Shown here: in pieces, positions 1 to 64,000 of the stretch
Numbering within the stretch: position 1 is the first letter of the stretch
How the letters are laid out: each line of letters opens with the position of its first letter
Assembly: GCA_002189035.1 (NCBI GenBank)
Contig: NEEC01000007.1
Span: 2,170,001 to 2,234,000, forward strand
DNA length: 64,000 nt
Direction of reading: 5' to 3'
From: Utricularia gibba
Lineage: Eukaryota; Streptophyta; Magnoliopsida; Lamiales; Lentibulariaceae
The notes under the pieces: generated by a model
Told to the model about the DNA's origin: nothing
The model's input: the letters and a program-made list of their open reading frames with translations, nothing else
The model's database searches: none
Position numbers and translations under genes: made by a program

Positions 1-1994
1 GATGACCTTGAGTCACTGGCCTACACGTTGATATTTCTCATCAAGGGGAGGCTCCCATGGCAAGGCTATCAGGTCACTGAATCACGAAATGAGTTGCTTA
101 ATATGTCTTATCAAATCATGTGTAACTCGTATTTTTTTCTACCTTCTCTGATCCAGTCCCCCCACCCCCTCTCCCCGTGACTTCTTTTTTGAAAAAATGA
201 TCAGGGGGAAAATAAGAGCTTCCTAGTATGCAAGAAGAAAATGGCAACCTCTCCAGAGTTGATGTGCTGCTTTTGTCCTGCACCATTCAAACTGTTCCTC
301 GAGGCTGTTACGAATATGAAGTTTGATGAAGAGCCGCATTATTCCAAGCTTATATCTCTCTTTGAAAGTCTCATTGAACCATGCACATCATTGAGACCAA
401 TACGGATTGATGGGGCTCTTAAGGTATTTTGCCAACTGTAGTAGGTTGACTGAGTCAGCATACATGAAGTCCTTATTTGGCCTTGAGCACACTTCCATAG
501 GGTTTTGCTACAACCTTTTTGTTTATGGATTAGGTTGGTCAAAAACGTGGGAGGCTGCACATCAGTCTGGAAGATGATGAACAGCCAAAGAAGAAAGTGC
601 GGATGGGTAGTCCTGCTACTCAATGGATCTCAGTGTATAATGCACGTCGCCCAATGAAGCAGAGGTTATCTTTTAATTAACAAGTAGTTCCAGGTGTTGA
701 GTGGAGTTTAACTTTCAAAATTCTGAAAAAAATGTTTTATTAGGAAATTTTTCATTTCTCTGTAGTGATTTGGTTTGCAAGGCGCTCTATTGGATTTATT
801 GATTCTGTATTCTATTTCTGAATTGAATCTCTGGCTTCATTCGAGAATTTTCCATCTAGTCATAGATTTCTACTGAAAAAAAATAGAACAGCTTTCCTTG
901 CACAAAAAATGCATTGTAACAGTGTTGTTCTGTTGTCCATGAATAAATAGTATGGTGTTTCTCCTTGCAGATATCACTATAATGTTGCAGACTCCAGACT
1001 TCGCCAGCATGTAGACAAGGGCAATGAAGACGGTTTGTATATTAGCTGCGTGGCTTCAGCTGGAAACCTTTGGGCTTTGATAATGGATGCAGGAACTGGC
1101 TTTAGCTCCCAGGTGTATGAGTTATCGACTGTATTTCTTCACAAGGTTGGTTGTAAATCTGGTCCTACTGTCTCGGCATTGTTTTTCAATCTTTCATTTA
1201 CCTAATATTTTCATTTTCCTTCAGGACTGGATCATGGAACAGTGGGATAAGAACTATTACATAAGTTCCATAGCTGGAGCAGCTAATGGAAGTTCGCTGG
1301 TGATCATGTCAAAAGGTATTTATTACAATACATAGCCTGATTTTTAATCCTATCTTGATGTCACAACTTTCATTTAGTTTGGTGGGTTTGTAAGCTTCAC
1401 TTTGAGGCTGATTGATTTCCCACTTATTTTCTGTGTACCTGTAGGAACCCCTTACACTCAGCAGTCATATAAAGTTAGTGAATCATTTCCTTTCAAGTGG
1501 ATTAACAAAAAGTGGAAAGAAGGCTTCCATGTAACATCGATGACCACGGCTGGTAGTCGTTGGGGTGTTGTCATGTCTAGAAACTCTGGTTACACCGAGC
1601 AGGTAGATATTTTGGTGCAACAACAGAACACCTCATTTTCACATCTGCTAATGAATGGAGCTCTCCGTAGGTTGTTGAGCTTGATTTCCTGTATCCGAGC
1701 GAGGGCATACATCGTCGTTGGGAAAGTGGCTACCGCATAACCTCCATGGCTGCTACTACCGATCAAGGGGCATTTATCCTCAGCATCCCTCGTCGTAAAG
1801 TGATGGATGAAACACAGGAGACTCTTCGCACATCAGCGTTCCCCAGTACGCATGTAAAGGTACCACCCCTTTTCATTGCAGACTTGTGATGTTGCGCAGA
1901 TTGTAGTTTACGATGGATTTATCATAACGTACAGGAGAAATGGGCGAAGAACTTGTACATCGCATCTATATGCTATGGGCGCACTGTTTGCTGA
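1..1994 (+). CDS. MLK: MUT9-like / photoregulatory Ser/Thr kinase (CK1 family), 3' part only
   Basis: The gene runs in from the left edge, so the N-terminal part of the kinase domain is missing. Exons by splice reasoning are 1-72, 205-423, 534-664, 971-1145, 1225-1315, 1445-1602, 1671-1859 and 1935-1994, and all junction phases agree. Exon 1 holds the end of the kinase fold ([20 protein letters not shown]). The rest is the long C-terminal region typical of plant MLK/PPK kinases, with repeated W-rich modules such as [19 protein letters not shown] and [11 protein letters not shown], ending in YGRTVC and a stop. Family knowledge: these nuclear casein kinase 1 relatives phosphorylate histone H3 and photoreceptor or clock partners. 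The family assignment is secure, but the exact paralogue is not resolved. The gene is convergent with the MICU gene downstream. Confidence 0.93.
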
Positions 1995-2670
1995 AGGGAA
2001 GGCAAAAGGTATGTGCTGTGTAATCTGTCTACGACTACTACTGCTTTCCAGTTTCGTCCACTCCGAAGCGGGGCAGTGTGTGCTCTCTGTCTTCAAGCCA
2101 AAAAATGGAGGGGTTGGAAACAAAAGCTCTTGAATTTTAATACACCAAGGACTTTTTACCTTCTCTATTGCAGCACGCACACCATACACACAGACACAAC
2201 CCATCCCTCCCAAATGTTTCAGAGCTCCCTGTGTTCCGCTTGCGATGCCTTTCCTCCTAGTGGTCATCATCAGACCGCACACACATCTTGAAAAGCCATG
2301 CTGGAAAGAAAGTAAGCAAATGGGTGCTTTTCTTTTGTTTAGTTATGCGTCAAGATTTCATTTTTGTGCTCCTAGTGCTTGAAGACAAACGTTGTTTTGC
2401 CCCGGAAGCCAAATTACACAACTTCTTTCTCCAACGGCTAGCATCTGAGTAGTGGGTGCAAATCAGTGTTTTGAAACTAAGTTTAATGTGTATATATTTC
2501 GGATCTATATTGTGCTTTGGAGGCAGCTAGACACCGAGTACCATCTCTACTATTTCTCGTCTTGTGGTTCACAAAGCAACCGGAGCTGACCTTACGTCGG
2601 CCGGAGCAGTTGCCGGCACGATGTTGCCGGTATCAGTCCGTGTCATTGACACAATACTTGGTCTACAGTC
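1995..2670. other. Convergent 3' region between MLK and MICU
   Basis: This spacer lies between two gene 3' ends and should hold the untranslated tails of both. Several short open frames cross it on both strands. None has a recognisable domain or plausible splice structure, so I call no gene here. Confidence 0.6.
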
Positions 2671-4825
2671 TTAGAAAGGAAACTTTCCACTACAGTTTCT
2701 TGTGCATTCAAACCAGCACCTTATCAACCGGCCAAAGCCAGCCTCCTCCTGATCAGCTTCCCGTCTTTGCATCACCCTCAAGAACTCCTTCGAGCTCAGG
2801 CTGCCGTCCCGGTTTTCATCAAACACGTAGAATACCAGATCCACCACCTTGTCCGACAGAGAGACGCCGCATACCTGCAGATGGAAGAAAACATTCATAC
2901 AGGTGGCATACTATAGCTACAGCAAGCTCATGGTGCAGTGGAGTGAGTTGGAATGTCTCTCCGTGAACATTCATACTTGATGAGCTGCTCTTTTGAAGTC
3001 CAGTTTAGACAGCAGGCCGTTAACAACGCCGTAGCTGAAGAGTGCAATGGCAAACGGCTGAAGTTTTCTCCGTAGCTCGGCGAAGTTCTTGAACTCGTCA
3101 TATGTGATGCGTATGTCTCTGAGGGATGGCACATTGTCAAGTTCGTCTGCTTGACTGAGAAACTTGTCTATGTGTTTCATATCAGCAGATGCAACCATGG
3201 AGAGTATGAAGTCCTTAGCTGCGATGCTTCCCTTTGACCTGAAATCATAATGGCTGAACTCCAGCCGCAGCATCTGTTCATTCAGTAACGCAGGGGCAAG
3301 GCAACGGGGCATTAGATGGCCACTATGATGATCCAGAATGCATCAAGATGAATGAATACGAGCATATACCTCGTCATGCACCTCTTGCAAAAACTGAACA
3401 AATTTCTCATGTCCAAGACGCTCGCTTCCATCTTTTCCAAAGAAGTACTCGAGAAGGCCACCGTTCTCCACTGACCCTGAAACTTTTAATCCGAATCTTT
3501 TTCCATCTCTGTGGGAAGCTCCTTGACGGTTCTGAGTTCGCATCAAGGCCATCACCTTCTTGAATTCTTCTTTGTCTATTTCTCTGTGCAGTTCAAGCAA
3601 AGATGTTACTTCCACTAGAGAAAAGAGGGGTTTCACAGAAAATAGCAGATGAAGATGTTACCATACCCATCACCGTCAATATCGAACATTTTAAATGCCA
3701 CAGAGAAGCTTGATTCAGGAATCCTCAGTATCGTTACAAAGAATATGTATCTGTAAAAGAGATGCAGTGTATTCATCATTCCCTGTCTTCTCATTCACTT
3801 GAATTTATGGAATGTATAGCTTACTCTGCAAATGAGATAAGGCCGTCTCTGTTGGTGTCGAATAGCATGAAAAACTCTGATGGTGGGCACTTTAGCTCGC
3901 CTGTGAATGACTCTCCATTTAGGGATCCTACTCTAACAGCCTCAGCTTCGGAGGGAGGAAATACAGGAACAACGGCTCGCATCAAGTCTGATGGGGTCAT
4001 GTATACTTCTCCACTTGGCATTTTAAGAGATGCAAAGTACTCAAACACCTTCAAGAAAATAAAGAACACAGCTTTGGGTCCAACTGTGACGAAGAGATGA
4101 GCGACCTTCACTTTTTAATCTTTGATACTCCCTTTTCATTTTACAGGGAAGAAGTGGATAAGACTCTACCTTTTCAGGAGGACTTCTTGTTCTTATACGC
4201 TTCTCATACTTGAAGAAAACTTTTCTCCTGTAATTATCTGAAATCAAGCCGAGAATCAGGCATGCTGATTAATAGAGAAGCAACAAAAGCTGCATTTGAG
4301 GCAAGGTGGAGCAAAGCATGGTGGTTGAATGCGATGCTAATGTGAATTTCAAAGCAACCAATAAATATTAAAAACTCCATTACCTTCCCCTGTGACTGCA
4401 AAGTGTTTACAGTCAACCAAGGCAGCAACCAGATAAACATAATATCAGAGCATGTAATGCTTTCTTTCACATGAAAAAACTGTCCACGATTCAATACTCA
4501 TGAAAATCTAGTAATGCAAGCGACTAGGTTTACCTTTGAACAAGAATTTCGGTTTCTTGTCCAATTGCTGCTCTCCTTGAGCCCCATAATCCGCGTACGC
4601 CAAAGATAAAAAGAATGAATAACAAGCGCATAAAGTCAAGCCGGAGAAGCCGATAAAAGCCAGCCCAGACGATGAAAACCAATATTTGCTCCCCTGATTC
4701 TCATTCCGAGTATGTCTTCTTCCGCCAAAAGATCTGCTGGAGAAATAGCGAGCTTTCTTCAGATTTTGGGTTGCGAGAACGCGAATCTGAGACGCGCGAT
4801 TCCTCAACAACAGTGCACAATACAT
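2671..4825 (-). CDS. MICU: Mitochondrial calcium uptake protein MICU (EF-hand)
   Basis: Seven exons on the minus strand: 4825-4534, 4237-4170, 4048-3825, 3750-3667, 3583-3370, 3273-2977 and 2874-2671. Together they give 460 residues with consistent phases. The N-terminus MYCALLLRNRAS is Arg-rich and followed by a hydrophobic stretch (FIGFSGLTLCACYSFFLSLA), which fits mitochondrial targeting plus a membrane-near segment. Three EF-hand loops are visible: DTNRDGLISFAE, DIDGDGEIDKEE and DENRDGSLSSKE. Plant MICU carries an extra EF-hand compared with animal MICU1. Family knowledge: MICU gates the mitochondrial calcium uniporter in the intermembrane space. The segment KPEFLFKG-like to YRRKVFFKYEKRIR is the basic region known in MICU proteins. 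The length is close to the usual plant protein. Confidence 0.93.
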
Positions 4826-5097
4826 AATAATATGTGATGTTCGCCTGAAAACCCAGAAAGCAAAACAAATGAAAAACGCTCCAATGAAGCATCTGAAAGA
4901 TTTGTGATTGTCTTCAAAAGATGGCGGAAAAAATGCGATACCCGTAAAGAGGATTTGACTTTTTCCTCAAACTCCCTGGAGACTGTAGGGGCCCGGATCA
5001 TCACAAATTTCTCAGTGCACCCAGATGAGTAAAACCTTCTTCCCTTCCTGGCAACACTCAAGACAACACATTTCTCCCGCATATTTAAGTAAAGCAA
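4826..5097 (-). promoter_or_regulatory. MICU 5' leader with an intron and an overlapping uORF
   Basis: On the minus strand, a donor (ACGG|GTATCG) and an acceptor (TTTTCAG|GCGAAC) delimit a probable 97-nt leader intron at 4941-4845. An upstream ATG at 5097 or 5085 opens a frame that, once spliced, runs past the main start in another frame and stops at 4701. The transcription start is unknown, so the first ATG may lie outside the mRNA. Confidence 0.4.
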
Positions 5098-6545
5098 ATT
5101 GCTAAAAAAAGATATTCGAAATTAGTTTAATTAACAAATATTAATGATTTTAAATTTTTTTAAAAAAACTCATAAACTTTTTTTAATTTTTATTTAATAA
5201 ATTATAATTTTCATTTTATTATAAATGTTTCTAAAAAATTAATTTTCAAAGAATAGAACGAAAGACATCATCACCTTAATTTAGAAACCATGACGTTTGC
5301 ATTTGATGTTGACTAATTTCCAGGTGGCAGTTACCACTCCTTTTATTTTATTTCACTTTTTGGGCCAGGCTGGCATTTGAAAAAGGGCCGTGGAACTTGG
5401 GAGCCCATCGAGTATGGGCTTTCACAAAATCCTCTGTTGGAGATTTGTACGATCAATTAATAAAATACATTTATTAATGTCTTTCATAAATTAGCGACTC
5501 TTATTATTTGTTTTCATAATATTTTATCTTATAAATATTATTTAAATTGTGCTAAAATATTTCTTGTGTGAAAGAAAAAGTAAAAATTATATTATTTATA
5601 ATACTTTTTCACACATAAATAATATATGTAATTTAAAAAATTGTATAAAGTTTTATCTTCAATTCTGTAATAATAGTCAGGTGTATTTTTTATTTTTTAT
5701 TTTTTATTTAAAAAGGAAGAAATTATTCATAGCAAAATAGATTGAATTAATAATCATGAGATCAAAATAAAAATAATACAAATATAATAAAATCCCACCA
5801 GTCCATGTGATTCCCGCGAGCGCCCACCTTGCAGTGCGGGTGATTCTGTCCGTGAAGGGACCGTCATACGGACGAGGGTGGTCTTTTTCCGGCTCCGGAC
5901 GGGACATTTATTAGGTTCTTGCCGGAATCAGCCATTTGATGATTTTCCGATTGTTGATGATCTCTCTCTTCTTTATGGAGTATTCCTTTGTTGAATGTAA
6001 TTGAATCTTTTTTCTTTGTTGGTGGGGGCTCACGTTCGTCTGAAATCGCCGCTACGGAAAGGAATAATATTATGAGTGTGGTAGTGTCCATCAATTTGGA
6101 ACCCCCAGTGGGGAAGTGGGCGGTGGTATATGAATTCTTGTGCCTCTGTGTTAAAGGAGGGGACCGATCTGATGAACTGGTGTGACATTGAGATATTGCA
6201 ACCGGGGGAGGCTTTAATTTTATCATAATGTTGCCAACTGTATGTAAATTCCCTAAAGCAATCATCTTCTCTGTTTTTGTTTGTCATTTTTTGTGCACAT
6301 GAGAACGAGGAGTGGAGACGATTTCAGTGCCTAGCAACGTCACATGCGAATGTCTTGCTTCTTTTTCCATTGCCCATCTCTGTTTCTGGATCTGGGGAGG
6401 GTGAGGACACGCCCCTTTATGGGATTCTGTTTTTAGTTTTGGTTTCTGGAGCAGTTTTTGCGAATTGGTCTCGGAATCGGTTACGGTTGCGAGATTGTGG
6501 TGGCTTCGTGGGTGAGAGGGAACCGGATTGGGGAAGGTTTAAGAA
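5098..6545. other. AT-rich spacer and LONGIFOLIA leader
   Basis: From 5100 to about 5780 the sequence is almost pure A/T with no gene. A short GC-richer patch at about 5795-5930 carries a 67-residue minus-strand frame (5907-5704) that turns into AT-rich noise. I do not recognise it. About 6200 to 6545 is probably the 5' leader and promoter of the LONGIFOLIA gene. Confidence 0.5.
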
Positions 6546-9500
6546 ATGGCCGCCAAGTTTTTCAACTCTTTAACAGAAGATACTGAAGATTTTCAGAAGC
6601 AAATGGGATGTATGACTGGAATTTTTCAACTCTTCGATCGTCATAATATGCTCACCAGCAGTGGGAGAAGAGTTCTTGGTCTCACCTCGGGAACTAGCCC
6701 TGGTACATATTTGTTCATCGTCTGGCTTCAGCAACTCTTGATTCTTGCGTCAACGTGGTCTTATGTTTTTCAGGGATTCGTAGCTCTGATGCAAGGAATT
6801 CGGAAAGCCAGTCTAGAACACAACTAAATTCTGCACCATCGGTAATCCTTGTGATTTTGTAAGAATGTGCCTGAATGTCCATTCCTTTTAGTATGCCTGA
6901 ATAGAATGTTAGGGCAGAGAACTGTTTCACAGTCGAAAGGGTTAGTAAATATGATCATGGTGGTGTGGGCTAGTATTCATTCTAGATGCTGGGGGTATCC
7001 AGTATCCTGATGAGGTGAAATGAGATGAGTAATCATATCTGGTATTGATAGAATCTGATTGATGCATTGCCCTCTTAACATTTGGAGTGCAATCTACTCA
7101 GACTTGTTGATCTGTGTTGATGAACATTTAGCATTTTTATATGCAATCCAGGAGAAGTACCCTATGAAGAAGATGCCGGAGAAGCAAAGAATTCCTGTGG
7201 AGTCACCCTTCTCTTCTCACAAGTGCGCGAGTGTTGAATCAAAAACGTTTGGTGGAGTTATATTTCCTGAAAATCCTTCCAGGGAATCACAAATGGTGGC
7301 TCAGCAGACTCATGATGTTTGGGATTTTGTGAAGGACTCATTGCACAGGGAACTTCAAGGTGTCAAGGCTAAGACCAGTGAAAATTATCATGGTTCAAAA
7401 TTTGAGAAAAAACAGAGCTCCCGTGCGGATGCTAAGCAGTTTCTCAGAGCTCTTGCAAAACTCGGATATGGGGCTGACCGTGAAAATGAACCCACCAGAA
7501 TTCGAAAATCATCTTCCAACAGCCCCAAGGATGTATCATCACTTTTAATCTCAAGAGATGCTCCTCGTCGGTCATATGATGGGAGGGAAGAATCTCGGGG
7601 TTTCTTGGATTCATGTGATTTTTCCAAAGGTTCCATAATACTGAAGGACCTACCTAGACATTCAGTTGACAGTGGGGAGGTATCATCCAGCTCTTTCAAA
7701 TCCTTGAGGGGCATTGATACTTGTAATGGAAAGGTGGCTCAGATTCAGCTGCAAAGATCAAGAAGCGAAGCACGGCTTCCGAGTGTCGTAGCGAAACTGA
7801 TGGGCTTGGAAATGCTGCCTGACTCTGATTCAATTAGGACAACAGATTCCATGGAAAGAATACAGGTGCCTAGTGCATATCAGAGGCCAACGGGAGCTTC
7901 AACCAGATTTCCGATTGAACAAGCACCACGGAAGCACAGTGACAAGCCGAAGACTTCTCAGAAGCAAGCCACTAGATTTTTTCGATCAAGAACTACTGGA
8001 AGTCCATCTGCTTACAGTGAAATAGATAAAAGATTGGAAGATCTGGAGTTACTGCAATCTGGGAACACTCTTAGACTTAGAGCGCTCAAACAGATGATGG
8101 GAACAACTGAGATGTCGAATGGACAGGCTAACTTCCCTAGTGATAAGGATCTTGAGCAGAAGACCAGGAAACTAGAGGCTAACAATTTTGATTCATCCGC
8201 GAGGAACATGGTCCCTCCTCAAAATTACAGGTCTCCGACTGTGATCATGAAACCTGCTAAATATGTTGAGAAACATGACATGCATCCTGTTCCCAGGATT
8301 TCACTTGATAGCATGTCTGGGATGCTCCGACTCTCAAGCAATGAACCTGATTATCTCAGGAAAAACTTGGAAAGGCCCAGAACATCTAAAGCGCATGGTA
8401 ATGATGTGAATTCTGACAGTCAAAAAGGTAGAAGAGCTTCAAAACCGAAGGCATGTATAAAATCTCCTTCTCAACGACTGTCCAAGGATGGTAATATGGG
8501 GTTGGGAAAAACTTCGAGTTCCCTCAGCCCTCGAATGCTACCTAAGAAGATTGTGATGGAAAAGAGATGGTTACCTCCTACGCTCCCCGATTCAAGAAGG
8601 CCAAGAAAACAGCCAAATAAGCAGAATTCTGAGATGAAGCCTGCTGGCAGAAGACAGAGAACAATGCCTCCTAATTTAAAGCAGAGAGATAATCTAGAGA
8701 GTAATTTCAAATCCAGGAATATGAGTTCTTGTGATTCTGAGGCTTCAGCTCAATCATATGATTCCACGAGCACTAGCAATTCGAAACATGCAGAAATGAT
8801 TGGCTCTGAAATTTCATCAATCTCCACTGCTGATGGTCCTACAACAGTGTCTCCTGAGAGAATTTTCTCTGTTTTTGCAGACAAGGTTGTTACTTACCAT
8901 CTCCATTTGCATTCAGTTCACACCTCACTTCTTAATTCTACCGTTCAGGAAACTACATTAGCATCAAGTGAAGATTCTTCAGAATCTGGATTTGTTCCTC
9001 CTGAATACCCCAGTCCTACCTCTGTTCTCAACAGCGGAATGGACAACCCAGATTCCTCTCCTGTAGAGCATGTGGTGAAGAGCCTGACTGGTATGAATTC
9101 ATTTACATGATGTCAACATTTGTCATTTCTATTGAAACTTTAAGCTCGCTCTGCACACCAGATTGTGTTAACTGAATTACTTTCACTAACATGGCGTTAT
9201 CTGATATTAGCGGATACATCTATGGATGATGAGAAGGATCTGGATTTGCTTCACCTGAAGCTGTCAGTGGATTCCGACTCCAAGGAAGCTATTGCAGAAT
9301 TTGACTTCAATAAGAAGAAACTCCAGAACATTCAGAATCTAGTTCAAAAGCTGAGAAAGCTCAACTCCAGTTGTGACGAAGCTAGAACAGATTGCATTGC
9401 ATCACTATGCGAAAGCTCCAGCCCGGATCATCAATACATCTCCAAAATTCTATTAGCCTCAGGGATCCTGCTTAGAACACCAACAGATTTCCATTTTCAT

Positions 9501-10022
9501 CCATCAGGTCATGCAATCAATCCTGAACTGTTTCTGGTTTTGGAACAAACAAAGGGAAACTCTTCACTACAAGATCATGATGGTGCCAGAAAGACATCCA
9601 AGTTTACAGGTGAAAAGAACCATAGGAAGGTCATATTTGACACTGTCAACGAAATCCTTGCAAAGAAGCTCTCCATCACCATGAATTCCTTACCCTGGTC
9701 AAGATCAGTTAACTCTGCAGCACAAGGCATGATGACATCACAGATGATTCTTCAAGCCCTTTGTTCGGAGATTGAAAGTCTTCAGGCAAAGAGTTCAAAA
9801 CGTGACTCGGGTAACAGAGACGAGGACTGGAAGAGTATCATAGCCTCAGATATCTCGAGACAACACCATCTTTCTGAAAGATGGATGGATATGGACATTG
9901 AACTTTCAGGTGCTGTTCTTGACATTGAGCGGATGATATTCAGAGACCTCGTTAGCGAGGTTGTCATTGGAGAACCGAGCTGCTTGTTTAAGCCCCTGCT
10001 GTGTCAACATGATTTTCAGTAG
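6546..10022 (+). CDS. LNG: LONGIFOLIA (TRM1/2) protein
   Basis: Five exons, 6546-6702, 6774-6841, 7152-8885, 8949-9090 and 9211-10022, give 970 residues with phases in register. Arabidopsis LNG1 is of similar length. The N-terminus (MAAKFFNSLTEDTEDFQKQMGCMTGIFQLFDRH) is the conserved LNG start. Further family motifs are the Ser/Arg-rich block with RSEARLPSVVAKLMGLEMLP at about residues 290-310 and the acidic C-terminal segment VLDIERMIFRDLVSEVV. Family knowledge: LONGIFOLIA proteins belong to the TON1-recruiting-motif family, associate with microtubules and promote polar cell and leaf elongation. The protein is mostly disordered and basic. Confidence is high for the family, and the choice between LNG1 and LNG2 is open. 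Confidence 0.93.
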
Positions 10023-11586
10023 TCCTTGTTCTTCCACAGCTCTCCTTCCTCCTGTAGATGTTACCTTGATCATCATCCTCTGCCACTACTAAAGCAAATG
10101 ACTTGGGACGATTCTTTTGATATATAGTCTACAGCATTTTTGCATCTCCGCCGAGAAAACTCAACTAAGCTGTATTTGCTTTCTTAGCCCCTTATCCAAA
10201 ACCAATTAAACATGTAAAATGGGTTTCCCTCAGCTTTTCAAAAAAAAAAAAAATGAAGTACTTCATTATCTCATGTGGAGTAGAAGTAATGTGTGTTTTA
10301 TGTGAAAATTAAGCAGTGTTCTGAAAAATTTTTAAAACTTATTTCTATTTTTCAAAAGTAAAAATAATTTTATTTTAAAACATTTTTAATTGTAAAAGTA
10401 ATTCTATCAAAAATATTTTTAAATTATAATTACAAAAGTTATTTTTGAAAAAATAAGGAGTTGATTAATTTTATTTTTTATTTTTACTTTTAAAAAGTAA
10501 TTTTAAAAAATAAAAACAATTTTTAAAAAATTTTCAAAACACTACTTTACTTTTAAAAGTACTTTTATTGAAATTAAAACCACATTAAACAGACTTTAAA
10601 TGTACATGTTTTAGCTTCACATTGCATGGTGAATTGTCCAATCCAAAGACCCAAGAAATAGTTCCCAGAAAACCCAACTGAGAATGAATGAAGATTTCAG
10701 AGCTAGCAGAGCATGAAAAGCCAACAGGGTGCTGTTACTCTGAATCAAATAAGATGTGGCAACCTTAGACAACACATGTTTTATCTATTGCCAAATATTT
10801 TTGTTTCCATAATAACCTCAACTTTCAAACATATTTTAAAATCACATTGAATCTATTTTCAGATTTATTCATAATTTTAAATTAAATCATTTTTATAATA
10901 AATTGGATTGAATTTTATCTATTTTAAATATATTACGAAAAAAATAAAAATAATTACTTAAATTTTTTATATATTTTTTAATTTTAAACCGAATCTAAAC
11001 TCAAATTCAACCTCGTATTTTAATGAGTATCGTGTAGTTGTACATTGTTTGAGGAAATGTTGTCACATTATTGCATTAATTGCAAAACATATCTTATTTT
11101 TTAATATATTTTTAAAACAACGAATTTTATTTTTCAAATTGTTGTTTTCTTTTCTGATGTTTTGGCGTTTTATTTCCAGATGAAGCTGAGGAGGGTTTAA
11201 GCTGAAATTCTTGTCATTGCACACCCGCTGTTTCTTGAGCAAAGAAGCGAAGCCTGAATGAGCGACTTGATCCTTGTTTTTCCTAGTATTTTTTGTGATT
11301 GTTCTAGCAGTATTATCCCCGTTTTATGTTGACAATGATTTAGGAGAGCCCAGAAATATGATAGCTTTTTTTTTGGCTGAAATCTAGTTCCATTTAGGCT
11401 TATCTGATGATTTTGCTACTACGCTAATGGCTTCAAGATCAAGCCTTTTTTACCTGGGTACCTCGATTGATTGACTTCAGAATGCTTTTTTTTCATAAAA
11501 AGGATGACGGGTTGTGCTATTGTATCCCAATGTTTGTGTTGATTCGTTTGATAGGCGAAAAACCTTCTGGGTTTCTATGATATCAA
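10023..11586. other. AT-rich spacer between LNG and the SCAPER-like gene
   Basis: The first 200 bases should be the LNG 3' untranslated region. A low-complexity inverted-repeat element follows at 10315-10543 (separate entry). The rest is A/T-rich until about 11150, after which base composition rises in what is probably the leader of the next gene. Confidence 0.6.
10315..10543. mobile_element. MITE-like AT-rich inverted-repeat element
   Basis: The left end AGTGTTCTGAAAA and the reverse complement of the right end AGTGTTTTGAAAA match at 12 of 13 positions. The internal halves are roughly complementary poly-A/T blocks, so the 229-bp unit could fold into one long hairpin. It has no coding capacity. 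I could not see a clear target-site duplication, so a simple low-complexity palindrome remains possible. Confidence 0.4.
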
Positions 11587-14500
11587 ATGGAGAGGAATGA
11601 AGGAGGCGATGACCTCTCTTCTGGATGGATGCAAGTAAAAAAGGTTACCTTTTTGTGTTTTATGCATCAGCATTCCTTTTTTTTTTTCTCTTACTGTTCA
11701 ATGGAATCATCGATCTTTGAATGTGGTCATTGTATTTATTTTTGCCCTTTTATTGAGTATTTTCGTTTGTTATTTCCAGAAACATAAAAGCAATTTGAAG
11801 CTTCCTCTTCATGGTTGGGTTGAAGGGTCAGGGAAAGGAAGTTCTAGCAAACCAAAGGAGCAGTTTCCCGCGAGGGAAAAACTGGGGGGTAAAGTAATTG
11901 AGCATCAGTGTATCTCTGTAGGAGAAGACTTTTGTCGTGTAGATGATGCAAGTAATTCGATGAGCGCCGTTTCACTTTCCACTAAGGATGTCATAATCAA
12001 TGACGTTGCTGACAAGTGTGTTGTAAGTCAAGATAATGATGAGTTAGGCACATCTGATTCGAGAGCTGGCACCACTATGTCTCCACAGCACAATTCTGGT
12101 GTTTCTAATGGACTTAGTGGTAAAGATGATATCACTCCAAAATTCAAGTGGGGTGACTTGGACGAGGGAATGCTCTTGAAGTATGGGAAGGCTTCTGGAG
12201 CAGAGTGTAACCTCAGGTCAGTGAAAGACCAGAATAAGGAACATACTAGAAATATGACAGAATCCCTGGCGTGTGTTGATCCATTTGCTCCTGAGAAAGA
12301 CAATGTCTTAGAGATAACAGTTTGTGATGATAAGGTCCTCAAGAGTTCCTCTTCCTTTTCTATGGAGTCTACAGCCTTTAGAGAAGTACCCGAAGCAGTA
12401 ATTTCATTGTCTTCTGAAATTCACGGTGAGAGAATTGAGAGTGTGATAGATTGCAAGCATAGTACTTTTTCAGGTTCTACTGTGGGGAATATTGGTGGAT
12501 TTAGAAATAGAGAAAGTCAAGATTCTGTTGAGGCAGCAAAGATGTTGACTGATCTCTTACCTCAAGCAGAATCTGCTGACGCCCTGTATTGTCTCAAATT
12601 GATTCAGTGCCATCCTTAAGTGAGAATATTCCATGTACAACCGAAGTACCATTAGAGAACCACAATACCAACACAGCAGGGGAACCTTCTTCAGCACCTT
12701 TTAGTGGCAGGTCCACTGATGCAAAACATCAATCAAGCTTCAATGATGTTGCTGGAGCCCGTAATATGAGCAATCCTGATTCAGATATTGCAAGTGAAGG
12801 TAAAGAAAGATTCAGGGAGCGACTTTGGTGCTTTCTGTTTGAAAACCTTAATAGGTCTATAGATGAACTCTATCTGCTCTGTGAACTCGAGTGTGACCTT
12901 GAGCAAATGAAAGAAGTTAATATTATACTTGAAGAAGCTGCATCAGACTTTCGAGAGCTGAAATCTAGAATTGAGAAATTTGAGAAATCAAAGAGAAGTG
13001 CAACTCTGGGGGTTGATTTGTCTTCTCTCGTAATGCAGTCTGATCATCGCAGACCACATGCCCTCTCTTGGGAGGTTAGCCTTCTTCAAAGAGCTTCTCA
13101 ACTGTATGTTGTTTGGACACTTTCTTTACAAATGAATCAATGATAATACCAGATAAGGATTCTATTTGAAACATTTACCACTAGAGTGACGAGAATTAGC
13201 ATATTGTAGATGAAACAGTAGGCTATAAGCTCATTTTAAATGAGGCATGTACTTATAATGGTGATAATATCAACATTGTCATGATGTGTTGATTCCTATG
13301 ATCATTCCGTTTTGCTGCTAGCTCCCCACATAGTTGGCTGCATCAGAATGTTCAGTTTGTAGTTTCTTTTTATTTCTCTTGAGTTGTCATTCGTACATTT
13401 TGGAACAGGTTAGGCGAATGACATCTTCACCTCACAGGGCAGAGATTTTGTCTTCTTCTCTTGAGGTTTTTAGGAAAATTCAACAGGCTCGAAGTAGTGA
13501 GCACGCCAAGAATGCTCAGGATTTGGGATCTGATAGTTACAAATTTACTGATAAAGGGGGCTCCCTCTCAGACGTGAGGAGATCATCTATGAAAGATGAG
13601 ATTATTAATAACCCCAAAAGTTAAGTGGTAAGGTGAAAATGCCCCCCGTAGTGCCAGATACAGCTCAAAATTCATCAAAAGGGAAGCGAAGTATTGAGTC
13701 AGCTAAAGCAAGTTCTGTGGGGTCTAGAGTATCACGGAAAGAGAGCTCTGCTGCATACATGAATGTAAAGAGTCACAGGGAAATGCGTGGATTATCTCAT
13801 GAGGCAGAGAAAATACACAACAGGAAACATAAGGTGTTAGCAGAATCATTTGTCGAGAAAAACATTAGATCTACTGATTCTCTGAAGCACTTCCCTCTTT
13901 CTGAAAGAGAAGGAGATAAGAAAAATGTGCTTTCAGGAAGGTCCTTGGATGCTTGGAAAGAGAAGAGAAACTGGGAGGACATACTTAATTCTCCACTTCG
14001 TATGTCAGCTAGCTTTTCTTATTCACCAGGCATGAACAGGAAATCAGTCGAGCGAATGCGCTTTCTACATGATAAACTTATGTCCCCTGAGAAGAAGAAG
14101 AAATCTGCTGTTGATCTTAAAAAGGAAGCAGAAGAGAAGCATGCAAGAGCAACCAGGATCAGAACTCAGCTTGAGAATGAGAGAGTTCAAAAGCTTCAGC
14201 GATCATCAGAGAAGTTGAATAAAGTAAATGAATGGCAAGCTGTTCGCAGCAGCAAGCTAAGAGAGTCAATGTTTGCTCGCCATCGGCTTTCTGAATCTCG
14301 GCATGAAGCCCATATAGCAAAAGTTGTTAGAAGGGCAGGAGATGAGAGTAGCAAGGTTAATGAGGTAAGATTTATAACCTCATTGAATGAAGAGAACAAA
14401 AAGCATATACTGCGGAAAAAACTTGAAGATTCTGAATTGAGGAGAGCTGAGAAACTTCAAACCATAAAGATTAAACAGAAAGAGGACATAGCTAGAGAAG

Positions 14501-17500
14501 AAGCTGTACTGGAACGCAGGAGGCTCATTGAAGTTGAGAAGTTGCAAAGACTTGCTGAAACCCAGAGAAGGAAGAAAGAGGCTCAGGTTAGAAGGGAAGA
14601 AGAACGAAAAGCGTCAAATGCAGCACGTGAGGCCAAAGCAATGGAACAGTTGCGCAAGAAGGAGATTAGAGCAAGAGCTTGGAAAGAGGAAGCTGAAGTT
14701 CTGGCTCAGAAATTAGCTGAAAGACTCAGAGAGAGTGAACAGAGGCGCAAATTTTATCTGGAACAAATACGTGAAAGAGCATCTATGGATTTTAGGGATC
14801 AAGCCTCACCTTTATTTCGGCGCATTTCAGTTCATTTCCAGAGCACAGGAAAATCTACTTCATGCTGTAATGGAGAGGAGACTCATTCAAATGATAATTC
14901 TGGTGCTGCAGGATCCTGTACTTCAGCTACAGATGCATTGAAACATTCATTGAAACGAAGAATAAAAAAAGTCAGACAGAGACTGATGTCAATGAAGTAT
15001 GAATTTCCTGAGCTCTCATTCGGTGTTGAAAGTTCTAGCCTTGGATATCGAACTTCAGTTGGGACGGCTAAGGCAAAGATTTGCAGATGGCTTCAGGATT
15101 TGCAAATTCTGCGTCAAGCCAGAAAAGAAGGTGTCACCAGTTTTGGTCTCATAACTGCTGAAATGATAAAGGTATTTTTTCCCTCTCTATGATGATCACG
15201 CTGCTTTGTCTGCCTAATCTTTATTGAACATTACTGGTTTTAAATTTCTGTATTTTCCTTTTCAGTTTTTAGATGGAAAAGATGCTGAGTTGCAGGCATC
15301 ACGCCAATCTGGTCTCATTGATTTCATCGCTTCCACTCTCCCTGCTACCCACTCATCGAAGCCTGAAGCTCGACAAGTCACTGTTTACCTTTTAAGGCTT
15401 TTGAGGGTTGTGCTGGGAACAGAGACGAACAAATGTTATTTTCTTGTACAAAATCTCTTGCCACCAATCATTCCAATGTTGGCATCAGCACTTGAGAATT
15501 ATATCAGGGTGGCAGCATTAATGAACACCAACTCTTCAACTAGCTCCCCCACAAGTAAAACCTTGATGGGAAGTTTTGAGACTATTTCTGAAATTGTGAA
15601 CGGTTTTCTGTGGAGTGTAGCAGCCATTATTGGCCTGGAAAGCTGTAATGAGTGCGAATTTCAAATGCAGGATGGGTTGGTGGAGCTTGTCATTGCTTAT
15701 CAAATTATTCACCGGTTACGAGATCTCTTTGCTCTCTATGATCGGCCACAGGCAGAAGTATCACCATTTCCATCAGTAATCCTTGAAGGTATTAGTTTAT
15801 TATCTGTTCTGACTTCAAAATTCAGAGGTTCTCTCTCAGTTGATTGGGATCAGTTTATGGGCGATGTGCCTAGGGAGCATCTAGACACAGTGAAAATTCG
15901 CCAGGTCCCAGAAGCAAAAGACACTCCCTGTCTGACCAGTGTAGACAGCCTAATCCCTCCTCCTATAACTGCCACCTTACCTACTGATTTTTCAGCGATA
16001 CCAATAGATGATCAGATGGATAATACTTTCAACACACTAACCACAGATATTCCTCCAACAATGACTAGTGACAAACCTCATGATACAGATCATGCTGTTT
16101 CTGAGAGTCAGACTGTAAACTCCACACATCATTCATTTGCGTGTCCAAGACAAGATAAACTCAAGTCTTCTGTTACACTTTCTCAGAAAAATGAAAATGG
16201 CAGTGTGAGCATCAGTGCAGAGCAATGCAATCCCACTTGGGGCAATTCAGAGAAAGATGCAAATTTTCTCCTTTCTACGATGGCTGAAACAGGTCTTGCT
16301 TGCCTTCCTTCCATGTTAACAGCCGTTCTGTTGCAAGCGAACAATCGATCAGCTGAACAAGTTAAGTACTCTAGCCCGTGTAGTTCAGGTCATATGAGTG
16401 AGTTGGTAATTATGTTTCCTAGACTTGACTACTCTGTTGTTTCTACTGGAAAATGGTTCGTGTAATTGAGAGTCGGATAAAAAAAGTGCTTGTAATAAGA
16501 ATTTCATTAGCAGAAAATACTTGTTTTTTGTAAAGTTATTTTTTAGTTATTCGAATGGTGCGTCATTTACACAAAATACTTGGCTTTGATTAAAATTTCC
16601 ATGGAAAACCTTTCAGTTGTTTACTTCCCCCTCAAGCTCTTATGCTGAGTTGTGTTTCCATTTTTTTACGAACCAATTTTTGTATCTATCAGCATTGGCT
16701 TGAGATTTAATACACATTATTGTTTCAGATTGCATACACACTTCCATCTAATTTTGAGGAAGTATCTGCTGGTGTTCTGAAGGTTTTGAACAATCTTGCC
16801 CGTCTGGACATAACCTTCATACAACATATGCTGGTGTGCAAATTTCTTGACTATACATGGAGTCATTCTTCTTTAGTTTTGGTTATTCAGTTTGTAAAAC
16901 TTGGAATTATCTTAAAAATTTAACCTTTCAGGCCCAGCCAGATCTAAAAATGGAGTTCTTTCACTTGTTGAGTTTCATTCTTTCCCATGCCACGGCCAAT
17001 TGGGGAGTGGTAACTGATAAGGTAATTCACACGTCTCTGTAATGCACTAACATGCTTAGGATGTATGGATTGTGATTGTCTTAGAATGTAGTGTCTATCT
17101 GCACAATTCTGTGGTTTCCTTACCTCAACAAATGAAGGCATCTTTGCTTCACTAAATATGTTTCACGAAACTCAGACAGAATATAGGTTGTGTCACTGAG
17201 GATGCACAAAGTCTATCTTAGTAATGGAGATAAAGCTACTTAAAGCTTGTGATATCTAGCAGCTATTAGTTTTGCTGTATGTCTTTCATTCACATTCTTT
17301 AGTTGCAGAGAAGTGTCACCACTCTGGTGTGTTCTGTTATGATACTCCCCTTTTCTGATAGTTACCGTGGATGTTATTGCCTTCCCATGCATTTTTTTTA
17401 TTTCCACTATCATGCCTCCCAATTAGCACTTACATTCAGAATCTCTTGTAAGTGATAGTTGTGATCGAAAAATCCCAAGTAGACTGCATCTTAGTCTTAA

Positions 17501-18254
17501 GCTATGTGTATTGCTCCTCTTGGACAAACCATTCTGATTATACTGGATTTGTAGATCGGACTGCTCCTGATGGAGTCACTATCGCTGCTCGGTTATTTTT
17601 CATTGTTCCACCCAGAGAACCAAGCTGTCCTTCGCTGGGGAAAGAGCCCAACCATCCTCCACAAGGTCCAATACAATCTCTCATGCATTCATATCATTCA
17701 CCCTCCTTTCTCCCGACTCAAGTCTGGTGAAACAGGTGTGCGATTTGCCTTTCGGATTCTTCACAAATCCAGAACTGATGCCCATACTGGCCAGCACCTT
17801 AGTCGCCGCGTCGTATGGCTGCGAACAGAACAAGGCTCTTATTCTTCAGGAGCTCAGCATGGATATGCTGCTCCAGTCTCTTAGATCCTGTAAAACCACT
17901 GTTTCAGCTAGCCATGGGATGCTGACCCAGAACGGCGGCACTGCTGCTGACAACTCCACCGAACTGAATCACACTCTGGTTGATAAAAGAGTTGCAGATT
18001 CACACACCAAGCCTACCAGGAACTCCTCCAGAGGGAGTCGTGGTGCTGCTGCTGCTGCCACTAGTAAGACCGGCACTAGAAGCATCAAACAACGAAGGAC
18101 CAGAGATGGGAAATCAGGGAAGCCCGGGACAGAAACAGTGACAGAGGCTGCCCCATCTGATCTTCAGGACTCCTTTTTTATGCTGCACTACAGATTTCCG
18201 GTCAGCTTCATTGACAAAGTGGAAGAGTTTTTTGCTGCGGAGTTCAGCGGGTAG
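11587..18254 (+). CDS. SCAPER: SCAPER-like coiled-coil protein
   Basis: Exons read as 11587-11643, 11780 to about 12473 or 12515, 12608-13074, 13409-15171, 15266-16360, 16729-16833, 16932-17021, 17555-17665 and 17736-18254. The start MERNEGGDDLSSGWMQVKK fits the plant family. A SCAPER N-terminal block (RLWCFLFENLNRSIDELYLL) is followed by a long Glu/Arg/Lys coiled coil (about 14040-14790), then helical repeats including FFHLLSFILSH. Animal SCAPER is a cyclin-A-associated ER protein; the plant role is little known. Two frame changes are visible. One, between 12474 and 12608, is explained best by a short intron. The other lies in exon 13409-15171, where the frame slips by one base beside AAAA at 13616-13619 with no credible intron. 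The gene is either functional with sequence errors or recently damaged. Confidence 0.82.
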
Positions 18255-18691
18255 ACGCCATGGATGATGACTTTGAACACTACTGCTATCAAGTGTAGTA
18301 TCAAAATGATGAGTCATATCCTCTGTTGATGGCTTGTGTGATTTTTTAAAAAATTCTAAAATTTAATGTCACCAAATTTCATTTTTTTGTCATTATTTAA
18401 TATCTATCTAAAGCCTTTCATAAATATGATACTATTTAATAAATATGAAATTTTGATATAATAATTAATATTTTCCACTTGATATCAAATATCATACACA
18501 TATTTAATGTATTATATTATAATTTTGTTATTACACATGGTCTGAAAACATAAATGCTTAGCAGGAAAATATCTTTATTTTTAATAATAAAAATACCAAA
18601 ATACCAACCCAGTAAAACAATTTCGTGTTGGAATAAATTCTCATTTTTTGTTATGGTAAATGGGAATAATTCATAATAAATAGGGAGACCG
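18255..18691. other. AT-rich spacer upstream of HSP101
   Basis: This stretch holds the SCAPER-like 3' end and then A/T-rich DNA. No open frame or repeat structure is recognisable. Confidence 0.6.
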
Positions 18692-18704
18692 TTGACATGC
18701 GCTA

Positions 18705-18780
18705 GAAACTACTGGAACGTCGTCTCCGAACCTGGAAATTTCGACACTCTACTGGTGTGTCTGCTCTCTTCCTATATGAG
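18705..18780 (+). promoter_or_regulatory. Heat-shock element and TATA box of HSP101
   Basis: A perfect core GAAATTTC (nGAAnnTTCn) lies at 18735-18742, with further GAA units at 18705, 18715 and 18728. A TATA-like CCTATATGAG starts at 18771, about 30 bases downstream of the core. This arrangement is what heat-shock factor binding sites look like in plant HSP promoters. A leader intron with donor AAAAG|GTATGT at 18892 and acceptor TTTGTAG at 19243 follows before the start codon. Confidence 0.6.
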
Positions 18781-19273
18781 TCTCCTGGGCGGTTCCTGCG
18801 ACTTGTGTTTCACAAGAACAAGGCGTCATTCAGGAGAAATCCCAATCCCGAGTACTCGGCTCGACAACTTTTTTCAACGAAAGAGGAAAAGGTATGTGTG
18901 GGATTTGAAGCCAGTGCCAATTGCGGTTATTTCTTCTGTGATTTTCAGAATGTGGGCGTGTTTGGATTAGGGGATCGTTTTAGTTTAGGGTTTGCATTTT
19001 CGGGTTCTTACTGGATTCCTCGTTCTGATGAATAGTTGATCGTTTTCGTTGTATGATTGCAAGTCGTGATGTAAATATCTGTTATCATTAAACCTCTTGG
19101 TGTGATGAGAAATATGTGCTTTCGAGGTTGAGATTATTTCCTTCCTCATTCACATTGTCATTCATTGTTTCCGATCGTTGTATTGGATATGATTGCTAAC
19201 CTCTGGAGTGACTCTTTTTCTCCTCATTTGATGGTGTTTGTAGGTTTTGCTGGCAAAAGATTAACTAACAGAA

Positions 19274-22200
19274 ATGAATCCTGATAAATTCACATACAAG
19301 GCGAATGAAGCCCTTGCTGCGGCTCATGAGTTAGCGACGAATGCTGGCCATGCCCAGTTCACTCCTCTACATTTTGCTGCTGCATTAGTCTCTGACCCCA
19401 ATGGAATCTTCTATCAAGCAATTTCTGCTGTGGGCGGTGGAGATGAAGCTGCAAAAATAATGGAAAGGGTGATAAACCAAACAATGAAAAATCTCCCTCA
19501 GCAGACTCCGCCACCTGATGAAGTACCAGCAAGCACTTCGTTGATTAAAGTCATACGGAGAGCTCAGTCGTTACAAAAATCTCGTGGTGATAGTCATCTG
19601 GCTGTTGATCAGCTAATATTGGGTCTTCTTGAGGATTCCCAGATCCAAGACTTGCTTAAAGAGGCGGGGCTTGTGACTGCCAAGGTCAAATCCGAAGTTG
19701 AGAAATTGCGGGGAAAGGAAGGAAGAAAAGTGGAGAGTGCTACTGGGGATTCCAATTTCCAAGCTCTAAAGACATATGGGCGAGACCTTGTTGAGCAAGT
19801 TGGGAAGCTTGATCCAGTCATTGGTCGAGATGAAGAAATCCGGAGGGTTGTGAGGATACTTTCAAGAAGAACCAAGAACAACCCTGTACTTATTGGAGAG
19901 CCTGGTGTTGGTAAAACTGCAGTGGTTGAGGGTTTAGCTCAGAGGATCGTCAATGGAGATATTCCAAGTAACCTTGCTGATGTGAGGCTTATAGCATTAG
20001 ACATGGGAGCACTGATTGCTGGAGCCAAATACAGAGGAGAATTTGAGGAAAGATTAAAAGCAGTTCTGAAAGAAGTCGAAGATGCTGATGGAAAAGTGAT
20101 TCTTTTTATCGACGAGATTCATCTTGTTTTGGGCGCGGGACGAACGGAGGGGTCAATGGATGCAGCCAACCTCTTCAAGCCAATGCTTGCTCGAGGTCAA
20201 TTAAGGTGCATTGGTGCAACAACTCTTGAGGAGTACCGTAAATATGTTGAAAAGGATGCTGCATTTGAACGGCGTTTTCAGCAAGTGTACGTCAAGGAGC
20301 CCAGTGTGCCTGATACAATAAGCATCTTGAGGGGTTTAAAAGAGAAGTATGAAGGGCATCATGGTGTTCAAATTCAAGATCGCGCCATCGTTGTTGCTGC
20401 ACAACTCTCTTCCCGGTACATAACAGGTATGGTGTGTTAATTCCCTTCTAGTTTGGTATGGCTTTTTCTTTTTTCCTTTGAGGTGTTGAAGCTGAAGCTT
20501 GAGGTCATTATTCGTTGGCATAGGGAGGCATTTGCCGGATAAGGCAATCGACTTAGTCGATGAGGCATGTGCTAATGTAAGGGTGCAGCTGGATAGCCAG
20601 CCAGAGGAAATAGACAATCTCGAACGCAAGAGAATTCAGCTGGAAATTGAGCTTCATGCCCTTGAAAGGGAGAAAGACAAGGCGAGCAAAGCTCGTCTTG
20701 TCGAAGTGAAGAAGGAGCTTGACGATTTGCGAGATAAGCTGCAACCATTGAAGATGAAGTATGGAAAAGAGAAGGAGAGAATTGATGAGCTGAGAAGACT
20801 AAAGCGACGCAGAGACGAGCTCTTGAGCTTTTTGCAAGAAGCTGAAAGGAGATATGATCTTGCAAGAGCTGCGGATTTAAGATATGGAGCAATTCAAGAA
20901 GTGGAAACTGCTATAGCCAAGCTTGAAGCTGGGGCTGCTGAGGCTGAAATGCTCACTGAGACTGTTGGACCAGATCAGATCGCGGAGGTGGTGAGCCGGT
21001 GGACGGGCATTCCTGTCACACGGCTAGGCCAAAACGAGAAGGATAGATTAATAAGGCTTGCTGACAGGCTGCACGAGCGAGTTGTTGGGCAGGACCAGGC
21101 TGTAAAAGCCGTTGCAGAAGCCGTTCTGAGATCAAGGGCTGGCCTTGGGAGGCCTCAACAACCGACTGGTTCATTCCTCTTCCTTGGACCCACCGGTGTT
21201 GGCAAGACAGAGCTTGCAAAGGCTTTGGCGGAGCAGCTTTTTGATGATGACAGCTTGATGGTAAGAATTGATATGTCAGAATACATGGAGCAACACTCCG
21301 TCGCACGACTAATCGGTGCTCCACCCGGGTACGTGGCCATACTACTATTTTTATGCTTGATCTTCCCGCCTACAGTTATGTTCATGTTTAACCTGATGGC
21401 TGTTGTCATGAGCAGATATGTTGGACATGAGGAAGGTGGGCAGCTAACAGAGGCGGTTCGGAGGCGTCCATACGCTGTCATCCTCTTTGATGAAGTCGAG
21501 AAAGCGCATACCAGCGTTTTCAATACTCTCCTCCAGGTTTTGGATGATGGAAGGCTTACTGATGGACAAGGCAGGACTGTGAACTTCACCAACACTGTTA
21601 TCATAATGACTTCAAATCTCGGAGCTCAGCATCTCCTCAACGGGTTGATGGGGAAGTGCACCATGGCTGCTGCCCGTGAAATGGTGCTGCAAGAGGTACA
21701 TCCATATACCATACATAGATTATGGCCATGTTTCAACATAACCAAGCCAAAGTTGGACCACCCCTGCATCTGAATCTTACTGAGTGTTGCCGTCTTCTTA
21801 TCAGGTGAGAAAGCACTTCAAGCCTGAGCTGCTGAACCGCCTCGACGAGATCGTGGTGTTCGACCCTCTGTCCCATGATCAGCTGCGGAAGGTATGCCGC
21901 CTTCAGCTGAAGGACGTAGCAAGCCGTTTGGCTGAGAGGGGCATTGCACTTGGAGCCACCGAAGCAGCACTGGATGTCATCCTTGCCGAAAGCTACGATC
22001 CGGTAAGTAATTAACCCAAATACCCTTCACTGTTGGAAGTTGTTTGATATCCTGAACATACCTGGTGTGCTGCCGCCGCCATTGTAGGTATACGGTGCAC
22101 GCCCCATAAGGAGATGGCTGGAGAAGAGGGTGGTCACAGAGCTATCAAGAATGCTGATTGGTGAAGAAATCGACGAAAACTCTACAGTGTTCATCGATGC

Positions 22201-22378
22201 GTCCATGGACGGGAAGGATCTGCGGTACAACGTGGAGAGAAATGGCGGGTTCGTGAACGCAGCAACTGGGGAGAAGTCGGACATCTTGATCCAGGTTCCC
22301 AGTGACAACAGACCGCAAGCTGTGAAAAGGTTGAAAATACAAGACGAAGACGATGACGATGAAATGGACGACGAGTGA
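19274..22378 (+). CDS. HSP101: Cytosolic heat shock protein HSP101 / ClpB1 disaggregase
   Basis: Five coding exons, 19274-20426, 20524-21328, 21416-21695, 21805-22002 and 22088-22378, give 908 residues, close to the 911 of the Arabidopsis protein. The order is Clp N-domain, AAA+ module 1 with Walker A GEPGVGKT (about residue 208) and Walker [10 protein letters not shown], the coiled-coil middle domain, AAA+ module 2 with GPTGVGKT (about 606) and [10 protein letters not shown], then the C-terminal domain with [11 protein letters not shown]. The acidic tail [11 protein letters not shown] and the lack of a transit peptide point to the cytosol. Family knowledge: this hexameric ATPase resolves protein aggregates and is needed for acquired thermotolerance. 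It is preceded by a leader intron and a heat-shock element. Confidence 0.97.
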
Positions 22379-23164
22379 TCGCTGCATCAAACACTAACAA
22401 GAACCGAGCTGTGTAATCTCCGCCCTTCCCAGGGCAAATCGAAGGGCTATAAGCTATTTCTCGAGTTACACAATTAACAAACAATTCACGATGTATGATA
22501 TAACATAAAATAAATTTTATTTTTTAATTACTGACTCTGATTCAATATATTATTATAAAATAAATAATTCAGCACCAATTTTTGTTAAAATAATAATAAA
22601 AAAAAAAGAACTCAAGAGCCTCCGTGGCGGTGGGAGTCGGTGTAGGGGCTTCGTGGCCTGAGTCGGTGCATGCCATTCCTTGTTTACCTAGAAAGAAGCT
22701 GGGGCTTTATGGCGGCAACACGTCTTTTTGGAGATGGATTTGGATTAAAAAACCGTCAAGTTCCAGTGATGAATATTGAATTTCCTTTCCTAATGTGTAT
22801 GAAAGGTGGAATTTTGTCGTAACAATGATGCATTGGACGAGGAAATTGGATTAAGGAAGAGGAGGGGGGAGGGGACCCCGTGACGGACGGCGTGAAATGT
22901 TTGACTCGCGGTGAAATGGATGGAAGAACGTGGTGGGGAGCTGACGGCTGTATCCAGCCCACACCCTCTTTCAGAATGCTTCATGGAACTCCGCTCCTAC
23001 ATTAAAAACTCTGACATGCAACGCCCTTCTTTTCTTCTTCTTCTTCTTCTTCTTCTTCTTCGTTGATGTGGTTGTCTGCATTTGTTCGCTGTTGAACTAG
23101 GAGGGTTTATGATTGATTCTGCTTGTTTGCGTCGGAGTGGACGGACGGATTGACTAGGCGAATT
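22379..23164. other. Spacer between HSP101 and XXT
   Basis: The first part is the HSP101 3' region, followed by an A/T-rich patch (22490-22610) and then a mixed-composition stretch that should be the promoter and leader of the xylosyltransferase. It contains a TTC microsatellite (separate entry). No gene is seen. Confidence 0.6.
23032..23061 (+). repeat. (TTC)n microsatellite in the XXT leader
   Basis: About ten uninterrupted TTC units lie roughly 100 bases upstream of the xylosyltransferase start. Pyrimidine-rich CT/TTC tracts are common in plant 5' leaders. Confidence 0.9.
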
Positions 23165-24510
23165 ATGGGCTCCGAGGGGGGTTTTCAGCCCAGAAGAGGG
23201 TTTCCGGTGGTCTGCCGGGGATTCGGGGTCGCCCCGGCTCGATTCTTCCCCGCGGTCGCCAGATCCATAGGACCTTCAACAATATTAAGATTACGCTACT
23301 TTGTGGCTTCGTCACGATTCTTGTGCTCAGGGGAACAATTGGCCTCAATCTCATGTCTTCTGGCGCCGACGCGGAGAATCGGCATCTCATCGAGGAAACG
23401 AATCGGATTCTGGCGGAGATCCGGTCGGGGAAGGAACCCGATGACCTGCTCGAAGAGGAGCAGTTCTCTAGTTCCAACACTACATTCACGTTAGGTGCAA
23501 AAATTGTATCTTGGGATGAGGATACGAGTCTCTGGCTTGAGAAGAATCCTCAGTTTCCTCGCCTTGTTAATGGGAAACCTAGAATGTTGCTTGTTACCGG
23601 CTCGCCGCCGAACCCTTGTGATAATGCGATTGGGGATCATTATCTGTTGAAGTCGCTGAAGAATAAGATTGATTATTGCAGGATTCATGAGATTGAGATT
23701 GTTTATAACATGGCTCATTTGGACAGGGAAATGGCTGGTTATTGGGCAAAACTTCCATTGATTAGGAGACTGATGTTGTCTCATCCTGAAGTTGAGTGGA
23801 TATGGTGGATGGACAGTGATGCATTGTTCACTGATATGGTTTTCGAGATCCCCCTTTCGAAGTACAAGGATCATAATCTAGTCATCCATGGCTATCCTGA
23901 TTTGTTGTTTGAGCAGAAATCTTGGATCGCTTTGAACACAGGAAGCTTCCTTTTCAGGAACTGCCAATGGTCACTGGACTTGCTGGATGCTTGGGCTCCC
24001 ATGGGACCGAAGGGGACAGTTCGTGAGGAGGCCGGCAAGATCCTGACTGCCAATCTAAAGGGCCGGCCGGATTTTGAGGCTGATGATCAGTCTGCTTTGA
24101 TCTACCTGCTGATCACTGAGCAGGATAAATGGATGAACAAGGTGCTTGTCGAGAACTCATACTACCTCCATGGTTTTTGGGAGGGTTTAGTTGATCACTA
24201 TGAGGAGATGCTTGAGAAGTATCACCCGGGTCTAGGTGATGAGAGGTGGCCGTTCGTCACTCACTTTGTGGGATGCAAACCTTGTGGGAGCTATGGGGAT
24301 TATCCGGTGGAGAGATGCTTGAAGAGCATGGAGAGAGCTTTCAACTTCGCAGACAACCAAGTCCTTAACTTGTACGGGTTCCGGCATCGCGGTTTGCTTA
24401 GTCCCAACATCAAACGGATCCGAAACGACACCACCGCTCCTTTGGCAAATGCGGATCAGTTCGATATCCGGCATTCTCTGCTTGGTGCAACCACCAGTTC
24501 TAGAGGCTAG
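23165..24510 (+). CDS. XXT: Xyloglucan 6-xylosyltransferase (GT34), XXT3/XXT5 type
   Basis: A single-exon gene for a Golgi type II membrane glycosyltransferase that adds alpha-1,6-xylose from UDP-xylose to the glucan backbone of xyloglucan. A membrane anchor (ITLLCGFVTILVLRGTIGL) lies near the N-terminus, followed by a stem beginning SSGADAENR, then the catalytic domain with the DxD-type WWMDSDALF and the conserved blocks FEADDQSALIYLL and THFVGCKPCGSYGDYPVERC. The stem and anchor sequence match the XXT3/5 branch more than XXT1/2. The ATG at 23165 (MGSEGGF) is not in frame with the rest. The frame slips by one base at or near a six-G run at 23176-23181, and restoring register there gives a normal N-terminus. 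I regard this as probably a sequencing or assembly error in a functional gene. Confidence 0.9.
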
Positions 24511-25618
24511 CCGATTCCCAGTAGGTAATCCCACTCTGAAAGCTTTTTTATCTTCCTCAGCATTCCATTGCTTAGAATCCATTATTGTGAGATTACCCTG
24601 CTTTTATACATCTGAACATTCACTGGATTCTCAAGCGTGTTCTTTGTTACATGGGGCATGATCTTATTCTCCAAATAACCCACCCCACAATGCCATAAAC
24701 AACAGAAACTCGTTCTGATTGAAGAATCTACAGCAGAGCTGCCTTAGCTCAGGTGATTGATTTCTCCTTTTTTTGCAGTATACCCACAAGCAGAAGCTTC
24801 TCCGATGAGCATGGAAACCTCAGTGTGCACCCTCCATCGACACAGGAGTATACAGGGATGCAAACAGGGTCACCGTTAAGATGATAGTCGGTGTGGTAGT
24901 TTCCGGGACAGGAAATGGAGTGAGATCTGAACTCCACTGCGGCAAAGACACTCTGTTCTTCCAACTTGCTAAGTGTACGGATGTCTCTAAGTCTCATATT
25001 TCTTATATGCAAGTGCAACATTTTGGTTGATATTTAATTGTTTATATAGCAATTAAATTCGTGGGATATTAGTTTAATAATACACTATTGAAACCATGCT
25101 TTATATACCATTATTTGATCAATAGCATTTGTTGGGTGATTTATTCAAATAAAAAAAGGACATAATTTTGCATGCATAGATGATAGAACCCCTCTAGACC
25201 ATCTAATAATCTAATAGGTAGGTTGTGTTTGGCGGAATAGTATAATTAATAATGTATTTGAATTATTTTTATTTAGATAAATATATATTATATAATTAAA
25301 ATAAAAGTTTGTTTGATACATAATTTTTGTATATATATTTAAAATAATATAAATATTTTATAAATTAAATTTGTTTAGTAAAATTCACTTAAAATTTGAG
25401 TTTTGAAATAACAAGTTTGATTTTTTTACAATACATTTGTAAAATGTTTTGATATTATTAGACTAGTTTATCAAACATATATTGGTATCAAGACAAGAAT
25501 ATTTAAATAGTTAAATCGAACTACTAAACATTCTAGTAATTAATATTTAGAATTAATATTTGAGTGAGAAATTACAAAATAAAATAAAAATTGAGAACAT
25601 ATGTGGGACCTCCGTAAC
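24511..25618. other. Spacer downstream of XXT
   Basis: About 500 bases of mixed composition (probable 3' untranslated region) are followed by A/T-rich DNA up to the solo LTR. A 90-residue minus-strand frame at 25021-24749 has no recognisable features and I do not call it. Confidence 0.6.
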
Positions 25619-26801
25619 TGTCATAACCCCGGTAGAAATATGTTGCATTTCGATGGTGATACAGCATGTGAAGGAACTAAGGTGACGAACATAGAGTGGC
25701 TACGAGGAACCCCTCTGCCTGGCGGTCCGCGCGCAACGAATCGGTCTGATCCGAACACGACGTGTAACTCTTGTTGGAGGTGTACCGGACTATTGGGTGA
25801 TCCCCAAGGGTGCTCGTGGGAGAGACCTACTCGAGCTACGGGACTCTATGCGATCGAGCAAGCATGCGTGCCCAAGGGATGGTGAGTGACGCGCTGGATG
25901 CTGGGTGGAGAATGGTCGTGAGTCCAAGTGTTAGGTGAGACATGGCTGGTATGGATTGGCCCAATGGGGTGTTGAAGAAGGGCCCAAGAGCTTAAGAAGT
26001 GTAAGAGGGTCGACCTTTCATATACTAGGTCCGTAAGGTGAAGGGATGTAAGATGAAATGGCTCAGAAATCCAACACTCAGGAGGTAAGATATAAGGGCT
26101 TGGCATGGTGGCGGGTTGGGCATTCGAAATCAGAGAAGGAGCGTCACCATGCCGAGATATGGAAGGAGAAGGCCATGATTTGGCAGGAGGGGAAGGAGGC
26201 ATACGAAGGCAAGGGGAAGCATGAGTTGGAAAGTACGAATAAGGGTCGAAGGGCCGTAAGTTCATGAACCCTGAAGGGGCGGGGTCGGACTCTTCACCGA
26301 GGTATTTCCGACGGCAACCCAACGTGAGTTTGGGGGTAGATATCGCCGTGAGCTCCGAAGGGAGCGGGGTTGGGACGGATTACCGTGGCTGGTATCCCTC
26401 CCGACGGTAACATGATGTGTCATCATGGGATGCACGCCCTTGTGACCAATGGGTCTCTTATGATACATGTGTTTATGCTATTACGACGATATGTGTTGAT
26501 GACATGCTTATGATGATATGTGTCATGCTTATGCTGATATGTTAGGGATGGTAGTATGGTCTATCCTGTGCATATGTCGATCTCCTTACGAACTTATGTG
26601 TAATTAAAGGTTCTGATCGTGCGGAGACTGGTGGAGAGGCGGAAGAGCTGACGGAGTGAACCCGGAGGATAGAGGAGACTGGGGAATAGAAGCTGCTGTT
26701 TTGCTCATGTTTTACTTTATGTTCTGATGTTATTTGTGTATTATGTTGAACCTTATTTGTGGTATTTATGAATAAGATATTCCCAGTTCTTGGGTGTTAC
26801 A
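25619..26801 (+). mobile_element. Solo LTR of an LTR retrotransposon
   Basis: The block starts TGTCATAACCCC and ends GGGTGTTACA, so it has TG...CA ends with an imperfect inverted repeat. It is flanked on both sides by CGTAAC (25613-25618 and 26802-26807), a target-site duplication of 5-6 bp. The 1183-bp unit is much richer in G+C than the flanks and has no gag or pol coding sequence and no second LTR. This is the structure left by recombination between the two LTRs of a full element. The superfamily cannot be read from an LTR alone; the size and composition fit a Ty3-type element. Short frames inside (for example 25601-25885) are not genes. Confidence 0.75.
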
Positions 26802-28440
26802 CGTAACGGCCCTTGGTTGTGTTCGTTACTCTCGAGAGCTCTAGTCTGGTTCATCTTCTATGTTGAATCCCGCTCCGTTGTGCTGCTTCTGTTGCCCTGT
26901 TCCCGTGCAAATGCTTTATTCTATAGCAGTTTCTGGATTCAAATTGGTGGGCGTTGGAGAGGTTCAAGATTGGGTTCGTTATTTAGTATATGTTTCGTTA
27001 TCACATCAATGCTTCTTGATTTGTTTTTTTTCTGATTCGAGTGCTCTGCTTCAGGAGTAGTCTCGGGGATCTCGTGAAACCAGGCATTCCGTGAGGGTAA
27101 ATGGAAGCTGGTTACTCTTTCTTGTAACTCGGATTATGTGTTAATTCCGTCCAATTAATTTGAATGATTCCCATCCTCCGATGGGTAAAATCTTGCTGAA
27201 TCGCGTCGCATTTACTTTGGTTGAATCAAGTAGTTTTGTGATGGTGTGCTGATTGTTGCTTAATTTGATTTTTCGTTATTTGCTATGCATGCTGAACATG
27301 GGCTTAGAATCTTTTCTACTATCGTGTTCTTCAGCGAATGGATGTTTTACTGCTCACCCTGTAAAATGTTACTCCGAGGCTAAAAGCATCCAACCAGGTG
27401 TTCCACTCATTCTCTGCAATCGATGCATTGCACATCCTCGGTAACCATTGTCTAATGAAGTTTCCTCTCCATTTGTGTGGCTCATTTACCAGCACCATTT
27501 CTCTACCCGTTAAGCCACTCCGTTGTGCAAAGGCCTTCATATGCTCTAAATATGCTATCATGGTTAGCAACAAATTATAGTTTCATGGTTAGTTCAAGTT
27601 TTGCTATTATTTACTTTGCTTATGCTACATAAAAACATATTGACTATGAGTTTGTGAGTACCATTGCATTGACGGTGATGCATGGTGTATGCAACTGCTG
27701 TTTTCAGAGCATGGATGTTTTATGCTTTAAGTTTAGCAAGTTATGTAGTGTTCATAGAATCTGTTCTAATGATATCACATTCATGCTGTTAGGCTGGTGC
27801 GAACTATGAAATGGCTCAACTCGTTGTTCCTTCCTGCCACAACCTCGTTCTTGTAAAATGAAACTCTTTTGGAACTGGAATGTTAAGTGTCAGCAATCGA
27901 AAACAGCGGCTTACCAGCTGTTTGCCTGTAGGGATTTAGTGTACACTACTACACATGATCAACCTGAATGAGAACTGGGCATGGCTCTGGAGATCCAAAT
28001 AGCGATCCACACCATACCAGTGGCTCCTTGGCTTTATGTTTCCATCCCACGCATATGGTGCGAGCATGAAGCCAACCCCTCTTTCTTATTCAGCTGTATG
28101 TTGAAACTCTCGACTCTCGAGGACTTGTGAAACCTCTTCCTCTTAAATCCCATGCTTGTATTGCATTGTATCAGGAAGAATTTGTCTCCCTGTGTTAATT
28201 TGTTTGAAGTCTCACATTACATCAAAAAAATGTACAATTGGAGCTTATTTAGAGTTTAAGGGAAGCCTACTTTGCTTGGTTCAATTATTATTATTATTTT
28301 CAAAAAACAGTATCATTTACAGATTATATAATTTTATATTAATGATGACAACTTTTTTTACTCGAACCAAAACAAATCATGTGAGACAATTAAAATTCCC
28401 TTTTAAGTTTAATTGGCATAACACGCGTCATCTATCCAAA
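26802..28440. other. Stretch with no recognisable gene
   Basis: The composition is mixed, not purely A/T-rich, and the sequence resembles spliced leader or non-coding transcript DNA, but I find no conserved protein on either strand. A minus-strand frame of 80 residues (27573-27331) is not recognised. A decayed gene or a non-coding RNA gene is possible. Confidence 0.4.
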
Positions 28441-28454
28441 ACCCGAGTGGGGCC

Positions 28455-28553
28455 TACGTGATCTAGGAACCTCCAGTATCATCGCACCATTTGATTTCCG
28501 TGCCAGCGAGGACGATAACCGATAAGGTGATAAGAGGATCGGGATCCGATTGG
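28455..28553 (+). promoter_or_regulatory. Light-type promoter motifs of Lhca4
   Basis: TACGTG (G-box-like) lies at 28455-28460, two GATAAG I-boxes at 28521-28526 and 28529-28534, and an inverted CCAAT box (ATTGG) at about 28549-28553. A GATA/I-box cluster near CCAAT is typical of photosynthesis gene promoters. Confidence 0.55.
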
Positions 28554-28720
28554 CCACCCCAAATTGCACTCAACCCGTTGGATCTGAAAAATCCTACAAA
28601 TCCAACGGCGATGGCTCGCCCCTCCATCATCACCACAAATTCCCATCAGAGCGTTGAGTAGTTACAAATACCAACAGCGGAGGTTCACAGGCCATCTGCA
28701 CCCAGATTTCCCGGCGAGAA

Positions 28721-29659
28721 ATGGCAACCGTCACCACTCAAGCTTCCGCCGCGGTGTTCCGCCCCTCGGCAACCCGGTCCCGTTTCTTGCGAGGATCAGC
28801 CGGAAAACTGAACGCCCAAGTTTCGGTTGGTCAGGCTTTGCCGATCAACAGAGGCTTCAGAGTCGAAGCCAAGAAGGGAGAGTGGCTCCCTGGAGCCGTT
28901 TCTCCGGCGTATCTCAACGGCACGTAAGCCACATTCCCTTCTTCTGAGATTGACAATTTAATCCAACTGTTTTGAAAGAATGGGATGTTGGCTGTCTCTT
29001 ATGTGGTGTTTTTTTGACTGATTAGTTTGGCGGGAGACAACGGGTTCGATCCTCTGGGACTAGCCGAGGACCCCGAGAACCTGAAATGGTTCGTGCAGGC
29101 GGAGCTGGTGAATGGGAGATGGGCGATGCTCGGGGTTGCAGGAATGCTGCTGCCGGAAGTCCTGACCTCCGCCGGACTGATAAACGTTCCGAAATGGTAC
29201 GACGCCGGGAAAGCGGAATACTTCGCATCCTCGTCTACCCTTTTCGTGATCGAGTTCATTCTTTTCCACTACGTGGAGATCAGAAGATGGCAAGATATCA
29301 AGAAACCCGGAAGTGTTAATCAAGATCCCATTTTCAAGAGCTACTCATTGCCACCCAACGAAGTCGGATACCCTGGCGGCATCTTCAATCCCCTCAACTT
29401 CGCCCCAACCCTAGAAGCCAAGGAAAAGGAGATCGCCAATGGTAAACCATACAAAGAGAAACTTTTCATGCACAACACTGTCGACAAAAAGAAATGAGAT
29501 TTCACCTTCTGTTTTTCTGGTACAGGGAGACTGGCAATGCTGGCATTTTTGGGATTCCTGGTGCAGCACAACGTGACCGGGAAGGGGCCATTTGACAACC
29601 TGCTTCAGCACATAGGTGATCCGTGGCATAACACAATTATTCAGACCTTGAAGGGCTGA
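28721..29659 (+). CDS. LHCA4: Photosystem I light-harvesting protein Lhca4
   Basis: Three exons, 28721-28923, 29026-29441 and 29526-29659, encode 250 residues. The first 50 or so are a Ser/Arg/Thr-rich chloroplast transit peptide starting [15 protein letters not shown]. The mature part begins near [17 protein letters not shown] and shows the chlorophyll-binding helices: helix 1 [19 protein letters not shown], helix 2 [18 protein letters not shown] and helix 3 [18 protein letters not shown]. The sequence [20 protein letters not shown] and the C-terminus [13 protein letters not shown] mark it as Lhca4 rather than other antenna proteins. Family knowledge: Lhca4 pairs with Lhca1 on the photosystem I edge and carries the red-most chlorophylls. 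Confidence 0.97.
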
Positions 29660-31921
29660 TTCGCAAAGCCAACGCTTTCATGTAAAGGGAATGAATCCTA
29701 CATTGTAATTTCTTGATGCTCTTCTGGGCCTGTCTCCTTCATGACCTAATACAATCTTATAGAGACACAATCAAAACCGATAATCACAAAACGCAGACCG
29801 CCAAATGATATTTAATCCACACGGTCTGAAACTACAATCTCGCCTTCTAACACGAACATATAAATCAACTGGGCAACAAAAGATTCACAAAAGGAAGGGT
29901 GCATTCTTCGTTTTCGTTGCTCCCAGGCAACACATACCTGAAGAAATGCCAATTAAGCTTGACCTTAGCCTCCGTCAGTAGCATGATTTGAATGAAGAAG
30001 CCCCCATTCAGACACAAGGCGATGAACACAGAAACCAGTCAACATCGATGCAAGAAAATAAGACCTGAATCGAAACCAACCTCGTAGAACGATGTGCAAT
30101 TTTTCCAGCCAATTTCAATGTCCAGCAAAAACTAGGTTTCCGAACCCTGCTAGATGTGGGCACGGTCCGGCCCACCACGTGAAACCCACGGCCCAATTAC
30201 AGCCTATAACATCAGGCCCCGGAGCCTAGTAAACTAAAGTAGATTTAAAAGGAAATGGATTTAGGAATATCACGTGGCCCATGTTGGGCTTGCCCAAGAC
30301 CGGTCCGTGCCCACCCTCTAAATCTTGCCCATTAGAATTCCAAAGCCTTTTCATCATGGGCCTAATACAAACAAAATTGCTGTTCCTTTCGAATGTCATA
30401 TGGGGTCTGGCCCAGTTAAATTAAGGCCCAAACCCTCAAGCCCAACTACTTTCTACCAGTTTGCATTATTTCATTTTATAATACTTTTTTCAATACCAAA
30501 ACTATATATATAGCAGATTAAATATCGCACTGCAAGTATTAAGATTCAATTCATCTGGTTGATTCAATTTTATCCATAAAAATTATAATAATAAAGAAAA
30601 TAAGTTGCTTTCATTGTGATCACCAGGCAGATATTTGTCACGATAAGTGGCCACGGTTGGGAGATATATGTGAACATGAAGCGATCCCAAATTATCGGGA
30701 CGGGGGATGCCAGCCATTCGTCTAACAACTTGCATTCAAAAATTGAATTCGAATTTATTGAATTTCGTAATTGTGACAAAAAAAAATCTAGCTCTTTTAT
30801 CTTCAAAATAAATAAAAGAAAAATTGTGTTAAAATCCGGGTTCCTATTATTTTTTTTAATCTTTTAACTATATAATATTATGAGTTTAGTTTACAAAATA
30901 TATTGGTGTCTCGTATATATATATATATTCATTTATAACTCATAAATAATAATTTTTTAGTAGTTTCATCATATTATCGTTCTCGCACAAGACTATAGCT
31001 AATTATAAATCTGATTTACTTTTATATAGACATGAAATAATTATGTTGAGGAAAAAGTTGGTGATGATGAAGATTTGTCCACTTCGTTTCGGGGATTAGT
31101 ACTACTTTTATGGCTCTAGTCCTTTTCAAAGGCATGTGGCTTAGATTTGTTCCTGGAGAAAATATCTGCTCTTGCATCGCACACGGGATGTCCGCAATTC
31201 GTCTGCTTGAAAAAGAGGTTGGGAGCATTCCCCCCACACAGCCACTGCTTAATCCTCCACAGAAATGGACAAATTTAATATGATTTTTTGGGCAAGACGT
31301 CAGCAGATATGATGAAATCATTTAATATTCGGGTACATGTATCATAAGCTCCAAATTACAGCAAGATATGTTCCTGTCCAAAAGGGGCATCTTTTGAGCA
31401 AGTCTGCTTTCATATTTGACGGTTCAGGATGTCTGAAAGGTCTTTTTCGCTTTATGGATGAAGCGAAAAAACCTCTCTTTTGTGTCATCTTCTACAAAAT
31501 CTCTTCCCACTGCGTAAAAGTCCCAAAAGATCCGTTCTTTGGTTGATATTTGGAGGCTAGTTCATACTCATGTAACCTTTTGTGGGATGATCAAACTTGA
31601 CGAGGTGTGCATTGAGGAGGAGTAAAGGATCACAGCAGTTTCCTTTTATTATGTAGCAAAAAGAGGAAATCTGATCATTCAACCAAAATTATAGAGAACA
31701 ACACATGGATACGCCTCAAGCCTATTTTCAACAGCCGGGTTACCCCTACACTTTGTAAGCAGCTCTTGCACAAGAATATGTACAAAAATGGATGAGGGCG
31801 ATCTCCAGAACTGTATCCCTCTAGACTAGTTCCAAAAGGGGTAAGCAATTAATCATAATTCACCACGCTGAGATTCCAAGATCATATAAGGGAAATGCAA
31901 CCTGAACCAGTGTAGCTTCGG
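29660..31921. other. Spacer between Lhca4 and CDF
   Basis: The Lhca4 3' region is followed by a stretch at 30160-30440 with many GGCCCA/TGGGCC motifs and two CACGTG boxes (see the separate entry), then A/T-rich DNA to about 31050, then mixed sequence that includes the CDF 3' untranslated region. No protein-coding gene is recognisable. Confidence 0.55.
30165..30435. promoter_or_regulatory. Cluster of site-II (GGCCCA) motifs and G-boxes
   Basis: At least six GGCCCA/TGGGCC motifs and two CACGTG boxes (30176-30181 and 30271-30276) fall within about 270 bases. Such clusters mark promoters of growth and translation genes in plants. No coding region starts nearby, so the target is unknown. Confidence 0.35.
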
Positions 31922-33707
31922 TTATGCGGTTTCTTGGAAGGTCATAGAGCGGGATAAGGCGGCCGGATTTGCTTGCAGAGCTTGTGAGGTAGAGTGGGGA
32001 GCATTTTCCTTTTGATCCTTCGGTTGAAGAGCTTTGAACAGGCCCTCTCTACTAAGGGAATCATACTTGATCCCCAGGGTTTTCCATATTGAGCTCTTGG
32101 CTGCTTCCTCTGGATCACCAACCCTCAGTGTCTTCGGAACAACAATTGAGCCTTCTGATTTTTCTGGTTCAGTAGGATCCTCGGATTCTGGTTTCTTTGA
32201 CTTGAGCAACTCCCCATTTCTCGAATGTTTACCCAGGGGTGAGGCTGGGGCAAAGCTGGTTGCATTGTGATCAGGGGATGGAGACATGACCGGTAACCAT
32301 GGAACAACCCAAGGATTAGGCACTGCACAATTCCAATACGGAGGTGGAAAGAATGGCATTGGATAAATTGCAGGGATGGGAACAGCAGGGTTCATAGGAT
32401 ACGTCCATGCAACACTGGGAATGCAAGGAACGGGTGAAGAGAAGCCATTAAGGTTCTGAGGAATGGGAACTTGTGCTGCACCTTTGCTGGAGGCATCACC
32501 ACCATTAGAATCTTTATTCATGCAAGGAACAGGGGAAACTATTTTTCCACCATTGTAGACACCATTTCCAGGACCGTTTTGTGCTCTTTTGTCAGCAAGT
32601 TTCAACCCTGAGGCTATGGACTCACACAATGATGAATCTGGGCTGAAAGAAAGAACAGTCGAGCCCGCCTTCATAGCTGGAAGATGAGGGTTGCTAGAAT
32701 CATCCATTCTTGCTCCACCGAGGGCCTCAGAAATCGCTATATGGTGACAATGTGAGGATGAATTCTTAGTCTTACGACGACCTGCTCCAACTGGAAGATT
32801 TCTCATCATACCTCCAGCTGTCCAGTACCTTTGACAGCTCTTGCAGAAGTGTCGAGGTTGGTTAATGTTGTAGTTGTTGTAGTAACAGAACTTAGTATCC
32901 ATGCTATTGCAACGAGGGCAAGGTAGAATCTTGTCTGGCTTCTTCAGTGGCTTCTGCTGCATGTTCTTCCCATCATTGCCATTAGTTAGATCGACCGCAG
33001 ACACTGCCTCTCCTTCTTCATTAGGGTTTTCATCTGAAGATCTTACTGTTCCAGGATTTTGCGGCTCATCTGCTGAAGTTACAGAAAATTCGTTCCTTTC
33101 TAGTTCATCTCTCTCAGAGGTCTCAGCCACTCGTTCCTCCTGGGTTCCATAAAAGACTCATAAATTTAGCGTCTACAAAAGTCAATCAAGATCTTATTTA
33201 TTCAAGTAAGACAAGCAATCCAAACCACCCCTTCACAGATTCCAAACTCAGCAGAACCTCAAGTAAAGGCAATAACCTTCAGAAACCCCGTGAAAAATCA
33301 AGTAATAAAAGTTTGGGGGAAAGTCGTATCACGATCTAACGAACCTAGAAAAAGTGAATACTTGATGAGGAAAATACAAAGGCGGCTAGAATAAACTATA
33401 CACCCCGGAGTTTTATCGAATTCAGGGCTCGGAGAAAACGCGTATCCCCTCATAACAACAGAAATATCAGCTGAATACAAACAGAACAAGAAAAGTGATT
33501 TTAATCCAGTTACTGGATATACAGTAAGATTTGAGACTCAAATTTAAGTAAAATCACCTCTTCTGCCTGCAGAATCTTGCCCCCATCATCGTCCCCTCCA
33601 CTTTCACCCGAAGAGGAATCGCAGCCGTAGCCGCCGCTTCCTTCAGACGCCTCCGCCACGTCTGGGAACATAATTTTGCTCCCAAAAAGCTTAATCTTGG
33701 GCTCCAT
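31922..33707 (-). CDS. CDF: Cycling Dof factor (CDF) transcription factor
   Basis: Two exons, 33707-33558 and 33139-31922, give 455 residues. The N-terminus has the CDF motif IKLFG. The Dof zinc finger (about residues 124-176) has all four cysteines: [18 protein letters not shown] and FCKSCQRYW. The C-terminal half carries the conserved CDF motifs: a Pro/Trp-rich block ([13 protein letters not shown]), [19 protein letters not shown], and KTLGIKYDS, part of the region known to bind FKF1 and GIGANTEA. Family knowledge: CDFs are clock-controlled repressors of CONSTANS and of flowering, degraded in the afternoon. The intron after the acidic first exon is at the usual place for the family. Confidence 0.95.
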
Positions 33708-34668
33708 ACACAGAGACTTGCTTCACAGTACGAAGATCACAAGAAAAAAGAATCAAAATCGAGAGGAAAAGATGTGGAAAAAAGAGGATTCGATGGCACT
33801 TGGCACCGGTGAGTGAGGTGCTTTTGATCTCTTTGATATCAAACCGAAACGGCGTCGTTGGGTCTTTGCGCCACGTCAGCATAGGGTTATTCTCTACCAC
33901 AAATTTTTAATTTCGAGATCCGGCGTCGTTTCATTGCCAAGTCTGAGGCGGCACTTTACCGAATATCCGTGCTTTTTATGTTCCGAGTGGTGGGTCGACG
34001 TGGAGCGTTTTCATTGGGCAATCAATTCAAGTCTATCCAGTACTCTGCCCTCTCATTGGTCCAATTTTAAAGTTTAATTATAATATAATTGTATGTGTAT
34101 ATACTCAATTGAATATAATGCTTGATTGCAAAATAGAAATATGAGTATGTGAATGATAAATATATAATTAATTCTTCACCTCATATCAACTAAATGCTCA
34201 AAAAATGAATATATGATTACTATCGTCATTCAAACCTAACACATATATGCTATTTAATAAAACAATAGTGTATATGTAAATTTAAGTATAAATCTTATAT
34301 ATTATATTATAAAACACTCATTTAATGTTATATTTGGTAAGGTTGGTTATAGAATATTCTAACATACCATTTTACATTTAAATCCCTTTAAATTGGACAT
34401 TAAATCATATTACATCAATTTACACTATAAAACCGCTTATAAAAATCTTTGATTCAAAATTTTTTAATGATTTAAAATGCTACTCTTACAAATTCAATAT
34501 TTAATTTAAAAGACAATTGAGTTATAAAACATTTAATAATTATTTTAATAATATTATTTAAAAACTCTTTAATAATCAAACAATTTTTAATTTGTTATTT
34601 ACTTTAAAGATATATTTCAAAACATATTATAAAACTTTAAAAAGGTCTCCCTTTTAAAATGAATCACT
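33708..34668. other. CDF promoter and AT-rich spacer
   Basis: About 33708-34070 is mixed-composition DNA that should hold the CDF leader and promoter. The following 600 bases are A/T-rich and show nothing recognisable. Confidence 0.6.
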
Positions 34669-35695
34669 TCAGAACAAGTCGGCTGTTTCAGACATCGTCA
34701 TGTCGATGAGATCTCCAAATTGCCCCTGGCTAGCCCCGTTTTCAATCAGCCATTTGTCGAAGACGGTGAGGGGCATTTGCGTCTGATCACGATCGTGACG
34801 GGGCCCCGCGTTTCCAGCCCCACGCTTCACACCGTCACCCTCAGAAGACGACTTCGTTTCGTCTGGACTCGACGTGCTGCGGTTCGCGCCGTCGGTGGAG
34901 CATCTCTGTGCCGCAGGATCCGGTTTCTTCATCCAATTGACGAGGAGGCGGGCGATGTTATCGGCGTTCGACGCGTACGAGGAAGGCGTCGGAGGAGGAT
35001 TCGTCATTTGAGGAAGCGAGGATGAATTTTCTTCCCCAGACTTTACAAGCCCGAGGGCTTGAAGCAGGTCGCGCTTCGCCGTCTGAATGTCGGTTTGGAG
35101 TCTCCTCTCCCACAGGCCCTTCGATCCGGAGGATGACGACTCGAAGGAACGCCCGTCAGCCAATTGATTCCGACAACCCTTCGCCACCTTCTTCTTCAAG
35201 TGGGTGTTCCAGTAGTTCTTGATATCGTTATCAGTTCTCTGGGGAAGATACGTCGCTATTGCTGCCCATCTGCAGTAATGTTTGCCATTCGTGACAGCAG
35301 CAGAACAGTTAATAACGAATCAGTTTCCGTCATCTTACCTGTTACCAAGAAGTGCTTGAAGATGGATGATCGTTTTCTCTTCTTGCTTAGAAAAATTCCC
35401 CCGCCGTATCCCCGGGCGGAGATAGTTCGTCCACCGGAGCCGGCAACTTTTGCTGCACCGGAGCAACCCTAAAGAAACAACTTTTCCTCAGCCAACACAG
35501 ATCTATAAAAAGTCCAGGCCCTCTCGATCAAATACACTGATTACCAACAACTAGCTCACCTGCGTTGCTGGGAACAGTCCTCCAGTTCCCAGCACCATGT
35601 TGCTGCACATAAGAAACAAGAAGTATATCTTCTTCAGGAGTCCATGGCCCCTTCTTCACCCCCATCTTCTCAAAGCAAGGTGGCCTCCCCCTCAT
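34669..35695 (-). CDS. R2R3-MYB transcription factor, subgroup 1 (MYB30/31/60/96 type)
   Basis: Three exons, 35695-35560, 35468-35339 and 35269-34669, encode 288 residues. The start [18 protein letters not shown] is the usual R2R3 start. R2 and R3 repeats carry the spaced tryptophans (W in [26 protein letters not shown]; then [23 protein letters not shown]). The intron positions inside R2 and R3 are those of most plant MYBs. After the repeats, [20 protein letters not shown] is the subgroup-1 motif, and the C-terminus has [11 protein letters not shown]. Family knowledge: this subgroup controls cuticle wax synthesis, stomatal function and stress responses. The exact member is not resolved. Confidence 0.93.
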
Positions 35696-37794
35696 CCCTA
35701 ACTAGACACAAAAGTGAAAGAAATCCTCCGCTACTTCCTTCCTAAGAACCTCTGCTGTTGAACAAGGAGACAAAGGGAGGAGGAAGCAAGGAACATGATT
35801 TGCGGGTCTCAATGTCACTCTGCGTGTATTTATTCACTCACACTACCAGAGACAAGAGAGGGAACCCTGGTTTGAACATGGTGTTGCAGTGAAGAATTGA
35901 TGGGACCTATGGTGTAATAACGAAGGAGGAGTCAAAAGCGGGAGCCAGCAGCATTTACTCTTGTGCTGGGATACCAAAAGTCAGCTTCCTAAGCCACACT
36001 TCTCCACCCTGCTTCTCCCATCAATGCCCATCCACAAATTATTCTGTGCCAGTAAACTCTACCAGGGAATCTTTTTTTTTATTCATCTTTGAATTTCCCA
36101 CGAGCCGATTGGACAACGAGGTTGATGAAGAGTAAACGTAACAGTTACCCAGAGATTTCGAAACTTCAAATTTCACCAACTACCGTTTTTCCGGGCCAAT
36201 GCTTGAAATTTGACCAGTAGATCTTTGACTTGTATGTTGAAGATGTTGAGATGAGTTAGAAAATTGAGAAAAACAATCAATTTATGTATAAAAAATTGGA
36301 TTTAGTAGGTGAGATAAAAAAAAAAGCACGATAATTACTTTTCTAAATGACCCGAATATGTTGAGGATACCATAAGGTCAACTTAGGGTTCACAGGGTAA
36401 CACCAAAAATATGCAATAAAAATATTAAAAAAATAGTAAAAGTAAAAGAAGATTAACCATTATGGATGATACAAATTGATAACTCATTGTTTGATTTAAT
36501 CATAACTTTAAACATAATGCTTCTATGCCATTGGCATAGAATAATGTATTTCAAAAAAAATTAGGAGAATATTGGATTCCTTTAAATTAAATAAAATGGT
36601 ATCTAGAATCAGGGAAATTTTAGCCTCTAGAGCTACACTGCTGCTCTTTAGACCTTAGATTCCGTACTCCAACTCATAAAAATAATATTTTAAAAAATAT
36701 TGAAATAAAATGTGTTTCAAGGATCTTAATATGATTTACAAGATAGATTAGGACATCCATCCGTATTTGACGGATTTTTTTATGCTTTCAAACATGTGCA
36801 TATTGAAAACTACGACGTGTAATTAGGATTTATAGAGGACTAAGTTGATATGGATAGATAATTAATAAATTACATATTTTATAAAATTATATAGTATAAA
36901 TCTTTTTTAAATATTTGTAATTATAAATAGACATATATATAGTGTGTGATGAATCTTACATTGATTATGAATGAAAAAGAATATAAGATTAAGTCAAATA
37001 ATCATACAAATTATACATGAGATCTTTTTCTAATTTTTTAAAAACTCTTCATGTGATCTTTTTTTATTTATTCTAATTATATATACTCCTAAGATCTATG
37101 AATTCATTGCATTTTCAAATTTAGTTGTATCATATATGTGTTAATTTAAATGCATAATTTATTTAAAACACTTTTAAAAAAATTATAAGCTTAATGAGTT
37201 ACATAGTTGTAACAAGAGAACATGTCCTAAGAAATGGAAGCATATGCAGTGGACCGTACAGCTAAGGTATGATTCCTAGCTAGGGTTCAATTCAGTAATG
37301 GGATATGTAATTTTGAAGAAAGAATATTTAATTAATGGCTATTCAGTACAGAAACACACCCCCCAGTTATTCCGCGCGGCACGGGGTCAGCAATAAGTGC
37401 AGTGCAGCGCATCAGGGGAAATAATGGCGACCCACAGCCAAGAATTCGATTTCGTGGAGTATGGATGCTGTATACCCGCTAATCTCTCACTTGATTCTTG
37501 TGACCTGAGTGGCAGATACAAGATGAATACTTTACAGAAATGTTTTAGACTGCTGTCTGGTAGAGAGTGTAGATTTGGTCGCAAATCAGGAGGATCGATG
37601 TTAGAATCTCCTGTCGCACACATTTGAAATCTGTAAGAACAATTTTGGACATGTTTGATGCTCGGAAATGGGGTAGTCCCGGCTCCCCATTTAAGACTGT
37701 ATGGACAGGAATCTTTTGTTTGTCATTCCCGGGTCAAGATTTGAGTTTGTGATCAACCCAGAAACTGGGGTGTTTTTTTTCTGTAACCGTGCTT
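35696..37794. other. MYB promoter, AT-rich spacer and inverted copy of a P450 3' flank
   Basis: The first 300 bases are the MYB leader and promoter. A/T-rich DNA follows. From about 36560 to 37794 the sequence is the downstream flank of P450 copy 1 and matches, in inverted orientation, the flank of P450 copy 2 (43918-44942). A segment of about 470 bp near 37255-37725 is present here but absent from the other arm. Confidence 0.6.
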
Positions 37795-39315
37795 CTAAGA
37801 CTTGTGTTCAGTGCCTTGACCTTGCGCTGCTCTGGCGGCAATCCTCACCGGAAAACCTCCTTTCATCTTTGCTGTCACCAGTGTCAGGTAGATCGGCTCC
37901 GCTCCGTCGTCAGCCACTGGCACAACTCTGAACTCCTGGAGCACAGCGGAGATCACACTCTTCATCTGCAAGAAAGCCATCTCCTTTCCTAAGCATACTC
38001 TTGGCCCTGCATTGAATACAGGGTTGTAGGGATCCCTGTTCACAAATGACACCTTTCCGTCCACCGTCTCCTCCAGCCACCGCTCTGGTTTGAATTCGCT
38101 CCAGTCCTCGCCCCAGACTGCCTCAATTCTCCCCATGGCGAATGCATTACATGACATGAGCCACCCCTTCTTCACAAACGTCCCATCGGGCAAAATGTCG
38201 TCCTGGAAGGCTTCTCTGGTGTCTAGAGGCACTGGGGGATAGAGCCTCATGCTCTCACAAATGGCCGCGTGAGTATATACAAGCTGCTTCACATCCTTGT
38301 ATCCGGCTGAAGTCGTTTCTGATCCATTTTGCTTGATTTCCCTCAAAATTTTGTCTTCAACATGTGGATTTTGTGATACAAGCCAAAAGAACCATGTCAG
38401 TGCAGCAGAAGTAGTGTCTTGCCCTGCTAAAATGAAGTTGAGGACGATATCCATCAATAGCTTTTCATCTGAAACTCCAGCGCTCAGAAATCTTGAGAGA
38501 AGATCCTCATTCGTTGCGGCTTTCTCCTCGACTTCATGCTTCTTCTGACGAACTATGTTCCTCGCCATATCCTTAACTGCACACAAGGCGATTCTGAGCT
38601 CCTTCTATGATCCCAGATCAAGGAATCTTTTGATTTTCCGGAGAATTGGGAGGATGTACTTGAATCTGTCGGTGATGTTGCGTACGGCAGTATAAAACGC
38701 GGTAGCAAACTTCTGTTCCGGCAGCGATGGCGATAGGTATTCAGGGTCATACCCAAAAGAAACCTGGCAGACATTATCGAATGCGAACCGCTGCATAACA
38801 TCTTGGAAGTCCAGCACAGATTCTTCGACAGCAGCCGTTCTCAAGATCGGGAGCAGGCGATCGGAGATCTCAACGTTGACGACGGACTCCAGGAACCAGC
38901 GCAACGATTTGATGTTGAACTCACGGCTAGCGAGCTGCCGTTGAAACTTCCACTTATCGCCGTCCAAGTTGAAGAGGCTGTCGCCGAGGAGGTCATAGAA
39001 GCCTGATCTCATAATCTCCCCTCTCCCGTAGTTTTCGAAATTCGTCTTGAGCATATGTTGGACGTTCGCGGGGTTCGCCGTGACGACGCCGGCCACCCGC
39101 ATCGGTAAGTGGAGAGTAAAGGTGAGCGACGGCGTCGATTTGACGAGCTCCGTTGTCCACTGCGGCAGTCGATCACCGTTCTTGGAGAACTCTACCACTG
39201 TAACGAGCGCAGAAGACGAAGAGATGGTCTTAGGCTTCGCCTTGGCTTTGAAAAAGACGAGGAGAATCAGAGCGGTGAGTATGGAAAGCAGGACACCGGC
39301 GTAGAATTCCGCCAT
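37795..39315 (-). pseudogene. CYP94-type cytochrome P450, copy 1, in-frame TAG
   Basis: A single-exon P450 of 506 sense codons apart from one stop: codon 237 is TAG (38605-38607). The reading frame before (236 residues) and after it is otherwise open to the end. An N-terminal membrane anchor (LLSILTALILLVFF) is present. The usual Pro-rich hinge after it is not seen. Downstream are the I-helix oxygen motif AGQDTTSA, the ExxR motif ESMR, FKPERW and the heme loop FNAGPRVCLG. The closest family is CYP94, whose members hydroxylate the omega end of fatty acids or of jasmonoyl-isoleucine in the ER. The N-terminal product alone would lack heme binding, so I call it a pseudogene or an allele with a nonsense mutation. 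Copy 3 has the same stop. One codon is missing before the heme loop (DPYNPVF against DPYTYPVF). Confidence 0.85.
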
Positions 39316-40635
39316 TTTGGGAGCTTCCCTCGTTCACAGATACCGTGGATGTTATCTAGTATGAGAAGATGTAATCAATACTATGGTTCTTTCTTAATAG
39401 TTTTGATTTAGAGTCTCCTACTAGTATTTCACAAGGTGGTTGTGCAGAAATTATAAAAAACATTTTAGAACAAAAATTATATTAATTAACCACATAGAAA
39501 CAACTTAAATACTCAAATGCAATAAATGTGAACCAAGGATATTATAAATTAGATAGATCCGTGGCGAATACGTGTATTTGAAACCCCCTGCAAATGCAAA
39601 TACCTATCGTAGTTAACCTTCATGTGATCATCACACCAGCCATCGACTGAATGATTAAGAGGTAGACCCAACTAATAATTGGAATGCTTTATTTATGGGT
39701 TGAGTCACAATGGGGTATGGGAGCCCACGGGTCATGACCCAACAACTTGTACCCGGGTAATCTATGGATATGGATTGAGTTAAGGATTGAAACTCATCTA
39801 TGTGTAACTCATCGACTTGTGACCCAGGGCATGACCCGCCTTGTTTGACCCGTGATCCAATGATTTAAGACCCGTGTTCATGTCTAATATCGCACAATTA
39901 TGTCTAGTTACGAGACTTTAGAATCAGTGAAATTCTCTATTCATTGAGCCATATATTGATCAAATATTGAAATACATCGATTATCATAATCATAAATAGT
40001 GGAGCAAGATGAAGTCACATTTTGTTTAGAAGTATCAAAACTATTTGAGAGAGTATCACAATCAAATTGATATTTATAGTTATCATATAAATCTTCAATT
40101 TTTTTCCAAAATTCTTTAATTTTTTTCGTAGTCATTTCCATAAATCAAGGGAAAATAAAACTTCACTATGTTCATTTCATACCTTGGATCAAGAAGGGCA
40201 GATACTCCCAATAATAAATGGTATGCATCCCAATATTTAGAGAACTTCAACATTTAGGTTTGGGTCAAACAACTTGAACCCGAAAAAAATTTAGCACTTC
40301 TTGACTCAATGGTTTGGTTTCGATTCAGGTCCAGTAGACCCGAACCTATTGGCATCTCTAATTGATCGTGTAGAAAAAGAGAGAAGTGATTGACTACAAT
40401 GACTGTTCCACATAAGAGTTTATAAAATAAAAATAAAAATAATTATTGCTACAAATGAAAGACCCTTTTTTGAGTTGAAAATATATAATACCAAAAAAAA
40501 ATTAACAAAAAATATGATAATCTAATTGATCCTTTCGGATTTTTTATTCTAACTATCTTAAAGAAGGCATTTAGCCACTCTTCTACATCACTCCAATGGT
40601 GGTTCTAATTATCTAGTGCATGTATGTGTTTTTAT
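39316..40635. other. P450 copy 1 promoter and spacer with a hAT-like remnant
   Basis: The first 100 bases upstream of the P450 match the upstream region of copy 3. Then come A/T-rich DNA and a region rich in GACCCG/CGGGTC motifs (see the separate entry). From about 40390 to 40635 the DNA is the pectate lyase 3' flank, repeated in inverted form at 46320-46560 and partly at 48690-48760. Confidence 0.5.
39640..40360. mobile_element. Possible decayed hAT-type element
   Basis: The right end GACCCGAACCTATTGGCATCTCTA resembles, as a reverse complement, the common plant hAT terminus (TAGNGNTGCCAAT...GGGTCGGGTC type). Repeated GACCC/GGGTC motifs fill the interior. A minus-strand frame at 40141-39941 (KKIKEFWKKIEDLYDNYKY) weakly recalls a hAT transposase. 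The left end was not found. Confidence 0.3.
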
Positions 40636-42152
40636 TCAACATGGTTGTCCAGGGGTGCAGCTCAGTGCTCCGGCGTACTTGGCCATCTCTACGGCAAACT
40701 CTCCAGATTTTGGGGGCACCATTTCACTTGCTCCCAGAGCGAACCTGTAATTCGCATCTCCGGATTCTACGAAAAATGCTCCGTTTTCAAAGACATCGTC
40801 CTGGGATTTCCACACCCATTTCTTCCACTCGCTCTCCGGCGTGTAATCCCTCCTCGTCACCTGCATGTGTATATTTGTTTGTAAAAAAAAGAAAAAAGGA
40901 GTGGGAAATGGGGAGTGTGATACCTCCTTGGTGTTGTTGTTGTCTGGGGCAACGTAGTGATTTCCCTGACTCAAAATGGTGGGGTGGCATGTTCCGGCGA
41001 TGGCGAACATCTCCCATTTCGTGTAGTCGTTGTTGACGACATGAGCGAATCCGAATCGCACTCGAGGCATTCTTTGAACCAGATGAGGTCCGAAATGGTT
41101 GAAGGCTAAGGTCACCTGCATGAGGCTGTCTTCTGGGCTCATTTCACTTGCCCCGAACAGCATCACCTACCACACCATTCAAAGCGACGAGATTAGATGA
41201 GATGGATGTCCACAAAATGGGGAAAAAAAATAACATTCCATTTACATGGTCGTGCTCCGTGTAGTAGCTGTTGGAGATTGTGATAGCCGTGGAGTGTGAC
41301 ACCGCATCAATCAACCCGTCGGAGCACCTCGCCATCGACAAGTGGTCGATCCAGATGTTGGAGGATCCGATTATGGAAATCCCATCGCCGTCGCTTTTGG
41401 TGCGGAACCCATGGTGGGAAGTGGAGTCCCTAATCATGCCTCCATTTCCAGGTTTGATGTCGTGGATGTGGATACCATGGATGATCACGTTGCTGATGAA
41501 CTGCAGCGTAAACCCTGCGCCATCCGCGATGTGGACATTCGCGCCACGGCCGTCAATCGTCTTGTTTCCCGCCATGATCAACTCCTGGGAGAGCCTGATG
41601 TTCATGTCCTTTTCGAAGATGATCCACAGCGGCTCCGATTGGATGACGGCATGCCTCAGAGTTCCCGGCTTGGGATCCACCAGGCTTCCATCGGACGAAT
41701 CATTCACCACGTAGACGCGGCCTCCCTTCCCACCAGTGGTGTTGTGGCCAAACCCAATAACGCAATCGGCGAGCCTCTCGCGATTCTCAGCCCAATCGCT
41801 CTTGCATCTCCAGCACTTATCAATGGGGTTTGTGGCATTGCATGCCTCTGAACTCAATGCTCTTCGTGAATGATCGAACTGTTTCGTCCTATTCATAACA
41901 AGAAAAGGATAACCATTAGATGGATTCGCTCATGTTTCATGGGGTTCGTAAATCTTACTTATGAACACGGTGGTTGACGAAGCTTGCAACATCGTAAGGG
42001 TTCATCTTGTAGCTCTGGACGGCCTCATTTCTTGATTCCTGTGCCCTCTGCTTCCAGAAAGCCGCATCTTGGACCTGGCTAGCTGCTCCCCTGGACACAA
42101 CATTACATACGAAAACAAAAAGGAAAAACGAAAGAACACTAATCCTACCCAT
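40636..42152 (-). CDS. PL: Pectate lyase (polysaccharide lyase family 1)
   Basis: Four exons, 42152-41959, 41888-41246, 41166-40924 and 40860-40636, give 434 residues. A signal peptide ([20 protein letters not shown]) sends it to the cell wall. An N-terminal domain (about residues 30-65) is followed by the beta-helix domain with [38 protein letters not shown], the WIDH motif and [25 protein letters not shown] holds the catalytic-type RxPxxR. The position usually filled by Cys (PRCRHG) is Val here (PRVRFG). Family knowledge: it cleaves de-esterified homogalacturonan by Ca2+-dependent beta-elimination. The third intron is 63 nt, in frame and free of stops. It is the only intact pectate lyase of three copies in the cluster. 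Confidence 0.93.
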
Positions 42153-42246
42153 TATTCAAGATGGTTTATTTTATTTATTTTTTGCTTGTAGCTGAATGAT
42201 AGCTTGATCGATGATGTCCAATTCCTGTGTTTAAATAGGTAAGAGT

Positions 42247-42377
42247 TTACTAAAAGTAGTGTTGATGTAGAGAAAACTTCGTGAGTGAACAACGGAGGAT
42301 GCTTCAAGTCATTACATCATGATTCAGCATGATGTAAACTCACGAAGTTTTCTCTACATCAACACTACTTTTAGTAA
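42247..42377. repeat. Perfect 40-bp inverted repeat at the head-to-head junction
   Basis: Arms 42247-42286 and 42338-42377 are exact reverse complements, separated by 51 bp. Inside the loop, TACATCATG (42313-42321) and CATGATGTA (42328-42336) form a second hairpin. The right arm ends exactly where similarity to the copy 3 P450 promoter starts (AGCTCCAAGG). Confidence 0.95.
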
Positions 42378-42395
42378 GCTCCAAGGTGTTCCAAA

Positions 42396-43917
42396 ATGGC
42401 GGAATTCTACGCCGGTGTCCTGCTCTCCATACTCACCTCTCTGATTCTCCTCGTCTTTTTCAAGGTCAAGGCGAAGCCTAAAACCATCTCATCGTCTTCT
42501 GCGCTTGTTACAGTGGTAGAGGTCTCCAGGAACGGTGATCGACTGCCGCAGTGGACAATGGAGCTCGTCAAATCGACACCGTCGCTCACCTTTACTCCCC
42601 ACTTACCGATGGGGATGGGGGCCGTCATCACGGCGAACCCCGCGAACGTCCAGCATATGGTCAAGACGAATTTCGACAGCTACGGGAAAGGGGAGATTAT
42701 CAGATCAAGCTTCTATGACCTCCTTGGCGATAGCCTCTTCAACATGGACGGCGATCAGTGGAAGTTCCAACGGCAGCTCGCTAGCCGTGAGTTCAACAGC
42801 AAATCATTGCGCTGGTTCCTTGAGTCCGTCATTAACGTCGAGATCTCCGATCGCCTGCTCCCTATCTTAAGAACGGCTGCTGTCGAAGAAACTGTGCTGG
42901 ACTTCGAAGATGTTATGCAGCGGTTCGCATTCGATAATGTCTGCCAGCTTTCTTTTGGTTATGACCCTGAATACCTTTCGCCATCGCTGCCGGAACAGAA
43001 GTTTGCTGCCGCATGTAACACTGCCGTAAGCATTGTCACCGACAGATTCAAGTACATGCTCCCAATTCTCTGGAAAATCAAAAGATTCCTTGATCTAGGA
43101 TCAGAGAAGGAGCTCAGAATCGCCTTGACGGAAGTTAAGGATATGGCGAGGAAGATAGTTCGTCAGAAGAAGCATGAAGTCGAGGAGAAAGCCGCAAAGA
43201 ATGAGGATCTTCTCTCAAGATTTCTGAGCGCTGGAGTTTCAGATGAAAAGCTATTGATGGATATCGTCATCAGCTTCATTATAGCAGGGCAAGACACCAC
43301 TTCTGCTGCATTGACATGGTTCTTTTGGCTTGTATCACAAAATCCCCATGTTGAAGACAAAATTTTGCGTGAAATCAACCAAAATGGATCAGAAACGACT
43401 TCAGCCGGATACAAGGATGTGAAGCCGCTTGTATATATTCATGCGGCCATTTGTGAGAGCATGAGGCTCTATCCCCAGCGCCTGTAGATACCAAAGAAGC
43501 CTTCCAGGACGACGTTTTGCCCGATGGGACGTTTGTGAAGAAGGGGTGGTTCCTGTCATATAATACATTCGCCATGGGAAGAATTGAGGCAGTCTGGGGC
43601 GACGACTGGAGCAAATTCAAGCCAGAGCGGTGGCTGGAGGAGAGGCGGACGGAAAGCTGTCATTTTTGAACAGGGATCCCTACGCTTACCCTGTCTTCAA
43701 TGCAGGGCCAAGAACATGCCTAGGAAAGGAGATGTCTTTCTTGCAGATGAAGAGTGTGATCTCCGCTGTGCTCCAGGAGTTCAGAGTTGTGCCAGTGGCT
43801 GACGACGGAACGGAGCCGATCTACCTGACACTGGTGACAGCAAAGATGAAAGGAGGTTTTCCGGTGAGAATTGTCGCCAGAGCAGTCGAAGATCAATGCA
43901 CTGAACACAAGTCTTAG
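42396..43917 (+). pseudogene. CYP94-type cytochrome P450, copy 2, frameshifted
   Basis: Homologous to copy 1 on the opposite strand. Codon 237, TAG in the other two copies, is GAG here (43104-43106), so the first 363 codons are open. Then CTCTATCCCC has one C fewer than copy 3 (run at 43473-43476), which leads to a stop at 43485-43487. A second one-base loss lies near 43643-43650 (GGAGGAGAGGCGG against GGAGGAGACGGTGG). After it the frame of the heme loop (FNAGPRTCLG) is open to a stop at 43917. The I-helix (AGQDTTSA) and ESMR motifs are intact. The upstream region is not that of copies 1 and 3: it is an inverted piece of the pectate lyase promoter. Either a pseudogene or a gene with two sequence errors. 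Confidence 0.85.
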
Positions 43918-44965
43918 AAGCACGGTAATAGAGAAAAACACCCCAGTTTCTGGGTTCATCACAAACTCAAATCTTGACCCGGGAATGTACGTCCACTGCA
44001 TATGCTTCCATTTCTGACATGTTCTCTTGCTACAAGTATGTAACTCATTAAGCTTAGAATTTTTTTTAAAAGTGTTTTAAATAAATTATGCATTTAAATT
44101 AATACATATATCATACAATTAAACTTGAAAATGCAATGAATATATAGATCTTAGGAGTATATATATTTAGAATAAATAAATAAAAAAGATCACATGAAGA
44201 GTTTTGAAAAAATATGATGAATCAGACTTGTTTTTTTGTTCAATAATTTTTTTAAAAAATAAATACATATTACGTCATGTTACTCTTACATAATATTGTG
44301 TACTTCGAATACTCATCTTTCTGTTTTTCTCATTTTTGATCAGTAATGTGTCTCAAGTGATCATATATCTTGAAATTATCTCGAACTAAACACACTTAAT
44401 TTTAAATTTATATTGAAGATACTCTATCATGCTCAGTAAAAGATTTTATATAAAATTTGTGTGATTATTCTATTTAATCTTATTTTCTCAATCATATGTA
44501 ATTGATATGAAATTTGCTTAAAATACTTACGTCCTTTTTGTGATGAGCCATCATACTATATATATAATTGCAAATATTTTAAAAAACATTTATGCTATAT
44601 AATTTTATAAAATATATAATTTATAAGTTATCTGTTCATATCAACTTAGTTCTATATAAACCCTAATTACACGTGTATTGAATACTTAGTTCTCAATATG
44701 CACATGTTTGAAAGCATAAACAAAGTTATTCGAATACAGATGGATGTACTAATCTATCTTGTAAATCATATTACGATCCTTGAAACACATTCTATTTCAA
44801 TCTTTTTTGAAACATCATTTTTATGAGTTGGAGTACGGAATCTAAGGTCTAAAGGGCAGCAGTGTAGCTCTAGAGACTAAAACTTCCCTGATTCTGGGTA
44901 CCATTTTATTTAACTTAAAGGAATCCAATATTCTCCTAAAATGTTTTTTTAAAAAAATACATCTC
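43918..44965. repeat. P450 3' flank, inverted copy of 36560-37794
   Basis: Segments such as the stretch around TATGTAACTCATTAAGCTTA (44040) and GAGTTGGAGTACGGAATCTA (44824) are reverse complements of sequence near 37190 and 36675. Together with the genes this defines the outer arms of an inverted duplication. The flank is A/T-rich and non-coding. Confidence 0.75.
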
Positions 44966-45755
44966 GAAATGGAGGCATGATTAGGGACTCCACTTAAATG
45001 GAATGTTTGTTATTTGTTTTCCCATTTTGTTGGCATCCATCTAATCTCTTGGCTTTGAATGGTGTGGTAGGTGATGTTGTTCGGGGCAAATGAAATGAGC
45101 TTAGAAGACAGCCTCACGCAAGTGACCTTAACCTTCAACCATTTCGAACCCTATCTAGTTCAAAGAATGCATCGAGCACAATTTGGATTCGCTCATATCG
45201 TCAACAACTTTTAGAATACATAATCTCACATCGAAAAATAAAAGTAGAATAGTTAAGTATATAAAAAATTATAGATCATTAATAATTGATTGAACCTAAT
45301 CTTTTCTATTGTAATTTACGTTTCTTGTGTACTTGGACTTTATGTGCACGTTCGCCCGATCCATCGAATCCTGAATTTCAACAACAATGACCACACAAAA
45401 TGGGAGATGTTTGCCATCGCAGGAACATGCCACTCCACTATTTTGAGTCACGGAAATCACTACGTTGCCCCAGACAACAACAACACCAAGGAGGTATCAT
45501 AGTCTCCATTTCCCACTTCTTTTCTTTTTTTTAATGAACAAATATACATATACACACATGGAGGCGACGAGGAGGGATTACACGCCGGAGTGCCAATGTA
45601 AGAAATGGGTGTGGAAATCCCAGAATGATGTCTTCGAAAACGGAGCATTTTTTGTAGAATCTGGAGATACGAATTATAGGTTCTCTCTAGGAGCAAGTGA
45701 AATGGTGCCTTCAAAATCTGAGGAGTTTTCAGTGGAGATGGCCAGGTACAAAAAA
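44966..45755 (+). pseudogene. Pectate lyase pseudogene fragment 1
   Basis: It starts inside the equivalent of exon 2 (sequence matching GGMIRDST), then skips to the intron and exon 3, where VMLFGANEMS and a changed RMHRAQFG (the RxPxxR catalytic motif is lost) can be read. A 169-bp insertion at 45209-45377 splits the exon. Beyond it [17 protein letters not shown], the exon 4 equivalent ([19 protein letters not shown]) and the end up to VEMAR are recognisable. The true C-terminus is missing. It is clearly non-functional. Confidence 0.88.
45209..45377. mobile_element. 169-bp insertion flanked by an 8-bp direct repeat
   Basis: TCAACAAC occurs at 45201-45208 and 45378-45385, on both sides of DNA absent from the intact pectate lyase. 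An 8-bp duplication fits hAT-type insertion, but no clear terminal inverted repeats are seen. The start (AATCTCACATCGAAAAA...GTATATAAA) recalls TRIM/short LTR sequences. The class is open. Confidence 0.5.
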
Positions 45756-47045
45756 ATTATAAAAAAGATCTAACACCAATTATTGGAGATGAAATTCTAA
45801 AACATAATCAACTTTGTATTTTAGTGTTAAATTAAATTTTCACATCATCATTTTGTGTTTATTTTTTTAATATAAATTTACATAAATATAGTATTGTATT
45901 TATTTCTTTTGTATATTATATCAGAATCAACATGTTCAGCGTAATAGTATACATGTGATTTTGAGATTTTAATAGATATGTTTTCGTGACTTTGAGATTT
46001 TAATTCAAATAATATTGCTCATGAAACTATTTTGCATTTAATTGGTTATATTTTAACTTATTGGTTAATATAAATATTATAATATAATTGTATTGTAATA
46101 TATTATATCTAAATTTTTTAATATCAAGTATGCTTAAATGTATTTTTTTTTCAAGAAGGGCATATTTTTGTGAATATATAACCAAAAAATAAATAAAAAA
46201 TGATAATGTAAAAATTTAGTTTAACTTTAAAGTATTAAGTTGATCATGTTTTGTAATTCTATCTCCAATACTTGATGAGAGAAGTAATTTAACTGGCCAG
46301 GTATGCGTGTTGAATAAAAATAGATACATGTATTGCCTAATTAGAACCACCATTGGAGTATTGTAGAAGAGTGGCTAAATGCCTTCTTCAATATAGTTAG
46401 AATAAAATCAGAAAGGATTATCATATTTTTTGATTTTATTATTATTTTGTATTTTCAACTCAAAAAATGAGCTTTCATTTGTAGCAATAATTAATTTTTT
46501 TTTATTTTACATAATTGATTTTTTTAATTTATAAACTCTTTTGTTGGAAAGTCATTGTAGATTATCATTTCACTCTTTTTCTACACAACCAATCACCATC
46601 CGTGTGGCCCAGTCATGGATAGATGCCTCAAATATTAAACATAGATTTGAAAAAATAATTCCAATTAACATATTATACAAAATTACGTGAAAAAATAAAA
46701 ATATATAATATAATAAACATTTGAATTTTATATTTTTATAAACATTCTAAATATTTTTTAAGAAAATTTAAAATGTTTTTTTAAATTAAAAAACTTAATT
46801 TTTATTCTATTAAAAATAATTTTCTATTACATTCTTGTCCTATTCCCGTACGCTCGGAAGGCGACGGTTGAAAATTGATTTTTAATAAATAAGAATACAA
46901 ATTCAATCCAATTACGCATCATCTAAAGTTAATTACTGTAATTAGATTAATTTTTGAGATAATTAAATTATTGTGCGATAATCGGTCTTCTTCCAGATAA
47001 CATCCACGCTATCTGTGAACGAGGGGAGCTCCAAGGTATTCCAAA
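45756..47045. other. AT-rich spacer and promoter of P450 copy 3
   Basis: A/T-rich DNA without genes. The segment 46320-46560 is the inverted copy of the pectate lyase 3' flank at 40390-40620. The last 60 bases (GATAACATCCACGCTATCTG...) match the region upstream of P450 copy 1. Confidence 0.6.
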
Positions 47046-48569
47046 ATGGCGGAATTCTACGCCGGTGTCCTGCTCTGCGTACTCACCACTCTGATTCTCC
47101 TCGTCTTTTTCAAAGTCAAGGCCAAGCCGAAGACCATCTCTTCGTCTTCTGCACTCGTTACAGTGGTAGAGTTCTCCAAGAACGGTGATCGACTGCCGCA
47201 GTGGACAACGGAGCTCGTCAAATCGACGCCGTCGCTCACCTTTACTCTCCACTTACCGATGGGGATGGCGGACGTCGTCACGGCGAACCCCGCGAACGTC
47301 CAACATATGCTCAAGACGAATTTCGACAGCTACGGGAAAGGGGAGATTATGAGATCCGGCTTCTATGACCTCCTCGGCGATGGCATCTTCAACGTGGACG
47401 GCGATATTTGGAAGTTCCAACGGCAGCTCGCTAGCCATGAGTTCAACATAAAATCGTTGCGCTGGTTCCTGGAGTCCGTCGTCAACGTCGAGATCTCCGA
47501 TCGCCTGCTCCCGATCTTGAGAACGGCTGCTGTTGAGGAAACTGTGCTGGACTTCCAAGATGTTATGCAGCGGTTCGCATTCGATAATGTCTGCCAGGTT
47601 TCTTTTGGGTATGACCCTGAATACCTATCGCCATCGCTGCCGGAACAGAAGTTTGCTACCGCGTTTTATACTGCCGTACGCAACATCACCGACAGATTCA
47701 AGTACATCCTCCCAATTCTCTGGAAAATCAAAAGATTCCTTGATCTGGGATCATAGAAGGAGCTCAGAATCGCCTTGTGTGCAGTTAAGGATATGGCGAG
47801 GAACATAGTTCGTCAGAAGAAGCATGAAGTCGAGGAGAAAGCCGCAAAGAATGAGGATCTTCTCTCAAGATTTCTGAGCGCTGGAGTTTCAGATGAAAAG
47901 CTATTGATGGATATCGTCATCAGCTTCATTATAGCAGGGCAAGACACCACTTCTGCTGCATTGACATGGTTCTTTTGGCTTGTATCACAAAATCCACATG
48001 TTGAAGACAAAATTTTGAGGGAAATCAAGCAAAATGGATCAGAAACGACTTCAGCCGGATACAAGGATGTGAAGCAGCTTGTATATACTCACGCGGCCAT
48101 TTGTGAGAGCATGAGGCTCTATCCCCCAGTGCCTGTAGATAGCAGAGAAGCCTTCCAGGACGACGTTTTGCCCGATGGGACGTTTGTGAAGAAGGGGTGG
48201 TTCCTGTCATATAATACATTCGCCATGGGAAGAATTGAGGCAGTCTGGGGCGACGACTGGAGCAAATTCAAGCCAGAGCGGTGGCTGGAGGAGACGGTGG
48301 ACGGAAAGGTGTCATTTTTGAACAGGGATCCCTACACTTACCCTGTGTTCAATGCAGGGCCAAGAGCATGCCTAGGAAAGGAGATGTCTTTCTTGCAGAT
48401 GAAGAGTGTGATCTCCGCTGTGCTCCAGGAGTTCAGAGTTGTGCCAGTGGCTGACGACGGAACGGAGCCGATCTTCATTACACAGGTGACAGCAAAGATG
48501 AAAGGGGGTTTCCCGGTGAGGATTGTCGCCAGGGCAGTGCAAGATCAAGGCACTAAACACAAGTCTTAG
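47046..48569 (+). pseudogene. CYP94-type cytochrome P450, copy 3, in-frame TAG
   Basis: The full-length frame of 508 codons has a single TAG at codon 237 (47754-47756), the same codon and base change as in copy 1. All P450 motifs are present: AGQDTTSA, ESMR, FKPERW and FNAGPRACLG. The 5' part up to about codon 260 resembles copy 1 (for example FYTAVRNITDRFKYILPIL and ALCAVKDMARNIV). The rest resembles copy 2 (AAKNEDLL, MDIVISFIIAGQDTT), so it looks like a recombinant. The stop codon is directly followed by a short pectate lyase fragment instead of the P450 flank found after copies 1 and 2. Confidence 0.87.
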
Positions 48570-48575
48570 AAGCAC

Positions 48576-48666
48576 GGAGATGCGAATTACAGGTTCCCTC
48601 TGGTAGCAAGTGAAATGGTGCCTCCAGAATCCAAGGAGTTTGCGGTGGAGATGGCCAGGTACGCGA
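48576..48666 (+). pseudogene. Pectate lyase pseudogene fragment 2 (3' end)
   Basis: GDANYRFPLVASEMVPPESK and VEMARYA are readable, matching the last exon of the intact pectate lyase. It is joined to the P450 copy 3 tail at AGCACGG. The 3' flank (TAATTAGAACCACCATTGGA) follows at about 48700. Confidence 0.8.
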
Positions 48667-51600
48667 CAATCCTGTTAAATAAAAACAGATACATGTTCTA
48701 GGTAATTAGAACCACCATTGGAGTAGTGTAGAAGAGTGGCTGCTACATGCCCTTAAGTTTAACAGGAATAAAATGATTGTTTCTTAATACTTTCCTTTCT
48801 CTCTCATACTAAAAATGTCACACATATATGAAATTATACAAGATTTCTAAATCATCGATGTAAACTGAGACCCTAAGAGGTGATTTAGCACATTGACTAT
48901 TATGTGATACATGCATAAAAAAAGTGACTAATTAAATATTAGTTTTTTACATTATTATATGAAAAGGAAACCAAGGATCAAAATGATCCGATCATCACGC
49001 TGGTGACCTCATTCTTATAAAAAAATAACCATAAAACGAGAAATATGCTGTGTATTGATGGGACTTTATGATTAAAATTCTCTAAATAATTAAATTAATA
49101 AAACGAGCCTTTCTTCACATAATATTGATTATTTAAGAATAATAAAATAAAAAATAAAACAATTTAAGTGACGTCAAAATGAAATGAACTAAAAGGAAAG
49201 TCCAGAATCTAAATCTTACCAATTCAAGCTTTGCTCTAGAAAAATATCCTTTAAGTTCACATTTGGTTGAAATGAAAGTAATGAACGGATTTAGTTTTAT
49301 AAAAAATTAGGTATGAATTTAATTAAAAGAAAAAAAAATTGTACTCACCTCTCTTATATGAGGAAAATCTTATATTTTTGTTGTTTTAAGGAGTTTAATA
49401 AAAACTTTGTACCAAACAAATAAAATATATATTTCTATCCATTCAAATTTGTCAAAATCAATCAATCAAATATGGGCCCAAGCATGGTTTGGTTAGTAGG
49501 TTTAAGAACCAAATGTCAAAATTTCATTATATAGTGAGTATACATAGTCATTTCAATTTTTGTGATAACTATATTTTCTTAAATCTTTATATTAAAATTT
49601 GATTTGCGGTTAATTGTCATTTTCTCATTATTTCGTAGGTTGTTTATTATGTTTAAATGTAATTAGAATTATCTAATTAGGAATCTATAAATTATAATAT
49701 GAAATTTAGGTTTTTATCTAGTTTAGAATAATTATCTGTAATTTTGTATTTTATCTAATAATTTTGTTAGTTTTATTTAAGTTTATCTAGAGTCGCACAC
49801 GTGACATGAAGTGAGAAAACGAGGGTAGCAGATGACGACAAAATGGATATTCTTGAGTTGATATCTACTTGATTTCCAGAAGTCTGCAGACGTCTAATCA
49901 TGAGTGTTGACGTGCGGAACACGAGAGTCTCTAACAGACAACATCATTAGTGCACCAGTGTCAGAGCATACGTTTGCTTGCAAGTCACCCCAAGTCAGTA
50001 GAACCACAGGAACACGAAAACTCAGCCAAAATGGTTCAGCTTAGTTTAGTTCGGACAAGTTGAGAATCAATAGTTAGTTTAGTTTAGTTTTTTGTTTCTC
50101 TCTCTAGAGGATTTTCCTCTATCTTATCTCTAGAATCTTGTTTTTGTTTTCTTTAGTATGTATGACCGTTCGCAGATATGGGTTAGAATACTCTCATATC
50201 TATGTTTTGTTAGTTTATCTTTATCTCTTTTTTGAATCCGAACGGATTTTGTATGTTTTCGCACCACTATGTTACAGTCTTTCTGTAACAATCCTCAATT
50301 CAAAATCCATGGTTAGCTGATCACTACCCGTGAATTTTGGAGAGGAGCAAGGTGGAAAGCACCAATTCACACCCTTTTGATAAGAGGAAGACAACAGTTG
50401 GTCTGTGATCGTACCTCAGGATCAATGAACAGGTAGTGACCTCTTACCTGGACTCATTGGGCCATTGACAACACTCGGGCACACTCGCACAATTCGGTCG
50501 TGAGGGTATGTTGGCAGTACCTATTATTCTCACGTTCGTCCAAGGAGGAGCAACATCGGGCTATTCACATGCCTTCTTGTAAGAGAGTGTAAGGGAGAGT
50601 AGACAATTCTTTACTCCTATAATCGAGTACTCGAGAAGACCAGAGAAGAGTAAAGACACAACGAATATAGCTGGATAGGATTCCAAACCTAGGAACATTC
50701 ACTTTATTTAAGGTTCATCGCTTACGTTTATTTATGTTGTTTGTTTAAAACCCTCTTATCCCCTTATTCAAGCTTCATCATCTACGTTTCTCGCACCTTT
50801 TACTTCCAAAACCGTTTACAAATCATGACAATTATATTCGGTGTACCTCACCTTTCACTCGAAAACAACTCACTGTGTTCGGCACATGTACTACGCTTTT
50901 GTGTTTTACAAGTTTTAAAAATATTAAAATTTGTTATGGAAACGACACACATCATTTACATAGCTTGCATTATCACATATAAAATTATATTTTGACAAAA
51001 ATATTGTATTGATCACTTCCCGGATGATTTTCATGACATATCCTTAAGGCTTCAAAGAGATAAAAGGAAAGATTGCAAAAAAAAAAAAAAAGATAAAAAA
51101 TTCTTATAAATAAAGATACATATAATTCATAATTTTGGGGGTCTATTTGTTTTATAATTAAGCAAAAAAACTCCTTAAAATCGTGAAAAAAATAATGATC
51201 ATTATTATAAAGCAATACATAATATTGGCAGAAGAAATCACACAAATATAAAAATTAATTAGGGGCTTGGTCATGTTACAAGGAAACCCTAGAGTGGCCC
51301 TAGAATGCAATCATGCAGATATTTTAAAACCTTAGAGGGTTTGGCGTTTTCACCAAATGCTACGCGTGAACTTTTCCTTTGTTTAAGATGAGCCTAGGAC
51401 TATACTCTATAAATGTGTTTATTTTTTAGACATAAATATCTTCTTCACCTGGCCTGTGTTGGGAGTGTACACCAAATGCTACCTCTAAACTCTTAAACAA
51501 TACTTTTACACAAAAGAAATTCATTTTTATATGAATTAATCTTGTATATATTTAATATTGAATAAATTAAAATCAGAGTGTGTTTGGTTGTTGATATTAA

Positions 51601-52400
51601 ATTTATGAATCAAGCTTAGTAAAATTTATTATATTTATTATAAACTCAAAACTTAAGAGGGGTAGAAGTGCCCCCACTCAAGAAAAAGTGAAATAACCTT
51701 AAACGAATTCCGTATCAGTTATGAATGTGATAGAGTTTATATAAATGGATATTATCTAATTTTGCATGAAACTTTTTTCTTGAAAATGAAAAACATAAAA
51801 TTATAAAATTTGGATGTTTGAAATGAATAATATTATACAACGAAATAATGAATAGTTAAATGGTATGTTTTGATTATTAAAAACATTTCAGGTATGTTTC
51901 ATTCTTTTTATTGAAAACTATTTATGCAAAAATAGTTTTCGAAAAGTGATTTTAATAAAATAGGAATTGGATTTATATAGTTTATTAAAAAATAAAAGTT
52001 TCCAAGTAGAGTGTGTAGATCATCAAACTTGTCGTTTTCTATTGGACCAAGCCCTATATTTTTGAGCAGTCAGCAACAATACCCAATCCCATTCAATGTC
52101 AACGAGCGTGTCCGCGTCCGCGTGTCCCATGGAGGGACCAACCCAATGCTGCTTTTGGTGGAATAATTCTTAGAAAATCAACCTATACTTATGTTTCCAA
52201 ATAAAAAAGTTATTTTCTTGCTGTCATTTACCATGATATAATAATAATAATTATTATTATTTTATTTTATTCTAATGGAATAATATTCACCAATTTATTC
52301 ATTATGATAATGACGAAACTTGAGAGGATTTTATATAAAAAAAACTATTTAAATTGCCAGTTTAATGTCAAGTAGAAATAAAAAATAAAATAAAAGCTGA
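48667..52400. other. Long AT-rich gene-free stretch
   Basis: Nearly 3.7 kb without a recognisable gene. It is mostly A/T-rich. A block at about 49790-50710 is richer in G+C and has the look of a retroelement or non-coding transcript fragment, but no LTR ends or proteins could be assigned. Frames on either strand are short and carry no domain. Confidence 0.5.
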
Positions 52401-52960
52401 GAGATGTCTGGCCTCTTCATCGGAACTCAGGGTCGCCTGTGACTTCAAGCTCAGTTCGATACTCCCTCTGAGTATTTGGGGGCTGAATTGGATTTGTGGG
52501 GATGACGTCAATGATTACATTCTGCTTTTTTTTTTTGTTTTTTATTTGGTATGTGGAGTCGGAAGATGAATTTTTCAAATGGAGGCTGTGTCTGGGCGGG
52601 AATGGTGCACGGCGATTTGATGATGTCGTGTTTGTTCGTAATGGAGATCAAGGGATGGGGGTTTATGGAGAACCAAGGAGCTATCCTGATCCATTTGGCC
52701 CCATGTTTTAGACCTGCAACAGACAGGAACGAAGTAACTTGGGGCTAGCGCCAACAGGGGAGGGGAGGATTCCCTCAGATGGGTATTGGGTTGTGATTTG
52801 ACTTTCTATTGATTATCGTCCTTTATCAGTTGCAGCCATCTTCTTCTGTTTGATAAAAAGCCATCCCCAGAACCTCCTCTTCTTCTTCGTTTTACCAGAA
52901 ATTCAAACTGGGTATCCTACCGCCGTTGCTGCTTTGTTTTCTTACGGATTCAGAAACGTG
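52401..52960 (+). promoter_or_regulatory. Promoter and leader of the HD-Zip I gene
   Basis: The composition rises from A/T-rich to mixed at about 52400, the usual sign of a plant promoter and 5' leader. Short frames here are not conserved as far as I can tell. Confidence 0.4.
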
Positions 52961-53044
52961 ATGGGAGTGAGGCGGAGCCGTTGTTCGCATACGTTCGACA
53001 TCAACGAGATCATCGTAACCAGCTTTTTTCGCCATAAATATTGA
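52961..53044 (+). promoter_or_regulatory. Candidate peptide uORF in the HD-Zip I leader
   Basis: A 27-codon frame starting MGVRRSRCSHTFDINE and ending in TGA lies 156 bases upstream of the likely main start. Arabidopsis ATHB1 is known to have a conserved peptide uORF (CPuORF33) in its leader that limits translation. Whether this peptide is the homologue must be checked by alignment. Confidence 0.4.
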
Positions 53045-53199
53045 GCTTTTTTTTCTTCTTCGTATTCCTGAACCAGGAGATCTATCCTGGGTCGAAAGCC
53101 TAGAAGAATCAGCACCGGAAAATTGAAGCAGCAGCAGTTTTAGACTAAGAAAATGGTAGATTCTTAATAAAATCAGGTTATTGTCTTCTTGATCTAGCC

Positions 53200-54275
53200 A
53201 TGGCGAGTCAAATTGGGATGGTTAATCGGTCAAAGAATGCCAGAGTTACTTCCCCAAATCACCATCGGGGTTCAGTTTTATATTCTGCCTTGCTTTTCTT
53301 CTCTATTTTGCTATTGTTGACTATTGCGTTTGTTTTGGCACTCCCTTTTTCTCTTAATGATTTTGAGCTTAGATTCAGTTGACTGCTGTATCTTTAACGG
53401 CATCCATGATGCTTCTCAGTTGACATTCTTCATCTGTTCTGATTTTTCTGTTGTCCACTGCATTCGTTTATGACTGAACTCTTTCACATGATTTTGTTTG
53501 GGTCCAAAATTCTTGATCCTGATGGCATTTGATTCTCGGGATCTCAGGATCAGGGGCGATACTTAACTTTGGAGCAAGCACAGTAGGGAACTCTTTCATT
53601 TACCCCTTTGATCCTGAAGAAAACGGGGATGAATTCTTGGATGAGTTCCTGAGTCAACCAGAGAAAAAGAGGCGCCTATCCATGGATCAGGTCCAGTTCC
53701 TCGAGAAATGCTTCATCGCAGACAACAAGCTGGAGCCAGATCGCAAGCTCCAAATTGCCAGGGAGCTCGGTCTGCAGCCTCGGCAGATCACCATATGGTT
53801 CCAGAACCGCCGTGCTCGCTGGAAGACGAGGCAGCTGGAAACCGACTACGAAGCTCTCCACAGAAGCTATGAGACACTGAAAGCGGAGTATGACAATCTG
53901 TTCAGCGACCATGAGAAGCTCAAGGCTGAGATTCTTTACCTCAAAACCACTAGTGAACCAGAGCTGCAACCCCAAGGATATGAACAAAGCTCGAGAAGTG
54001 CCACTGCTGAGGATCAAGTATCAGCAATGATATCCAGGAACGAGCCAAGGGGCTCTGTGATAAGCGATGTAGTTTATGAGGAGAGCCTCCTGTTTGCCGG
54101 CGGCATGTCGTATACCCTGGAACCCGGTCATCCGAATCAGATACCCAATCTCGAAGATGAATTTCAACGGCCGGAGTACATCCTCTCCAGGGTTGAAGTT
54201 TCTCATTATCTCCCAAATGGCTTCTTCTTGGAATTCCCTGTTGAAGATCCTCTCCCCGGTTGCTGGTCTGAATGA
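53200..54275 (+). CDS. HAT5: HD-Zip class I transcription factor, HAT5/ATHB1 type
   Basis: Exon 2 (53548-54275) is certain. It has an acidic lead ([19 protein letters not shown]), the homeodomain starting [18 protein letters not shown] with recognition helix [18 protein letters not shown], and a leucine zipper with leucines every seventh residue ([20 protein letters not shown] and on). The acidic lead before EKKRRL is the mark of the HAT5/ATHB1 branch. Exon 1 is inferred as 53200-53269, starting at an ATG in excellent context (AGCCATGGCG) and ending at a GGG|GTTCAG donor before a T-rich intron. The phase fits and the protein has 265 residues. Family knowledge: these factors bind CAATNATTG sites and act in growth and light or stress responses. 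Confidence 0.88.
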
Positions 54276-55011
54276 TGCGCTGCTACTGCAACTCTTTCAT
54301 TCGCCTTCACAAGCTCCTTAGCAATAAACATCAGGCCGTCTGATGCTCAGCCTCTTCACCCATCGGATTTCATCCGTCGGTCGTCATACGAAATTCAAGA
54401 AAACTCAGGAAGAAGAAGGCTGCTGTTGTGAATAGTACATGTTAACTACTCTGAAAAGCGAGTTGAATGTACCATATGATTTACTGAATTTTATAATAGA
54501 TTAAATTAATTTCAACTCATTATAAACATATTATAAAATGCAATTATTCAAATCTAATTATTTGGAAATTTAAAATGGGTGGAGTTTGACAATATTCCAA
54601 TTTACAATCATTTTTTTAGATAGTTTAATCAACAAATTTCAGACCAAAGTCAATTTACAACATAGTAAATCAATTTTCTTTTAAAAATTTTGAAAAATGT
54701 TTGTATCTTCATTATATAGTTTTGATAAATTGAAATACGTTTAATGCAATTTGAAATTTAAGAGTTAAATTACATATAGTGATCAAAAATTGATATATTG
54801 TTATTATAATTTTTTCAATTAAAAATACATGAATAAATTGGTAATATGACTTTTAAAAATGCAAAAATGCAAAAAATAATTTTTTATATTATATGAAGAG
54901 AAAGAAGTCAACCAGATTAGTCAATGATCCGAGTTGTAAGCCAGTTTAAGAGCCCATCTCCAACGGCCAAAACAAGAAGGAGAATAGAAGAGAAGAGAGA
55001 GATTGTGTACG
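54276..55011. other. AT-rich spacer between HAT5 and the NPF transporter
   Basis: The first 200 bases should be the HD-Zip 3' untranslated region. The rest is A/T-rich with no recognisable feature until the transporter leader at about 54950. Confidence 0.65.
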
Positions 55012-56883
55012 ATGAAAATGGAAACTCTGAGTATTCCTTCTTCCTCAACACAATCTCCGGCGCCAGGTGGATGGCCCGCCATCACCTACATCCTCGGTGA
55101 GTGTTTCTTGTCTCTGCAATACCATCTTCTTGGAAGTTCTGATCTGGGTTTTTGTTTTTGCTGCTTCAAGGAAATGAATCCTTCGAGAAACTTGCTTCCA
55201 TGAGCTTAATTGCTAACATAACTGTTTACCTGCGTACCAAATACAATTTGACGGGTATTTTCTTGGTTAATATCGTCACCATTTGGTCCGGGACGACTAA
55301 CGTGTCCTCGATCGCTGGCGCGATCATCTCCGATGCTTATCTAGGTCGCTTTCTTACCCTTCTCTTCGGAACTGTTTCATCGCTCGTGGTATGCGCCTCT
55401 CACCTTGATTTCTGAACTGCATTTTGCCAAAGACTGCGTTTTCTTATTGCCCTGTAATTTTCAGGGGATGATGGCCATGACGATGACGGCGGCGGCGGCG
55501 GGGTTGAGGCCGGTGGCGTGTAAAGAAGAAGATGTAGATTCTGCTTGTCATCAGCCGTATAAATGGCAGCTTGCATTTTTGTTTACCGGTCTTGGGCTGA
55601 TCTCCGTCGGGGCTGGTGGAATCCGGCCCTGTAACATCGCATTCGGTGCCGATCAGTTTAATACCAGCACTGAAAAGGGAAAAGCGCAGCTTGAGAGTTT
55701 CTTCAATTGGTGGTACTTATCATTCACCATCGCTCTGGTAATCGCGCTCACGATCGTGATCTACATTCAAACAAATGTCAGCTGGGTAATCGGATTCGCG
55801 ATTCCCACAGTCTGCCTCGCCGTTTCGATTACGATTTTTCTAATTGGACGCCGTCGGTACGTTTATAAAGTTCCGATGGGGAATGTATTTGTCGACATGG
55901 CGAAGGTTGCAGTGGCCGCGTTTAGAAAACGGAATGTTGATTTAGATTCGTGTGATGGGGCTTCTTTTTATGATCTCTCATTTGTGGGAGAGGAAAAAAT
56001 AGAGAAAACAGAGAGGTTCAAATGTCTCGATAAGGCTTGTGTGATCGCCGATGTGGATGCAGAGTTAGACAGCGCCGGCACGGCTGTGAACGAGTGGAGG
56101 TTGTGCAGAGTGAATCAAGTTGAGGCATTGAAGTGTTTCTTGGGGATTTTTCCGGTGTGGGTTTCAGGGGTTGGGTGTTTTTTAGTCATGGATCAACAGA
56201 GCACTTTCGGGGTGTTGCAGGGGATTCAAATGAACCGATCGATAGGAAAGAACTTCACCATGCCGCCGGCGTGGATGGGGATTACATCAATGATCGCTCT
56301 CTCGATATGGATTCTTCTCTACGAGAGAGTTTACATTCCTATTACTAAGAAAACAGAGCTTTCACGCCTTAAAATGGAGCAGAGAATCCTCCTCGGAATC
56401 ATCTCCGCCATCATGTGTATGGTGGTGGCTGCGGTGGTAGAAAAGAGACGCCGTACGCTGAGCTTGAATCATGGCAGCTTCGTCTCGCCGCTCCACGTCG
56501 CTGCCCTGTTGCCGCAGTTTATACTTGCTGGATTGACGGAGGCACTTGCCGCCGTAGCGTTGATGGAATTCTTCACATTACGGTTACCTGAAAGCTTGCG
56601 AAGCGTCGCCGGAGCGGTGTTCTTCCTCAGCCTATCCGTAGCCAGTTATTTGAGTTCATTGGTGGTTACTATCATTCATTCCACCACCGGAAAAACGCCG
56701 TGGCTCGGTGGCCATGATCTGAATTACAATAAGCTTGATCATTACTATTCCATCATCGCCGCCTTGGGAGTTGTTGATTTGATATATTTTTGTTGGTTTG
56801 GTCGCAAGTATGTGGAGGCCGCCGGCAAACCGGCAGCGCCGGGTAGCAGACATAGGGAACTGGAACAAGGAAGCATAGCATGA
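55012..56883 (+). CDS. NRT1/PTR family (NPF2-like) transporter
   Basis: Three exons, 55012-55096, 55171-55388 and 55465-56883, give 573 residues, normal for the family. The ATG at 55018 is an alternative start. The ExxE[K/R] proton-coupling motif appears as NESFEKLAS at about residue 30. Membrane segments include LVNIVTIWSGTTNVSSIAGA, TGLGLISVGAGGIRPC with the PTR signature GADQFNTST, and WVIGFAIPTVCLAVSITIFL. A hydrophilic loop sits between helices 6 and 7. The C-terminal half has VMDQQSTFGVLQG and LPESLRSVAGAVFFLS. Family knowledge: NPF2 members move nitrate or glucosinolates with protons across the plasma membrane. The substrate cannot be read from the sequence. Confidence 0.92.
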
Positions 56884-58099
56884 GCTCCGGCAAATTCATT
56901 GCATTGCACACAGAAACTGCGGCTAATTCATTAAATTTAATAGTTGAATTTTAACGCCTTTGTTCGGATAGGCTGCGTTTCTATTCGTAATTTTACTGGC
57001 CAACGGTTTTTCATCTTAATCGACGCGCCCCCCCAATCGCAGACGCCCTAGCGAACCGGAAGGCTGGGGAGACCCATCGAATCCGCTCGAAGCACGCATT
57101 TTTTATGTCTCCGTTCTCCATCGTTATTGCCACAAGGTCTGTTCGTGTGTTTTTGGGACTCAATTTCATCACATTTGCGCGTAGATAGCGGCGAATGGCT
57201 GTCCGATTGTGTCGCATCTGCTTTTTGTTCATTACGTTTCGCACCATTTTGGGGCGGGTTTCTGGCTTTTTTTTGCCGGAATAGTGTCTCTCCGACTGCG
57301 TTGATCATCATTGTGTCAATGACAGAGTTATGAATCATTATGCGTCGGATCGGAGAACATTGCATTTGCAGTTTTGGCGTACGATACCTGAAGTAATGAA
57401 TCGTTTCTTGCTGATGTTTTTCTATTGAATATTTGTAATCTAAAATCATCCGTGTCTAGATTTGAATACACATGCAGAGACCAATAACAATTATGCTTTT
57501 TATTTCATTCCTTTTCAAGACATTTTTTAGATTATGTTATGATGAATTTTCATGTACAAGTTACATATAATTACAGTAAACATATCTAATAAAGACATTC
57601 CTTGCAACTCTTCAATGCAATTTGCTTATCTTACAAGTGATAATTAAAGATTTAGGTGACTTTATTGTACTCCTCTGAGGATCAGTCTCACTTGATCTGG
57701 GGATTCTGATCGGGCTTCTGAGCACTTGATTGAGATTTACGCTAGCTGAATCCTGTTTTGTTTCTTAATTCTTCCGTTCTTGGTTTCAAGTTTAAATCGG
57801 TCGTGGAAAGTGTCCTATTTTTTTTCAGTTCCCATGTGGATTCTGTGAATTAGGAATCACTTCGAACATAGTATTCAATTGGGTGTCTGATGATTTGTTT
57901 CTTGCATGATTTTTTTTTTCAGATTTTTCCTAATTTTCTTGAATTTCTTGGTTAATTGGTAGAGGTAGGCGTACAATTCTGATAAGGGTCATGGGTTTTT
58001 ACATGGGATGCTTGTTTTTGTTGCAGAAACGTGTGTTCGCTGCGTCTGAGAACCTACTTAATTTTCCAAAAGCTTTGAGGTCTAGGAAACTTAACTTCC
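56884..58099. other. Spacer and leader intron region of the Nit1-like gene
   Basis: The NPF 3' end is followed by mixed DNA from about 57000 that is probably promoter and first leader exon of the next gene. A T-rich intron-like stretch ends at the acceptor TTGCAG at 58026, leaving 73 bases of leader before the ATG. No coding sequence is seen, and an in-frame stop upstream of the ATG excludes an N-terminal extension in this exon. Confidence 0.55.
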
Positions 58100-58945
58100 A
58101 TGGCAAATTCTCTAAGAGTTGCAGCGGCTCAGATGACTTCCATCAATGATATCTCGGCTAACTTAGCCACATGCTCTCGCCTAGTCAAGGAGGCTGTCAA
58201 TGCCGGTGCAAAGTTCCTCTGTTTGCCTGAGAATTTTTCTTACGTAGGTGCGAAAACCGGCGACAGTCTGACTATTGCTCAGCCATTGGATGGGCATATA
58301 ATGAAGGATTACTGCTCACTTGCTAGAGAATCGAAGATATGGTTATCCCTTGGTGGCTTTCAAGAAAAGGGGCACGATGATTCTCACTTGTGCAACACAC
58401 ATGTGTTGATTGATGATGAAGGGAACATCCGAGGAGCATACAGGAAGATGCATTTGTTTGATGTGGATGTCCCAGGGGGAGCAGTGTACAAGGAGAGCAG
58501 CTTCACTGAGGCTGGAAAAGATCTTGTTGCACTCGATAGCCCGTTCGGACGTTTGGGTCTCACAGTTTGTTATGATCTTAGGTTCCCAGAAATTTATCAG
58601 CAACTTAGATTTCGCCTTGGTGCACAGGTACTGTTGGTTCCTTCTGCTTTTACGAAGGTCACTGGGGAGGCACATTGGGAGATCCTCCTCCGTGCAAGAG
58701 CTATCGAAACGCAGTGTTATGTTATTGCTGCTGCTCAAGCTGGAAAGCACAATGAGAAGAGGGAAAGCTATGGTGATACGTTGATCATTGATCCATGGGG
58801 TACAGTTATTGGCAGATTACCAGATCGGCATTCAACTGGGATTGCTATTGCAGATATTGATCTCTCGGTGATCGATTCTGTTAGGGAAAAAATGCCAATA
58901 TCTCAGCATCGAAAGCCAGATGAGTTTTGGAGGGCAGTTTCATAA
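58100..58945 (+). CDS. Deaminated glutathione amidase (Nit1-type, nitrilase superfamily)
   Basis: A single-exon coding region of 281 residues. The catalytic triad of the nitrilase superfamily is visible: Glu44 in LPENFS, Lys116 in YRKMHLFDV and Cys157 in LTVCYDLRFPE. The lid and C-terminal motifs AHWEILLRARAIETQCYVIA, YGDTLIIDPWG and PISQHRKPDEFW are typical of Nit1. Family knowledge: Nit1 hydrolyses deaminated glutathione, a side product of aminotransferases, to alpha-ketoglutarate and cysteinylglycine, a metabolite-repair reaction. No transit peptide is encoded from this start, so the product should be cytosolic unless an upstream alternative first exon exists. This is distinct from plant indole-acetonitrile nitrilases. 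Confidence 0.93.
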   Translation: MANSLRVAAAQMTSINDISANLATCSRLVKEAVNAGAKFLCLPENFSYVGAKTGDSLTIAQPLDGHIMKDYCSLARESKIWLSLGGFQEKGHDDSHLCNTHVLIDDEGNIRGAYRKMHLFDVDVPGGAVYKESSFTEAGKDLVALDSPFGRLGLTVCYDLRFPEIYQQLRFRLGAQVLLVPSAFTKVTGEAHWEILLRARAIETQCYVIAAAQAGKHNEKRESYGDTLIIDPWGTVIGRLPDRHSTGIAIADIDLSVIDSVREKMPISQHRKPDEFWRAVS

Positions 58946-59241
58946 TTTTTGAGTTACAAGGTACATTTTCCGGGTTCCCCCGTTGCAGCTGTTTCTCTAG
59001 TCGCGTTTATACTAGAAACAGATGCTGAAGGAGAATTTTGACTCATAAGATGCTGAAACACATTTGAACATTTGAAAAAATACATATTTCACTCAGTGAG
59101 GCATCATAACACAAATTCACTGCTACACATCTGTTTGTATATCAGAATTTACAGCAATGCAGATGCATGACATCAATACTCTGTTTTAGGACCCTTTTGG
59201 CAGTTTTGATATCGAGATACGAATGTAGAGCTGTAAAAACT

Positions 59242-61465
<2,224 letters not shown>

Positions 61466-62543
61466 AGCTACAGAAGTGTTAACCTTCCTTTCAACGAAGA
61501 AAGCTCAAGTTGCAGCGGCGGAAGCCGCCGTAAACGGCCGATGGACAGAGTCGTTGTGCGTGTGTACATGCGGAATTTTCTTTTCCCGCTATGAAATAAA
61601 AGGAGGATCCCAATTTCTGTTGACCCGTTTAATTTTATTGAAAAAAAAACATCCCAAAATTCAACCCTTCACAATCAAAATATTAATGATATTATCAGTT
61701 TAGAACATCAAATTCTCATAATTTTATATTTTTTTCTTTTCAAAAAAAAAATATTTTATACAAAATTAAAAAAGATCATTTTATATGAATTATTAATCTA
61801 ATCCATTTGTAACAAATATGAGACTCACTAAGGTATTTACATACTTTCATGAGGTAGACCTTCCGCCCACTCCCATGGAAACTCAGCACACTAGTTGTAA
61901 AGATCCATTCTATTCTTAAATAATGTTATGTACATCGAACATTCAATATTTATAATTTTATATTTTTTTCTTACAAAAAAATACCTCATGTAAGATTATG
62001 AAAAATCATTCTATATAAAATGTAATCCTATTCCATTCGTAATTAATGTTGTAAGATTAGTTTAAAGTCCTTATATCATTTTATGGGTTGAGCCCTTCAT
62101 TTTTGTGAAAAAATTACAACTAGATAACGATTCTTTTTGGTTTGTTTTCGAAAAACAACTTTGAAAATGTCGTGTGACCTCACCGACCACTCTTTTGATT
62201 GGCTTTTAGGTAAAACTACATTATAATAACCATTTAAATTCAAATAGATAATTTTATTAAAATGAATATCCGTATTAAATTTAATCATGAATTTCAGGGC
62301 ATAGAAAAGTCAATCATTCCAGAGCTATAGTTAGAAAAGGGTGAAGTGTGTGTTGGAGTGAAGGGAAGGAGAGCAGCGGCAGCCCTGAACAAGAGGAGTT
62401 CGCTGCAACGACGCCTCCCACTTATTCCGGGACTCTCCACTTTTACTCAGTCTCCGAGCACCTCCTTTTTCCCTGCCACAAATGCCTGCTATGATCCATC
62501 TTCTTCTCGGCATCGCCCTCCTGTTTTGGCCCATGATCCCGCC
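61466..62543. other. Divergent promoter region between CPK and LBD genes
   Basis: The two genes start head to head. About 61466-61610 is the CPK leader and promoter, then A/T-rich DNA with a loosely repeated unit (TTATATTTTTTTCTT near 61723 and 61959), and from about 62330 the LBD leader. No open frame is credible; the ORF that extends upstream of the LBD start has no in-frame ATG. Confidence 0.55.
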
Positions 62544-63410
62544 ATGACCGTCAAGAGCGGCACCAGCCAAGCCTGCGCTGCCTGTAAATATCAACGACGC
62601 CGGTGCACCTCCGAGTGCCTCCTCGCCCCATTTTTCCCGGCGGACGATCCCAAGATGTTTCAGAATGTGCACCGTCTCTTTGGCGTCAAGAACATACAGA
62701 ACCTTCTCAAGGAGCTGAGCCCTCGAGACAAGCCAGAAGCCATCAAGTCCATCAAGTACCATGCTGATATGCGCGATAAGTATCCTGTTCGGGGATGCCT
62801 TGTGGAGATTCAGCAGCTCACTTATTACCTGCATCTGGCGCAGAAGGAACTCCAAAACACTCTGCATCAGCTTTCTTATTATCGCCGGCATGAAGTGTCT
62901 CCGATACCCCCAACCGGCGACGACTACATATCGGAGCTGCAGCTGGGTATCTCCCCTCCGGGGGACACCCTTTTTGCGTCCAACAACGGGAATGGGGATT
63001 ACTGCATGAAGTACCTAGACTTCAAGGAGGAGAACTATCCCCAATCTCAATGCCTACCAACGTGTTCCAGTAGCAATGAGAACAACCCACAGAACTCGAG
63101 TGTCATCATCTCTCAAACGTTCCTCCCTCAGAGCCCCTGTTTGCAGGAAGAAACCCACCTGGATTTCAGTCTTTTCGATCATATGGACGACACGCAATCA
63201 TCCTACATTGGGTACAAGGAGGCGTACGAGTCGAGGTGATCGATCATCCGTCTCCTCTCCTCTTCACCATGCTCCCTCCTTTTCATCTTGACTGATTTCT
63301 TGATGTACAACAGCTTGGAGTCTCCATTGAGGGATCATTCCCGGCAGCAGTTTGATGAGAACGAACTCAAGAACGCAGCGGCTTGTTTCAGCCTCACCAG
63401 CGTCAACTGA
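62544..63410 (+). CDS. LBD: LOB-domain transcription factor, LBD22/LBD27 type
   Basis: Two exons, 62544-63235 and 63314-63410, give 262 residues. The LOB zinc block is CAACKYQRRRCTSEC (CX2CX6CX3C). A GAS-type block (FQNVHRLFGVKNIQNLL) and a coiled segment (GCLVEIQQLTYYLHLAQKEL) follow. An open frame reading straight on would stop at 63239 (YESR), but a donor TCGAG|GTGATC and an acceptor ACAACAG|CTTGG enclose a 78-nt intron, and the second exon adds LKNAAACFSLTSVN, a tail of the kind seen in the LBD22/27 branch. Family knowledge: LBD27 (SIDECAR POLLEN) controls microspore division; the function here is inferred. Confidence 0.9.
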
Positions 63411-64000
63411 TGGATGAAGAGCAAGGGTTGTGCAAATGGAACATGGCTGTTAGATTTTCACAGTCTAGAGGTAACCTTCCTCCATTTTTGAGCAGACATT
63501 CACACCGGATACCTTATAAAACAGATAATCTTCTGGCAAAAACAAGAACAGCCTTAGCATTCACCACCTAATGAGATAATGAGCTCACAAGTTCACTGGT
63601 TAATTCTTTAGAATAACTTCTAAAAACCCTGCAAAAGTAAATTGATTATCAAACATTCTCTAGAAAGAAAGCAACTTTAGAATTTTTTTTATTTTTAATA
63701 ATATATTTGAAATAGTATATGCGTTTAAAATATTTAGAAGTAATTTTATTATAACAGTTTTTATCAACAAGTCTTTTTTTATAAAAAGTTTTAGAGATCA
63801 AACTCCTATTTTATTTGAATCACTTCTCGAAAATTCATTTTCGAGAAATAGAGTCGAGTAGAATTTTATGAAATTACAATTTTATTTTATTAGAATCACT
63901 TATTGAAAGTAAGTTTTTGAGAATTGCTGATTTAATTTAAATATAAATTCTCCGCACCGCTTGTAAATATTATCATTTTCATAATTTTCAATTAGTTTCT
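63411..64000. other. AT-rich right end
   Basis: After the LBD 3' untranslated region the sequence becomes A/T-rich. Two similar stretches (TTTGAATCACTTCTCGAAAA at 63817 and TTAGAATCACTTATTGAAAG near 63889) hint at a small local duplication. No gene is seen before the edge. Confidence 0.5.

Follow-up and report, generated by a model that had tools for sequence, protein, structure and literature searches.

A perfect inverted repeat at the head-to-head junction of pectate lyase and P450 genes in Utricularia gibba: a probable scar of fold-back or template-switch synthesis

Results

Gene content of the locus

The DNA analyzed here, referred to as the window, is a 64-kb stretch of the Utricularia gibba genome (positions 2170001-2234000 of contig NEEC01000007.1) within an assembly of 100.09 Mb in 516 contigs, and all coordinates below are counted from its first base. 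The following features are relevant to the analysis.

37795-39315, minus strand: P450 copy 1 (P450-1), open except for one in-frame TAG (alignment)
40636-42152, minus strand: pectate lyase gene (PL), four exons, apparently intact, 434 aa (gene model; PDB match to Jun a 1, 1pxz, E 2.7e-96)
42247-42286, plus strand: left 40-bp arm, identical to the reverse complement of 42338-42377 and lying about 10 bp upstream of the PL TATA-like box
42287-42311, plus strand: 25-bp segment present on the left only and missing from the right copy, GAACAACGGAGGATGCTTCAAGTCA
42312-42321, plus strand: left half of the nested 10-bp stem, TTACATCATG
42322-42327, plus strand: 6-nt hairpin loop, ATTCAG (sequence and folding)
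42328-42337, plus strand: right half of the nested 10-bp stem, continuous with the right arm, CATGATGTAA
42338-42377, plus strand: right 40-bp arm, an inverted copy of PL-upstream sequence joined to the P450-2 leader and absent from the P450-1 and P450-3 leaders (alignment)
42377-42395, plus strand: leftover native leader of P450-2, 18-19 bp (P450-3 homology from 42377)
42396-43917, plus strand: P450 copy 2 (P450-2), with two 1-bp deletions near 43473 and 43643 (alignment; Pfam p450)
44970-45750, plus strand: PL remnant, 5'-truncated and internally deleted (sequence comparison)
47046-48569, plus strand: P450 copy 3 (P450-3), open apart from the same TAG as copy 1 (alignment)

These genes belong to a decayed array built from PL-P450-spacer units, with PL, P450-1, and a spacer (spacer A) on the minus strand and P450-2, spacer A, the truncated PL remnant, P450-3, and a PL tail on the plus strand. 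Jun a 1 is the best solved-structure relative of the intact PL, and an NCBIfam search with the pectate lyase returned no match. A TATTTAA box is found on the PL strand from 42237 to 42231. Elsewhere in the array, the 3' end of P450-3 is fused directly to the terminal exon and 3'-flanking sequence of a PL remnant (48569-48741), which marks a deletion junction within the old array. Between the PL remnant and P450-3 lies a 116-bp inverted repeat (45774-45889 and 46162-46277), the halves of which are about 80% alike and which is possibly a decayed MITE.

All three P450 copies are disrupted. P450-1 and P450-3 are otherwise open over 512 and 516 aa, respectively; P450-2 lacks their TAG but is frameshifted twice, and one of its two deletions falls in a run of C and could be a long-read consensus error. 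The common TAG is at codon 237, where P450-2 has GAG, and its presence in two copies may reflect duplication of a pseudogene after the stop arose or the spread of the stop by gene conversion. Pairwise dN/dS among the copies is about 0.4 to 0.5. Between P450-2 and P450-3, dS is 0.06 in the 3' half and 0.17 in the 5' half, and site patterns switch in blocks, which suggests that the copies have undergone gene conversion.

A perfect palindrome between two divergent genes

PL (ATG at 42152, minus strand) and P450-2 (ATG at 42396) stand head-to-head, and the 243-bp gap between their starts holds two exact 40-bp arms separated by 51 bp, both as originally predicted. The arms are complementary at 40/40 positions and reach 49 nt at 94% when mismatches are allowed. 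The inverted repeat nested between them had been given as 9 bp and in fact measures 10 bp. As the right half of this nested stem directly adjoins the right arm, the two form an uninterrupted 50-bp stretch (42328-42377), equal to the reverse complement of 42247-42286 plus 42312-42321 and lacking only the 25 bp at 42287-42311. The insert is thus exactly reverse-complementary to the adjoining DNA, over 40/40 and a contiguous 10/10 positions, as would be the case for a templated fold-back insertion. As a single strand, the region is predicted to fold into a long stem with a one-sided 25-nt bulge, with an energy of -86.6 kcal/mol as RNA (z -15.7) and -53.3 kcal/mol as DNA (z -15.3).

A 40-bp perfect inverted repeat is expected by chance about 3e-17 times in 64 kb. 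Nothing else within the window qualifies as a perfect inverted repeat when a length of at least 15 bp and a gap of at most 150 bp are required, and by the same definition none was found in 116 kb drawn from other loci of this genome. Across the 100-Mb assembly, a 24-mer from the arm matches only the two arms when up to 3 mismatches are allowed, a 21-mer from the outer end of the arm has 4 extra 3-mismatch matches (versus 12 for a reversed control), and a 29-mer taken from the loop region occurs only once. No second copy of the PL upstream region or promoter and no homeologous PL-P450 pair was found in the assembly; the nearest PL paralogue is 68% identical and the nearest P450 paralogues are 56-59% identical, all on different contigs.

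Junction with the P450-2 leader

Similarity to P450-3 begins at 42377, in agreement with the prediction that the right arm stops where P450 homology starts. The junction reads ...TTAGTAA|GCTCC and has 1-2 bp (A or AA) in common with the leaders of P450-3 and P450-1 (GGGGAGCTCC and GGGAAGCTC, respectively), which falls inside the 0-5 bp of microhomology expected of fold-back insertions. The sequence that P450-1 and P450-3 have in common reaches just ~53 bp 5' of the ATG, and farther out the two are unrelated. It had been proposed that P450-2 lost its own promoter to the inverted piece. Loss of leader sequence is borne out, with 18 bp kept; a normal P450 promoter against which to judge the loss is not, as copies 1 and 3 differ beyond -53. 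No promoter common to the P450 copies can therefore be defined.

Age of the arms

The duplicated spacer and PL segments around the palindrome diverge by 5-13%, with differences at 149 of the 1442 sites compared (10.3%). The arms differ at 0/50 sites, which has a probability of 0.004 if they are as old as the duplications (p ~0.10), and the 95% upper bound on their divergence is 5.8%. Set against the roughly 10% of the surrounding duplications, the identity of the arms suggests that the palindrome is the younger feature. Alternatively, hairpin-templated correction could keep the arms alike.

Discussion

The palindrome is, in our view, probably the scar of a fold-back or short-range template switch at a rearrangement junction, judging from its sequence. 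This origin had been put forward in the original prediction and is backed here by the perfect arms, their single copy, the 1-2 bp of microhomology, and the abrupt end at the P450 homology. A 3' DNA end upstream of PL, either broken or stalled, would have folded back on itself and paired through short inverted sequences; in the present-day sequence, the candidates for this priming are the 10-bp nested stem, the innermost bases of the 40-bp arms, or both. A reverse copy of some 40 to 50 bases from upstream of PL would then have been synthesized and joined to the broken P450-2 leader by 1-2 bp of microhomology. The geometry, the uniqueness, the junction, and the perfect identity of the arms are direct observations; the polymerase steps and the DNA break are inferred from them, as is the use of the PL side as template, because the left arm lies at the PL core promoter and the right arm replaces the P450 leader. 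Three routes could account for the 25 bp missing from the right copy, a gap without clean microhomology: a native nested hairpin combined with one large-loop fold-back, two fold-backs in sequence, or a subsequent deletion. Template switching during replication would leave the same footprint (PMC8794818).

It is also conceivable that the PL promoter already carried the palindrome before the rearrangement, as an ancestral cis-regulatory or hairpin element beside which P450-2 landed. The left arm is directly upstream of the PL TATA-like box, and the nested stem could be native, given that 7 distinct 10-bp stem centers with loops of 3-10 occur in the 64 kb. We nevertheless consider this unlikely: an old element is hard to match with 0/50 arm differences when nearby duplicated DNA differs by about 10%, the end of the right arm coincides exactly with the P450 homology, and no other long perfect inverted repeats are present in the 180 kb examined. 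Insertion between PL and P450-2 of a fold-back or MITE-type transposable element with 40-bp terminal inverted repeats is a very unlikely origin, although the repeats are perfect and TA dinucleotides can frame the arms (TTTA|CTAAAAG ... CTTTTAG|TAAG) as in Tc1/mariner MITEs. Arms that are 100% identical would imply a young element with relatives, yet neither arm nor loop has a further copy in the genome, which makes a transposable element a poor explanation. Moreover, the only TA pair lies within the palindrome itself, and there is no empty site or target-site duplication because the left and right flanks come from different genes. Two further candidates were set aside. Inversion by staggered nicks leaves inverted duplicates at two distant breakpoints and is ruled out on geometry, with palindrome arms only 51 bp apart. 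A palindromic-read assembly artifact is not favored, as the arms give way to P450-2 sequence after only 40-50 bp and the larger inverted copies are 5-13% divergent.

Whether the palindrome acts today is a separate matter, and a present function is not needed to explain it. The head-to-head genes, 243 bp apart, and the very stable predicted RNA fold could be read as an active bidirectional promoter, with the copy of PL-upstream sequence driving P450-2, or as a hairpin or small-RNA locus yielding siRNAs on the PL promoter; we regard such activity as highly improbable. The shared bidirectional promoter suggested from the gene arrangement is not upheld, as a working one is unlikely where P450-2 is frameshifted and the copied piece stops before the PL TATA-like box, leaving the P450-2 side without one. 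Two functional divergent genes would be expected at such a promoter, and P450-2 does not qualify unless both frameshifts are consensus errors. A hairpin RNA from the palindrome is possible only if the region is transcribed. Against a small-RNA role, near-matching targets elsewhere are not above chance, and because the arm is single-copy, a small RNA made from the stem would have no obvious targets in trans. No Rfam family reaches its gathering score; two matches to plastid 3'UTR hairpins fall far below theirs and reflect only the long stem. U. gibba has a truncated DCL3 and scarce 24-nt siRNAs (PMC8333044), and promoter methylation through 24-nt siRNAs is therefore less likely in this host. 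A newborn hairpin RNA locus, in which a perfect stem made in one step beside the PL core promoter gives rise to small RNAs acting on that promoter, seems highly improbable as well; if true, it would represent a nascent cis-acting hairpin gene whose arms have not yet diverged. The palindrome is real and clean as a sequence feature, and it looks like the outcome of an ordinary repair or replication error of a kind already described, which explains it well, and not like a new regulatory device.

When fold-back or template-switch synthesis is placed alongside described systems, one close parallel comes from yeast. Fold-back insertions at breaks in wild-type yeast involve an imperfect 10-bp inverted microhomology and a 41-nt loop; the copied stretch measures 10 to >150 bp, and microhomology at the second end is 0-5 bp with a median of 2 (PMC11724301). 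As in those fold-back insertions, a short inverted copy lies beside its template here, across a loop of 51 rather than 41 nt, and both the copied length and the microhomology at the second end are within the yeast ranges. Unlike the yeast insertions, the present case is an old plant germ-line event known from its product alone, and its stem has a 25-bp asymmetry.

Perfect hairpins also arise from single template-switch mutations (Monttinen and Loytynoja 2022, PMC8794818), and the palindrome is similar in that one event would yield a perfect reverse-complement stem beside its source. It differs from those cases in that the copied piece also spans a gene-order breakpoint. Fold-back inversions by two sequential hairpins, also described in yeast (PMC7467729), offer a likeness for the small-loop hairpin nested in a larger-loop stem, here a 10-bp stem with a 6-nt loop; those events produce large inverted duplications, whereas just 40-50 bp were copied here before the sequence changes partner.

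A literature search for a plant counterpart turned up templated insertions in Arabidopsis and no matching case. The palindrome may serve as a clean plant germ-line example of fold-back synthesis at a gene-order breakpoint, and its age can be placed relative to that of the duplications around it. It would illustrate how promoter-proximal DNA is copied in reverse and grafted onto a neighboring gene in a single event. Should related plants show the arrangement expected before that event, it would provide a natural plant case for a mechanism that, in the literature compared here, is documented mostly in yeast, bacteria, and primates.
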